From the NCBI GenBank assembly GCA_910890315.1, contig CAJVGD010000006.1, forward strand, positions 310,001 through 374,000: DNA of 64,000 nt, given 5' to 3'. The stretch comes from Serendipita indica DSM 11827. Its lineage: Eukaryota > Basidiomycota > Agaricomycetes > Sebacinales > Serendipitaceae. A model generated the notes under the pieces. That model was not told the DNA's origin, made no database searches, and worked only from the letters and a program-made list of their open reading frames with translations. Positions 1 to 64,000 of the stretch are shown one piece after another. The position numbers were made by a program, and so were the translations under genes. The number at the start of each line of letters is the position of its first letter. Within the stretch, counting starts at the first letter, position 1.

Positions 1-732
1 ACTACGTAGATTCGGCTTTTGATCTGTTCGTTCCAGCGGCGAAGTTTTGTCATTGGACCCCCAATCTCTATATAGAAGTGCGGAAATGACCCTTTCGGAC
101 CCAGGGAATCCATCTTCCGAGAATAGAGAAAGATGGCAATAAACGCTTCTCGACTAGTAAACCCCGGGATAGCTTGAAATCGGTCAGATCCAAGCATATG
201 TACAAGCAGTGCATACGGTAGTGATAAGGCACAGGCTCTGGTGCTGAACCGTAGATAACAGCATCAACAATTTTCGTGGCTGTCTATTCAGGTTGAGTAC
301 GACTTCCTGCATCCAGTTATACTAACAATAGCCTGGTGGGTTACCGATTTGAACTTCGCTAATCTTTTTGAGGCCTCCGCATCTTTTTGCTCGGCATTTT
401 CTATTCGAGACTTCCAGTCAATCGAGGGTTGTTGTCCTATTTCGATTGCGCGCTCCTTGACGCCTTCCCATTTCGGTTCACATGGTTTTTTGATGAAGTC
501 GAGGAAGAGATTTAGGTCGCTTGGGTTTGTCAGAAATCTGTATTCAATCGACCAGAACATACCTCGGGGAACATTGTCTTTTAGCAGGAGGAATCTCTTC
601 GATACTAGCAGCAAGTTCCCAGATTGTAAACACCCTATCCATTAACCCTCGAGGAGAGGGGGATAGCTTGACACGATGGAAAGTGAGTATACCATTGGGA
701 CTTGCGTCCATCGTTTGTTGCTTGTTGCTCAC
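1..732 (-). pseudogene. Family A protein, copy 1 (5' part; runs off window start)
   Basis: I do not recognise this family. It is called A because three copies occur here (also 6803-8548 and 47586-49170). The copy reads right to left and its 3' part lies outside the window. Shared segments can be followed: an N-terminal FTIWELAASIEE stretch (about 545-700), the block around KRFLLLKDNVPRG and EYRFLTNPSDLNLFLDF (about 480-610), a charged helix ending ASKRLAKFKS (about 350-420), and a SREAFIAIFLYSR block (about 105-165). The first two blocks lie in different frames at about 570-600 with no room for an intron, so this copy looks frameshifted relative to the others. It is divergent from B copy 1. 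Function unknown. Confidence 0.5.
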
Positions 733-819
733 AAGGTGCTAGTTACTGCTCCTGTTTGTTGGTAGTACTCGCCAAGTGCTTTAGACCACAATATAGGCCT
801 CACCTGGACCATCGACAAG

Positions 820-946
820 CCTCGTGTTGTGCTAGATTTCCGGGTGATAAAGGGTGGCCGGCCTGATGGGGCGCCAATAAACCTGCAATCGAAGCCCGAT
901 CACGACTTGATGAACTGCTGGTTATTTCCAGGTTCACAGGCCTACC
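820..946 (+). other. Conserved reading frame in the A/B spacer, copy 1
   Basis: The spacer between A and B keeps an open frame on the B strand with about 40 alignable codons. It starts near PRVVLDFRVIKGG and ends DLMNCWLFPGSQAY. The same frame occurs at 8638-8745 and 49199-49309. It has no ATG of its own, so it is probably an upstream exon of B whose start I could not place. A conserved non-coding spacer is possible, since one opposite-strand frame is also open in copy 2. Confidence 0.4.
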
Positions 947-1027
947 CTCACCTGCCTCGCTGAATCCCGCAGATATCAATATAAGCTAGCATAAAATGAT
1001 ATGCGATCCCTTTTCCTGGGGAACTAG

Positions 1028-3039
1028 ATGGCTTCAGGATCTCTGCAACCGGGGGCAGAACCACTCGCAAGAGGAAGATCCTACTCAGTTTTTGAAGCTC
1101 TCCTTGGGCGGGATCATCAGACAGCAAAGGAGCGAGACGGACCTTTCCGCCTTATCCGCTGGCTACTGGAAGTGACAACGAACGCTGCACTTAGAGCCCA
1201 AGTTAACATCATCACAACCTTTGCATTCATTCGAGCTGCACGACAGGAATGTGTCCGACTCGAAAACGCAATAAATGGCACCCTGGGGCAAGAAACACCC
1301 AGTGTCTCGTTTGAGGGATTCAAGAAAACTAAAGAGGGCATAAGCAAGCTAGAAGAGTGCGCAAGCGGTTTTCAAATCCTCTAAGACTGACCTTTCTGCC
1401 AGTATTTTGCTCGAAGAATGGGAGTATACCGTCGAGCCAAACATTTTCGAGTCCAAATCAGTCCTTGAGTGTCGCAAAAGTGTCGAATCATGGGAGCGAA
1501 ACCGTGCGAAAGTCCTTGACAAATTTCTCAGAGTGTCTGTTTTGTCACCGGGTGGGGCAAGACCCAACCCCGAAGTTTGTCCTCTTATTCGTCCTGAAAT
1601 TCCCTCACTGATCACGAGGCTCTCGTTCAGACTCTTTGGGAACCTCGTCGTGATGATGCACTTGTTCTGCGTACCATGGTAGAGCATATCGAACCAGAGC
1701 GTATAATTATCGAGTGAGTGTTGATGCTTAGGGCCTTTAATATATCTAACGGGCCAATTAGCGAGAGGCTGAACCAGTCTCGTACTATTTTGCGAAGTCT
1801 TATGGGCTTAGCAGAACGCGCACAACCAGTCCTAAATAGAGAGGTGAGGTATTGAAGGGTTAGCCTATCCCTTAATGACACGAAAATCCTATAGAGGACT
1901 ACTTATGCCATCAAGACAGCTTGGTTCATCCGCGTCGCGATCGAAGAGTCCAAAAGTGTCAATACAAGATATCTTCGCCGAAGATACCTTCAAGGTTCAG
2001 ACGTTTGGGCCACTGCATTAGAGTACGTTGGCAATTGACCTATCTTCGGTCCACCTCACAAACGTCAGCCTCGCATTATCCATAGCAGGAGATAATGTTG
2101 GGATGGGGGAAGTGGCGCGAAAGTATCAGACGTTCGTGGACAAATTACTTGTGAGTCAGTCTGAAAGGTATATGCATGATTATAACTGGTTAATAGCGTA
2201 TTTATCGATTCAAATTGTTACGGACAGTCCTAATTTCTGGCAGACACGGACAGCACCCTTTCTCCTCAAGCTCTCCTTGATCTCTTCGCAGCCGGCGCTC
2301 ATGTGTCTCGTCCATTCATGTCCCAGAATCACGCATTAGTCGAACTCTGCTATGAACTTGGACAGCAGTACAGCAGCACTGGTGTGGGAGACTTGGATAA
2401 ACTTGAAGCAGTACAAGAGTGAGTAATACAGGTGGTGATTTGTGCTTCAATCTGATGTCATACAGTGCTATTTCGCGGTGTTTGGACGCAGCAAACGCTG
2501 CTCGACGAGAACAGGTGAACTTGGCGACGATGCAGCAGCCCAACAAAGGCGCCATTGAGCAAGCGTATCGGATTGCTTATGAATCGGTCAAAGCTGCACT
2601 TCGAAGTTTATCTAGTCCCGAAATCAATACCATCGACGCCACCATGACACAGGCCAGAGCAGAGGATGAAGAGCGTATGAGAGCGTACCAAGAAAGATTC
2701 GCAAAGGTGCGTTCTACCCGCCGCAAGAGATTTGATTGACAGTCTTCACAGGCCCAGTTGACGCAGCCGAGCACCAGAATGGTTCGAGTGAGGATGGGTA
2801 ACCGAGACAGTGAGCCAGAAAAACGCACATTACCCGAGTATAACTAACGCGCTGGTATAGTCATCGTCCCAGATGATACACGGATTGCCGCGCTAATCTG
2901 GAGCGAGCAGCAGAATACACGGCAGAGAATTATTGGGATCAGGAGAGGTGGTGCCCTCGTTGAGCCTCATCGGACGATTGGCGAGATTGCTGGAGGTGCT
3001 GGTGCTCTGCAGCTCGACATGCAGTTTGCTACTTCTTGA
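1028..3039 (+). CDS. Family B protein, copy 1, with C-terminal ubiquitin-like domain
   Basis: Unrecognised family with three copies here. The model joins about nine exons: 1028-1370 (MASGSLQPGAE onward), then ILLEEWEYTVEPN, TLWEPRRDDALVLRTM, ERLNQSRTILRSLMGLAE, RTTYAIKTAWFIRVAIEE, a KYQTFVDKLL exon, and three 3' exons. The protein is mostly helical and charged, with possible coiled coil around residues 70-115. The last exons (2779-3036) encode about 85 residues starting MVRVRMGNRDIIVPDDTRI and ending RTIGEIAGGAGALQLDMQF. Their order of strands and loops resembles ubiquitin (a first strand, a VxPxDTI-like turn, then RIIGIRRGG and RTIGEI in place of RLIFAGK and RTLSDY). There is no terminal Gly-Gly. 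The frame is open throughout. Bases 2234-3194 are about 99% identical to copy 2. The start is the first ATG of the exon; true coding may begin upstream. Confidence 0.6.
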
Positions 3040-3194
3040 CCGAAACGTATTGAATTTGTTGCCGCGAATCTCAATGTATGCATCCCCGCAGCGTTTGGAC
3101 AGCGGAATCCCGAGAGGACTGAGAATGATCGCCTATCGGAGGCGGAAGAAGGATTTGACGCGAGGCGATAGGACTGTGCCGCTTGGTAGGCTAT
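2234..3194. repeat. Near-identical ~960-base tract, partner of 10104-11063
   Basis: This tract matches 10104-11063 with roughly a dozen substitutions and one single-base indel, counted by eye. Introns are included. Upstream the B genes are clearly diverged, and identity stops abruptly just after GGTAGGCTATGA on the 3' side, about 155 bases beyond the B stop codon. Confidence 0.9.
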
Positions 3195-4117
3195 GAGCTT
3201 CGCCGTAGTAACCAGATCACGCTGATTGCGCGCTGCTACAGCTCGTGAGATAGGGAATCTATGAAGAATTATGATGAAATGGGATTTTGGCTGCATGAAA
3301 CTCACTTGTTTGGGGCTACTCTGGTCCAAAAGTAGAGAGTCCATGAGAAATTTGTACAAGTCTCCGTCGTCTAGAGTCGTTTTAAAGAGAAGAGATTGCA
3401 TCCATTCGTCGCGTAGTCGTGGCGAATCCAGAATTGTCACGTATAGCCATTCTACATCTAGCCGTAGTTCATAGTAATCCACGCCTGAGATGCCTTGGCG
3501 TATCCCGGTCGGAATATAATCCTTGTTACATTGCCGCACAACGGCCCACAATTCCTGTGGCGTCATGCCCGTCCAGTTCTGAAGTAGACCAAGGCAGCGC
3601 TCGTGAAGCAGTGGATATAGCGATGCCGCACAGCTGAATGTTCGCCTATCAGATTCACGACGAACCGTCCTCCATCTCTGACCAGCCTTTAAGCCTCTGA
3701 TGAGTCGCGTCTGCCCAGGTGAGAATCGGCGAAGGTTGTCGACAATAGGTGCATCCCCGGTGCGTTCGAGCAGTTCTTTGAATATCTGTTGATCGTCTTC
3801 TCCAAACGGTCCGACAATCGCGACCTCGTCTGTATATCGCTGATCGTCCTCATCGAGATGTAGCGTCCGCTTTGCCTCGGCACTAGGTTCGTCATGTCTC
3901 CCAGCTACTCGACTGTTGTTCAACCAGGATTCAATTTCTCGCTGGTGAGCGTCACCGTTGGTCCGTCTGGCGTGGCGGACAGACCGACCCATAGGTAAAC
4001 GTCGACGTAGGAGCAGCCTCCACAGATCTTGGTGAGATGAGCATGAAGGCTCTGAACGGAGCTGATATTTTCCCTTACAATGCAGTACTCTTCGGAGATG
4101 CTGTATTGCTCAGCCAT
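3191..4117 (-). CDS. Hypothetical protein, orphan
   Basis: I do not recognise this protein. The model starts at the ATG at 4117 (MAEQYSISEEYCIVREN) and reads CSYVDVYLW up to a GT-AG intron. It continues REIESWLNNSRVAGRHDE and runs open to SSPKQ. A strong GTGAGT donor there joins a short last exon (QRAISVIWLLRRSS) whose TAG sits at 3191-3193. The predicted product is about 270 residues, soluble, charged, with no signal peptide or membrane segment. If the last intron is ignored, the frame stays open to 2967, antisense to the end of B, which I regard as fortuitous. The stop codon falls exactly at the edge of the duplicated tract, so the 3' end may have been remade when that tract arrived. Confidence 0.5.
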
Positions 4118-4511
4118 GTGGTTGGAGTCCAATGGGTGGTTAATTTTGTCGTGTCCAAAGCCAATTCATACTTTGACCCGATAGTCACCTCTGTTCCGCC
4201 GTAACGTGACGCAGGTGATTGCGACAGTCCGGTATCTGCCTCGGGGTCTGGTGATTATTGCACTTAGTCGAGGGCGAGCAAGGGTCGTGCGCGGTTTCCA
4301 TGAGGCCTCCCCTAATCTTAACCAGCAATCTAATCCCTTCTTGGCAAGAGAGCATGACCAGGATATATTTGCGACTGTATTATACCTCTTCCTATAGTTA
4401 ACCAGCCAGGACGCCGAACGATTCTCTGTCCTCGAGGCGGCGGTTTACTTATATATCTGCCGGCTGCCTCTGATCCAGTTCCCACTTGTCCCGGGTATCA
4501 CCAATTCCAAC
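4118..4511. other. Intergenic, divergent spacer
   Basis: This spacer lies between the orphan minus gene and the first membrane-protein gene. A TATA-like TTATATAT at about 4449 precedes the plus-strand ATG by about 60 bases. The only open frame (4206-4397) looks like chance. Confidence 0.4.
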
Positions 4512-5412
4512 ATGGAATCACAAAACGGGCCTGTACCTCCCAGCCCCGCCCAGATCGAAAAGGCCGTGTACGAATGTATGTGACTCTACTTATGATCTCG
4601 CGTTCTGATTTTCCTGGATAGACCCATATGCCAAAATCGTCCAGCAATACTTGGATGGGTGGATTAAAACACTTAATAGTGGCACTGTCGTTGTGCGTAT
4701 GACTATATTCACGCGGAGTGAACTAATCCGCTTCGCAAATCATTGTCTAGAGCACCCTATTGTCAGCCGTTGCTACTGCCTTCTTCATTCACATCCAAGA
4801 AAAGATTGGTTAGTATGACTCGTCTTCTAATACCTTGCTCTTACCACTTTCTTCTGCGTCACCTTCTTCCACTCAAACTGCAGCCAATAACTCGTCCCCC
4901 AGTACCATGCCCTCAACACCGTCCTCGACGGCTCCTTCCTCCCAAACTGCAACGACACGGGCACTCCTCGTCTTCGCCTACGCTTCCATATTCGCCAACT
5001 GCACAGCAGCAATCACGTCTTTCTATCTCGCGAACTATTTGCTGTATATTCCGATTCAAATCTCACAAAAGATGTTTCGTCAATCATCTGTGGACTTTAA
5101 CATCAACAATCTTATAACGCATATTAATAGCCAAATTGGATACGCCGATTGGCGCATGGTTCGAATTTATTGTAAGCCTGTATCATCATAATAACACGTA
5201 ACTGATGCATTACAGGGCAGTTTACATCCTTCTTCGGATTCATTTCCGTCTTTGTAGAGCTTGCGCTCTACGGATATCAATTCGAGACCAGTCGAGACGT
5301 CAAGATCGCCCTTGGATTCTTGACCGTAATGGGAGCTATTCCTCTGGTCGCTTCTGTCTACATTATCATTCAACGGATTCGTAGCCTATTGAACGAGAAT
5401 CCTACTCTGTGA
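4512..5412 (+). CDS. Multi-pass membrane protein, tandem paralog 1
   Basis: Unrecognised membrane protein. Exons read MESQNGPVPPSPAQIEKAV, then YPYAKIVQQYLDGWIKTLN, then STLLSAVATAFFIHIQEKIG. An exon rich in Ser, Thr and Pro follows (about 4850-5170), and the last exon begins WQFTSFFGFISVFVELALYG. Membrane segments are visible at LLSAVATAFFIHI, ALLVFAYASIFANCTAAI, FTSFFGFISVFVELALYG and ALGFLTVMGAIPLVASVY. The protein ends NENPTL. The exon border near 4795-4850 is not certain. Its downstream neighbour at 6041-6727 has the same plan: a hydrophobic segment followed by HIQEKI/HVQEKI, a second membrane segment, an IPLKIS/IPIQIS motif and two C-terminal segments. Such short membrane proteins form lineage-specific families in agaricomycetes. 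No function can be assigned. Confidence 0.65.
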
Positions 5413-6040
5413 AACTCTGGTGCGAAAAGGGACTGAAATCAACTATTCCATGTGAGTAATTGACCTAATCTATAGAGACAAAGAGTGTCTAATTCCAGTA
5501 CGACACTGGGCAAAAGGAGGTATTCATAGACTTAGACGTATAAAAGCGCTCAGTGCAACGGCCTATATCATATACAGTACTGTTTTACAAGCCATTGCAT
5601 CAATTTTTAGTGCCCTTCGTACCTGTTCTGATTCGCCGCCTACTATTAGACATATTGAGCATTCTGTAAATAAATGAAGACTCCGTTTCGCGTTTATTAA
5701 TTCAATCACGAGTCTCTTGTGCTTAGTGCATACCCGGTGCGCACCCCAAGTCTCTAACACTAGGATCGAACAGATGGCCCAAACGGCATGCTCGGGAGAT
5801 ATGTAGCCTCGGCTCTGTAGTCTTGCTGACGCCCCGATATTGCTCTTGGCTTCTTTATGAAGTAGAGTTATGCATATGCACAGGTAAAGTGGAAGGCGGT
5901 GAACCTAACCCTCGGGATTGTCCATAACAGCAAGATGGCCTTAAGGCATGACAGCCAGCCCAGGTCGCTTAAGCCCTCGAGGGAGATCCCCTACTATTTC
6001 CACACTATGACGTCCAATCGTGACCAATTGACCCAGCCAG
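5413..6040. other. Intergenic
   Basis: Spacer between the two tandem membrane-protein genes. I see no credible gene; the short minus frame at 5563-5760 lacks support. Confidence 0.4.
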
Positions 6041-6727
6041 GTGATTGAACAACTTATCGAGGCACATATTGATACTTACGCTCAGTTTGCAGCACGTGTT
6101 CTCAATCTTGTCAAAATTCATGTACTGGGTTGGTCCAGCATGTACAACAAGGCAACCGTCATGGTAGGCGCTCTCTCTCACAGTGCTGCGATGATGTTTA
6201 CGGTGACAAAAGAGTGCTATTATGGTGCCTTTGTCGTGGAGTCTCTTCGCCCACGTGCAGGAGAAGATTCAACAAATCCAAGAGGCAGGTCTCCCCACAA
6301 ACTCGATCACGCTGCTCGCTCTATCCATCATGAGTTATCTCACTATAATATGCAATTCATACGCGGCAATTATGGCTTTCATTAACGCAGAAAGGATGTC
6401 CCAGATACCGTTGAAGATTTCCCAAACGGCCGCAGACAAACCGGATGTCGGGGCAATTCGAGGAGATGTTGTCACTATCATCATGTACCATGTCAAGGTG
6501 CAATTTTGGTCTCTTCTAAGGGCTTACTGTACGTCTGGATGCCGCTCGGACGGCGTCGGCTGACCTTAGCACAAGGGTTCTTCTACTTCATTACTGGCTA
6601 TCTTAGCATCTGGATCGAACTCAACTTGTATGTCTGGGTGATTACAGGAAGTTTTCCACTGCAATTATTCGCATCGACGTCGACAGGGGTGGCCTTGCTA
6701 CCCATAGGGCTCTTCTGGCTAGGATGA
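6041..6727 (+). CDS. Multi-pass membrane protein, tandem paralog 2
   Basis: Paralog of the gene at 4512-5412. Recognisable exons carry YAQFAARVLNLVKIHVLG, then a membrane segment around VGALSHSAAMMF, then FAHVQEKIQQIQEAGLPTN. Next come a second segment (LLALSIMSYLTIICNSY), MSQIPLKISQTAAD, YHVKVQFWSLLRAY, and a last exon with two segments (FYFITGYLSIWIELNLYVW and LFASTSTGVALLPIGLFW). The stop is at 6725-6727. The 5' exon is not fixed: the frame is open from 6041, but the paralog has an extra N-terminal exon that may lie upstream. Tandem arrangement, same strand and shared motif order indicate local duplication. Function unknown. Confidence 0.55.
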
Positions 6728-6802
6728 ATTACGTCCTACATAGTCTACAGTGGCAGAATGATTGAATAGTCTTGTACATGCTCTAGGATATATTAATCGA
6801 AA

Positions 6803-8548
6803 TCAGCCCCAAAACTTCCATTTGCTTTTTTTTGATGGCCGGCGAGGTACAAAGTCTGTTTTTGCAGAACTCTCCGGTCCCTCTGTTGAGGCAGCCGAGG
6901 CACCACTCGGCACTGTATGAAGACTAGTCCGTGTGGTTGGTCCGATCGCCATTTCTACTTTTCTATTGGGTGTCTGCGGTTGATTTTGTGGGTTTGAAGC
7001 CCGGGACTTGACCTCGATAACTTCAGTAGGCCGAGTGGGATGGGCACCATCGCTACGCACATCTGGAGGAATGTGCGCTGATTTAGCCACAATTCCCGTT
7101 CGAATAGCCGGAGATCCGAGTCCAGTAGGAGTCGATGATGGAGCATCTGTGGTGGTACGTTGTGGATTTAATGGTGGAGAGGATGGATTGATACCTCCCC
7201 CGATCTGGATGCTTGTAATGGATGACGTAGAATTACGAGCTAGATGGAGAGTGGTTTCCCCTGGTGAAACCAGATTCCTAGCCCCACTGGTGGGCGTCTG
7301 CGATCGGCTGGCCGGTGCTGTGGGCGGTCTGGCAATCTGGGGGTCCACTTCTGTCCCAACCGATACTGGTGAGGAGGATGATGCTACTTGTTCCCCCAGT
7401 GAAGGAGGCAAGTGTTCGTATTGCCTGCAGATATCGAGGTGATTCCAATTCGATTTGTTGGACCAATCCTTTGGCCACTTCGGATCACCGGAATCGCCGA
7501 GACCTCGGAACATCCATTTACAGTCTATATCACCATCGGTTTTGGGGCTCCAAATGTTGTTTATGGCTTGAGTGAGATTCGTGAACCTGCCCTTCATTTC
7601 TTTATCGTCGTGTTTGAACAACGCAAACTCGGATGTAGGCGATCTCAGCTCTGTTAGATGACCTTTTTGACCTATAATATATGAGAGATCGCTTAACAAT
7701 GCTATGGGATTACCTTTGAGATGATAAGTTTCACCCTGGTCATGAGAGAATATGAGTCGGCCTTCAGAAGAGTTGTTTTTGACTGCAATCCAGTCCTCAG
7801 GCACTTCAAAGTAACCTCTACTCATGACGACGTATAGTCGCTTTGTAATTTTGCCCTTCCACTCGCACAGCTGATTCTTCTTCGTGTCCAGCTCATAAAA
7901 ATGTGGTGACGATCCTTGGGGTCCACCTTTATGCCCATTACCTTTATGCCGATTAAATAAGAACATGGAAATGAACCCTTCCCGACTGATGAGTCCTGGG
8001 ACGGCTTCAGATGGTCAGAACTGAGGATGTACAGGCTTGCAAAGCTATTACGTACTGTAGGTGTGCTTTTCACAGGTTTTAATGAGACCGGAGGGATCAA
8101 CAACGAAAATGGAGCCATAGGAATCAACATCAACTTCTTTCCGTGCTAGCTGTTTCTGTCGGGATTGAGCGACAATACGAGGAGCCGGCTCGGACCTACA
8201 AGTTTTGAAGCAGCTGCTGTTAGTATGTCTCCGGCTTTTTGATCTTTCTTCTCGGCCCCTTGCATTTTTTGTCTCCACTCTGGAAACTGGTCGTCAACGT
8301 ATAGACTTGCCGCACTCCATGAGCCTTTATTTGGTGTGTGCATGAATTTGAATAAAGGATCCGGGCTCCTTGTAATCATTAGCATAAGATATTAGAAGCC
8401 TCAACTCGTACCGCGTTGGTACGACGCGCCTCTCGTCAATCTCGACGATGAGATCCCCAATGAAAACAATCCTGTCCGCATACAAGCGGTCATATCGAGC
8501 CAGCGGGGCAATTATTGGGTTGGTTATACCTGAGAAATTGTTGCTCAT
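6803..8548 (-). CDS. Family A protein, copy 2 (best-preserved copy)
   Basis: Unrecognised family and the reference copy here. It starts at 8548 with MSNNFSGITNPIIAPLARYD, continues through DRIVFIGDLIVEIDERRVVP and RYELRLLISYANDY, then DPLFKFMHTPNKGSWSAASL and a charged helix (QKMQGAEKKDQKAGDILTAA). Next come a RQKQLARKEVDVDSYGSIFV exon, then AVPGLISREGFISMFLFNR, and one long 3' exon from 7966 down. This exon has a conserved part (RLYVVMSRGYFEVPEDW, EGRLIFSHDQGETYHLKG, TDGDIDCKWMFRG). It ends in about 190 residues rich in Pro, Ser and Thr, finishing KKSKWKFWG. No signal peptide or membrane segment is seen. Exon borders between 7970 and 8330 are approximate. It faces B copy 2 across about 280 bases, suggesting shared control. 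The fold and function are unknown. Confidence 0.6.
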
Positions 8549-8637
8549 TGTCCTTCCTAGTCAACCGCGAGGGCAGAGTATAGGATTATGTGGTGTGGCC
8601 AATCCGTCTCCCACGACATATGCCTCACCTGGACCTC

Positions 8638-8745
8638 GTGGCGTTCCCGATTTCTTGGTGATAAAGAGTGATGGACCTGACCAGGGGGAAGCGTCCGATC
8701 ACGGTTTGATAAGCTGCTGGTTATGTCCAACTGCACAGGCCTACC
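8638..8745 (+). other. Conserved reading frame in the A/B spacer, copy 2
   Basis: Open plus-strand frame reading VPDFLVIKSDGP, DHGLISCWLCPTAQAY and on for a few codons. It aligns codon by codon with the spacers of copies 1 and 3 (shared DF, P, DH, L, CWL and AQA positions). No in-frame ATG lies close upstream. It is a probable missing 5' exon of B. Confidence 0.4.
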
Positions 8746-8828
8746 TCAGTATCCTCGTTGAATCTTGCAGATGTTGATATAAACCCGCAAAAGGATGCGG
8801 TTTACCTGTTCCCAGTACCGAAGGGACA

Positions 8829-10908
8829 ATGGATAGACCTCCATATTCCGGGGCAAGACTGCAAGGGAGTAGAACGTCAGATGGACGTTTTGGTGCCAGC
8901 AGAGAGGGTGGGAGGGAAACAAAATACTCCATTTTTGACGATCTTCTTGGACAAGACCATCAGAGGGCAAAGGAGCAAGGGGGACTGTTTCCTCTTCTTC
9001 GGTGTTTACTAGAAGTGACGACGCACACTGCCCTTGGGGCGCATGTCAACATTCTCACTACCCTTGCATTCGTTCGAGCTGCAAGACAGGAATGCGCCCG
9101 ACTCGAAAACTCGATGAATGGCCCACAGCAAGACACGCTCGGCGCCTCATTAGCTCTGTTTAGGGACAATATAGAGTGCATAAAACGCCTGGAAAAGTGA
9201 GTATTGGGTTTATTCGAGGGCTTTTCTGTATAATCTTAATTTGCGGCAGTATCCTGCTCGAGGATTGGGACCACACCAATGACTCCAGTATTTTCGACTC
9301 CAAATCGGTTCTCGAGTGTCGAACAAGTATCGATTTGTGGGAGCAAAATCGCACACAGGTTGTCAACAAGCTTCTCAGGGTCTCTGAGTTGTCGGGAGAA
9401 TCAAGGCCCGACCCAGATGTTCGTTCTCTTCCTCCTCCGGAATTCGCCTCGTTAATCGTGCATATCCGCTGCAGAATCTCTGGGAGGCCCGTCGTGATGA
9501 TGCACTCATTCTGCGTACCATGGTGGAGCATATCCCGACAGACAGCGGAGTTACTGAGTGAGTCAATAGACGTTTGAGTCTTCGAACATATCTAAGCCCC
9601 TATGAAGTGACAACTTCAAACAATCCCACAATGCTTTACAGAATCTTATGGCCTTGGCGGAAAGTGAAAAGCAAGGAGCAGGAGGTGTACAATACAGTCT
9701 TGAAAGAAAGGCAAGAGTAGTAAAGAACCGCGTCGAGCTCTACTGACGCATAGAATCTTGTAGAGGACTGCATACGCCATCAAAGCGGCTTGGCTCATCC
9801 GTGTTACAGTCGAAGAGTCCAAAAATAAATCTTTCACGAAACCTCTCCGCCGAAGGTACCTTCGACGCACAGATGTTTGGGCTACCGCATATGAGTACGT
9901 CCAGTATTGAGATCCCTGAGATTTACTAATGATGAACAGCTTTGTATCATCCATAGCTAATGGTAACGTCGCTCCCACAGAAGTGGAGCAGAAGTATCAG
10001 ACCTTTGTGTACAAGTTACTCGTAAGTCAATATACAGGGAGAATTTCTGATTATAACACCTTTGTAGAGTGCGTTTGTATTAAGTCGCTACGGATGACCC
10101 TGATTTCTGGCAGACACGGACAGCACCCTTTCTCCTCAAGCTCTCCTAGATCTCTTCGCAGCCGGCGCTCATGTGTCTCGTCCATTCATGTCCCAGAATC
10201 ACGCATTAGTCGAACTCTGCTATGAACTTGGACAGCAGTACAGCAGCACTGGTGTGGGAGACTTGGACAAACTTGAAGCAGTACAAGAGTGAGTAATACA
10301 GGTGGTGATTTGTGCTTCAATCTGATGTCATACAGTGCTATTTCACGGTGTTTGGACGCAGCAAACGCTGCTCGACGAGAACAGGTGAACTTGGCGACGA
10401 TGCAGCAGCCCAACAAAGGCGCCATTGAGCAAGCGTATCGGATTGCTTATGAATCGGTCAAAGCTGCACTTCGAAGTTTATCTAGTCCCGAAATCAATAC
10501 CATCGACGCCACCATGACACAGGCCAGAGCAGAGGATGAAGAGCGTATGAGAGCGTACCAAGAAAGATTCGCAAAAGTGCGTTCTACTCGCCGCAAGAGA
10601 TTTGATTGACAGTCTTCACAGGCCCAGTTGACGCAGCCGAGCACCAGAATGGTTCGAGTGAGGATGGGTAACCGAGACAGTGAGCCAGAAAACGCACATT
10701 ACCCGAGCATAACTAACGCGCTGGTATAGTCATCGTCCCAGATGATACACGGATTGCCGCGCTCATCTGGAGCGAGCAACAGAATACACGGCAGAGAATT
10801 ATTGGGATCAGGAGAGGTGGTGTCCTCGTTGAGCCTCATCGGACGATTGGCGAGATTGCTGGAGGTGCTGGTGCTCTGCAGCTCGACATGCAGTTTGCTA
10901 CTTCTTGA
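8829..10908 (+). CDS. Family B protein, copy 2, with C-terminal ubiquitin-like domain
   Basis: Paralog of the gene at 1028-3039. The model starts MDRPPYSGARLQGSRTSDG and keeps the same exon order: a CLLEVTTHTALGAHVNIL helical exon, ILLEDWDHTNDSSIFDSKS, an exon opening NLWEARRDDALILRTMVEH, LMALAESEKQGAGG, RTAYAIKAAWLIRVTVEE, FVSSIANGNVAPTEVEQKYQ, and the 3' block ending with the ubiquitin-like domain (10649-10905). The intron at 9711-9763 uses a GC donor (AAG|GCAAGA) where copy 3 has AAG|GTAAGA. The intron before NLWEARRDD has the same position in all three copies. From 10104 on the gene is almost identical to copy 1. The start is inferred from copy 3, which has MGRHPYPGARTQGSRR at the same place. 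Function unknown. Confidence 0.6.
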
Positions 10909-11063
10909 CCGAAACGTATTGAATTTGTTCCCGCGAATCTCAATGTATGCATCCCCGCAGCGTTTGGACAGCGGAATCCCGAGAGGACTGAGAATGATCG
11001 CCTATCGGAGGCGGAAGAAGGATTTGACGCGAGGCGATAGGACTGTGCCGCTTGGTAGGCTAT
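10104..11063. repeat. Near-identical ~960-base tract, partner of 2234-3194
   Basis: Second copy of the tract described at 2234-3194, in direct orientation 7.87 kb away. It ends at GGTAGGCTATGA, beyond which the two loci share nothing. The following ~155 bases form the upstream region of the urate oxidase gene. Confidence 0.9.
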
Positions 11064-11220
11064 GACGCCCCACCAAAACGACACCTTATCGCACATCGAA
11101 ATTGGCTTTAAGGCCTCGACCAGCCAGGCAGGTCCCGCCAAACTTGACCTCGACCACAACATACGGCTACTTTGTGGAAAGTTCTGACAAGTAAACGACG
11201 TTTAGGAATCTTCGAAGACC

Positions 11221-12711
11221 ATGTCTGAGCCACAAGTCAACGTCACACTTTCCGCGAACCGCTATGGCAAGGACAAAGTCCGGGTTCTGCGCGTTATCCG
11301 CCCTTCGACGCCTGGAGGAAAGCAAATTGTACTCGAGTACACCGTGCGTCTAATGATCGAAGGCGATTTCGCCACCAGGTAAGCGTGCTCGAGCTGAATG
11401 CCGAGGGGGCGTAGGTACTGACTTCATGACGCTGTTCTATGCTTCATCTACACACATTGGTGTCGATTATTCCGGCTTTTGATGGGGCCATTCTGGATAT
11501 CTGATCAACAATTTGATTTGGGTGGCGAATGCTGGATTAAAGCTATACACAAGCAGACAACTCTATGGTTGTACCTACGGATACAAGTAAGTCCAACGAC
11601 CGTCAGACTGGGGAATGTACTGACGACGAGCAGTGAAGAACACTGTCTACGGTAAATAATCCCACACCCAACACAACTACACGCAGCATGCTGAAGAGGC
11701 GCCAGTGTTTGCCAAAACGTCTCCTCATGTCGCCACGCCGGAGCTATTCGGTTTACACCTGGCGAGCCATATGGTGACAAAGTATCCGCATGTCACCAAG
11801 GCGTTTGTGGACATTGACTCGCTCAAGTGGTCGAGAATCCCGGTTCAGGGCGTCGAACACAAGCACTCGTTTGTACGGGACGGAGAAGAGAGAAGGACAA
11901 CGAGCGTCGAAGTGGATGGTACACAGGGCAAGGACAAGCTCGTGGGCAAAGTGACGAGCGGAATCCAGGATCTACTTGGTTCGTTGTACTCTAAAAGTGA
12001 TTGGGGAGAAGCTAATGGCCGATCAGTCCTCAAGTCGTCTGGTTCGGCATTTGAAAACTTTCACCAGGACGAGTACACGACCCTTATCCCGGTGTCTGAT
12101 CGCATCTTCTCGACTTCTGTGGATCTGAATTACACCTTTGAATTGCCAGCATTGGCTTTCGGATCAGTCGACAAATTAGAGGCTGTCGATATCGAAGCCC
12201 AATTCAACCGGGTCGCGGCAAGTGCAAAGGAGACGACACTCGAGGTGTTTGCAGTGGATGAGAGCGCAAGCGTGCAGGCGAGACCTTCTTCAATGCTGTC
12301 CAAGTGGGACTCTGGCTGAACAGTCCTCCTAGGCGACGCTATACAAGATGGCGACGGACATTATCCGCAAGAACCCCAGCGTGGGCACGGTGAGCTACAA
12401 GCTCCCGAATAAGCACTATATCCGTGAGTCGAGCTCGTCCGCGCGCTCCGTCCGATTGGCAAAGGAGAGGGCGACGTATCCCACGGGGACGGGGCGTGCG
12501 AGAAGCATGGACACAATAGACTGAAGTCCGTATTTCAGCTGTCGACCTGTCGTACATGAAGCTCGATAATCTCAAGCCGGCGGATGCAGAGGTGTTTTGC
12601 CCCGTCGCGGCGCCGAGGTACGTGCTGATTCTTTTGGTTTGGTTGCTACAGCCGGGAGGTACTGATTGTTTCGCTAGTGGGTATATCACGGCGACGGTTT
12701 CGCGCGCATGA
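11221..12711 (+). CDS. uaZ: Urate oxidase (uricase)
   Basis: Oxidises urate to 5-hydroxyisourate in purine breakdown, normally in peroxisomes. It starts MSEPQVNVTLSANRYGKDKV. Exons then give YTQADNSMVVPTDTMKNTVY, VFAKTSPHVATPELFGLHLA, HKHSFVRDGEERRTTSVEVD, VLKSSGSAFENFHQDEYTTL, DRIFSTSVDLNY, ATLYKMATDIIRKNPSVGTV, and a C-terminal part with LPNKHYIPVDLSYMKLDN. The catalytic residues expected for the family are visible: Lys in YGKDKV, Thr in PTDT, and His in NKHY. Length is about 300 residues, normal for the family. The intron at 12278-12332 has a GC donor (CAG|GCGAGA), required to keep the SVQATLYKM junction. The last residues are SRA, a weak variant of the peroxisomal SKL-type signal. The upstream sequence abuts the duplicated B tract. 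Confidence 0.93.
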
Positions 12712-13084
12712 GACACGGCTACTCTGGCGAGAAGAGAGAATTTCCAACGGAGTGCAAACGGGTCGAATGGAGTACAAACGGAGTGCAAAGAGTATTAACA
12801 AACTGTAGTTACAGAATAAACGAGAGCGCTGAGCGTGAGGCTGGTGTGACGTCAGGGTATATACGACTCGGCTTGAAGAGGCCTCGCTCGTCGCTTTCAA
12901 ACTCTGACCCGTTCATCTCCACCGCTCCAGCGCCGACACTCTCCAAAGCCCCTCTGCGGCATCTGTAAACGCACGAGAAATCTCCTGGGAGAGCTAGAAG
13001 CAGCGCTGAATCACCACCGACTGCGCCACGGGAGAAAAGCCCCAGCGCGCAGAGAATCCACGATAAACTCACGGCTGTTACGCA
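12712..13084. promoter_or_regulatory. Intergenic, putative promoter of the C2H2 gene
   Basis: Non-coding stretch with a GGTATATACG box at about 12857, before the zinc-finger gene. No other gene was seen. Confidence 0.3.
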
Positions 13085-16028
13085 ATGGGAGGAGATCACA
13101 AATGCCCCGTTTGCGGCTCTACGTTTACTCGTAGCCAGCATGTCGCTCGCCACATGCGTTCCCGTACGTCGCTCTCCTCCACCGTCAAACGACTACTGAT
13201 CCCGTCTACAGACACCGGCGACCGTCCGTACAAATGCGTCCATTGCGGCGATCAGTTTGCAAGAAGGTGCGCGATACGCTACGCGAATGGGCCACTTCGC
13301 TCACAACGCTCCTCGTCCGTCTAGTGATTTGCTCTCCAGACACGTCAACAAGTGCCATACAAACGAAAAGAAAAACCCAAATGCGCCTCAAGGTGCGGGA
13401 AATGCCCGCAGAAAGGGCCGCCAGCCCTCGATGAGCGGTCCTATCGACGCGCCTCCCATCATCCCACCAAACCCGCTCTTCAACGACGTTCTGAACCCAT
13501 ATCAGCACCATATCAACGCTGTAAACGACCCCTTTTCGTCATCCCGCCTCCCCTCGGCTCCGCTATACGCCCAGTCACCCGTCAATGCCTTGCACAACAC
13601 TGCGAGGCGATATTCGCTAGCCCAGTCTGTCGAGGGACTCGATCCTCCATCGCTCTCGTCGTCCTCGCTCGCCTCGACGTCGTCTGCATCCGCTTCTCTG
13701 GACAGCCTTCCCCATGAGCCTGTCTTCCACGTCCCTCCAACTCACTCATATGCCTCGTCGCAGTCACTCTCCTCTGCCTTGCATGGTCTCACCGACGTCA
13801 ACCGTCAGTGGAATCTCCCACCGCATCCCCACCAGCCACCCTCGCAGCATCCGGTGCACTACAATGGCTACACCTTTGACGATGGACAATCAGATGACCC
13901 CTCAAGAGGATTCAAGCAGGATCCAGTGTTCAACTCGATGCTCCCAAACCAGCCCTACAACGATCTCCCGACGCCGCTGGCATACCCAAGTATGTCGTAC
14001 GGGCTCTCGCGATCGGCAGGCGTGGATCCGTTTATTCCGAGCAACCCCGCCGATGTTCCGAATGCACAACCGCAATTGAGCCACCAGCCACCGCCGTCGT
14101 TTGATGGGCAGCACGCTCAGCGATTTGTCGATGGACAACAGAGGGGAGAAGGAGGTTTTTCGTCGGCGTTTGGACTCATGTCTCTCGAAGACGCCGCTGT
14201 GCTGGCGGGCATGGCCCCAGATGGCGTCCCCTTTTTCGAAAATGCAATGGGAATGCCCTCGGGTGTAGTAAATGCTACCGACGTCCAGACACCCAATACA
14301 CGCGAGAGAGAGATTAATGCACTACGCGAAATGTGGGCCTCGTTTCTCAAGGATCCGACGACAGGCCTTCGACCAGACGGAACGGAAATGCCACGTCCTG
14401 AGTTCCCCATCCCAGCGACTGCAGGTGGAAATAATGGAGCCACGTCGACTGCTGGGAATCACCCTTCTATGCACTTGCATAGACGGTCGAGCTCGTATGG
14501 CGGGACGACAAAGGGTATGGGCCTCTCGGTTTTGAAGAGTCCACCACTACCACACATGCCAACCGCTCAGCAAACGCTCCAAGGTGGTGCAAACGTGGTC
14601 CAGAAGCTCGAAGAAAAGGCGTCGGGCATCTCGTCGAATGCGCAAGAGACCAACATGAACCAGCAAACACACATTGCTCAAGTTGCTCAGGGAGAAAATC
14701 TAAAGAGCTACGAGGAGGCTGTATTAGCTCGAAAGGCACCAGTCCTCAAGTTGCCGGCAAAGTTGAAGACAAAGGATTCTTCATCATCGACGGGAAGCGG
14801 TAGCAGTCTATCAACAACAGGAGGATCACTTCTTCCGTCACTTACCTCGAGTTCCATCTTACCACCTCTCCCGTCAAGCTCTGGTACATCATCTATCCTA
14901 CCCTCCATTGCCTCATCACGATCGGGAACGGCGACGCTTGGAGGTAGCGTTGGAAGTCTATTCCAAAATCAGCAAGCACTCCCGACTGCAGCAGGTGCGA
15001 GTGCGGTTCCCGTTGGATCGACGCCGCTCCAGGCGCATCTCTCTGGCCAGTATCATCCGCTCACCCAGCAAGCCCTGGCGCAGCAACAAGCATCGATGGC
15101 AGACAGACCTATGATTGCCATGCCCCGGCCACGTTCGAGATCACGGCCGTCTACGGCAAGTGGTGCTCCGACCCGTCCTACTAGTGCAGTCGCCTCGGCT
15201 GGACCAAACGGTGCACAACAGGGCGTTTCGACAAATAGCCAACCGCCTTCACGACCTGGTACGGCATCTTCGAATGGAGGTGCAGGGCTTGCTGGCACCC
15301 ACGCCTCTCCACCACATCCACAAGCGCAATCGCAGCCCAACTCGCGTCCTTCAACCTCGCACGCGCATTACGTCGGCCACTCGGCTGTCTCCCCTTCACA
15401 TACGTTTGCGTTCATGCCTCCACCTCCGAATCACGCACCCCCCATGCCAGGACAGGCCTTTCAGCCTGGTAGCCTTCCGAACGAATCCAGCATGGCCGCG
15501 GCAATGGCAGCTGCCGGTGGCTCTGCCACTGGACCGATTGTCGTACCAGAGAGTCCAGTGACGGGCAACCGACCCTCGTACAAACGTCTTGCCTCGCAGC
15601 ATCTCGAACCAGCGTCGACAAAACGACCACACATTCGGCGCGGCGACACGAATTTCAACCCAACCGTCACGAGCCCCGGGAATGCAAGTAATGGGAATGC
15701 AAATAGTGCCATGGAGGAAGACGGATTCGAGTCTGAGGGTAGCGTGGGTGGGAGCGAGCGTAGTTTTGGACACTATCAGCGTCATCCACGACCATACCCG
15801 CTCGGGATGAAGTCTCCCACAATGGCGAATATGCCACCCGTCTCTGGGTCGGGATACCCTGGCCATGGATTCAATGGTTCCGGCCTGGGGATGATGTCGC
15901 CTGCTGGGATGAGGAGGATGAGCGAACCGGCCGTCGCGGCTCCCCGCATGGCCATGCGTCTCCCACCTGCAGCTGCACAAGTCTCTGTCGGACCTCCGAG
16001 TGGTGGGAGCAATAACACCTCGGTCTAG
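13085..16028 (+). CDS. C2H2 zinc-finger transcription factor with long disordered tail
   Basis: Nuclear DNA-binding regulator. It starts MGGDHKCPVCGSTFTRSQHV. An intron at about 13163-13211 splits the finger linker, giving HTGDRPYKCVHCGDQFAR. A second intron at 13267-13324 joins ARSDLLSRHVNKCH. The result is two tandem C2H2 fingers (C-x2-C-x12-H-x3-H, then C-x2-C-x12-H-x4-C/H type) separated by a TGDRPY linker. The rest, about 880 residues, is one exon of low complexity: runs of Ser, Pro, Gln and Ala, a short conserved-looking NALREMWASFLKDPTTG segment about residue 400, and a basic KRPHIRRG patch near the end. The fingers give a confident class but no target or ortholog. It is convergent with CCT5, leaving about 330 bases between the stops. 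Confidence 0.85.
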
Positions 16029-16354
16029 GAGAGGGACGTGAGACGACGTGCGCGCCGCTAGTCTAAGAAAAGTTATCTATCCTGAACTTTATTCCGAACT
16101 CTTAATATGTCCCTAAAAGTTCCTTTCACCCAAGTCGGTCTCATGACTCTATTCCCCCTTTGCCCTTTTCTATTCGCCTTTCTCAAAGTGTGGTCCCCCA
16201 ATCTTGTGTATTATAGCGACGAAACGCGCGTCTGGTTTTGGATTCACTTCTTTGTGTATACTATCGGATGCGAAACGAAGCGGCTCTCTTCTCTGCAGAC
16301 TTTCCCATCTTCGTTTGAGCATCAGGCCCTTGTCACCCAGGCAGTGGACTGGCT

Positions 16355-18531
16355 TTACTCGTCCGACGGGCCCGACATGATTACATCGTCTGTTCCAAGA
16401 TTAAAGTCACGTCTGGAATTCTACGAGGAAAAGCGCACCAATTTTGAGCACGGCTCGGACAAGCTGAGTGGCGAGAAGGTACTGCTGGCGTTTCGAGATG
16501 AGAGGGTCATAGACATACTGCTCCTTCATATCTGCACATCGCCCATAAATCAGTTATCAATGTCGTCCTGTTACAACTGAGAGACGAACCATTGTGCCCT
16601 CGCCCAACGCAATCGACACCAAGTCGCGAACTCTTTTGCGTGACTTGTTGACTCTTGATATTCGCGAGCGTCTCGATGGGTGGTAAACCGCTGTTCTCCG
16701 CCAAGGCGAGTGGAACAGCGTCAAGAGCAGCAGAGAATGCACGCATGGCGTACTGTTCGATACTTGGTATCTATAGCCCCGTCAATGCCATGGCCGTTAT
16801 ACAAGAAGCATGGGGTAAGGGAAGGCATACCTCGTCGGCTGCTTTTGCCACCGCAAGGGAACAACTTATCTCTGCAGATCCACCACCGTATACGACACGA
16901 TTATCCACAACCAAGTTTCGCACAACGCACAACGCATCATGAAGTGCGCGCTTTGCTTCATCGACAATCTAATCGCACATAAGATGAGACTTGTGAGCGG
17001 ACAAGAAGAGAGACGAACCATCTTGTTGCTACCACGGACGAAAATGGTGACAGCGCGTGTGTTTGCACACTCTTCGATGACCATCATCTTGTCCCGTGTA
17101 GTTCCAAACGAGATTTCCCGCACGACACCGGCCCTGCCGAGCTTTTCTGATGACAAGTCTTCGAAGCGAGGCACAATACGACCATTGGTGGCGATGGCAA
17201 TCAACTACCAAATTCCGTAAGACGAAAAGTAGGTTGAAGAAAATAAGGGTTAGTACCTCAATCTCTGGCCCACCGACCCATCGTACGGCAGGTAGGTCAT
17301 TTTGCATCAACAAGTGATTTGCTTCGTCGTCGAATCCCCATTGGCAAATGACCAGATTTGCACCAGCGTCCTTGACCATCTTGATCATGTCTGCAAACTT
17401 TTCCTTTTCATACTCTTTGAGCTTGTTGTACTCTTCTACCGACGTAATGTCAAGCTTGTGCTTTGTCTTTGGCCGCGGTGGTTCAAATGGACAGGTGAGG
17501 ATGGCAAGCTTGGCATCGTGGACGGTACGTGGCATTTGCGGATGTGACATGTCCTTGTCGAGGAGTACACCCTTGATGAGCGTCGTGTCTTCGAGTCCGC
17601 CACCCACTTTGCCGTCGACTTTGATTAGATCAAACGGCACATCCCGTCGTTCCATGTCTGCTACCGTTAGTACTGCGTCGACAGCAATCTCTGCAAACTT
17701 TTGATGTGCCTTGGACACGCTGCATGAGGTAAGGGAAAAGTTGGATCCGAGCAGTGGATGCACGTACATTTTGGATCCTAGACTCGTCATGGCTGCTTTG
17801 AGGAGGTTCCCACTGTTCTCCTTGGTGTATTCTATGCGGTCGGAGATGCTTTCCAAATGGTTGACAGCGACCGCGCAAGCTCGCTCGAATCCATCCGCTA
17901 TCCGCATAGGATGCAGTCCACGATCTAATAGCTCTTCACTCTGCTCTAGCAGGGCACCAGCAAGTACTAGAACGAGGATTAAGATCGTCTTGAGGTAAGC
18001 CGATAAAAAAGACGCACCGACGACGCCAGTCGTTCCGTCTCCAATCTCGTCATCTTGACTCTTTGAGAGTTGTACGAGTAGCTTGGCAATCTGATGCTCG
18101 ACCTCCATCTGGCCGAGGATGGTGGCGCCGTCGTTTGTGATGGTGATTTCACCATCAGGCGATATGAGGATCTTGTCGAGACCTAGTAAGGTAGAATGAT
18201 ACGGTGAACACTCTACTTTCTGCGCGATATCGACCGCGCACCTCTTGGTCCCAACGATGTCCGCACAATATTGGCGACGGTACGCGCAGCTAGGATATGT
18301 GACTGGAAAGACGCGCAAATGTTAGCAAGTCAGTTCTCCATGGCAAAGGTGTAGCCACCTTGATGGCCTCGATTCCATGGCTACGCGTTTTCTTTGCTTG
18401 CTCACGCAAGATGATAAAAGGGCGTCCATACTGCGCTCACGGTGTCTCAGTCAGTTCAAAACGACAGAATACGGTGATTGTACCTCGTCTGTCGCGTAGA
18501 CAGCTTCGTGATTGGCTAGGTCAGCGGCCAT
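16355..18531 (-). CDS. CCT5: T-complex protein 1 subunit epsilon (CCT5)
   Basis: Subunit of the cytosolic CCT/TRiC chaperonin, which folds actin, tubulin and other proteins using ATP. It starts [16 protein letters not shown] at 18531, followed by [40 protein letters not shown], and [20 protein letters not shown]. The chaperonin phosphate-binding motif GDGTT lies in [12 protein letters not shown]. The epsilon type is supported by [20 protein letters not shown] and the apical part ([20 protein letters not shown]). The 3' exons carry [40 protein letters not shown] and [17 protein letters not shown], ending [11 protein letters not shown] with TAA at 16355-16357. The gene has about ten short introns. 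Length (~550 residues) fits the family. Confidence 0.95.
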
Positions 18532-18590
18532 GGTAAGGGTTCAAGTGTGGCTAAACGGTTGGACATTCGAAAACTCTAGCTAGATCGGTA

Positions 18591-19509
18591 TTATTCCATG
18601 GAACGAAGTGTTTTGATATCTGGTACGACTCCCTTTTCCTTGACCAGCCATTCTACAATCTCGGTTGCACCCTCTTTGACGGCCACTCCCAACATGACAT
18701 TATCAACAACAACGAGATCCGTCTTCTTCTGAACTCCCTTTCTAGCGTTTGAAGACCTGATCTGTCGTCTGGTTGTAGGCGTCCCTTCCACGAGAAGCTT
18801 GACAAGAGAAAGGTCTCGTTGCTGTATGGCGAGTAACACGGCCATTTTCTGGTTCCGTGAAGGGTCTGCTTTATGTGCAAGCAAGAGATTGATTAGACGC
18901 CTATTCTTCGCTTGAACGGCCTTGATGAGCGGATAGCCGTCGTGTGAGTTGGAGTCGGGGAGCAGTGCTTGGGTCTTTTCCGTCCCCGAATATGAGACGG
19001 GTGGTAGTTTGTATAGCGATTCTAGAAATGTAAACGTTGCGTCGTCCTTGATTGAATTCTTGTCCTTGTCAGGTTCCAGGCTGCGAAATAGTCGACGGGG
19101 CAGCCGGAATAGCCGTACTGGTGTCTCTACAACTGGAGGAGCATTGACTGTCTGCCGTGGATTTGGGTACAGATGACGGTACGGTCGGGGGACGATGATT
19201 AGGAATCGCTCAAAGACGTCGGGCGTGCAGAGTGGATACTTGAGGACATGGGAGATGAGACCGGCGAGATCCAATGTGGTGTTCTCGTGTCGATAGAACA
19301 GATAGCGAGCAGAGATGGACCGTGGTGCATTTTTCATGGTGGCGTAGAGCGACCGGTTCGTCAGAGGGAATGCAGGATTGAGTGCCCATAGATGTATTGA
19401 ATACAGTAGCTGTTAGAAGGCGTCAGTAGACCAGCAGGAACGGGGGATCGAGCGTCACCTCGGCAGGCAATGCAGTTATTGACCATTTGGAGCCTGATAC
19501 ATGAGTCAT
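18591..19509 (-). CDS. F-box-like/ankyrin-repeat protein
   Basis: It starts MTHVSGSKWSITALPAEV at 19509. One intron (about 19411-19458) follows, then LLYSIHLWALNPAFPLTNRS opens the long exon. The N-terminal LPAEVLLYSIHLWALNPAF resembles the LPxExLxxI pattern of F-boxes, but weakly. The C-terminal half has ankyrin-like repeats: GYPLIKAVQAKNRRLINLLL, AVLLAIQQRDLSLVKLLVEG, and LGVAVKEGATEIVEWLVKE. Such proteins often present substrates to SCF ubiquitin ligases, but the partner is unknown. The stop lies about 60 bases from the CCT5 start on the same strand. No signal peptide or membrane segment. Confidence 0.7.
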
Positions 19510-19826
19510 CGCTGTAAGATGTAAGGAAATTCTAAGGAATCTGGCGGTAAGTGGATAGTGCCACCAGCGTGGCTGGAGCCAAGAGATTTGTACAAGTGGC
19601 CGAAACACCGGGTTAACATTTACAGTACATTTACAGTAATGCTGTTCCATAAATTCGTCATATCAGGATTCTATTCGCATCGGAGTTTCATGCTGGGCCG
19701 GTGCGGCTGTGCAGGAGCTGGCAAAGGTACCCATTTCATCTCGACTCTCGCCTCTTGGTCTCGTCCTCTACTCGGCGAGGCCGTCGAGTACGCCCTCTTG
19801 TATATTTATCGCCAGAAAAACAGTTC

Positions 19827-21792
19827 ATGGACCACTTTCTCTTCAAAGTAAACGTTACTTGGACCTCGGTACGTCCCATCGCGCCTACGACATCTCCAAC
19901 CCAGCTCCAGGCGTAGACCCAATTTGCTGACATTAAACCACTTATATGTAGCCCTTTTTCGTGTATACCCCTGCTGATCAATGGTACAATGGCATCACAA
20001 ACAAGAACGATAGCGTCGCTTCATTCAACTTTCGAGGTAACGTCGTTCTTCCACCTGCTTCAGATTTACTGAGTACTCCCTTCACAGGAAACGGTGTGAA
20101 ACTGTTTGGCTCGACAAATGCAACGTACACCACGCAGGTCGACGACATGGCCTCGCAACCGGCGAACCCACGGTCGTTCAACTACACATCGGGAGAAATC
20201 CCTTCCAACCTCGCGTGTGAAGACGGAAAACCCTGGGGATGTACCGTCATGGCCGAGTACCACGACTTGGATCCGTCAGTCAACCATACCTTTACACTCC
20301 AGTCCAAGTTCAACGAGAACACCTCTGGAGACGATATAAATATTCTGGGAATGCAGGTTCTGTATGATACAGGTCTCACGGCGTAAGCGCCCATTCATCG
20401 GGGTCACAGTGTCTGACACTTGGCAGCGACGCGAAGCAGCAGATCAACGAAGTCCCCATGGAAGACAACCGACTCGTTTACGCAGGAAGTTGGCAAAATA
20501 TAACATATGATCCTTCGCAGTACCGCATCAGTAGGGTTCCTGGATCGACAATTACATTTCCGTTTAGTGGTGAGTTTATTTTCTATCACTCTCGCTTGTC
20601 GTCCGACACAATTTTCCAGGTTATGCAATTTATGTCTGGGGAACTACAGATATCTTCACGAGCAGGCTCTCCGTCTCTCTCGACGGACAAACCCATGATA
20701 TGCCAGCACCCTCATCAAAATACCCAGATCCCTACTGTTTACTATGGTATTATGCCGGGCTCGACCAAACTGCTCGGCATACGGTCGTCGTCACCAACCC
20801 GGACACCGCTGGGCTCATCATCAGGGGCTTCACTGTCATCAGACTTGTGGACCCACAAAAGTATGTATCCTCGACGTAAACAGGCTTGATTCTCAATTCG
20901 ATTTAGCCCTGGTGATTCTGTGCCACCGACTTCCCAACCGAATCGACTCTCCACAGGAGCAATCGCGGGGATTGTAGTGGGTGTCGTCTTTATTCTCTGT
21001 CTCGCAGTTGCAGCATTTTTCGTATACCGCCGGATACAACATAGACGCGTTCAATTCGAGAAGGACTCTTCGGCACCCTCTGCCCAACCTCTCACGGGCA
21101 CAAGCGCATCAAGTAGTAGTAGGTTTGGACAGGTCACACCTTGGTCGGGGCCAACTACACCGAGCGGATTTATGCAAACCCCTCAATCGTCTGTAGCACC
21201 AACCCCCCACTACCCGCCATATCGCATCGACGAAACAAGGGTTCCTAACAGTGCGGCAACAACAAAAACTTGGATACCTTTTTGGACAGAGACCGCTGGA
21301 CCGAGTCACGTCGGCAACTCTGCTCGACAGTATGCATCAACGAGTACTCAAAGCCCTCTGACTCCTGGGTTCAATTCACCAGGAGCTGGCGTTTACGGGC
21401 TGGAGCATCGCAAGCCACCATTGGATCTCGGTGGGCCATTAAACACACCGCAGACGGAAAGAGGCATCGCAGTCTTTGTCACTGCGCCAAGTTCATCGGG
21501 ACATGGGCAAAGCGGGTCGGAGAGGCCTACAGGATCAGGATCGGGGTCAGGGTCTCGAGGAGCAATGCTCGATTCAGAGATGGCTCAGACGGATGTGATG
21601 AGTGCGCAGGAACATTTAGATCGCTCGGCTACGCCACCACCTGCCTATGAATACAGAGCGCAGCCGGGATCGAGCGCTAGTGCGCCGGATGAAGAAGAGC
21701 AAGAGCGAAGACGGAGAACAGACGAGGAAAGGCGAAGAAGGAGAGATGCAAAGACAGCATCTGGCTCTGGTCTCGGTCTGATGAACGATTGA
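19827..21792 (+). CDS. Single-pass membrane protein with two lectin-like ectodomain repeats
   Basis: Agaricomycete-type surface protein. The model starts MDHFLFKVNVTWTS. An intron (about 19871-19951) joins PFFVYTPADQWYNGITN. Exons continue FRGNGVKLFGSTNATYTTQV, TADAKQQINEVPMEDNRLVY, GYAIYVWGTTDIFTSRLSV and NPGDSVPPTSQPNRLSTG. Two similar beta-rich ectodomain units are visible: each has a YTP/YDP-like start, then a GNGVKLFG or GYAIYVWG strand, then a VLYDTGL or GFTVIRLVD strand. This resembles galactose-binding-like folds seen in this family. The membrane span is AIAGIVVGVVFILCLAVAAF, followed by basic YRRIQHRR and a ~270-residue Ser/Gly/Pro-rich tail ending in a charged helix. No cleavable signal peptide was found. 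Role unknown; possibly cell-surface sensing. Confidence 0.65.
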
Positions 21793-21874
21793 ATGATCCC
21801 TCACGGTTCTCAATTGGGTGCTAGATTATCTAGATATCGTTATCTGTTCGAAGAGTGTATAATATCCTCAATGA

Positions 21875-23182
21875 TTAAGATACTTGGTAGGCTGCCGACC
21901 AGAGGATGTTACCTTCGGCTGGATCCATGATGCAGGCCATGAGCGTCGCGCTGTTTTTGACGGGTGTACGGGTTAACCAGGTGCTGAGCTCCTTGACGGT
22001 GACACCAGTGGGACCAGGCCTCTGAAATGTCCGTAGGATATACTGTTCTATCGCATTCACCCGTTTCTGGCTCTCTGCGCGTTCAGTAGCCAGGAATTTG
22101 TTGGCTTTGAACAGCATCTCTTCGAACTGAGTCACTGATATACCAGGTGGGAGTTGTGGTAGGTCGAAATGGTTTCCGACCACAATACTCTGATGTTCTT
22201 CTGACACGGTGAAGGCAGAGGGCAAGAGGCCGTCGTATTTGATACCAGTCGCAGTGTACCCATCACAGAAGACGGGAAAGATACTGGGAGGATGCCGCAA
22301 TGCCATCTGCTTGACAGCGTCTGGTAGGCTTGGACATTCCCGTCCAAGGAGGAGCTTGCGAGTGACGATAGTCCACGGATCGTTGAAGAGCCACCGGCTC
22401 AACGAGTTCTTTTTGCCAGGGCTAATGGAGTAGACAAGGTTCGAGTTGAGGGATAACGAAAATCCTTTACGAACGCCCGTGGTGAAGCAGACATGGCCGA
22501 AGTGATGAATCGCTTTGGCGACTACTTCTCCCTTTCGGGTGTAGTGGGCCTCCATCAGGAGTTCTGGCAATCCAATTCCGCATTCAAGCGTCCGAAAGTG
22601 GAGTAGTCTACCAGTTTCGCTTGATGGGACGGTTCCACTTACACACGAGAAGAGCGAGTTGATGAAATGGTTGAACTCGAGGAGCTTGTCAAAAGGGGCC
22701 TCCACCAGGTTGGCTATCGCTTTCATCTCGTTATACTGGTCGTCGGAGAAGCAGCGCTGACGCTCGAATGTACGAAGAATGCTGCTATTGCCTCTGAAAT
22801 AGTACGGAAAATCCCGCACCGTTGTGTATGTGGGACTCATGAGGACCCGTCGGAGCGTGTCTCTACCCCATTTCAAGACTTCATCCCATCTCTCCGTTTG
22901 TGGGCGGTCGAGGTCGATAGAGAATTTTGGAGGAGGCGTACCGCTGACCCATTTTGTAATGCGAGGACGCTCGTGGGGATTGGGTGTGGTATGAGTCGGT
23001 TGCCAATGAGGAATAGAGCGCATATTTGATGTTTTTTGTCCAGCTTTAAGGGATCTGGATGAGGAATTAGGCTTCTTGGGAAGTACTGTCACTTCCAAGC
23101 TCGGGGATTTCGATTTGGGGGATAATTGTGAATCATCATCCGCGCTTGACTTCTTCGGAGACGTTGAATACGTGCGAAACAC
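21875..23182 (-). CDS. Acid-ceramidase-like N-terminal-nucleophile amidase
   Basis: Likely hydrolyses an amide such as an N-acylsphingosine or N-acylethanolamine. The family (acid ceramidase/NAAA) uses an N-terminal Cys exposed by self-cleavage. The conserved start TPPPKFSIDLDRPQTERWDE resembles the PPxYxIDL opening of these enzymes. The probable nucleophile is Cys in NSLFSCVSGTVPSSETG, followed by LLHFRTLECG, which matches the family's HxRTLDWG strand with Asp-Trp changed to Glu-Cys. Downstream GFSLSLNSNL and ALMACIMDPAEGNILWSAA also fit. An N-terminal region rich in Ser and Lys precedes the domain, and further 5' exons may lie at 23183-23710. No clear signal peptide is seen. The Asp to Glu change might affect activity. 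Confidence 0.65.
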   Translation of the reverse strand: MFRTYSTSPKKSSADDDSQLSPKSKSPSLEVTVLPKKPNSSSRSLKAGQKTSNMRSIPHWQPTHTTPNPHERPRITKWVSGTPPPKFSIDLDRPQTERWDEVLKWGRDTLRRVLMSPTYTTVRDFPYYFRGNSSILRTFERQRCFSDDQYNEMKAIANLVEAPFDKLLEFNHFINSLFSCVSGTVPSSETGRLLHFRTLECGIGLPELLMEAHYTRKGEVVAKAIHHFGHVCFTTGVRKGFSLSLNSNLVYSISPGKKNSLSRWLFNDPWTIVTRKLLLGRECPSLPDAVKQMALRHPPSIFPVFCDGYTATGIKYDGLLPSAFTVSEEHQSIVVGNHFDLPQLPPGISVTQFEEMLFKANKFLATERAESQKRVNAIEQYILRTFQRPGPTGVTVKELSTWLTRTPVKNSATLMACIMDPAEGNILWSAAYQVS

Positions 23183-23710
23183 AGCGAGCGGACCAACCCG
23201 GCCTCTCGACAGAATTCTGGATGAAAATTGATGAATAGCAGTTCGCCGAGCAATGTTGAATTTGATACCTGCGGTTGATAAATTCCAAATGGTTGATAAA
23301 CAGCCTCCTTTCGCACAGGAGCTGCGGGCTGGACCCCTTTAGCATGGTCGGCAGAATCTGAACTTGTTTCGGTGGCAGGATGATGCCGGCCGACATCTTC
23401 ACCCCCACCACCACCAGATTGCGGACATGCACTCGACCAGTGTAAATAACTCTATCGTTCTCAGACTTCCTCCATATTGAAGGTGATCTTGTCAATGCCC
23501 GTAAACTCCTCGGTAATAATTCTCATCATCAACAAGGCCCCAAAAGGCCGTCTTCCCCCATTTCAACTTGCATGTATCCACCTTTACTCTATGCACTGTC
23601 CCTGCGTAGTCCACCTCGGTCACAGTAGAGGCTGTTAAGCATTGCGTCAACAAAGCAAGTCTATGAGGAGAAGCATCAAACTCATATCTTGGCACGCATA
23701 TAATACCCAA
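23183..23710 (-). other. Possible 5' exons of the ceramidase-like gene
   Basis: Two open stretches on the minus strand look coding but could not be joined. One (23492-23710) reads MGIICVPRYEFDASPHRLAL to TCKLKWGKTAFWGLVDDENY. The other (about 23285-23450) reads GEDVGRHHPATETSSDSADH to AVYQPFGIYQPQ before a GTATCA donor. They may extend the neighbouring gene or be a separate small gene. Confidence 0.3.
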
Positions 23711-23741
23711 ATGCCGTCGAGGGTGTTTTCTACAGACTATT

Positions 23742-25845
23742 ATGGCTCCCTTTTTGCCCTTGCTCGCCCTTTTTGCGTCAGTCGCTCATGCCTCCTTCCT
23801 CGGGTTGGAACGACGAGCTCCTGCGAACATAACCTGGGAAAGATGCCCCAATACGAATAGCAGCTCTAGGTTGGAGTGCGCTACTGCTCAGTAAATCTGT
23901 GAACCATCTTGGATTGTCTTGTGCTAACACAGAGCAGAGTCCCGTTGGATTGGAATGATACAAGCAAAGGAGATATACCCCTCTCACTCATTCGTCTTCC
24001 CGCCCAGAACAACACGCGGGAAGGGTACATGTTCTTCAACCCAGGTGGTCCAGGCATTCCTGGAACACATGCGCTTATCGCATACGGGGAATTTTTTCAA
24101 GCTAAGCTCGGAGCTGGTTGGGATATTGTCAGCTGGGACACACGTTTGTTCTTGCTCCTCTGTCGAGACGTTTTCGCTCATCCCACGTAGGCGGCCTTTT
24201 GCAGTCTGGTCCCAATATTACCGTTTTCGCCAACGACACGGACTATGACGCCTACTGGACACAATATCAAGGGCTCGGAAAGCTCAGTGCACGTGGAAAC
24301 CTGACTCAGTCCGCAGATGTCGACTTCTTGTATGTGTGCGTGACGCAGCAAAGACAAGTCTAACCGCCAATAGCATGTCTCAAGTGTCAGCCTTCGATAA
24401 TTTGACAATGACTCTCAATCAGAAAATGGTAGAGAAGAACGGAGACAAGCTCAAATAGTAGGCCAACTTGACATCTACCATCGCAAGCTAAAGGGTTTCC
24501 AGCATTGGGACGTGCGCAAATGTGCGAGATCTCGTATACCTCGTCGACTCTATGTACGGAGAGGGCTCAGATGTCAATTTCTGGGGTCTCAGCTACGGTA
24601 CAGTCATCGGGACATACCTCACCCAAATGTTCCCCGAACGTGTCGGGCGAGTTATTCTGGATGGTGAGTTGATTTCACTCGGCGATGAGTAGTACTAATG
24701 CTTCATAAGGCGTCTATGATCCCGAGAAATATGCGAATCTGCCGCCTCTGAAATGGTTCGACATCGATCCATTGACCCGGGACAAAGCTCTGTTGATGTG
24801 GGCTCAGGCTTGTGCTGCCGGTCAAAATTGTACGGCATCCCAGGCCATGCCAAATGCGACAGCAGAGGCACTGTTGGCACAGATTGAGGTTGTCCTCGAT
24901 ACGGCCCATAGGAATTACAACGGCTTTGCATGGACGGACGCATCACAGAAAAACGAGACCGCGTTGATGGATCCTAACAGTTACTCTTGGGAAATAATCG
25001 CCGCGAGTATTTTTAGTGCTCTTTATGACCCCGTCTCATGGGGAGCCATTGCGGACGGACTCCCCCAGATTGCAGCACTTCAGCAAAATCGGACGGCAAA
25101 GGCAAAGTTTACCGGCTTTCCGCTTCTATCCGCACCCCGGTATGGTGAGGTTAGCGAGGATAGATTGGATATGGTCACGATTGCGATCTACTGTAGTGAT
25201 ACCGTCGATCCAGCAGGCGAAACTACAGAGGATCTCTTCAAGGCGTATGTCCACGCCTCTCAAAACATCTCAACACTTGCTGGGGCAGTTATCAGCGCGA
25301 ACATGCGGAGTCATTGCCATAGGTATACGTCCAGAGCTGTCGAAAGACTGCCGCAGAAGATGAACAAGAAACCGAAGAATGTCGTATTAGTCATTGGAAA
25401 CTCTGGTGATCACATCACACCTTTCCAAAGCGCTCGTCGACTTGCTTCGTCAGAGTTCCTTGGTGCCCAAGCTCGGCTTTTGCAATTCAATGCACCCGGT
25501 CATGGATCTCGTGAGTCGATTACTCCATTCCTTGGTTGTGTACTGACGGATGATTGCAGACATCTTCGGTTGGTAATTCAGATTCGTGTACCCTTTTACT
25601 GACCGAGCTTAGCCTCGACTTGTGCTGACGACGTTGTTCGCAAATTTATTCGAGGGACACCGCCAGCGGACTCTGGAAACGACGAAGCCGACGTTATTTG
25701 CGACGTAGACATAACACCATACGGACCCGTTCCAGAGGCTTGGAAGGATCGAAGCGACGACACCCAAACTGACGATGCAATGCGGCTCTTGGCCCAACGC
25801 TTCTATTATTACCTTCTCCTACTCCCTCTCCTCATTTTTATTTGA
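23742..25845 (+). CDS. Secreted alpha/beta-hydrolase, TAP-like peptidase
   Basis: Probable extracellular aminopeptidase of the tripeptidyl aminopeptidase type. A signal peptide opens the protein (MAPFLPLLALFASVAHASF). Exons give VPLDWNDTSKGDIPLSLIRL, the oxyanion-hole region FNPGGPGIPGTHALI, GAGWDIVSWDTRG, then VRDLVYLVDSMYGEG and the nucleophile elbow WGLSYGTVIG (Ser). Later parts are RVILDGVYDPEKYANL and a C-terminal lid and TAP-C region with the catalytic Asp and His candidates in VIGNSGDHITPFQSAR and NAPGHGSR. It ends CADDVVRKFIRGTPPADSG to the TGA at 25843-25845. The junction near 24457-24500 is unresolved: the obvious donor and acceptor create a stop, so either an unusual splice is used or the gene is damaged there. 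Confidence 0.75.
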
Positions 25846-26007
25846 TAGTCCACTCTCACTGTTTAAGGACGTGGTTTGGGTGCTGAAGTAACTGTTTCGA
25901 CTATTGGTTCGACGTCGAAGTCAAGTACTTTACAACAATTATCTTTGCAGACTCGTTCAGTCGATGAACTATGAAACCAAGAGAGCAGAAAGGGATCATT
26001 AAACGTT

Positions 26008-28129
26008 TCAAGCATCATCCACGATTGCCACGCCGCCAGAACTCTTGACGGCGATGGTCTCGAGATTCGTCGATGCGCGGACTGGGTAGGGCGCCTCGAA
26101 GACGGCCTCGAGCTCTTCGAGGGTACGACCAACAGTCTCGACGCAAAGGAAGTACCAAATAATGGACTCGATAACGTCCCATCCGACGAAGATCTTGGGG
26201 ATAAAAGTAAGAAAGGAGACCGTAATAGCAATAACGAAGGACGTACGAAGACGTAGTTGTACTTGATGTTCTTGAGGGCAATGGGTCCAGCGTACAGGTT
26301 GATGAACGAGAAGACGCTGACGACGACACCGTACATGGCCATACCCTTTGCTCGGGTCTCCGTGGCAAGGCACTCGACAGGGTACAATGCCTGAAGAGGT
26401 GTGTAGGTAAACGAGTAGATGATGCTAAGGTTTCGTCAGAATTTGAGCGCTTCGGTATCAGGCAAACCTACTTGAAGAAGAAGTAGGCGGCCAAAGCTCC
26501 CTGGCCGACCTTGAGGTCTGTGATACCAGCAGAGGCATTCGAGTTCCACTTGGCGCTCAATCCACCGTTGATGGCCAACATGATGGCGCAGACAAAAGTA
26601 CCGATCACGAGGACCTTGCGGCGAGGCATCCTGTCGGCGAGCGACACACCAGTGAGAGCGCCAATAGCCGACGTGATAGAGTTGACCAAGTTCAAGATGA
26701 ACTGCATGTTGGAGTCATAACCAATCGACTCGTAGATGTTGAGGTTGAAGTAGCCGAGACCGTTTCCGGAGAATTGACCGAAGACACCCATCAAGACGAC
26801 CATCCTAGATGTTGTTTCAGCATTTTATCAAAAGCAAGGAAGATAGGACTCACAAGAAACGCCAGCGAGCGGCATGGGTCTTGACAAGCTCGGAGTAGTC
26901 CCACCAGCGCTTGTCGGAGGCGTCCAGCTTGATCGAATCCTTGAATTCTTGCCACTCGAGCTCGACAACTGGGTTATTTTCGACACCATTTCCGTGATAC
27001 TTGGTCAAGAACGCCTTGGCTTCAGCATCGCGTCCGTTGGCAAGGAGCCAACGAGGCGACTCTGGAAGGAGGAAGACGGTGAGGGCGACAGCACCAGCAG
27101 GAACGCATTGGAAGATGAGTGGAAGGCGCCACGACATGTCGCTCTTGATCTTTGCGGTTCCGAGGGTGATTGCGGCAGCGGGGATACTTCCACCGAACCA
27201 ACCGCAGTTGTAAAAGGCAGCAAATCGACCACGCCACTGAGGAGGAGCCACTTCAATGGTATAGGATGGAGCAGCGCAAGTCTAGGACGATCGCAGGCGG
27301 GAAACTGTCAGTCGCGTTGAAGAAGAAAAGGGTCAGCGGCACATACCATGATCGAAACACCAAAACCGAGGATAAAGCGTCCAGCAATGAACTGGTTTGC
27401 GTGGTTGGCGCTGGCGATGACTGCAGAGCCACTACCGGAATTGTGAGCCGGGGACATATTGAGCGTCGGACCGGAGAACTTACAGGCAGATAACAAGACC
27501 TCCAGCGAACATACCACCACGACGACCGAATTTATCAGTAATGGGACCCGCAAACCATGGACCGATCTATTCTACGGTTCAGTGGGAGGACGAGTGGGGA
27601 TTCCGCAGTACGTACGATACCACCGACAGTGTCTGGAAAAAGGTTCGATCAGATCTAAATGGATTGAAAAGGGTGTGGACCGACGTACAAATGGAGAAGA
27701 TGATGGAAGTTCCTTCGCCGAGGCCGTTGCCATTGACGAAGCGGTTCTTATAGTAATCCATGCCGTTGATTGCCGTCCTGGACGTGTAGTTCAGCGTCCA
27801 TGATCGCAAACCGTGGATTCTTTAGACTTACATCAAAGAGCCATCATAACCGTTTGCGCAAGAGCACAAAAAGGCGACAAAGCAGCAAACGTAAAGGATG
27901 ATGGATTCCTTGGACCATGGGTTCAAAGCACCGGCAGCAGTGGCAGCGGCCAAGGTGGCATTGTGAACCTTTTTCGTCGACGCGTCGTGGAGCTCGTTGC
28001 CGCGGACGTGCTCTACATGGCGGGACTACAACTTGGACTCAGCCAAGGACGGGTGGACACAGAAACAAGGATACATACGCCTGGAGCAACCTTTTCAGAC
28101 TCGTGCTTCTCGATGGAAGAATGGGACAT
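26008..28129 (-). CDS. MFS sugar transporter (lactose-permease-like)
   Basis: Plasma-membrane sugar:proton symporter of the major facilitator superfamily. It starts MSHSSIEKHESEK at 28129. The next exon gives ALNPWSKESIILYVCCFVAF and CANGYDGSLMSAINGMDYY, typical of fungal hexose and disaccharide carriers. Further signatures are NQFIAGRFILGFGVSIM, APPQWRGRFAAFYNCGWFGG, FLLPESPRWLLANGRDAEA (the PESPR motif), GVFGQFSGNGLGYFNLN, LADRMPRRKVLVIGTFVCA and MYPVECLATETRAKGMAMYG. The last exon, IFVGWDVIESIIWYFLCVET, runs to VAIVDDA and stops at 26008-26010. About 12 membrane segments are expected. It is divergent from the GH2 beta-mannosidase, with 445 bases between starts, suggesting joint induction by mannan or related oligosaccharides. 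Confidence 0.88.
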
Positions 28130-28574
28130 CGTGTCGCTGCGGGGAGGAGGAGCGAAAGGACGTGCAGAAACCGATAAGCGGGTGAGTTGGACTTTTTATA
28201 ACCGCTTCTGACGATTAGACAAGGCACGACGGATATCTGCAGAGAAGGGCGGCGAGGAATCGCCGTGACCAGCGGTGAAATCTGAACAGAAAGTGGTCAG
28301 GAGCCCTGTAGACTCTGGAAATGAGCGGCGAAATCAGAGGTCGAAGGAAGCTGTCCTTCCGAGGACGGGCCAGTCGGCTGCCGTGGCGGCTCTCGTCGTT
28401 TCCCCGAGAAACGACCTCGTGCCGGCACGAGCGGGTTCGAATCCAAATGGACAGCACAAATCACTGAACACAACCTCTTCATTTTCAGATCACGACTGAG
28501 CGAGGCCAAGCGGGCCAGCCCGACTACTTAAGTGTGGTTCCTCAACCATCTTGCACCCAGCAGCATCAGTGGCA
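28130..28574. promoter_or_regulatory. Divergent promoter, transporter and beta-mannosidase
   Basis: Only 445 bases separate the start codons of the sugar transporter (minus) and the GH2 gene (plus). A GCCGGCAC/GTGCCGGC-like palindromic patch lies about 28417-28432. No specific operator was identified. Confidence 0.4.
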
Positions 28575-31500
28575 ATGGCAACTTCTGCAGAGGGCGAGAA
28601 ATCAGCGATCGTACTCAATTTAGACAAAGGATGGTCATTTACACAGCTCACCGGTCATGACCGCAATCAACCCTCTAACAAGGGCACTGAACCTGGCGAA
28701 TGGCTGCCAGTCGACGTTCCCACCGGCGTACATGATGAGCTCCTCAAGCTCTCCAGAATTCCGGATCCATTCGTTGGTATGTCGATATCGCTCTATCTGC
28801 GCCGATCGCTCTATCCATCATTCCTATATCTCTATTCGACACCCCTACGTCTCATATACGACTCATATCCGCTTCATTTCTCAGAGATCTCCGTGCTTAC
28901 ATCCTAATAGGCCTTAATGAACATCTTATTCAGTGGATTGGAGAGGAGTCTTGGGCGTTCCAGACCAAATTCTCCATTCCTACCTCAGCTCATAGACTTT
29001 CCCATATCGATATTGTATTCGAGGGACTAGATACGTATGCGACTGTATCGGTTGACGGAAGAACCATCCTCGAGTGCGTCGGCTGGCCGGCTTTGGATCC
29101 TCGGGGTAATACTGATCGGTTATCAGGTCGAACAATATGTTTGTTCCTTACAGAGTGCCCCTCAAGGAGGCGTTGGGTTCCTCCGACTGCGAGACTGAGC
29201 ACTCGCTCCTGATAGAGTTCAGCTCAACTTTTGTAAAGGGACGTGCTCTTCAGCGGGAAAATGCCGACAAGACAGCCGTGGCCTTGCGCGGGGGAGGAGC
29301 CACAGGAGGAGCTGGTGTAATGCAAGGCGCATCAAACCAAATTCCTGGGCCTAATGGCGAACTTGCACTATGGAATGGTGATTCATCTCGACTGCATGTA
29401 AGCTCGGTGCCGCCTAGTAGGAAACATACCCCTTAAAATTTTGATCCTCCAACAGGTACGCAAGGCCCAGTATGCTTACGGTTGGGATTGGGGACCAGTA
29501 GTACTAGCCGTCGGTCCATGGAAGCCCATACGCGTGGAAGCGTACGACACGCGGATAGCAGAAATGAGGACCGAGGTCGATATTAGCGGCGATTTGTCAG
29601 CCGCGATCGTTGCAGTCCATGCATTAATCGAAGGAGGGGCTCCCAAAGAGCTCACTGCCACGCTGATATTAGCGGAAAGTGGATCCACGGAAGCCGGACG
29701 CACGACAGTACACATTCCGGCAGGTGTGACCCTTGTGGACGCCAAAGTTGCTATTCAGAGCCCAAAACTATGGTATCCAGTTGGACAGGGTCAACAACCA
29801 CTTTATGAGGCATCACTCGTAATCTCGGACGGACAATGCGAGCTGGCCAAGGCGTCGAAACGAATTGGACTTCGCAAGGTCCGAGTCGTACAGAAACCCC
29901 TCGACGGAGAAAATGAGGGTGCATCTTTCTATTTCGAAGTCAATGGGAAAGGCATTTTTGCAGGAGGTGGGGGAGTCTAGTTGCTTTCGTGACCCACTCG
30001 TGACCCTTCGCTAGGCTCCAACTGGATCCCAGCAGACTCCTTCCTTACCACGTACGTTCTCCTTTCTCCTTTACAAGTTTATCCTGACATTTCACAGAAT
30101 CTCTCCAGAGCGATATCGAGCATGGCTTCAGCTCCTCGTGGACGGCAACCAGAATATGGTCAGAATCTGGGGAGGTGGCATCTACGAGCATGATGCATTC
30201 TACGACATATGCGATGGCAAGCGTGTGCACCATCTGCCGAGGAGGGCGCTGACCTCGTTGTAGAACTCGGCATTTTGGTCTGGCAGGACTTTATGTTTGG
30301 TTGTGGACAGGTAGGTTTACATTGATCCATCTCCATATGCTAATACCTCGAAGTATCCCGCGTACGACGAGTTCCTGTCTCGTGTCTCAGCAGAGGTCGA
30401 TGCAAATGTGAAGCGTCTCCGTCACCATCCATCCATCGTTATCTGGGGTGTGTGAGAGAAATATTCTAGTGGAATCACAGGCTCACTTTAATTTCTAGCT
30501 GGGAACAACGAGGACTATGCACTCGCCGAGTCCATACCTCTCGAATTGGACTACTCGGTCGAATACCCAGACGTAGACTTTCGAAAGACATCCTTTCCAG
30601 CACGATATATATACGAGGTTCTTCTACCAGACGCAATCTCAAGACTTGCACCAGATGTGTATTACCACCGGGGCTCGCCCTATAGTGGATCTGGCAAACG
30701 CAGCGACGATAAGAAGCACGGGGACATTCACCAGTGGAACGTTTGGCACGTAAGTACCCATTCTAAAGTCGGCAGGCTCGTGCTCGCAGCGACCAATCGC
30801 CGAGGTTCCGCATTCTCTCCCAGGCCAAGTAGTCTCTCCGAGACTATAACCGATTAGCATTGCGTACTGAAGTTCTCCCTAGGGCTCGCAAGAACCATGG
30901 CACAACTGGGATGTCCTCGCTGGACGCTTCATCTCCGAGTTTGGAATGTCAGTCGACCATTCACCGTTTGCTCGCTATGCGCTGAAACCTTTGTCCTTAG
31001 GCAAGGGTATCCAGACATTCGCACCGTCGACTACTGGATTGGAGACGACAAATCGGAGCGATACCCGCAATCGCGGTACGTTAAAACCATCGACTCTGAC
31101 GAATCGGATTTCTAAGAGTCCTGCAGAACGATGAACAGCCACAACAAGGCAGACGGCTTCGAACGCCGACTCGAGGTATGCATCCCGATTGGTCCCACTT
31201 TCATGGCTAGAAAGTTTCATAGCTCTACCTGATGGAAAACTTCAAACATGCGTTTGACATCGAGTCCTATGTCTATTACACGCAAATTATGCAGGCAGAA
31301 TGCTTGGCTGCTGCTTACAGATTATGGCGCCGCGAGTGGCGAGGACCTAACAAGGAATATGTCGGCGGTGCATTGGTTTGGCAGGCAAGTCTGAGGTTTC
31401 TATCAATTAGCTGACTCTCATGTTGTCCTTTAGCTCAACGATTGTTGGCCAGTCACGTCGTGGGCAATTGCAGACTACTTTTTGCGTCCCAAGCCGGCAT

Positions 31501-32232
31501 ACTTTACGATTGCACGCGAACTCGCGCCATATACGGTCGGCATGACGCGCAAAGCCGTAAAGACGTTTGCATCAAAGGACACGCTCGCATTCTTCACCAT
31601 CTCATCCCACCTCGAGATATGGGGTACAAATTCTCAATCTCAGAGCAAGACCGTGTGTCTCGAAGTGCACGCGTATGATGTGGAAGCTGGAAGGGCTATC
31701 GATGTGACCGTAGAAGGTTTCACCGGTGGGAAAAAAGAGGTCGTGCTCGCCCCAAATGCGTCGACCCAACTCTGGAAAGGCCAGACGCCTGGTGTGGAAG
31801 ACGTGCATGTCGAGGGTATGAGGAGCAAACCAATTGTGATTCAAGCGCGTCTCGTGGACGTGGACACTGGCGTCGTCTTGGCACGGTACTCGAATTGGTA
31901 CGTCGGAGTAGACAATTACAACAAGCCAATACTGAATGGTATACAGGCCAGAACCATTCAAATACATCCACTTCCCAACAAAGGAACAAGTAAATCTCCA
32001 GATTGTGCCAAGCACGACTGGTGCAGTGGCCGACGGATCCCTGACTTCGACGTCCTTGACGATTACGGCTGACCGACCAGTCAAGGGGCTGGTACTTGAT
32101 GTTGATGGAGAGTGGGCAAAGTTTTCCGACCAGGCCATCGACCTGTTCCCCGGAGATCCGCAGGTCGTTGGCGTCGTCGGACTGGATGGAAGAACAGTGA
32201 AAGTGAGATACCTCGGAGATGGTACCGCATGA
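28575..32232 (+). CDS. Beta-mannosidase, GH2
   Basis: Releases mannose from the non-reducing end of beta-manno-oligosaccharides. It starts MATSAEGEKSAIVLNLDKGW. Exons follow the GH2 plan: an N-terminal jelly roll (WIGEESWAFQTKFSIP, DIVFEGLDTYATVSVDG, YGWDWGPVVLAVGPWKPIR), an immunoglobulin-like domain, then the catalytic barrel. The acid/base Glu is in WAGNNEDYAL (about 30500) and the nucleophile Glu in RFISEFGMQGYPD (about 30935-31010, split by an intron). Other barrel markers are NQNMVRIWGGGIYEHDAFYD, LGILVWQDFMFGCGQYPAYD and GGALVWQLNDCWPVTSWAI. The C-terminal domains run to KVRYLGDGTA. About a dozen introns. No signal peptide is visible, so it may be intracellular, acting on oligosaccharides imported by the divergent transporter. 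Confidence 0.92.
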
Positions 32233-32261
32233 GGTAGAGGGTGCAATAAATCACGTTGAAG

Positions 32262-32799
32262 CTACTGGCGGTACTTGATCTCCAAACCTCCAAGGACAAT
32301 CTCTGGTGGCTCGTCTTCAGACGGGGGTCGCGGGAGAGCAATTGTAAAGGCAACACAAGCTATCCCTATGCTTGGTTTACGCGCATTCTCCTTGGGTGAA
32401 TTTTGCTTTTGCTCCTCTACGCTCAACGGCTATAAATATGTGAGATGCGTAAGCAACTCAAAGCCGACTACGCACAAGGTAACGCTCCAAATTCTTCGAA
32501 TCCAATCCCTTTTCCGTATGAGAAGTAAGATATGCCGTATCAAACGTCGGAGGACAATTGAGCGCCTTTTCGCGTTCTGCCCGTAGTCGCTCTCGTTCCC
32601 GCAGGGCTGCTTGATAGAGTGGATCACGAAGAAGGCGTGCCTGCCGTTGCATATGGCATAGGCAGACGGCACATAAAACGATTGCAGCGAATACGAAGAA
32701 CGAGATTAGGGCCGCAATTACAGGAACGAGCCGTACATCGAGACCAAATAACAAGAGGGAACTGGAATCATTGGATGGAGAAGATGCGGATGTGGACAT
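32262..32799 (-). CDS. Small single-pass membrane protein
   Basis: Unrecognised. It starts MSTSASSPSNDSSSLLLFG at 32799 and has one membrane span (VIAALISFFVFAAIVLCAVC) followed by a basic coiled stretch (QAALRERERLRAEREKAL). One intron (about 32430-32473, GTGCGT donor) leads to a last exon reading PLSVEEQKQNSPKENARKP to LGGLEIKYRQ, stop at 32262-32264. The product is about 160 residues with a short outside and a longer cytosolic part. It is tail to tail with beta-mannosidase, only 29 bases between stop codons. Role unknown. Confidence 0.65.
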
Positions 32800-33208
32800 G
32801 ACGAGGATACGCTAGAAATCGGGCGTGAGTACCGGTCGGTGGCGCTACAAGGATGGACCGTACGGCGTTATAAATCCGTATACCGGTCCGAGTGCATTCC
32901 CAAAAGGACTTTGGAACGCTGTACGGCTTGCCGCCGTTTGTCTAGAGCAGGTCGGTCGTGGGCGGGTCCAAGATCCAGATCTCCCTAGGTATCCTACGAG
33001 CACGGGCAATGATGACGACGGGCGATTCGGAGACGAGAAATGGAGACTATCGGAACCTTGTTACCCGGTCGGGTGATTCCTTCAGCAGCCATCGAATTGT
33101 CTCCCCGGATTTACTCCTCAGTGGCAGGCTCGCCGTCAAACAAGGGAAATTGGTAGCAAGATGAATGTATAATAGCGTCGGAAAGAAGAGAGTACACTCG
33201 TAGGAACT
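32800..33208. other. Intergenic
   Basis: Between the P1 stop and the start of the small membrane gene, both on the minus strand. The open plus frames here are short and lack splice or family support. Confidence 0.4.
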
Positions 33209-33726
33209 CTAATCGAACAAACCGAAGCCCTAGGAAACAGCGCATGAGGTTGGGGCAGCAGTGGAATGTAAATTTGACATACCATGTCGTCGTCCGACTC
33301 TTCCTTCTCCTCCTTCTTCTCCTCGGCCTTTTCTTCTGGTGCAGCAGCGGCCCCTCCACCAGCGGCAGCAGCCGGGGCAGCACCACCGCCAACAGCAGGT
33401 CCTCCACCACCCGATCCAACGTTTGAGAGCAATTCCTTGACGTCCTTGCCCTCCAATGCCTTTGCGAGGAGTGTGGCCCAGATTGGCTCGAGTTCAACGT
33501 CGGCAGCGTTTGTTAGTGCCAAAATCTTCTCAGACTGTAGGTTTGAAGAGTATAAAATGTCAACAAAGGATTGTAGATGGCTTTGATGAACGCGTACTGT
33601 GATTTCTACATTGTCATCGGCGAGGATGAGGGCGGCATATGTGGCAGCGAGCTCCGCGTTGGCCTGAAAGCGTATAACGAGTCAGATATACGAATTTTGG
33701 TGCATTTGAGGCTGAATTTGTACCAT
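33209..33726 (-). CDS. RPP1: 60S acidic ribosomal protein P1
   Basis: Stalk protein of the large ribosomal subunit; binds P0 as P1/P2 dimers and recruits elongation factors. The first exon is just the ATG at 33724-33726. The next reads [20 protein letters not shown], then [40 protein letters not shown], an Ala/Gly-rich hinge, and the acidic [14 protein letters not shown]. The last exon is only GFGLFD plus the stop (33209-33211). The P1 identity rests on the [17 protein letters not shown] helix. Introns are GT-AG. It is divergent from Rheb and close to P0. Confidence 0.95.
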
Positions 33727-34239
33727 TTTTGAGTGGATGCGGGAGGAAATGTGTTTAAGGTTGGTTTACTCCAGCCTCAGCAGGCCTCCTCCCGCCTTCT
33801 CGCTAGGGATCGCATAGGGCCACGCTGGATTTGAAAAGAAATACAAGAAATGACTGAATAAGCGACAATCCCCAGCTTGGGCCCGTTTCTGGAAGCGGCT
33901 CCTGGTCGGCTGAAGAGTATATCCTGGTCACATTGGGCTGTTACGGAAGTTATTTAGACCACAAAAGTCAAATATAACTGCGATTGGCCGCCTCAAGTGG
34001 CTCAACCGAGGGGTCGCGGGTGTGTCCATAGGTTGGACCCGACTCCAGCCCATCCTTGCAAGTATCAGCGAGCTCTTCACGTTTACAGGCTCATCTTCTC
34101 GCTGGGGAACATCCAACTCTGCCGAATTCGTCTCCGGGAGTCGATTATCTCATTGCCCAGCGTATAACCCCACGTCCGTTGCAACGCGCGGTCTCCACAA
34201 GTTTTATAACGAAATCCACCGTCTTGCCCCTCTCTCACA
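33727..34239. promoter_or_regulatory. Divergent promoter region, P1 and Rheb
   Basis: 513 bases between the P1 and Rheb start codons. No gene seen; the minus frame at 33928-34116 looks like chance. Confidence 0.35.
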
Positions 34240-35034
34240 ATGTCTCAATCTGGATCCGGCGACCTTATGCGCAAGCGCAAGATTTGCGTCCTCGGGAGTA
34301 GAGCAGTTGGTCAGTGCATCGCGCTGGTTGACAGTCAGCAAACGAGATGCTTACTCTCTGGAATCTATCAGGTAAATCATCGCTCATTGTCAAGTTTGTC
34401 GAGGACCACTTTATCGAGCCCTACTATCCGACCATCGAGCAACCATATTTCAAGCAGGTGCCCTTCAAGGGTGTCGAATACGACGTGTCGATAATCGACA
34501 CTGCCGGCCAGGATGAATACTCGCTCCTCTCACCCAAACATGCCGTCGGAGTCCATGGATACATCCTCGTATACTCGGTCACTAACCGCCAGAGTTTTGA
34601 GATGGTCCGCATCATCTACGAGAAGCTCAAGGCGTTCCAGGTCTGTCATCCCTACGGCAAATTTGCGCCATGCATCCCTGCTGAACTGCCCTGAAGGACA
34701 TTTCGCATTTACCCGCCGTGGTCGTCGGGCAAAAGAGTGACCTTGTCGAGAAGGAGTGAGTGGCACCCAATCCAGATCCTGCCTGCTCACACTCACCCAC
34801 CGAACCCACAGTGGACAACGGCGTGAGGTACCGGCCGAGGAGGCGGAGAAACTCGCCAAAGAGCGCAGTCTTCGGTGGATCGAGACCTCTGCAAAGTGCA
34901 ACGCAAACGTGGCGCGTGTATTCGACATGTGCTTGGAGGAGATTGAGAAATCCATGCATCCAACCGACGGGACCGCTGCCGCCGCCGGCACGGACACCAC
35001 AACAAAGAACAAGGACAACTGCGTCGCAATGTGA
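34240..35034 (+). CDS. rhb1: Rheb-type small GTPase, TORC1 activator
   Basis: Ras-family GTPase that activates TORC1 on vacuolar or other membranes. It starts MSQSGSGDLMRKRKICVLGS. Intron 1 splits the P-loop, giving GSRAVGKSSLIVKF, where the Arg after GS is the Rheb hallmark. The switch regions are PYYPTIEQPYFKQV and DTAGQDEYSLLSPKH. Other Ras parts are HGYILVYSVTNRQSFEMVR and IETSAKCNANVARVF (G5). The G4 motif reads VVVGQKSDLVEK: Gln stands where NKxD normally has Asn. The C terminus is CVAM, a farnesylation CaaX box after a Thr/Lys tail. Four exons, about 200 residues. It lies between the P1 and P0 genes. Confidence 0.93.
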
Positions 35035-35849
35035 AGTGCTCACATTTCTTCGTCGCTAGTGTCCTCTGTCTCTCTTCTCGTTTCGTGTTGTTTTTTTTTG
35101 CCTGGAGAGCCACCATGGAAAGGCACCCGCCGGGTTGAAACACACCCCAGGTTTCTCCGTCGGCTTTCTCTCCACGCTTCTCTCATCCCTGCTCTGTTGA
35201 ATGCATAATTACCGACAGCAAGCGCGAGCCAATTACAACAAACGTGTCGGGGTGTCCGCCCGATCTCTTCGTGCCATGATTTATTTCCATGGGTATTCTC
35301 TCTGGGATTGTGCTCCATTATCTGTGATTTTGCCAGGTCTCTCCATCCTACTCTGACCCATCCCGCGCCTATCTCGCTCGCGGACCATTGATCGATGTCC
35401 TTCTCTACCATCCTATCCCCTAGTTGAACAAGGACCCTAGACTCGCAATTGTCGCACGACCTTTTCCGTCTAGAGAGCCATACCTCTTTCTCCTATTTAC
35501 TTTCTATAGAGCAAACACCGTGCGCAATTGTAAACCTCTTTCCGATATCGATTCCGACCATCTCAGTCCCAGTGGCACCCGGGTTCCCAGCCACCCGCCT
35601 CTATCTCGTGTACCCTCTACCCTTCAATTGCGGGTGAACGCCGACACGAATAGCGCAATTGAGACCGAATCACCAAACCAAATTGAGTTTCAGGTGGCGC
35701 TGTATTGTAAATTTCCTTGCCTCAAGGTCCGGACATGACCGCTCACATGTGTCCCAAAGGCTTACGTTTGTTTACGGAGGACGGGACGGATACACGGTGC
35801 AGATTCCGGCTACAAAGCGCGAGATCTGCGCACATGACGAGAGAAGTCT
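35035..35849. other. Intergenic, between Rheb and P0
   Basis: Tail-to-tail spacer of about 815 bases. The plus frame at 35424-35738 has no family likeness, and I treat it as chance. TATAGAGC and CT-rich runs are present, but nothing specific. Confidence 0.35.
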
Positions 35850-37057
35850 CTAATCGAACAGACCAAAGCCCTGCAACAAGGGTCAGCCATGTGTCGGTCA
35901 GACGAGAACCGGCGCGGGTACCGACCATGTCCTCATCTTCCGATTCTTCCTTCTCTGCTTCCTTTTCCTCTGCAGCAGCGGCAGGGGCGGCAGAAGTGGT
36001 CTCGGCAGCGGGCGCTGCGGCGGCGGCAAACGCCTCGGGATTGGCGAGGTATTCCTTGATCTGCAGTGAATGTTAGTAGCTATTCGTCAGAATAGGGTAA
36101 GGTAGATGGATCAGATAAACGAAAAGTTCGTCGCAGTCTCGTAAGACTTGGAATTTTCAGTGTATAAATGGTTGACATCTTGCGACGAGCTTGAAATGGG
36201 AGAATGTTTCTCGTTGGACGTACCTTGTCAGCAGCAGGGAACGAATAGTCGGTCTCAATTGCGATGGCCAACAGGTTCTTATATGCGTTGACGAGCGAGT
36301 GCGAGACGGAAACAATGGTCGGGTACGAGAGCGCGAGCGAGATGCACGCAATCGTCTTGATACCGGTCATGAACCTATCAATCAACTCGCTCTCCTCGAT
36401 ATCGAGCACGTGTGGCGGGAAGACGGTGCCGTTGTCGTAGATCATGGACACGGTCATACCGTACGTGAACGGCGAAATGTTGAGCATGTTGAGCAATGTC
36501 GCCTCAGACGGTCCGACCTTGTTTCCCTTTACGACGACCTTGATGTCCGACACGATTTCAATGGTACCACGAGCAATCTTGGTCGGGATCTGGAGAGCCT
36601 GGAAGAAGGACGTCTTGCCGGGTTCCATACCAGTGTTTCCGGCTGGAACGACGACATCTACAGGAGCAACGGCACCAGCACGAGCGGGGGCCTTGACCTT
36701 GTTGGCGACGATGATCTCGCGCACGTCCTTGAGGTCACCAGACGTGAACACGAAGCCAATGTTACCCTTGACGTTGGGGAGCAGACGCTCGAATTGAGGG
36801 CTCTCCGTAAGGATGTTACGGAGCGCACGGCGCACCATGGTGTTCTTGCCCATGAGCACGACACCCTTTCCGCGGAGAGCGGTACGGATCTGATGCATCT
36901 GGTTCGAACCGACGTTGTCTACATTGACGATGAAGATGGAAGCTGCGAGGGCGTCAAAACACTATGCGGTGGCACGTCTCGACGACTTACGATACTTGAC
37001 GAGGAGCTCCTTGAGCTTGGTAAAGTAGAGCTCCTTTTGCGCACGAGTAGCACCCAT
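35850..37057 (-). CDS. RPP0: 60S acidic ribosomal protein P0
   Basis: Core of the ribosomal stalk; binds 25S rRNA and P1/P2 dimers. It starts [20 protein letters not shown] at 37057, then [80 protein letters not shown] and [20 protein letters not shown]. Then [40 protein letters not shown] and the acidic [14 protein letters not shown]. As in P1, the final exon holds only GFGLFD and the stop (35850-35852), after an intron in the same phase. Length (~315 residues) is normal. A 303-residue open frame on the opposite strand is a mirror of this highly biased gene. Confidence 0.96.
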
Positions 37058-37601
37058 TTTAGTTATCTACGTCTGATAAGCTTGAGTTCGGATTCATTCT
37101 AAATGTTACTGACATCAAGCTCTGTTGGTAAATGAGCGCAAGGTCAAAAAGGAATGAGATCAGACGTACAATAGCTACAGAGGTGATTTTATGTTGTTGG
37201 ATATCAGTGAGAGCCTCCCAATTGACCTCTGCTCCAGCGGAGCCATATCAGCAAGGCGGCGTCTGCTTCAAAGCATTCAAGCATACCAGATGGAATCAAA
37301 AGGAGTTTAAAGGCGTCCCACGAGCTGCAAAGGTTGTCAAAATTTTTGTCTAGATCGACGAGTTGCTGCCTACTTGGAGATTGCAAGGCCCAAGAGTAGA
37401 CTGAATTGGCCAAACGGTTGGACTCGACCAAACAGTACCAAGCGCGGTCGAGTTGCCCCCTAGGCGCCTCAATTAACACGATTTCTAAGCATTTCAATAT
37501 TCTATAAGGTGTACTATGGCTATATGACTATATCTCTACAGTGCAAGAGAACGAATGATATTCGGAGCCAAGAAATACGCTCACATGGAGGATATACATC
37601 C
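37058..37601. other. Intergenic, upstream of P0
   Basis: 544 bases between the P0 start and the stop of the KRE9-like gene. I see no gene. Confidence 0.35.
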
Positions 37602-38404
37602 TTACATGAATGCAGCAAAGAGCAAGGTAACCGTAAGGACAATGCAGCTTCCAAGTAACTTGCGCGACTCGGAGAACTCTGGTCCTCCATCGGAGGATGT
37701 GGTAGTAACCGTGACTGTCTCAGCAGTGGCAACATACGTCGTGCGAGGAATTTGCCTAACGAGTTCAGGAATCAGTTGACCTCTTATCTGGCGCAACTAT
37801 GAAACAAAGGCCTGAGAGACTCACCCAGTCGAACCGCTCGTGCTTCCACCGAACGTTGCACCCATGTTTGCTACGGTCGTAGGAGATGAACCAGAGCCAG
37901 AGCCAGAGCCAGATCCAGATCCAGCGACGATGCGAAACTGGCTACTCTGCGCGTAGATTGTGTTCACGTCGTTGGCAGACTTGATCAAGTTTACGCGAAA
38001 GCCACTTCCCATGGGAAACTGGGTTCCAGAGGCTGGGAGTACAGCTATGGATCCGCTCGTGCCGTCGACGTCGGTGGCGAGAATGAGGTTGTTTGTGGGG
38101 AGAACTGCACGATCCTACAGATGCGTTAGGTCACATTTTTGCTTCTAATATGCTTGAAGATGAACAGGGGTACAGAGACCAGGTAGAAGTCTCTAAATAG
38201 CAAGTGACATACCTCGTTGACGAGAACAACAACAAATGTCTCAGGATCAGTAGAGACACGGTCCCAGGCAATCCTGTTAGGTCCCGTAGTCGTCCAGCTT
38301 GTGCCCGTGACTTGATCGCGGTCAGAAGGTGTCGTGACGAGGTAAGCGTGCGTCCCAAGGAGCGAGAATGCAAGGAAAAGATTGTAAACAGTGTATTTGA
38401 ACAT
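37602..38404 (-). CDS. KRE9/KNH1-like GPI-anchored cell-wall protein
   Basis: Secreted, wall- or membrane-anchored protein of the Ser/Thr-rich GPI family with a Kre9/Knh1-like domain. The signal peptide is MFKYTVYNLFLAFSLLGTHA. The domain reads YLVTTPSDRDQVTGTSWTTT, PNRIAWDRVSTDPETFVVVL, DRAVLPTNNLILATDVDGTS and NLIKSANDVNTIYAQSSQF. A Gly-Ser repeat and Ser/Thr/Gly linker follow (about 37825-37925). Its last exon ends in a hydrophobic GPI signal (KLLGSCIVLTVTLLFAAFM) with TAA at 37602-37604. Three exons, about 190 residues. Family members are linked to beta-1,6-glucan assembly in yeast; that role is not shown here. Confidence 0.8.
37891..37923. repeat. Short tandem repeat, Gly-Ser codons
   Basis: A CCAGAG/CCAGAT hexamer repeated about five to six times encodes the Gly-Ser run of the KRE9-like protein on the minus strand. 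Length variation between strains is likely. Confidence 0.85.
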
Positions 38405-39159
38405 AATGGTGTGATTTGGCAGACGCGTATTAGGAAGGGATGAACAAGTTGGGTACGAAGAATGATCCATTGCGCCACAGCGACAAAAGTCTCACAAGAC
38501 ACGCAGGACAAGTTGCAGGAAAACGCGTCCATGGTACTGTTATACGCGTGATTATATATGACACAGAGTCTGGATCAATGTGCTACAGGGAACGTGGAAA
38601 CGTATGAGAAACGAGACACGCTACTGATCAGACAAGCAGAAGAATGCATAGCTAGATCACCAGAGGAGACTAAAGACTAGTGAAAAGAAATAATGCCCAG
38701 ACAGAGGAGTACGAATGGCGTTAATAGCGAATAGGATAGGAGTCAAAGGTGGAAGGGAACATATGGAAGAATAAAAGGCCACGACATAAAAATAGTCAAA
38801 GGCTCGGAGTGAAGTCGAATGGAGTGATACCACTGCAACGCTCGAACGGGGCGAGGCGAACGTGATGGGACCCATAATTGTACACAAACAGAGTCTCGAG
38901 GGGGTTTACAATAACAATTAGACGAGGACTCGCGTTCAGTGGGACCGATTAGCGGAGAAACGTATCAGAGGTCGGGGGGTATCGATTATAAACCGGGAAT
39001 GCTGAAGTCGATGCAAGTTGCTTTTGGTCGTCCCAAGTACCGGCAAGGGAGCGAGGCAGCGAAGAGATTATATGTTGATTTCGATACTTTGGAAATTCTC
39101 GAGGTCGTCGGGACTAGGAAGAGGTCAGCAATGAGAAAAGGCTAGGTCGTCAAATCCAC
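38405..39159. other. Intergenic
   Basis: 755 bases between the kinase stop and the KRE9-like start, both on the minus strand. The open frame at 38939-39145 has no recognisable features. Confidence 0.35.
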
Positions 39160-41306
39160 TCACGGGAAGGGTTTGATCGGGCGAGTTCCTTCCAACCACG
39201 GATGATCGACAAGATCACGGGCGTTGGCTCGTTTATAGGGTTCGAATGCGAGCATTGGTATCAGGAAGTCGGCGAGGCCTTTTGCCTCGGACGTTTCGAG
39301 ATGATACCGCTCCTCCAACAGCGACTGCAGCGAGTAGTATCTTAATCTCCTATCCGCGTCACCTATTTCCATGTTACTATATTGCAAAGGTGCAGGAGAA
39401 AGAGCATACCGTTTGGTGTAAAGATTTTACCGCTCATCCGACCACCCATAGCCCAACGACGATCGTAAAACGGATTGGTAAGTTCCAGAATTTGATAAAT
39501 GTGATCCTTGTCTCGATTTGCCGAATCCTCTGGAGGATCGAACAAGAAATCGCCGGTCACGAGCTCGAAAATGATGCAAGCAATGCTCCAGACGTCCACC
39601 TTGCGGTCCCAATCTCGTCTCCCAAGAATGACTTCGGGTGCACGATATTGACGCGTTTGTATGCGGCCCACATAAGACTCTGAAATGGGCTGCGCGTTAC
39701 CAAAGTCGACAATCTTGATGTTGAGTTCTGGGAGAACTTTTCGAGGAGGCGGGGTAGGCTGCGCAGGGTCGGTGGCTTCGGCTGACTGCTCGTGTACGGC
39801 TGAATCGTTGACCGCGGCTTCCGGCAAAGCCGTCTGCGAGGGGATCGGGGGGAGTGGATCACGTGTCGGTGGTGAGCGAGCAAATGGCCATGATGGGAAC
39901 GATAGCGAACTAAAGCTGCTGCTGAGTCGCCGTGAAAAGCTCGCAAACGTCGATGTGATCGGGCTCGAGGGTGACACGGCCGCTGTAGGGACAGCTATGG
40001 CCACACTCTTGGGAATCATCGTCGGCTGTGTGCCCGTCTGCTGATGACTATCTGCCGTATGGTTATCGATGGAGGAGCGTACGGCATCAGAGGATGACAT
40101 GATGCTGCTACTTGCAACCGAGGCCGTGGCATGTTTTGCTACGCGCAGCTTTCTATCACCTCCATTAGAACTTCCACTGCTGTCACTACGACCGCTGCTC
40201 GATGGATCCGAGTCATTTTCGTCATAGGACGTGCGCGGTGTGGTGAGGCGATAGATGGGCGTGGGGATCGGTTGCGAGTCGTAAATCTCCACGACTTGAG
40301 TGTTGGAATCTGATGGGGATGTTCCGACGATCGATGGTTTATCGTTGGCGGCAGGAGCTCGCATGCTAGACTGGGTTGTTTCAACCAGGCTGGAGGATGG
40401 CGTGGTGATCTCCAAATCCCTATGAATGATTCGTTCAATGTCTGGGAGTGCAATGACGATGTTCTCGGGCTAAGGCTATTTCAGAGATTGGGCAGTCGAG
40501 AAGACGATCGGGCATACCTTGAGATCTGTATGTATGTAACGGCAGAAATCGTGCAGATACGCGGTACCGGCCAGCATCTGCTTGGCAAACTCTTTGACGA
40601 GTTGTAGTGGGAGGCCGTTTGATGGACCTGGAATTGCACCTGCGTTTGCCTCCCTGACGTTCTTGATGTGCGCCTCGAGGAAGGTGAGGAGATTCGGACC
40701 GAGAATCTCAAACACTAGGCAGGCGTGCTCCGCGCGACTGTTTCGTTGATGTGCAGGCACGCAAAAGGTGTCAACGAGTCGCACGATGTTGCTCTGACTG
40801 TGACCATGCCACATGACCTCTTTGAGAATCTTTATTTCGGCTTCCGCAGTCTCCCTTGTATCCCTGTCGGAGCGGCAGATTTTGAGCGCTACATGGACGT
40901 TTCGCCTAAGAAAACATGAGCCTGTCAGCGGATAATCGATGGGAATGACAGAATTGCGGGAATACGGCGCGGAATCGATTGGTCGGGGAATGGGAGGCGG
41001 TAAAGGGCAGTTACTCCGGATAGCAGAGAGATGACTTACAGCGTGTCTTCAGCAAGCCAGACGGTGGAGAATACACCCCATCTAGATAGCAGACAAACCA
41101 AGTGTCAGCAATCGACTGAGACGAGGAGGCTAACAAAAAGACGGGGCCATCTGGTTATGGCCGTCGCAAGCCATGATACCAACGACGGAGACGCACCCTA
41201 GCTTTCTTTTGACAAGATAACGACCTTGAGGGCCCAGCTTGTCGCCGAGTGCGACGCGGAGGTAGCCTCCTTTGACAATGTAGTCATTTGGACACTCCTC
41301 CTCCAT
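39160..41306 (-). CDS. SRPK-type protein kinase (CMGC)
   Basis: Ser/Thr kinase of the SR-protein kinase type, expected to phosphorylate RS-rich splicing factors. It starts MEEECPNDYIVKGGYLRVAL at 41306. Exons give LVKRKLG then WGVFSTVWLAEDT (Gly-rich loop), VHVALKICRSDRDTRETAEA (Lys), HACLVFEILGPNLLTFLEAH and the catalytic loop YIHTDLK|PENIV. HTD in place of HRD is the SRPK signature. A ~250-residue disordered insert (starting about MEITTPSSSLVE) separates the lobes, as in SRPKs. It is followed by KIVDFGNAQPISESYVGRIQ, TRQYRAPEVILGRRDWDRKV and DVWSIACIIFELVTGDFLFD. It ends DLVDHPWLEGTRPIKPFP with TGA at 39160. Confidence 0.92.
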
Positions 41307-42607
41307 AGCACCAGATGATTTGAGCGTTCTACAACGCTATTTGTGGTAGTGTTACAGGTATTATCGGCGTCGTCGCTGTCTACCGCGACGCCGCGGCCGT
41401 GGTTTCAAAGGGGGTTGGGTCCAACGTTGGAAGCGGCCGTTGCGCGCTTGAGCCCATTAAGCGTTTCTCGCGACGGCTGTCAGCTGAATTGCATCATTAT
41501 CAATGCGGAGCCTAGTTTCCTTACAGTTTGGCTGCTTATCTCCAACTCTCCGCGTTGACGATTTCGCGTCGCAGAGTTGTGTTATGGAGTGTGAATGGGC
41601 CAAGTAAAGCGTCATCAATTTGCTAGTAATCGCTAGCAATCAGTTTCAAGCTCGGAGACGCGGCCGTGACACAACGCCTCAGTCGGCCTTATCTGCCTGT
41701 CCAGACGAGCCAGCAATATCCTGACAATCTCTACGATATTCCGCAAGCTTTCTATGCATCCTCAGCGTCTCCCATGCTCCGTGGAACGCCCCTACTTGAT
41801 CTGGACGGAGCTGTCAGCTCCTAAACCCATTCGACTGGCTTTCGACAATTCTATCAGGAATTTGCCTTGAGGCCAGACACGCTGTGGCTAAGCGCTTGTG
41901 TCAGAAACCACTCCCCGTTAGGGGTTCCTCTCCCAGTCTCCTGCGGACCCACAGATTCATATCTAGATTTCACCCAGCCCATTCAAATCACCCCCGTTAT
42001 GGCTTGGTATCAACCCTTCTCCCCGGTCGTGGTTCACCAAGAATAATTGGCCTGTCCTACGCCAACCCAACCGCCACCCAGCGTATGCTCTAGTATCCAC
42101 TGCCTATCATATATTCATCAGAAGGCCGATCAGTCGATTATTAGGGCAGCAAGGCGCTGAGCCACTCGACAATTGGTTTCCATTCGGCGAGTTCCGTCTG
42201 CAGTGGGCGCATCCCTCTTCCACCTCTTCCTCATAAATCTCTCACCATTTCATCAGCTTTGACGACATTGATGGCCGTGAAAAATATCGCCTGAACCTAT
42301 CAAGGGTCATCACAGACGTCCACCAGGTTTCCAGGATTTACGGCACCTTGCTCTCATGGGACCAGCTACACGCTAGCGTCACGCAACGGATCATACCGAC
42401 CCTTCAGGTCTCCGCCCTGGGTACGCGGAGCACCGGCCGCTGCCCGCTACCCGGGGAGATGGCGCGTCGCTAGCGAGACCAAAGTCACCAATCTTGGGAA
42501 ATGTAAACTGTTGAACTCTTCAGAGTGCGCATCAATGAAGCCACGATCGCCCCCCCCCTGGCTACATACACCCGTGACTGGCGCTTCGTAGCTGACCACG
42601 ACCGGCA
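41307..42607. other. Intergenic with a decayed coding-like stretch
   Basis: About 1.3 kb. Bases ~41690-42060 read plus-strand peptides such as WLSACVRNHSPLGVPLPVSC and YLDFTQPIQITPV, broken by stops and frame changes. They look like an eroded host gene of unknown family. The rest shows nothing. The proximal end must hold the SRPK promoter. Confidence 0.35.
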
Positions 42608-43397
42608 ATGGTCCGTTCATCGGCTGTTTCCGTACCATTCAATACTGAAAGTTTGTCCATGTTTAGCCAAAGGTAAAATCGTTGCGCGCAAAAGCGGCAA
42701 AGCACCAACCAGCTGCAAAATCGTCCAAGGTAGCAGAAAATGAGGCAAATGTCGGATAAAAACCTGGATAGTCTGCATCATCTGACCATATCCGTAGGAT
42801 GAAATTGTAGATGAAGGACCATCGTTTGCTCCCGGGGCTTTGAGCAAAAAGGAAAAGAGACTAATCAAGCGAGAAGCATTTCTTGAACGCAAGTTTTCTC
42901 TTCCTGGACATATCTCTTTATTCATACTTGTAGAGCAGATATCGCCGAGTCGCAGGAGCAATCCGTACACTCGAAATCTGCCCAACGCCGTGCAAAAAGG
43001 CGAGAAAAGGAACGTTTGGCAGCAGACATGTCCGAAATGGACAGTGTTTTGCGCACAGTCATATTGGATGCGACTTCCTCTCAAGACATAGAGCCTACCA
43101 GCAGTTTTACCACAGAACCGTCGAACTCGATTGCCAAGCGGAGAAAAGGGACCACCGAAGCGAATGGGCAGATTGGAGAGAGTACGCGAGCGAAACCACT
43201 CACAAAGGCGCAGAAAAAGCGAGCTTTGTGAGTGCAAACTATCATTCAATTGGAGAGTGGTATTGACGGTCTCAAATAGGCACACGGAGAAGCAGAGGTT
43301 ACCCCTGATACTTTCGCACCCCGCATTCTTAAAGGATTCATTCGGTACGATCCGCACTCACACCTCCAACGTCCTTGCCAAGGCCACTTCAACCTAA
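42608..43397 (+). CDS. SLX9: SLX9-like ribosome biogenesis protein
   Basis: SLX9 acts in pre-40S maturation and export. The match rests on motif order: a basic N-terminal part (PKVKSLRAKAAKHQPAAKSS), ALSKKEKRLIKREAFLERK, SKSAQRRAKRREKERLAADM, SEMDSVLRTVI, KPLTKAQKKRAL and a last exon with EKQRLPLILSHPAFLKDSFG then TIRTHTSNVLAKATST. The C-terminal LPLILSHPAF...IRTH block corresponds to the xFPxILxHPAF...IRxH end of the family. I suggest the first exon is only the ATG at 42608-42610. The border between exon 2 and the ALSKKEKR exon is unresolved, as the phases do not match cleanly. The GTGAGT intron at 43228-43279 is clear. Confidence 0.6.
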
Positions 43398-43498
43398 TGA
43401 ATATCACGGAGAATAACCGATGAAACGAGAGTGGCCGTACATATGAAAATAACGTGATCAAACCGGAAGATGAACGAGTGTACACGAACAATAGCAGT

Positions 43499-44736
43499 CT
43501 ATCGAAGTTTTGATGGCTGTCCTCTAGCAAACGAAAAGTCATTCCTATCCAAGCCTCCGATGACACTCGGACTCTCTGGTAGCACAGGACTCGTCATGAG
43601 TTGTGCGCCTTGAGGCAGGCTGAGGTGGCGTGTTGCATGCTCCTGATAAAATGATGCAGCCTGTTGTCGCTCGGACAACTGGTGTTCTGGGCTCTCCATC
43701 TCTGCTGCTCGTGGATGCGAAGAGGAAGAAGCCAGGGCTTCACCTGTGACGATGGGCATTAACGGATGCTTAGACACCTGAGGGTGAGAGTGCTGGCTCG
43801 TATTATCCTCGAAGGTAGTACTTGAAGAGAATGGATGCATAATCCGTGTCTGAGGAGAGCCATCCCCGACGACGGAAGTGGAGAGACTCGGCCTGGTGTC
43901 CGCGCCCAAATCCGGTCTTGCACTCACACTGTTTGATGAAAGTGTCCGTTGTCGAGTAAGGGGATAGGTGACATCGTACTTTGTCGACGCCCTCTTTGGT
44001 CGAATAGGATACTCCCGATACGACCCCGCGTCCTTTGCGGCAACCACAGGCTCTTGAACAGCACTCGCACCAGCAATTGGAATCTGGAATGGGGTTCGCG
44101 AGTCACTCGTATACGTAGACTGAGATTGGCGGCGTCCGGGATCGCGTGAGAGGGAGCTACCGCCTACGGAGCGCCGCTTCTCAGGGTCAAAGAGATTGGA
44201 ATAGTCACCACCATTTTCTATACTTGCGCCACCATAGACGGTTGACATGTCCGACTCGGACGGTCTTCTCCCAAAGGCACTCTCGTTCACCATGAGCGGA
44301 TGCTCCTTTCTGTGGGCACCCAACTTCCAGTGGTTGTCGGAAGACGATGGCAGCGAGTTGAACATGTTCATTGGTGGTTTGATACTGTGTCGTACAAAAG
44401 TGTGGGAGAGTGAACACGGGGAAATGGGCACCATTCTAGAGTTTGGATGGTCGACGGCATTGGGCTTTGACGTGACTGTTTGTTCATAAAGAGTGGACTC
44501 TGGTCGGATTTTGATAAAGGACGTGCGGTGAACTGGACTTTGTTGTGGCTTGCTTCGAGGGAAGCGAGTGATGAAAATAGTGAGGAGACAGCCAAGTAGA
44601 AAACTTCCAGCGTTGCTTCCGATCAGAATACTGATCGTTGTGACATCCTTGTTGGACCAAAGGCTGACCCCATGTTAGCTTCACCCCTAGATGCACTGGC
44701 ACACCCACCACGAGAGAGAAAGTTCTTTGCACGACA
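43499..44736 (-). CDS. Single-pass membrane protein with disordered tail
   Basis: Unrecognised. The main exon gives a membrane segment (TTISILIGSNAGSFLLGCLL then TIFITRFPRSKPQ) followed by a ~330-residue cytosolic tail rich in Ser, Pro and His, with motifs PNAVDHPNSRMVP, ESAFGRRPSESDMSTVYGGA and RDPGRRQSQSTYTSDSRTPF, ending FSFARGQPSKLR (stop at 43499-43501). A very short N-terminal exon starting MSCKELSLV at 44736 is possible, but its splice phase does not fit well, so the start is uncertain. It is tail to tail with the SLX9-like gene, about 100 bases between the stops. Confidence 0.55.
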
Positions 44737-45077
44737 TGTGAAACGAGTGGACGAGCCCGTGGCTAGCGAATATCTCGACTACCCACTAGGAAAAGCTACG
44801 CGGAAGGGAACGAGTCCAAGGTGCGGGTAATGGCGTTAGAAAGACACTTTCACTGCAGCGCCTTGAATTATGAGTTGCCTGCGCCGATGGCCGTGCTCTC
44901 AAGTCGACATACAGGCCGCGGCTACTCACGGTCTGGGTGAGAACGAATCACACGCAAAGACTAGGCGCACCATGCATCTGTATGCTTCTTTGATATCCTT
45001 CATCAACGTCTGTTTCCCAGCTCAGCCAACGCCCGGGTGGCTGCTCGGGCCTTGGACAGCTCGTCTTACTGTTGGGC

Positions 45078-45312
45078 ATGGACGAATTCAAGATTACCGG
45101 CCGCGATCGCGCATTTATGCTATCTAGTGACCAGATCACTTTTGATTCGCCAAACTACTTTAGCTCGTTCTTCTTTGGCGAGTCAGGAGGCAGCGACCGG
45201 GTTCAAAGAACTAAAGCTGCATCGGCACCCAGTCTTGTTCGAACTGATCTACGAATATCCCTCGGGCTATGATATATTCCAGAAGGACTTATCCCAGACA
45301 CGGTCCCAATAA
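45078..45312 (+). pseudogene. BTB/POZ-domain gene fragment
   Basis: The frame reads MDEFKITGRDRAFMLSSDQI then TFDSPNYFSSFFFGE. A +1 shift follows near 45181, and it continues FKELKLHRHPVLFELIYEYP then SGYDIFQKDLSQ. This order (GRDR, FDSPNYF, LxLxRxPxLFxxIxxYxSGY) is that of the BTB domains expanded in agaricomycetes. The normal continuation of the domain is missing after 45312. The frameshift and truncation make it a relic. Confidence 0.65.
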
Positions 45313-45784
45313 CGGTACTCGAGAACCTCAGATGAGACGCTCTCTTTTACGGCCTAGATGGTCTAGTGAGACGAATAGAGGATCAAAAGGAGAATAAAAA
45401 ATAAAATAAAAAGGTCCAAATATTATCTGATAGTACGCACCCGTTCATGAGTCACACGTCTGATTCCTTCAAGAGCAGAGGCACAAAGGGCGTGATCAGA
45501 AGCCCGATACCAGAGGATGCAATTGCCTATTACGAGGCATTCCAAGCAAGGTCGCCTTCTAGTCTTTTGGTGGCTACCCAAGACTCACCGCTGAAGTCCT
45601 ATTAGTTGGACGACCCTGAAAGATGGCTATGTGATCTACTTCGCAGTCTCGCGAACTGAAGCAACATAAACTTTTCGTGAGAGAAACTACTTTCGAGTAA
45701 AGCTTTGGAATTCTTCGTATTATGTCCCCCATATTGCAAGTTAGACTTGTATAGGAAATTGATGGCGCACTGCCTTATGATTCT

Positions 45785-46087
45785 TCGACCAGTGGTCCCA
45801 GACGGCTGTGGCTCATCTTCCAGTGCCAACGACACTCTGCGGCCAGAGACTCTAGCCAGTTCACCAAGGGCCCCAGCTCAAAGCTTTCTTTCTACGGAAT
45901 TGCTTACATGATGCAAGATAGTTTGTACCCAGACTGCAACTAGAACCTTGCTTCGGTCATTCTTGACGTCCAACTCATATCACAGCTCACGACGCGCATA
46001 CGTCTCTAGTACATCTACTTGTTTATTTGGTGATCATGTTACTCATATATTGCAGTCATAGCGACTTAATCGGACACAGCTCGTGCC
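45785..46087 (+). pseudogene. Decayed fragment of the GH17 gene
   Basis: This stretch aligns base by base with 55910-56213 inside the intact GH17 gene, at roughly 75-80% identity by eye. It includes the end of one exon (GSSSSAND-like, the QFTKDPNLKQSFYGIAY homolog, DALYPDC homolog), the intron with TTGCAG acceptor, and the start of the next exon. Substitutions have created stops and shifted the frame. Because the intron is kept, it arose by DNA duplication and not by reverse transcription. Confidence 0.85.
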
Positions 46088-46202
46088 CGCCGCTCTGTGC
46101 TCTGCTGCGTCAACTGGACATAGGAAGACTGTCAATCAAATGTCTTGCAGCGACTAGAGCGCACACCCCCGCACCTTTCTTGTTATCCTCCCATGCGCTC
46201 TT

Positions 46203-47579
46203 TACCCTCTGCTTTGGTCTGAGAGGCTGCTGTCGGTGTCTGGGAGAAGTCAGGGCGTTCGTAGCAATTTGTACAGACATACGCTACAAACTGGTTATAA
46301 TCATGCACACCTCGTTTAGGCTGACTCACGAGTAATTTGTCCACAAATGTCTGATACTTTCGCTCCACTTCTGCGATATTCCCGCGAGCTATGGACGATA
46401 CGAGACTGTATTCTGTGAATGGTATAAAAAACGGGTCAATTCCGGACGTACTCTAATGTAGCGGCCCAAACGTCTGGGCCTTGGAGGTACGCTCGACGAA
46501 CATTTCTTGTATTGACATTTCCTGACTCTTCAATCGCAGCACGGATGAAGGAAGCTGCTTTGATCGCATAGGTAGTCCTCTAGGTGGTTTTCGCGTTTGC
46601 AAGACATAGGCTGACCATTTAACATCTTACCTTTCTATCCAGGACTGGTGGTGCGCGTTCCACGAGGCCCATAAGACTTCGCAAAATAGTGCGAGATTGG
46701 TTCAATTTCTCGCTAATGGGTCTTTAGATATACTCAAAGCTCTAAATGTCCACACTCACTCGATAATTATTGCGTCCCATTGGATATCCTCTACCATGGT
46801 ACGCAGAATAAGTGCATCATCGGTACGTGCTTCCCAGAGAGTCTGCAATGTATATCGCGAATAAAAGAGTGAATCCCGGAGGAGGGAAAGAACAAACATC
46901 TGGGTCAATGGGCCTCGGTCCTCCCGACAACTTCGAGATCCGGAGAAGCTTGTCGACGACCATTCGGCGATGTTGCTCCCACGAATTGATACTTTGTCGG
47001 CACTCGAGAACCGATTTGGATTCAAAAATGTTGGAGTCGATGGTGTGATCCCAATTCTCGAGCAAAATTCTGGCCAAAAATCAGATTTTAGAGGACTTGG
47101 GAATCCTTTACTTGCTCCTCTAGCTGAAGCATGCGGCTTATAGCCTGTTTGAACCGCTCGAATGAGACACTGGGTGTTTCTTGCCCGAGTGTGCTATTCA
47201 TCGCGTTCTCAAGTCGGACGCATTCCTGTTGCGCAGCTCGAATGAATGCAAACGTCGTGAGAATGTTGACATGCGCCTCAAGGACAGTGTTTAGCGCCAC
47301 CTCTAGTAAACACCGGATCAGGATAGATGCTCCTTCTCGCTCCTTTGCACTCTGGTGGCCTTGCCCAAGAATAGCGTCGAAAATGGAGCACGTTCTTTCG
47401 CTCCCACTCTCTTTGCCGATTCCATCGCGTATATCTGGCCTCCTACTCCCTTGCGTTCTTGCCCCAGGATATGGATGTCTACCCATCGACTCTTTTGTCT
47501 CCGGGAATAGGTACTTTGGATCGTTTTGCTGCTTTGTATCAACATCTGCAAGATTCAGCGAGGCTACGATGTAGGGCAT
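46203..47579 (-). pseudogene. Family B, copy 3, lacking the 3' part
   Basis: Minus-strand B paralog starting MPYIVASLNLADVDTKQQND and running MGRHPYPGARTQGSRRPDIR, LLEVALNTVLEAHVNILTTF, ARILLENWDHTIDSNIFESK, TLWEARTDDALILRTMVEDI, EKLNQSRTILRSLMGLVE, RTTYAIKAASFIRAAIEE and KYQTFVDKLLVSQP. Exon borders match copies 1 and 2, and the frame is open. Homology stops about 46203, just past the intron acceptor whose exon begins ACACCGACAGCA. The helical 3' exons and the ubiquitin-like domain are therefore absent. It could still make a shortened protein. The lost end abuts the broken GH17 piece. Confidence 0.6.
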
Positions 47580-47585
47580 AGTAAA

Positions 47586-49170
47586 CTAGAACTGACCAAA
47601 AATCTCTCCAAAGAAGCCCTGTTTTGTGGGCCCTCTTTCCAATAGTGGAGTATGATCCGTAGCAGTGTATACGGATTCTACTTCTGCAGCAGCATTTGGT
47701 GACCAAGTTACATTAGGAACCGATGCTGGAGTATCCAGGGTAATGATTTGCAGGGTTTTAAGAGGTGAAGAGAGTGATTTGATATCTCCCTTGATCTGAA
47801 TAATTGCAATAGATGGCGTAGCAGTATGAACTGAGTAGATATCAACCGTCCCAGATGGAACCAGCGTTTCCGCACTGGCAAAGGTCTGCGGTCGACTGAA
47901 TTGACTTGTGGCAACCGATACTACTGAGGCACCAGAATGAGAACGATGAAAGGGAAAGAAGTTCCCATCCTCTCCATCCTTGTCCTCTTCGTCATCGTCG
48001 TTATTTTCATCATCCCCTTCAGGAGATGGTTTTGCGTATTCTCCGGGGAGCAAAGGCAAGACCCGACGATTCCAACCCAAGGGTTTGTCCGACCAACTTT
48101 CTGGCCAATTTAGAACACCGGAATGATGGCATTGTAACGTCCATTTACCATCTATATCGCCATCGGTCTCCCAAATTTTCTCCATGACTTCGGTGAGATT
48201 CTCGAAACTGCCCTCCATTTGCATTTCGGGGTATTTGAATAAGGAAACCCTGGATGGTGGCGGATTCAGCGCAAATATACGACCGCCACGATCTATAATC
48301 TATGAGTAACTACTCGAATATGCTGTGGATGTACCTTTGAGATGATGAACTCTGTTACGAGAGAATATAAGTCGACCTTCAATAGGGTCGTTTCCGGCTG
48401 TAGTCCAGTCCACTTGAAAATATCCCCTACTCATCACAACGTATAGCACATTTTCAACGCTGCCTTTCCACCCACGCAGCTCTTTCCTGTTGTTCTCGAT
48501 ATAGAAATGTGGTAATGATCCCAGAGGTGCATATTCGTTGTATCGACTAAATAAGAAGATGGCAATAAATGCCTCTCGACTGACAAGTCCCGGGACGGCT
48601 CCAAGGCGGTCAGGACAAGGTATTTGTCAAGGACGTTACGTACTGTATACGTAAGTCTTGGGTGTAATAGAAGAGCCATAGCATCTCGCAACAACTTCGC
48701 GCCGTGCTAGTCGTTTCTGTTGGGATTGAGGGACCATGCCAGCATCTATCTTGTTCTACCTACAAGCTTCGAACCAACTGTTGTTAGGATGCCTTGAGCT
48801 TGTCGATCTCTCTCCTCGGCCTCTTGCATTTTTGGTCTCCACGCTTGCAGCGGATATTTCGGGTCAAGTACATATTGCCTTGCTTCGTACCATGTGGCTT
48901 CATCTGGTCGGTGCATGAATTGAAATAAAGGATCCAGGTCACTTGTAATCATTAGCATGAATTATTTGCAAAGTTCCATTCGTACGCCATTGGTACAATG
49001 TACCCTTCGTCGATGGTGACAATGAGCTCCCAAGTGAAAACAACTCTGTACACATGATGCCGGGCATAACGAGAGAATGGGACGGTAAACGGGTCGCCTC
49101 CAATTAGACCCTGCGCTGTCATCTCGAGAGCAGCTTGTGGGATCAGACAGTGTGGGTCAAATCCCTCCAA
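47586..49170 (-). CDS. Family A protein, copy 3 (inverted relative to B)
   Basis: Unrecognised family. It starts MEGFDPHCLIPQAALEM at 49170, with RVVFTWELIVTIDEGYIVP, then DLDPLFQFMHRPDEATWYEA and RPKMQEAEERDRQAQGILTT. Then come QKRLARREVVARCYGSS, AVPGLVSREAFIAIFLFSR, NVLYVVMSRGYFQVDW, EGRLIFSRNRVHHLKG, ENLTEVMEKIWETDGDID and a tail with an Asp/Glu run (DDENNDDDEEDKDGEDG) ending FFGEIFGQF. Blocks match copy 2 in order. Intron borders between 48300 and 48950 are approximate. The 3' end lies 7 bases from the B copy 3 ATG on the same strand, unlike copies 1 and 2 where A and B diverge. Its C terminus may have been cut by the inversion. Confidence 0.55.
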
Positions 49171-49198
49171 TTATAGGCCCCACCCAGAGTGTCAGTGA

Positions 49199-49309
49199 GC
49201 CTCCCGGTGTTCTAGATTTCCTGATGATAAGGGGTGGCGGAACTGATGAGGAAGAAGCACCTGATCACAATTTGATAAGCTGCTGGCTATGTCCAATTGC
49301 ACAGGCCTA
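49199..49309 (+). other. Conserved A/B spacer frame, copy 3, detached from B
   Basis: Plus-strand frame reading VSEPPGVLDFLMIRGG and DHNLISCWLCPIAQA, homologous to 820-946 and 8638-8745. Homology to the other spacers breaks at CACAGGCCTA (about 49309). The continuation (CCCTACATCGTAGCC) is at 47577 at the start of B copy 3, which fixes the inversion breakpoints. Confidence 0.6.
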
Positions 49310-50656
49310 GACCATCTGCAATACTACGCAGTTATTCTGAGAGCAGGGCCTTGTTTTACCAGCCAGAACGGCCCTATGTATGGGTAGCAAGGCAGCTTTT
49401 GTCGCCATAGATGCAAAGGCTTGCAGCTGAAAACTCTCTGTGACAAGCTCGATCCGAAGGCTAAGATTCCCAGCAATGAACTTCGAAAGCAAGCAGGAAA
49501 GGAAATTGCGCAATTTGACCAACAGCCACTTGGCAAATTTGTCCAGCAAATACCACGGCCTTTCACGCACGGAAGCTAGTATCCTTACCCAACTCCGCAT
49601 ATACCTCTCAATGTATACCTCAGCTGTATCTGGACTGTGGACTTGCTCGTATGCACAAGATGTCAAATCCCAGAGACCGCAGTACATTCCCTTTTATGTG
49701 AGAAAGGTACACCGTGCAGTAAAAACAGCTCCGAGAGGCCGTAGGTCAATATATCGATTCAATCTTGCTTCGTTGCTTACCGCTCCCAAAGTCATCAAGA
49801 AGATCTTCGAGTATATCTACGCAACCAATCGTTTCCGGCATTACCAACCAAGGACGGAGTTGATTCGACTACCAGCAATGCATCATCCGATTCATCACCT
49901 CGATATCTCAACTCAAACTCTACCCTCTGAATCCTTCTAGGTCATCTGGGACCATATACTTTATTCAATTTCGCTATTCGACTACGTTATTTGTTCACAC
50001 TATTCAACGCATCAAGACTTCTCAAGAATTCATCGACATGCACACCCCTGAAGACCACGCTTTCCATCTAACCTCAAACGCATCAAGCAGCATACCACTG
50101 GCATCATCACCGCAATTGACATGGCTCCTTCCCGTACTGTCCCCTCTGCTTTCCCTTCGGCCCAGAGTGGCTCATGTATGTAAATTTCGCATGGAATATG
50201 CACAAAAATGCAAGAATGTCATACTTTAATTAGTAATTGGGAACTTTGAAACGAAATCTTTATCTTTCCTTATTTACGGACAATCAGAACAGGCAACAAG
50301 AGAGCACCAGATGATTCATGGAATAATCTTGGATAGCATTAGTGTGTACGACGTATGATCCGTTGCGCTGATGGTTCCCACAAGTGAGGCAATCAAGTAG
50401 CGACGCCTGTTTCGTTCGGGTGGACTCTCAGGTAACGATAAAAGTACTTTCTGAGCACATGATATCCTGTATATCCTCTCACGAAAGCACAGGTGCTTTG
50501 CATCACCAGACCCATTGGCAATCGCAAAAGCCGTTACATTGAAGGCCGGAAGGAGAGTGCACAGAAGAATGAATAGTTCTAGTTTGCTTGGGATCTTTAC
50601 AATAGTACGCCACAAATAATGACTAGGCAGCGTTGATCGCGGCACTCTTGAATGGA
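49310..50656. other. Intergenic with coding-like relic
   Basis: About 1.35 kb. Near 49440-49570 the plus strand reads KLDPKAKIPSNELRKQAG then IAQFDQQPLGKFVQQIPRPF before stops, which looks like an eroded exon of an unknown gene. The remainder shows no supported gene. Confidence 0.35.
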
Positions 50657-53600
50657 TCAAACCATCCAAGCTGACCCTTCTCCAAATGGTTTATCCCACG
50701 AAACTCGCTCGGTAGGATTCGCTTCTTCGTCTACTGCTTTCCGCAAGTACTCGACCTCCTTGTCTGCTGTAGACTGAGTGAGCTCTGCAATCTTCTGTTC
50801 TAGAACAGGCAGTTTCAACGGCATCGATGCCCCCGTGGCTAACGCCATATTCAAGAGCTCGAGGACGTTTGCATTCAACGGTTCAATGCTCAGAGCCTTT
50901 AGTTATAATCAGCCAAACTTAACAGCGCAATACAAGCGCGGGTGCTTACTTCGTGGTAGCGCTGAATGGCCTGATGATAGTCCATCTGCATGTGATAAAC
51001 CATCCCTAACGATGCCAGCGCGTTGGCGTGCCTCGGTTCGACGGTGAGAACCTTTTCGTACGCTTTCTCTGCCTCTGCAAAGTGTCTGTGCGAAAAATTA
51101 GATCCATATCAAAGTTGAAACTCGTACTTACCCCAGTTTGCGGTGAGCAGTTCCCAGGTTGCAATAGGTTGCTAGCCAATATTGCTCTGATGCTTGCGAG
51201 ACTTTTGCTAACTCGAGCGCCTTCTCAAAGAACATTACTGCATCGAGATAGCTGGTCTAATCAGCATCATAGAGGAGGGATAGGGAATAGAGCTTACTTT
51301 CCCTCGAGGTACTCAACGACGCCTTGCTCGTTATAGACAAGAGGGTCCGAATCGCACATGGACTGTGCAGTTTTCAGCGCGTCTGCAGCTAGGTTTAGAT
51401 GAGAAAGTGTGATTTGCTCCATCCCGATGAACAAATGCGGCAAATGTGACCTGCCAATATTCAACTTCGGGCCTCTGAGCCACACCTCGCCTACCCTTTG
51501 AAGAGCCGCGCACAAGTCGAGTACGCTGTAATGGCATGCTCATGTTCACCTTCCTTGGCAAACGTATGTGCAAATGCCACCCATCCGGGTGCATGTCGAG
51601 GGTCCATGATGGTGGATTTACTGAGATACTGCTTTGCTTCTCGCCATTTGGAGATGACAAGATAGTAGATGCCGACAGCGTACCAACTCATTGGCGATTC
51701 AGGCTCTTTATCGACGAGTTCGTGTGCCAGGATAAATAGTCGCGAGTGAAGATGTCGCAGATGATACATGCATGCAATGTGAATGGGAAGCGTCGGTAGA
51801 TGTATAGTCGAGATATCCAAGATGCTGCATTCATCCCAGGTCAGCGGAAAACGGCGAGTTTGATGGACGTACCGAGAAGTAACAACGAATGCGTCGACGA
51901 ACCGCAGTTGTGTATAAAGAGAATCCGCGAGTGTGTAAAGTATATCACAGTTCTGTCCGAGATCAAATTCGTCGGTAAGCTGCCTTCGAGCCTGTGATAT
52001 TTCTTCGGAATGCTTGATCTGCAGCCATGATTGAGTACCACCTTCAAGAGCGCAGTAGAGTTTCACCTTTTTGAGACGGACTGTGTACATTAGCCGTATA
52101 AAGTCGGCGTCCTCTGGAGTTTGTTCCTTGTACTTCAGCCCTTGAATCAACTCCCACTCTGCATCTTGAATCAGTTGAAGAGAAAGAAAGAAACAAGAAA
52201 GGGACCTTCGTCTACTGTCAGCATCTGACATTGAACGAGCATGTTATAAGCCTCGAAACACTTTATGTCCAATGCCAGAGCCTCCAAGAAGTTTTGTTTG
52301 GCTCTTTCGCTCCGATTAAGGCGCATATAGAGAATACCGCGCAAATAGCACATCGAGGCTTCGAGCTTTTTGAATTTAGGCCGAGCGTTTGGCTGGGATC
52401 TTGTTCTTACCTTTAAACCCCCATCACGATTCGCGACATGTGCGCCCGATTCAGCTGTTCCTGTTATAAGGCTAGACTTAGCTACGAAGAGATAGCGACT
52501 TACAGGTATCTCGAAACGGGTTCTCCTCGCCTAGTACCTCGAGAGCTTCTGTCCATTTGCCCAGACGGACCTTAATGAATGGTTAAAATCCAAGCAGCTT
52601 GGTCTATCCCCGACTCACTTGACACTGCGCGGCTAGATACCGACACATGACGCTGACGTCGACTAACCGGGTCGGTTTGGCTCCCTGGGTGCCTTGTATC
52701 CCCGAAACATCTCCAGGTTCGTGCAGTGGCTCAAGCTCGCCCGTGAGTGCAAACCTCTCTGCTCTGGCTAGTGACACTTAGCTGAACAACCTCAAGACTA
52801 ATGAGCCTCACCTTCTTCCAGTTTTCTTCCGTGGTCCATGTCGTCCATTGTATCCAAATCGATGACTTGCTTCATCGACTGCGGACCATCAAACGTAAAA
52901 GACGAGTCAAGATTGGGTTTGGGTAAGACATCTCCCTTGGACCTGTTCTCTCTTCCTGGAAGTTGTAGGCGTGGAACGGCTGTTGACATTGGGAGTTTGA
53001 ACGTAAAGTTTGTCGGACGCGTCGAAGCCAGGAAAGGGTCGTCTTGGAGACCCCCTTTTGTCTTTCCCTTTTATTGCTGATGTATGATTGCCGCCATTAC
53101 TCAAGGTGTGACGATGCTGGGCGTGGTATGGTGTGACAAACGGTTGAGAGCCCTGGCTCCCTAGCCCCAACCCGAGACCAAACGAAGCCGAAGCTAGTTT
53201 TTGTTCTCCTGGTTCTTCCTCTTCTTCTCCATCCTCATCCGATTCTGACGACTGTGTTATCGTAAAGGGTTTAGTTAGGAGACGCTCTGCTCGGGCGTAT
53301 TCTCCAGTTTGAAAATGAACTTGGGCGAGCCAAAATGCGTCGCTAGGATCATCTGTGCATAATAAGCGCAACTCTCTCACTTTGGAATTGCATACTTGTC
53401 CATGTGAGCACCTTGTCGCCCCAGAAAGCCGCCGTTTCGTATAAATGCTGGGTCATCGCATCGTGCCGCCATAGTCTCATTCGATCAACGAGAGTCCATT
53501 CTTCTTCATCCTCTTCGTCACTAGCAGTGAATTCTGATTCCTCGATGGAGCCGATGGAAGTGAATCCTACAGGTTCCGACTTGACGGTTTCTAGGTAGAC

Positions 53601-54197
53601 ATCGCTCGCCGATTTGTCTGGACTGTGATTTATGGACGTATCAAGCAATGAATCCTCTTCTGTGTACAAGCCTTTGGGATTGCTGGGAGTTCGAAAGGCA
53701 GGACGACTTGTATCGCCACTAGTAGCGCCGTTCCTCAGTAGTGATTCTCGTCGAGTAGAACGACTTCTTCCTCGTCTTCCTACACTTTCCTGACCTCGCC
53801 TCGCCATTGGCGATGAACCTAATGGTGATGCGAGCAGCATAGACGAATTTGGCGTCAGTCCAAGGATTCCATTGGATTTTCGTCCCTTCTTTCCAAAGTC
53901 TAGTTGAAAGCTCATCGACGCGTCGGCCACGACGGGTGTTGGAGTGGCAAAGGGGACTGCACCGGCATCGGTGTGCCGTTCAGGAGCTTTTGGTGGTAGA
54001 ATATTGGTTTCTGACTGTGCAGATGTCGAGGGAAGACTTTGCAATGTTCCAACAAGCGGCGCTGGACCCATCGAAAGTGCAGTTGTTATCCCACCGCGTC
54101 CTCGTCTGCCATTTCCTCTCGTGTTTGTAATTTTGCGCGTGTTTCCAGTGTTTGCTGCTCCTCTTCCGCGTGTTGCTTGAGGATTGCGAGGTATCAT
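50657..54197 (-). CDS. CDC16: Anaphase-promoting complex subunit Cdc16/Cut9 (APC6)
   Basis: TPR scaffold subunit of the APC/C ubiquitin ligase, which drives anaphase and mitotic exit. It starts MIPRNPQATRGRGAANTGNT at 54197. A ~280-residue basic, Ser-rich N-terminal region is followed by MRLWRHDAMTQHLYETAAFW and then tetratricopeptide repeats: SDAFWLAQVHFQTGEYARAE, CYLRGILYMRLNRSERAKQN, ALALDIKCFEAYNMLVQCQM, LFILAHELVDKEPESPMSWY, AVGIYYLVISKWREAKQYLS, STIMDPRHAPGWVAFAHTFA, DPLVYNEQGVVEYLEGK, YCNLGTAHRKLG and RHANALASLGMVYHMQMDYH. It ends PFGEGSAWMV. The order and the PMSWYAVG...YYL block are typical of Cut9. Over ten introns. Head to head with SDE2. Confidence 0.9.
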
Positions 54198-54336
54198 GGA
54201 AGAGGGTGGGTTCAAGTTTTGATCAACATTCCAACCAATGTCACCGACACTCTACAAGAGTGTGTATATAATTTAGTATTAGTTCTCTGATTGTTAGACT
54301 TTGTGGGCTGGTGCCAGTGGTGCACACCTCTTGGCC
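54198..54336. promoter_or_regulatory. Bidirectional promoter, CDC16 and SDE2
   Basis: 139 bases between two divergent start codons. It contains AT-rich TATATAATT (about 54266) but no gene. Confidence 0.6.
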
Positions 54337-55138
54337 ATGACCTTTACCGTGTTCGTCTCGGCGTTTGCGCCGTTTGGCAATTTTACACTTCAGACCGCGG
54401 AGGATGTCACTATAGAACAGCTATTTGACGAGATTGTGGAGAAGCGACCCCTATTGGAGCGGGTCAGCAGCCTCAGACTCTGCCCAACGTCGCAACCGCT
54501 CGCCGGAGCGTCCACAAGGCTCTCAGACCTATGTGAGGACGATGAATCCATGGTCTCATTCCGACTTTCGCCCAGTTTGCTTGGTGGAAAGGGAGGTTTT
54601 GGCTCGCAGCTCCGAGCTGCCGGTGGGAGGATGAGCAGTCAGAAGACGAGCAACAATGACTCGTGTCGTGATCTCTCTGGAAGACGGTTGAGCACACTCA
54701 AAGAGGCAAAGAAGTAAGTGGACAATGGAGCTGCTGTGAGATGTGATTGCTGACCAAAACAGACTTGCCGCGTATATAGAGAATGAACCAGCACGACGGA
54801 AAGCCGCTCAAGACCAACAAAAGGCCAAACTGGAAAAGCTGGAGAAGCAGCTGGGCATCACCCCCGGTGGCTCCAAGGACGGTCAGCCTGCCCATGCGGG
54901 TATGAAGCGAAGGTTAGATGATACCGAATTCCTCGAGGAAAGCCAGGAGTTGGTGGATAATGTCAAATCGGCCGTGGTCGAAGGTGAGATATGCTGGCTA
55001 TTGGTCCGCCCTCAGGACTAATATCACATAGGTCTGCTCAAGAAGCGCAAAAAGACAAAGATGGAGCCTCCTGCAGTACCCGCATCGGCGACGAGTTCTG
55101 AGACGACGGCCGCTCTTGCAACGACCGCTGTGGCCTAG
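54337..55138 (+). CDS. SDE2: Splicing/genome-stability factor SDE2
   Basis: SDE2 is made with an N-terminal ubiquitin-like domain that is cut off after Gly-Gly; the freed C-terminal part joins the spliceosome. The start MTFTVFVSAFAPFGNFTLQT opens the ubiquitin fold, followed by DVTIEQLFDEIVEKR and SMVSFRLSPSLLGGKGGFGS. The LLGG|KGGFGSQLRAAGGRMSS segment is the family's cleavage and processed start. The remainder has DLSGRRLSTLKEAKKLAAY, EKLEKQLGI, KRRLDDTEFLEESQELVDN and VVEGLLKKRKKTKMEPP. Three exons, about 225 residues. Stop at 55136-55138. The in-frame ATG at 54337 is chosen because it begins the ubiquitin strand. Confidence 0.92.
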
Positions 55139-55342
55139 TAGCTGTTCGTACCGGTGAATGTCATGCATAATAGCTGTGTCTACATGTTTTTCCTGAAGTT
55201 GTTGCTATTTCCGTCACGGGCTGACCGGAGGGCGGAAGATGAGCGCGTTTAGGCCACAGGCGGTGCTGGCTGTTGACAGGCGTCCCCGAGCATATATCAA
55301 GGCGCTCACACTGGTTGGACTCTACCATTGCAGACACTAGAA

Positions 55343-57088
55343 ATGAGCTCACCATCTCCTCAACTCAGAGATGCCCAAAACTATGCAAGAGATCGCCCGT
55401 CGTGGGGAGACCGTCCACCGTCCAGAGAGGATTTGGACAATTATTTTGACCACGAATTGCCCGCTCCTCACCGTCTTTCTGGATCCTATCTGAGTCCGTC
55501 TCACTCTCCGCGCGCATCGATGGAAAATCTGGCCAACAAGCCGCTCCCTTTGCCTGCCTTTGGCGGCACTGGCCCACGCTATCTGTCTCCGCTCGCCGCC
55601 GCAGAGGCCACGGCGACAGAAGGCGCAGGTATGCGCAATTCGAACTACTCGGAGATTAGCATGGTCGGCCTCAACAGCGGCCGGCCTCCTGTTCGACGGA
55701 GTACCTGGCTAGAAAAAGAGCAGACGCATCACCGGAAGAATCACAGACTCGTACGTAGCATATGTTATATGCCGGGATATCGTTGACACGCTTTTCTAGT
55801 TCATTATAGTCTGTTCCACCCTGACGATCCTCATCGTCCTCGGTGTTTCCCTCGGAGTCTTTTTCGGCACACGAAATAGCAAAAACAATACCGCAGCGGC
55901 AAGTGATCCTTCGACTACTGGTACCAGCGGTGGAGGTGGCTCTGGCTCATCTTCCGGTGCCAACGATACTGTGGCCGGAGACCCTAGCCAGTTCACCAAG
56001 GACCCCAATTTAAAGCAATCCTTCTACGGCATTGCTTATACGATGCAAGACGCTTTGTACCCCGACTGCAACGAGAACCTTGCCTCGGTTATTCTCGACG
56101 TCCAACTCATGTCACAATTGACCACGCGGATACGTCTCTAGTACGTCCGCTTGTTTCTAATGATACACAGTACTCATGTATTGCAGTGGCAGCGACTGTA
56201 ATCAGACCCAGCTCGTGCTCGAGGCCATCAAGCAAACGAAAGTGGATATGAAGATCAATGCGGCTATCTATATTCCGGTGGACGATGATGTAGCATACGC
56301 TCGACAACGCGACGCTCTGCAAAATGCGCTTCAGACGTACGGGGTAGACAATATCGAAGGGATCACGGTCGGCAGTGAGTCCGGTTCTCTGGAGATTGAC
56401 TGTACACTAATTTATTTGCAAAGACGAATTTATTTTAAATTACGTGACGAAGTACGGAGGTGATGGAGCGAGTGCAGATAGCGCTGTTGGTAGGAGGGCG
56501 GCGGCGCTCCTCAGCGAGAAGATTACCGAGACCCGGCAGTTCCTCAGTTCTCTGGGACACTCTGACGTACCAGTAGGAAGTGCTGATGCAGTGGGTCATT
56601 ACATTCACCTATCATGTCGAGACTCACGCGGCCGAAACTAGGGTGCCTACTTCAACAACGACCTGCTCAGAGTAATCGACTACGGCCTATCAAACGTACA
56701 TGCCTGGTTTGCTCCTACAACAGCAGCTGGAGCTGCTGCCTGGACGAATCAATTCTTCCAGGAGACCAACGTCGCTGCCGCAGCAGCAGTGAGCAACCAC
56801 CCCAGGATGGTCATCGCCGAAACCGGATGGCCGACTCATTCGAGTGACGCTGCACATGAAAACTCGGGTGCTGGAGTAGGAGGCGAAGCATCGGTCGCAA
56901 ATCTCCAGACCTTTTTGGATACGTTTGTGTGCCAAGCGAACAGCGCGGGAACACCGTATTACATGTTTGAATACTCCGATGTCGGATGGAAGGACCGTAT
57001 TTATGGGGGTGTCGAGGGGTACTGGGGCCTGTTTGATCAACATCGCAAACTAAAGGACCTCACGATTCCAGACTGCGCACACCAATAG
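55343..57088 (+). CDS. Membrane-anchored GH17 beta-1,3-glucanase
   Basis: Type II membrane protein with a GH17 glucanase domain outside, acting on cell-wall beta-1,3-glucan. The cytosolic part starts MSSPSPQLRDAQNYARDRPS. The membrane anchor is FIIVCSTLTILIVLGVSLGV, followed by a Ser/Gly linker. The GH17 barrel begins FYGIAYTMQDALYPDC, then VILDVQLMSQLTTRIRLYGS. The acid/base Glu is in GITVGNEFILN (split by an intron) and the nucleophile Glu in MVIAETGWPTHSS. Further markers are NVHAWFAPTTAAGAAAWTN and GVEGYWGLFDQHRKLKDL. Five exons. A decayed copy of its middle part lies at 45785-46087. Confidence 0.92.
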
Positions 57089-57399
57089 AGGCCACGACTC
57101 TTACGACCCAAGGACTCATGGACAAATGTTTGCAATCGTGTCTTTTAGTTTGTCAGATAATGATGTATATGCATAGCTTCATCGATGAGCGCCAGAAGCC
57201 GTGCGCCGCTTCTGCAGGGGTGGCGTCGTATAGGCGCCCACCAACCGTAGATTTGCACCGCGGGGAATTAGATAAACACCGTTTTCTACGGGATATCCCA
57301 CTCTCGGGGACAGTGGTCCCTCCGAAGACGACGAATAATCGGATTGGGCAACTTGGGGCCGCAAATAGCCTTGGTAAGAGATCGGGAACTGAGTCGTGT

Positions 57400-60300
57400 T
57401 GGACCACCCAAATGCGCGAAATGCCAACGTCGCGACTTGGACCCGGCCACGACTGTTCATCGGGCCCCAGATGGCCACAGTTTCTCCCGTAAAGCCCCTA
57501 AACCCTCGAGCTCGCCTCTGGAGCCATTAGGAGTCTCCCTTAAGCGCTCGTCATCAAAGGCAGACCTCGCTGCAGAGCCAAAACCAAAGCGTCAACGCAC
57601 AAAGGCTGGCTGTATCACCTGCAGAGTCCGTGGAAAGGTGCGTTGCGTCTTGGGTTTTTGCCGTCATTTTCCACAAGCCTTGCGCCGATGGTCAACACAC
57701 GCGCTCGCGGGCGCTCCGAGCGTTTGGAGCGCTCAGTGCGCACAAATTTCGACAATATTGTAGATGTGTTCTCTCGAGTGCCTAATCGTATGCTCGACAC
57801 TCTTTGCTTACATCGTGCTTGCAGAAATGCGACGAAACTCGCGTGAACAATGGAGAGACTTGCGAGACCTGTAGGCGCCTTCGTCTACACTGTCTTGGCT
57901 TTCAGGACCGCCGTCCAGAGTGGCTCAGGGTACGTCTGGTTTTTACTGTAAATTCAGGCGCTTATATCCCATTCCTCCAGTCCAAGGAGAACATCAAGGT
58001 CTGGCGAAAGAGAGTGACCGACTTTTTGCTCTCTCAAGGGCTCGTCAAGGGCCATGCTGGTTGTGGGCTTCGTCCTGGACCTATACCAGATGCATCCCTC
58101 ACTCTCGAGGACATGCGGCGTGATCTGGACGCCGGAGTGGGCGACGTCGATTCTCCTATTGGTCCACTGCAAGAGCACGAACGTGACTTGGAGCCCGAGC
58201 AGCCCCTTGGGTTTGCTAGCGGGATGGATGGACCCATCATCCTCCCTCCTATACACAACATTGCCCGTCAGGACTCGCGTGACCAAGATGATCCTCAGTA
58301 CATTCCCAAGCGATTCGAGAATGCCATTGGGGGCATTTCTCACGAGGACAATCGGCACCGCTGGGTGCCTCCACCCCCATATCCACCTCTCAAGCCCTAT
58401 GACAATGAGGGGAATTTCCTCCCGCCTCACCCGCCCGGTACGCGGCCTCCCATGAATGGTTTCCCTCTCAGCGGCCCAATGGCTCCCAACCCGCCGGGAC
58501 ACCAAGTACTCCCTAGTCCTACTCAGCAGATTTTTGGGTATGAGCCTGTTCGCCCGCTCCCACCGCCGCACAAGTCTTCGGGAGGTTACTCTTCAACTTC
58601 GGATAGCACGTCTGGTTAGCGCGCCCCTTTCTCTTTCATACATGGCTTTGCTCACTGGTTGATCAGAACGCCCCTTTACGAGCCCAACGGGAAGCACGAA
58701 CGAAAGCGCGTATGATAATGCCCCTCGCAACTCTTCCATGTACGGGTACACGACACCAGCTTTGTCTTCTTCTGCGACCCACTCCTCTTCGCTGCCCACT
58801 CCATCCTCTGGCAACAGCTTTCAAGGACCCTCCTCAGAGCCCGGACACTCGTCCGGTACGTCTTCTACTTAGCTAATGTCCCCCAATGACTTCCAAGCTC
58901 TCGGGCCCATGACCTCCCAATCAATCGTCACCCCACCGTATAATCCCGAATGCGCTACTTCCAACTACTCTTTCTTGTATCGTTAAATTCTCTGTTGAGC
59001 AAAATGTTGACATCTATTTCTCCGTCTTCTGGCTCCAGGCCCAGACCGCTACCTACCGCGAAACCCATACATACAGCAAGATCCGATGACGGGTGCACAC
59101 AGACGCCATGAACAGTTCCATCCTTATCGTCGTGGTCCGATCTTATCGCGGTCACCCAGTGGCAATGGCGCTGAGCTTCTGGACCAGCTTCACATCCAAA
59201 CGAATACCGCTCGCGGAGTGGCCCGCACCTCCCCAACGCAATACAATACGCAATCGGCGGATTCCCTCGCTTCATCATCACCCGAAGCCTATGTCCCTAC
59301 CTATGGCTCGTTTTCGGCGCCTAATGCCGTCGGTACCTATGGAGGGTACGTAAGTTCCACAATGTCGATTCAGAGCCTGCTGCAGGCGTCCAATGCTGGC
59401 ACGCCAGTGACTGTTCCTCCTTCCTCTGCCATCAGTACTGTCGCCCCGACGCCTACGACGGCCATCTTTCCTTACAGTGCAACAAACGCAAACAATTCCA
59501 GCGCAGACAATAACAATGGAGCACTCGTTACAGCAGGCTACTTCCCGACATATCCTGGCGGGTATCCGGAATACGTGCCTCTTCTCCAGTCCCCACCAAC
59601 CATGTCCCTCAGCGAGTTTTACATCCATCGCTATTTCACGCACGTTATCGGTGTGCAATACCGCCTTGCAAACATACGGACACTCCAGCATCAGATGTTC
59701 GAGCTTTCCGAACGGTCGCCGGCGGTCAAGGCAAGCATCTCGTTGCTCTCCGTCCTGTATCTCGAGGCCCAGCAGCTTGCAGCGGCAGGCATAGGAGGGC
59801 CTCTTGGAGATGCGGGCAACAGACGCGGGCAGGGGATGATTCTGGGGGAGAATGACAGTTATAGCGCGTTTACTACCCCTTACCCACCGTTGGATCTTGG
59901 TGTCCCTGGTATTGGACTCATCAATGCATCGTCTATGCTCCCTTCAAACACGACGAATTCGCGCGCTCAATACGACCTCCTTTATGCTCGTATCAAAAAA
60001 CTGCTCGACGAGGCGCGGCTCGCCAAGGGCGGCCGCTACGACGAGGGAGATGCAATGGCGTGTTTACACGTCATTAGTGCATTCTTGTTCAGCGGGGGAC
60101 GTGGCAATTGGGATCAATTTCTTCAAATTGCGACGGAATGGGTGTGGGCCCACATTTCTGACAATAGTGGGAATGTAGTCGCCGCGATCAGTGGGATGGA
60201 CTCTACTAGTCGCTTCATTTTCCGGTGAGAGATTTAGAGTGTGGCGCATACACGAGAGGCGAGCTGAGACATCTTCTCCGCTCACAGCACGACAATGTGG

Positions 60301-62145
60301 ATGGACGTTTTTGGGAGCATCTCGCTCTGCAGAACGCCTCGCTTTATCAACATCTATCGTACACTGTTCCAACCTGGTGCTCTGGACTCGATGACCGCCA
60401 TGTCAGTCTCAGTTGAGAGCAGGATGGAGAGTGTCATGGGATGCCCCAACGAGGTCATTCTTGCATTTGCAGAGATTGCAGACCTAGAGGCGAAGAAAGA
60501 GGCCCTCGTCAACAGTTTCAGAACGCTGTCCGCCTCGCAACCTAGAGAAGGCTGGTACGGGGTGTCAAGCCCGCTCGAGCGGTGGCAAAACGACATGGCG
60601 GCACTGGAGGCAGAAGGACGCCGAGCGATATATTCCAGAAGCCCTTGGGCCTGCCGCCCTACCGCTCACTCGTTTTCAAGAGATTCACGCTGCGCCGCCT
60701 CCTTCGTCTTCAACGCAACAACGGCCTCAAGCGAGTAGCTCTGGATCGCTGCAAGTGCCGAATCAAAATCTCGAGTTTAGTGGGGTTGATCTCAATCTAT
60801 TTGGAGGTGGCCCCGACCCACTTGGGTGGTTTGACCCCAGCGGTGGCGTCAGCTCTGATATGATCAGCGGCGCTGCAGTCGAGGACGAGAATGGGGGATA
60901 TATTGACCCAGACGAGGATATGCGAGGCAAGATTGCGGAAGTCTTTCGCAACGCCGCGCGGGTGTATTTGCATTCCGTCATTTCGGGATGCGACCCTCTG
61001 ATCCCCACAACGCGAAGGGCTGTCCAGGCTACGATTCGAGCGTTGCAGGTGAGTAATATGTTTCATAACCATCGCCTTCTCCTCGGCCCTGCTTGCATAT
61101 CACCCTCTGCCGGAGGAATAATGAACCACTGGATGCACTTTTGATCAGACTTATGAAGCACGGCCCATAGGGTATCGAACGAAGGGGCCATTCAGTCCAC
61201 AAGAAGCCGACGGCTCGAAGGGATTAACCCCGCGAGAACGCATATAGTGTTAGGCGCCTCTTTAATTGCTTGGTCACTCTGTCGGAGCCTACAATTTACG
61301 GAGCCTACACTTCCTGTGAGATTTGCTACCTTTCTCGACCCCTTGTCGCTGCGGTGCAAGGGCTCGTCGGGTCCGATGGACGGTATTCTATACCGCGATT
61401 GATCTGCACACAATAATTGCTGGAAATGAGGGTTGCCTTTCTCGTTGTACAACGAGATTGATTCGCAGCCGTCGTCTGCATGGAGAGCAGACGGCGGAGA
61501 ACCACCTTTGTCATCCGACACATCGGATATTCCTGTCTCCAGGATGCTTGATCACGGTGGTCTCGAAGAGGTCAAAAGGGATAAGTTTCTGTATTGCTTC
61601 TCTTACGTGTGACGCACGAGTTTTCCTGATTTTGTGACTGTTGACTGGCTCTCCGTCGTTACACTGGCACCGGGTGCTTCTTTCACACCACGGGCGCTTG
61701 CGGCGGATGAGGCCTCGCAGCAGTTTGAAAGGGCTGAACTAGGAATGATCCGCACTTACCACCTCCGGACTTGTCGTTGTGCGAAGCGGGAACTGACCAA
61801 CCCTTTCTTCATGTACTCGACCCCACCAATGGCCCACTCTGAGCAGGTTCTCGGCGCGACACCACTGGACCGGTCTCTGATATTTCCGCTCACGATCACG
61901 GGCTGTCTTGCAGCGACGCAGCACGAGGTCGACTTTTGCATCGGCAGGCTGTCGTCTGTAGGTAAAGACGCAGAGTCACTTGGAAATTGTCTGGCTGCGC
62001 GGCAGCTGATCGGATGTGTATGGGAGAAGAGGCTCGCAAAGGGATTCGAATATGATGAACAGAAGGGGGTGGGAACGGGCGGGACGGTGGTTGGTTGGCG
62101 AGAGGTCATGCTCGAGCTGAACCGAAACCCTCTCCTGCTGGTCTA
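57400..62145 (+). CDS. Zn2Cys6 transcription factor 1, large
   Basis: Fungal nuclear regulator. The binuclear zinc cluster is AGCITCRVRGK|KCDETR then GETCETCRRLRLHCLGF (C-x2-C-x6-C-x9-C-x2-C-x6-C), split by an intron at about 57638-57825. A basic Lys/Arg run (PKPKRQRTK) precedes it. Then come a long Pro/Ser-rich region, LSEFYIHRYFTHVIGVQYRL, and a C-terminal regulatory part ending in LIFPLTITGCLAATQHEVDF and GWREVMLELNRNPLLLV (stop ~62145), as in the Fungal_trans_2 class. The start is unresolved: the frame is open upstream of the cluster but has no ATG. A frame change occurs between 60607 and 60632 (EAEGRRA to RYIPEALGPAALP) with no intron signal. Exons at 61050-61800 are also uncertain. Confidence 0.72.
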
Positions 62146-62956
62146 AAAATCGAGGAGGAGACGTCAATGACGAAAGAGATATATTATTGAAGAGATTAGG
62201 CATTATGGTATCCGTATAGATGGGGGGCGTTTGGCATATGGTCCTTGGTTGGTGATCCCTGACGCCGGACATCCGAGAGTACAATCCATAAATGGGGAGG
62301 CTGGAGAAGGCCCACGGTGCCAGACGAAAGCAGAATGCCGGGTTTGGGGGAAACAGGTGGAGACGGTGAGGGCCCTGACTGTACAAGCGAGGGTGAGTTG
62401 TTGGCACATGAAGAATTCAAGTGTTTTTTTTTTTGTTGGAAATTAGAATTGCTGGTTATTGTAGGCGCAATGGCCGTTAGGAACGAAATCAAGTAGGCTG
62501 CAGCTAAGCCCGACAACGCCTTATGGGTTTTCTGATGGACAGATCGGAGTTTGGAAGCCCCTGAGAGGGAACTGTGCGGCCGTAGAAAGCTGTGTCGCAC
62601 TGCACATAAGATGGGGTCCCATGTGGATCCTAAACTATGTGAAAATGAGTACCAAAAGGAGGCAGCGCTCGTAGGCAGTGAATGGGCGGGAAATAACCCA
62701 AAATCAATCGAGAAGTGGGTGGACAGCTAGCCATTATTTTATATTATTTACCAATACCCAAAAGGCACTTTACCTTTGCCCCTCACAGCTCCTTACTCCT
62801 CGACTCCTCCAGCGTTAGCTCCTTGGACCCGTCCTCGTCTGCTGGTTTCTCGATCGGACCTTGTTCATACTTGACTTTCCTCGTCCTTGACTCGTCTTAT
62901 CGATCACGCGCTCCAGACTCGTCGACGTTTCGACCTTGTCTTTCTTTCCAGCAGCC
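62146..62956. promoter_or_regulatory. Intergenic between the two Zn2Cys6 genes
   Basis: 811 bases with a T-run at about 62424-62435 and CT-rich stretches before the second ATG (62830-62950). The minus frames 62196-62600 look like chance. Confidence 0.35.
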
Positions 62957-64000
62957 ATGGCATCGTCACGAACAAAGTCCTCTGGCGTTATACGCTCTGC
63001 TCGACGCGCGCAGAGCTCGTCTCTTCACGAATCGTCCTCTCCGCTTGCCCGCGCACCTCCGACACGAGCCAAGAGCGGTTGTACGTGTCCATTCCCATTC
63101 TCTGATCCGCTTATCGCATCATTCTTTGCTCACAATATTCTCTTCACGCTAGGTTGGACCTGTCGTCTGCGGAGGTGAGTGTCCCACCGACCATCTCCCG
63201 GTCCCGTTTGGTGGCCTTTGAGAACGTGCGCACTCATCCGAATGCTCTCCGTAGGAAAAAATGCGATGAAAACAAACGAGAAGATGGCTCTTGTGATACG
63301 TGCCAACGTCTACGCCTCCAGTGCCTCGGTTGGGTAAGTTCTGTCTTTACCCCATACTTCAGGTCGAGTTACTCATGCGTCAATCTATCGGAACCAGGGT
63401 GCCAAGCGACCAGATTGGTGTCGTGTACGTCCCTATTTCACATCCCGGACATCCGCCCCCCGTATTAACCCTCGTACGATTTGTATACTATTAGGACAAG
63501 GAAAAGGTGGAACAATACAAACTAGACATCAAGCAAAACGGTACATTGCCTGGTAACCTACGTGCAACGACGGGTGGGCAGGATACCAACGGTCCGTTGA
63601 CACCAAACGCGTCAACAAACGGCTTGTCGGCCTTTGCACGACACGCCGCGGACAGATTTGATTTTCAGCCAGTCTTCAGCACAGACGATCACCGCAATGG
63701 GGTTGGTGGCTCCGACTATTTTGGCCTTCCGTCGTCTTCTGGCCTCGCCCATTTTGCAGGCGATCACCAATTTGATGGCGACATATTCGGAGCCACGAAC
63801 CCTGGGGAACTTGATTTGGGCGCGTTGCTCTCCTATGTCCCTTCGCAACACTTTGTTCCTCAGCACCAGACATGGTCCAACCAAACTACTCCCGAACTCC
63901 GCGAGTCGCCAAACCTCAACGTCGTCAATCCCATCACGTCTGCGATTGACCAATCGATGCTCAGCCTCCCCCCGCCACCACCCCCATCTGCCGCCAATCC
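62957..64000 (+). CDS. Zn2Cys6 transcription factor 2 (runs off window end)
   Basis: Paralog of the preceding regulator. It starts MASSRTKSSGVIRSARRAQS. An intron with donor GGTT|GTACGT gives KSGCWTCRLRR, a second intron then KKCDENKREDGSCDTCQRLR and LQCLGW. This is a full C-x2-C-x6-C-x9-C-x2-C-x6-C cluster, matching gene 1 in intron position before KCDE. Downstream exons read DKEKVEQYKLDIKQNGTL (gene 1 has SKENIKVWRKRV at this place) and a low-complexity exon with DRFDFQPVFSTDDHRNGVGG. The rest lies beyond the window. The tandem position, matched cluster and shared intron support duplication. Target genes unknown. Confidence 0.8.

Follow-up and report, generated by a model that had tools for sequence, protein, structure and literature searches.

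The locus described here raises the question of whether A and B, two adjacent genes that recur together and that a sequence-only reading had described as a divergent module present three times, work as partners under common control or are simply neighbors carried along by duplication. The window, meaning the whole 64,000-nucleotide stretch that was analyzed (C6:310001-374000), belongs to one 24.7 Mb genome of 55 contigs, on which all results rest; coordinates given without a contig name are window positions. Gene models were built with a custom spliced protein-to-DNA aligner, and exon ends were compared by eye with those of paralogs. Together with the searches described below, this placed the following A and B genes:

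1..711, minus strand: 5' part of A1, with start codon at 711 and exons 711-563, 519-345, 283-217 and 172 to the window edge (spliced model and phases)
6803..8548, minus strand: A2, with exons 8548-8412, 8368-8200, 8155-8056, 8004-7714 and 7671-6803; 521 aa, intact (spliced model and phases)
47586..49122, minus strand: A3, with exons 49122-48986, 48941-48764, 48716-48644, 48598-48335 and 48292-47586; 452 aa, intact
1028..3039, plus strand: B1, 10 exons, 510 aa, intact (spliced model and phases)
8829..10908, plus strand: B2, intact, 530 aa in 10 exons; GC donor at intron 4 (by eye)
46202..47486, minus strand: B3, 3'-truncated, open frame of 317 aa, six introns at family positions
46097..46201, minus strand: remnant of the B3 3' region past its stop (sequence match)
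C6:391492-393376: B4 (own-genome search and alignment; no start-to-stop model)
about C6:393890-395800: B5 (own-genome search and alignment; no start-to-stop model)

All three A copies yielded intact five-exon models, open from start codon to stop codon, in which the introns are of the GT-AG type and have phases 2,0,1,1 in every copy; A1 runs past the left window edge to C6:309336 (664 bp beyond) and, completed from the flanking sequence, encodes 394 aa. B1 and B2 share nine introns of identical phase (2,0,2,0,2,1,2,0,1). B3 retains the first six introns common to B1 and B2 and then reaches a stop at 317 aa, with about the last 200 residues missing; by eye, an internal deletion fuses its exon 7 with the final part of exon 8. 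The short introns of both genes (42-89 bp) are consistent with a fungus.

Searches of the genome with single proteins, run exon by exon and scoring the best candidates, a scheme that may miss distant paralogs, placed A at three sites only (8 of 8 and 8 of 8 exon matches, E up to 10) and B at five C6 loci (23 of 24 and 19 of 19 matches), with one outlier at C2:163530 (E 0.51). The A3 query matched A2 at 3.0e-29, far above chance, and the B1 query reached B3 exon 1 at 4.9e-32 and B2 at 3.7e-25 (exon 1) and 1.3e-51 (3' part). B4 and B5, which lie in tandem, were weak from the B1 search alone (E 0.013-0.17); by alignment they are 28 and 26% identical to B1, with nine introns at most 3 residues from the B1 sites and no stops. 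The spliced aligner recovered no recognizable A near them (scores of 36-47 vs 208 for A1 and 547 for A3). The A/B copies were found in one stretch of ~86 kb. The earlier proposal that A and B had been kept together holds insofar as all three A genes found adjoin a B; it does not extend to B4 and B5, which stand without a recognizable A, or to copy 3, which is rearranged with A intact and B broken.

Copies 1 and 2 lie head to head, A on the minus and B on the plus strand, as first described, with start codons 316 and 280 bp apart. In copy 3 both genes are on the minus strand, A3 (49122-47586) upstream of B3 (47486-46202) with 99 bp between them; the threefold module survives as A/B linkage at three places, and not as three divergent pairs, copy 3 being same-strand with a truncated B. 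The spacers and their relics are as follows:

712..1027: 316-bp spacer between the divergent A1 and B1 (copy 1)
8549..8828: 280-bp spacer between the divergent A2 and B2 (copy 2)
47503..47567, minus strand: B-side piece of the former spacer, between the A3 stop and B3 (sequence match)

The spacer of copy 3 is split: its A side (8634-8743 in copy 2) matches 49200-49309 directly, and its B side (8749-8813) matches 47503-47567 in inverted orientation. A check for mobile elements found 11 inverted-repeat pairs of at least 60 nt in the window, all of them matches between copies 1-2 and copy 3. Separately, a stretch of ~320 bp, 80% identical, occurs at 45778-46089, adjoining the broken B3, and at 55904-56221.

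The repeated unit proved larger than the A/B module that had been taken as duplicated: it comprises five genes, D-C1-C2-A-B, in tandem at about C6:305.6-313.2 and 313.2-321.07 kb, and on this arrangement copies 1 and 2 are the halves of one tandem segmental duplication. Their common layout goes back to one event and does not count as independent evidence of A-B teamwork, an idea first drawn from joint duplication and weakened here, since C1, C2 and D were copied too. The neighboring genes in the window are as follows:

2967..4117, minus strand: D, open frame, no family; exon model uncertain (three competing); overlaps the B1 end
4512..5412, plus strand: C1, modeled at 225 aa, a hydrophobic (membrane) protein
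5935..6765, plus strand: C2, modeled at 207 aa, distantly related to C1
49379..49480, minus strand: C2 remnant beside A3, at the far end of copy 3 (sequence match; 12-residue match)

C1 gave a partial match to DUF6535 (PF20153) at E 0.03 and 14.6 bits, under the 23.9-bit cut-off; this weak likeness to DUF6535 proteins concerns the neighbor C1 only and is silent on A or B. The copy-1 C2 (C6:308552-309288) can be aligned to its copy-2 counterpart only if one stop and one frameshift are allowed, and is probably broken. Genes for uricase, a TCP-1 chaperonin, a 60S acidic ribosomal protein and a protein kinase lie between copies 2 and 3, and the description of the surroundings as accessory DNA fits the ends only. 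In 2-kb windows, G+C is 47-51% at 1-10000 and 46001-52000 vs 50-58% elsewhere in the window. Left of the module, at C6:299.7-305.1 kb, a tandem gene is present in two copies, with an inverted relative ~6 kb further on (291.5-293.5 kb); frames of one of these copies and of the inverted relative match methyltransferase families. Another local duplication lies at C6:420.1-422.9 kb, most of its matching frames being 50-75% alike.

Alignment of the spacers revealed an ungapped block of 47 bp in each copy:

898..944: 47-bp block, copy 1
8697..8743: 47-bp block, copy 2
49263..49309: 47-bp block, copy 3, upstream of A3

The three copies of the block are the same at 37 of 47 positions, with pairwise identities of 39/47 (1-2), 38/47 (1-3) and 43/47 (2-3). 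For comparison, the A introns are identical at 93/172 (1-2), 95/172 (1-3) and 123/173 (2-3) positions and the whole spacer at 177/273 (1-2); because the A introns of copies 2 and 3 are also alike, the block stands out less for that pair, and clearly for copy 1. Scanning the genome with a 24-base pattern from the block, with at most 3 mismatches tolerated, gave exactly three sites (control, 0); as the pattern was built from these copies, their recovery is by construction, and the result is its absence elsewhere, B4 and B5 included. The distance from the block is 84-86 bp to B1 and B2 and 141-187 bp to the A genes, and the block accompanies A in each copy, the split copy 3 included. We infer that it is probably the core of a shared A/B promoter, and its presence in three copies makes the co-control suggested earlier plausible; it may also belong to A alone.

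A promoter element of A's own is part of the strongest competing explanation, in which A and B are mere neighbors without joint function and a segmental duplication copied the stretch that holds them. In compact genomes, short spacers between divergent genes are common, and the inclusion of C1, C2 and D in the duplicated unit agrees with such an account, as do the constant company of block and A, the persistence of an intact A3 without an intact B, and the occurrence of B4 and B5 with neither a recognizable A nor the block. Mutual similarity between A and B is not clear by shuffling: five of six comparisons were reached by 14-48 of 200 shuffles and A3-B1 by 1 of 200. Two observations weigh against mere proximity, namely that all three A genes found adjoin a B, and that the broken one of the three B genes in the window is B3, the one split from the block; we regard this explanation as unlikely, albeit a serious contender.

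Neither protein could be assigned to a recognized family, in agreement with the sequence-only reading: no match exceeded the cut-off in the libraries used. Against Pfam (E up to 10), A2 matched nothing, and there were three matches for A1 and A3 (E 0.14-0.18), one for B1 (0.043) and three for B5 (0.2-4), none reaching the curated cut-off, and B4 had one at E 0.01 and 16 bits, under its cut-off of 20.8; the families weakly matched by the A and B proteins differ from one another. NCBIfam and PADLOC, searched with A2 and B2 only, gave no match at E 0.1. Profile searches of the PDB (E up to 10) returned no chain for A and three for B (0.13-0.81), the first being a homeobox protein at E 0.13, not significant. 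Pattern searches of collections with few or no fungi gave 94 viral matches for A, and 53 viral and 33 prokaryote matches for B, with 0 confirmed relatives for either. Both proteins are free of strongly hydrophobic stretches (top 19-residue mean of 0.67-1.49 vs 2.17 for C1), and A2 ends in an S/T/P-rich tail of 191 aa, 55% of it S, T, P, G, N and Q. On the preferred reading, A and B represent two unrelated, intron-rich families that are new to the libraries used and predicted to be soluble.

Structure prediction, put forward as a check along with the initial description, was carried out on unspliced pieces only and was poor, with pLDDT 40.5 for the A core and 58 for the B last exon. A structure search with the A core model gave 395 matches, none of which reached E 0.001, and their TM-scores, normalized by query length, were 0.09-0.18; a PH or EVH1 domain is named in the titles of 4 of the 50 matches listed. 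The PH/EVH1-like fold is a seven-stranded barrel with a helix cap; given a model at noise level, a PH-like A is not claimed. A ubiquitin-like C-terminus of B was not supported. Against a ubiquitin-like profile, B1, B4 and B5 scored -1.9, -0.2 and 3.1 bits, values as high being found in 2460, 593 and 43 of 3000 shuffles and in 232, 28 and 1 of 681 unrelated frames, respectively, with only B5 leaning ubiquitin-like; hhalign gave a probability of 1.6% over 16 columns, and the B last exon, modeled by itself (58 aa, without the first strand), was predicted with strands where a beta-grasp fold would be expected to have a helix.

Among known systems, the locus resembles the divergently transcribed HD1/HD2 pair of basidiomycetes in its head-to-head genes, short spacer and several divergent copies. 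The divergent short spacer is present in copies 1 and 2 but absent in copy 3, and, unlike the HD pair, A and B contain no homeodomain that could be found, with no Homeobox family in their Pfam lists (E up to 10). A search of the genome with PF05920, the only such family used, had its strongest match on another contig (C40:91688) and also detected C2:1020369(+) at 28.4 bits, over the cut-off of 24, and C2:1018727(-) at 19.3 bits, under it. This divergent pair of homeodomain matches (C2:1018727-1020455) is possibly the HD mating-type locus; A/B is not supported in that role. A second likeness is to Podospora het-B (Bh/Bp), presented in PMC10890737 as two adjacent unrelated genes whose versions are strongly divergent; A/B shares both traits, but no common domain was found, and the A/B versions are paralogs on one contig.

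The copies have diverged unequally. In conserved parts, dS is 0.60 for A2-A3 and 1.82 for A1-A2, and is saturated for A1-A3; in the B 5' part it is 0.55 for B2-B3, 0.82 for B1-B3 and 1.05 for B1-B2, values that come from three copies only and are poorly measured near 1 or above. By dS, copy 2 is nearest to copy 3 in both genes, whereas in amino-acid identity B1-B3 (68%) exceeds B2-B3 (60%). The 3' part of B1 and B2 has a dS of 0.04 over 214 codons, with one amino-acid difference, and falls within a pair of nearly identical tracts:

2244..3185, plus strand: B 3' tract of copy 1, exons 7-10 and downstream
10114..11054, plus strand: B 3' tract of copy 2

In 200-column windows, the tandem units are 38-62% identical across A and the spacer, 91-95% over most of D and 98-99% along the greater part of the B end (0.98-0.99 within C6:312386-313185). 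As such a patchwork, with near-identical edges around a very divergent A and B 5' part, is not expected from one duplication alone, we infer a later exchange; recent gene conversion of the B 3' tract between copies 1 and 2 is probable. A codon model with free omega improved on omega = 1, one parameter apart, by a lnL gain of 13.9 for A (2 delta lnL 27.7; 259 codons) and of 27.3 for the B 5' part (2 delta lnL 54.6; 286 codons). Pairwise estimates of omega are 0.25-0.58 across those conserved parts in which dS is finite, 0.70 for the A2-A3 tail and 0.05 for the B 3' part, values indicating that both A and B are constrained, A less so. Since their split, B3 has accumulated 27 unique amino-acid changes vs 53 in B2 (chi2 8.45), and A2 25 vs 24 in A3, which is no difference; the smaller number in B3 than in B2 is odd for a dead gene.

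A very divergent core flanked by nearly identical edges is also what a two-gene allorecognition or conflict locus might display, with A and the N-terminal part of B providing divergent specificity and the C-terminal part of B a shared output kept uniform by conversion. The two adjacent genes and highly divergent variants of Podospora het-B, as presented in PMC10890737, offer a precedent; the Pfam lists, however, contain no HET, STAND, TIR or HeLo family, PADLOC shows none for A2 and B2, and omega is below 1 wherever measurable. Such a locus is quite improbable. Very improbable, too, is a self/non-self locus with a private promoter element, a hyperdivergent A and B N-terminus and a homogenized B C-terminus, in which the truncated B3 would serve as a decoy, an idea prompted by its remaining part having changed less than that of B2. 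Least probable of all, copies 1 and 2 could be divergent haplotypes of one locus misassembled in tandem. The near-identical edges (most of D and the 3' end of B) on either side of a divergent core would allow this, and two haplotypes would be conceivable if this fungus resembles Piriformospora indica, which PMC3192844 describes as being either diploid or dikaryotic and as having two mating-type alleles. Against it, an assembler would presumably have had no shared sequence with which to join the B1 end to D2, duplication within the cluster is evident from copy 3, and between haplotypes a dS at or above 1 is very high.

The explanation that we prefer, and consider reasonably though not strongly probable, is a local birth-and-death cluster of lineage-restricted genes, in which A and B are transcribed divergently from one short spacer with the 47-bp block at its core. 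An older A/B pair would have been tandemly duplicated inside the five-gene block D-C1-C2-A-B, and a pair related to copy 2 would also have been placed 35-40 kb away. In copy 3, A would have been inverted along with the 47-bp block, with putative breakpoints in the spacer and behind A, and B3, separated from the block, would have lost its 3' part. Recent gene conversion would keep the 3' end of B, along with most of D, near-identical in copies 1 and 2, the A gene and the B 5' part having diverged. As a guess, A and B might be co-expressed intracellular partners in an accessory role, A perhaps with a sheet-rich core and a disordered tail, and B perhaps mostly helical. The agreement in dS between A2-A3 (0.60) and B2-B3 (0.55) argues for this history; an intact A3 without an adjoining intact B, and B4 and B5 without an A, argue against the explanation.

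The arrangement itself is fairly ordinary, being a further example of duplicated, lineage-restricted genes clustered locally; what is new here is the 47-bp spacer block and the identity patchwork between copies 1 and 2. The analysis adds two protein families unrecognized by the libraries used, with good gene models and a conserved candidate promoter block. If A and B act together under diversity selection, they would be candidate recognition genes in a basidiomycete.
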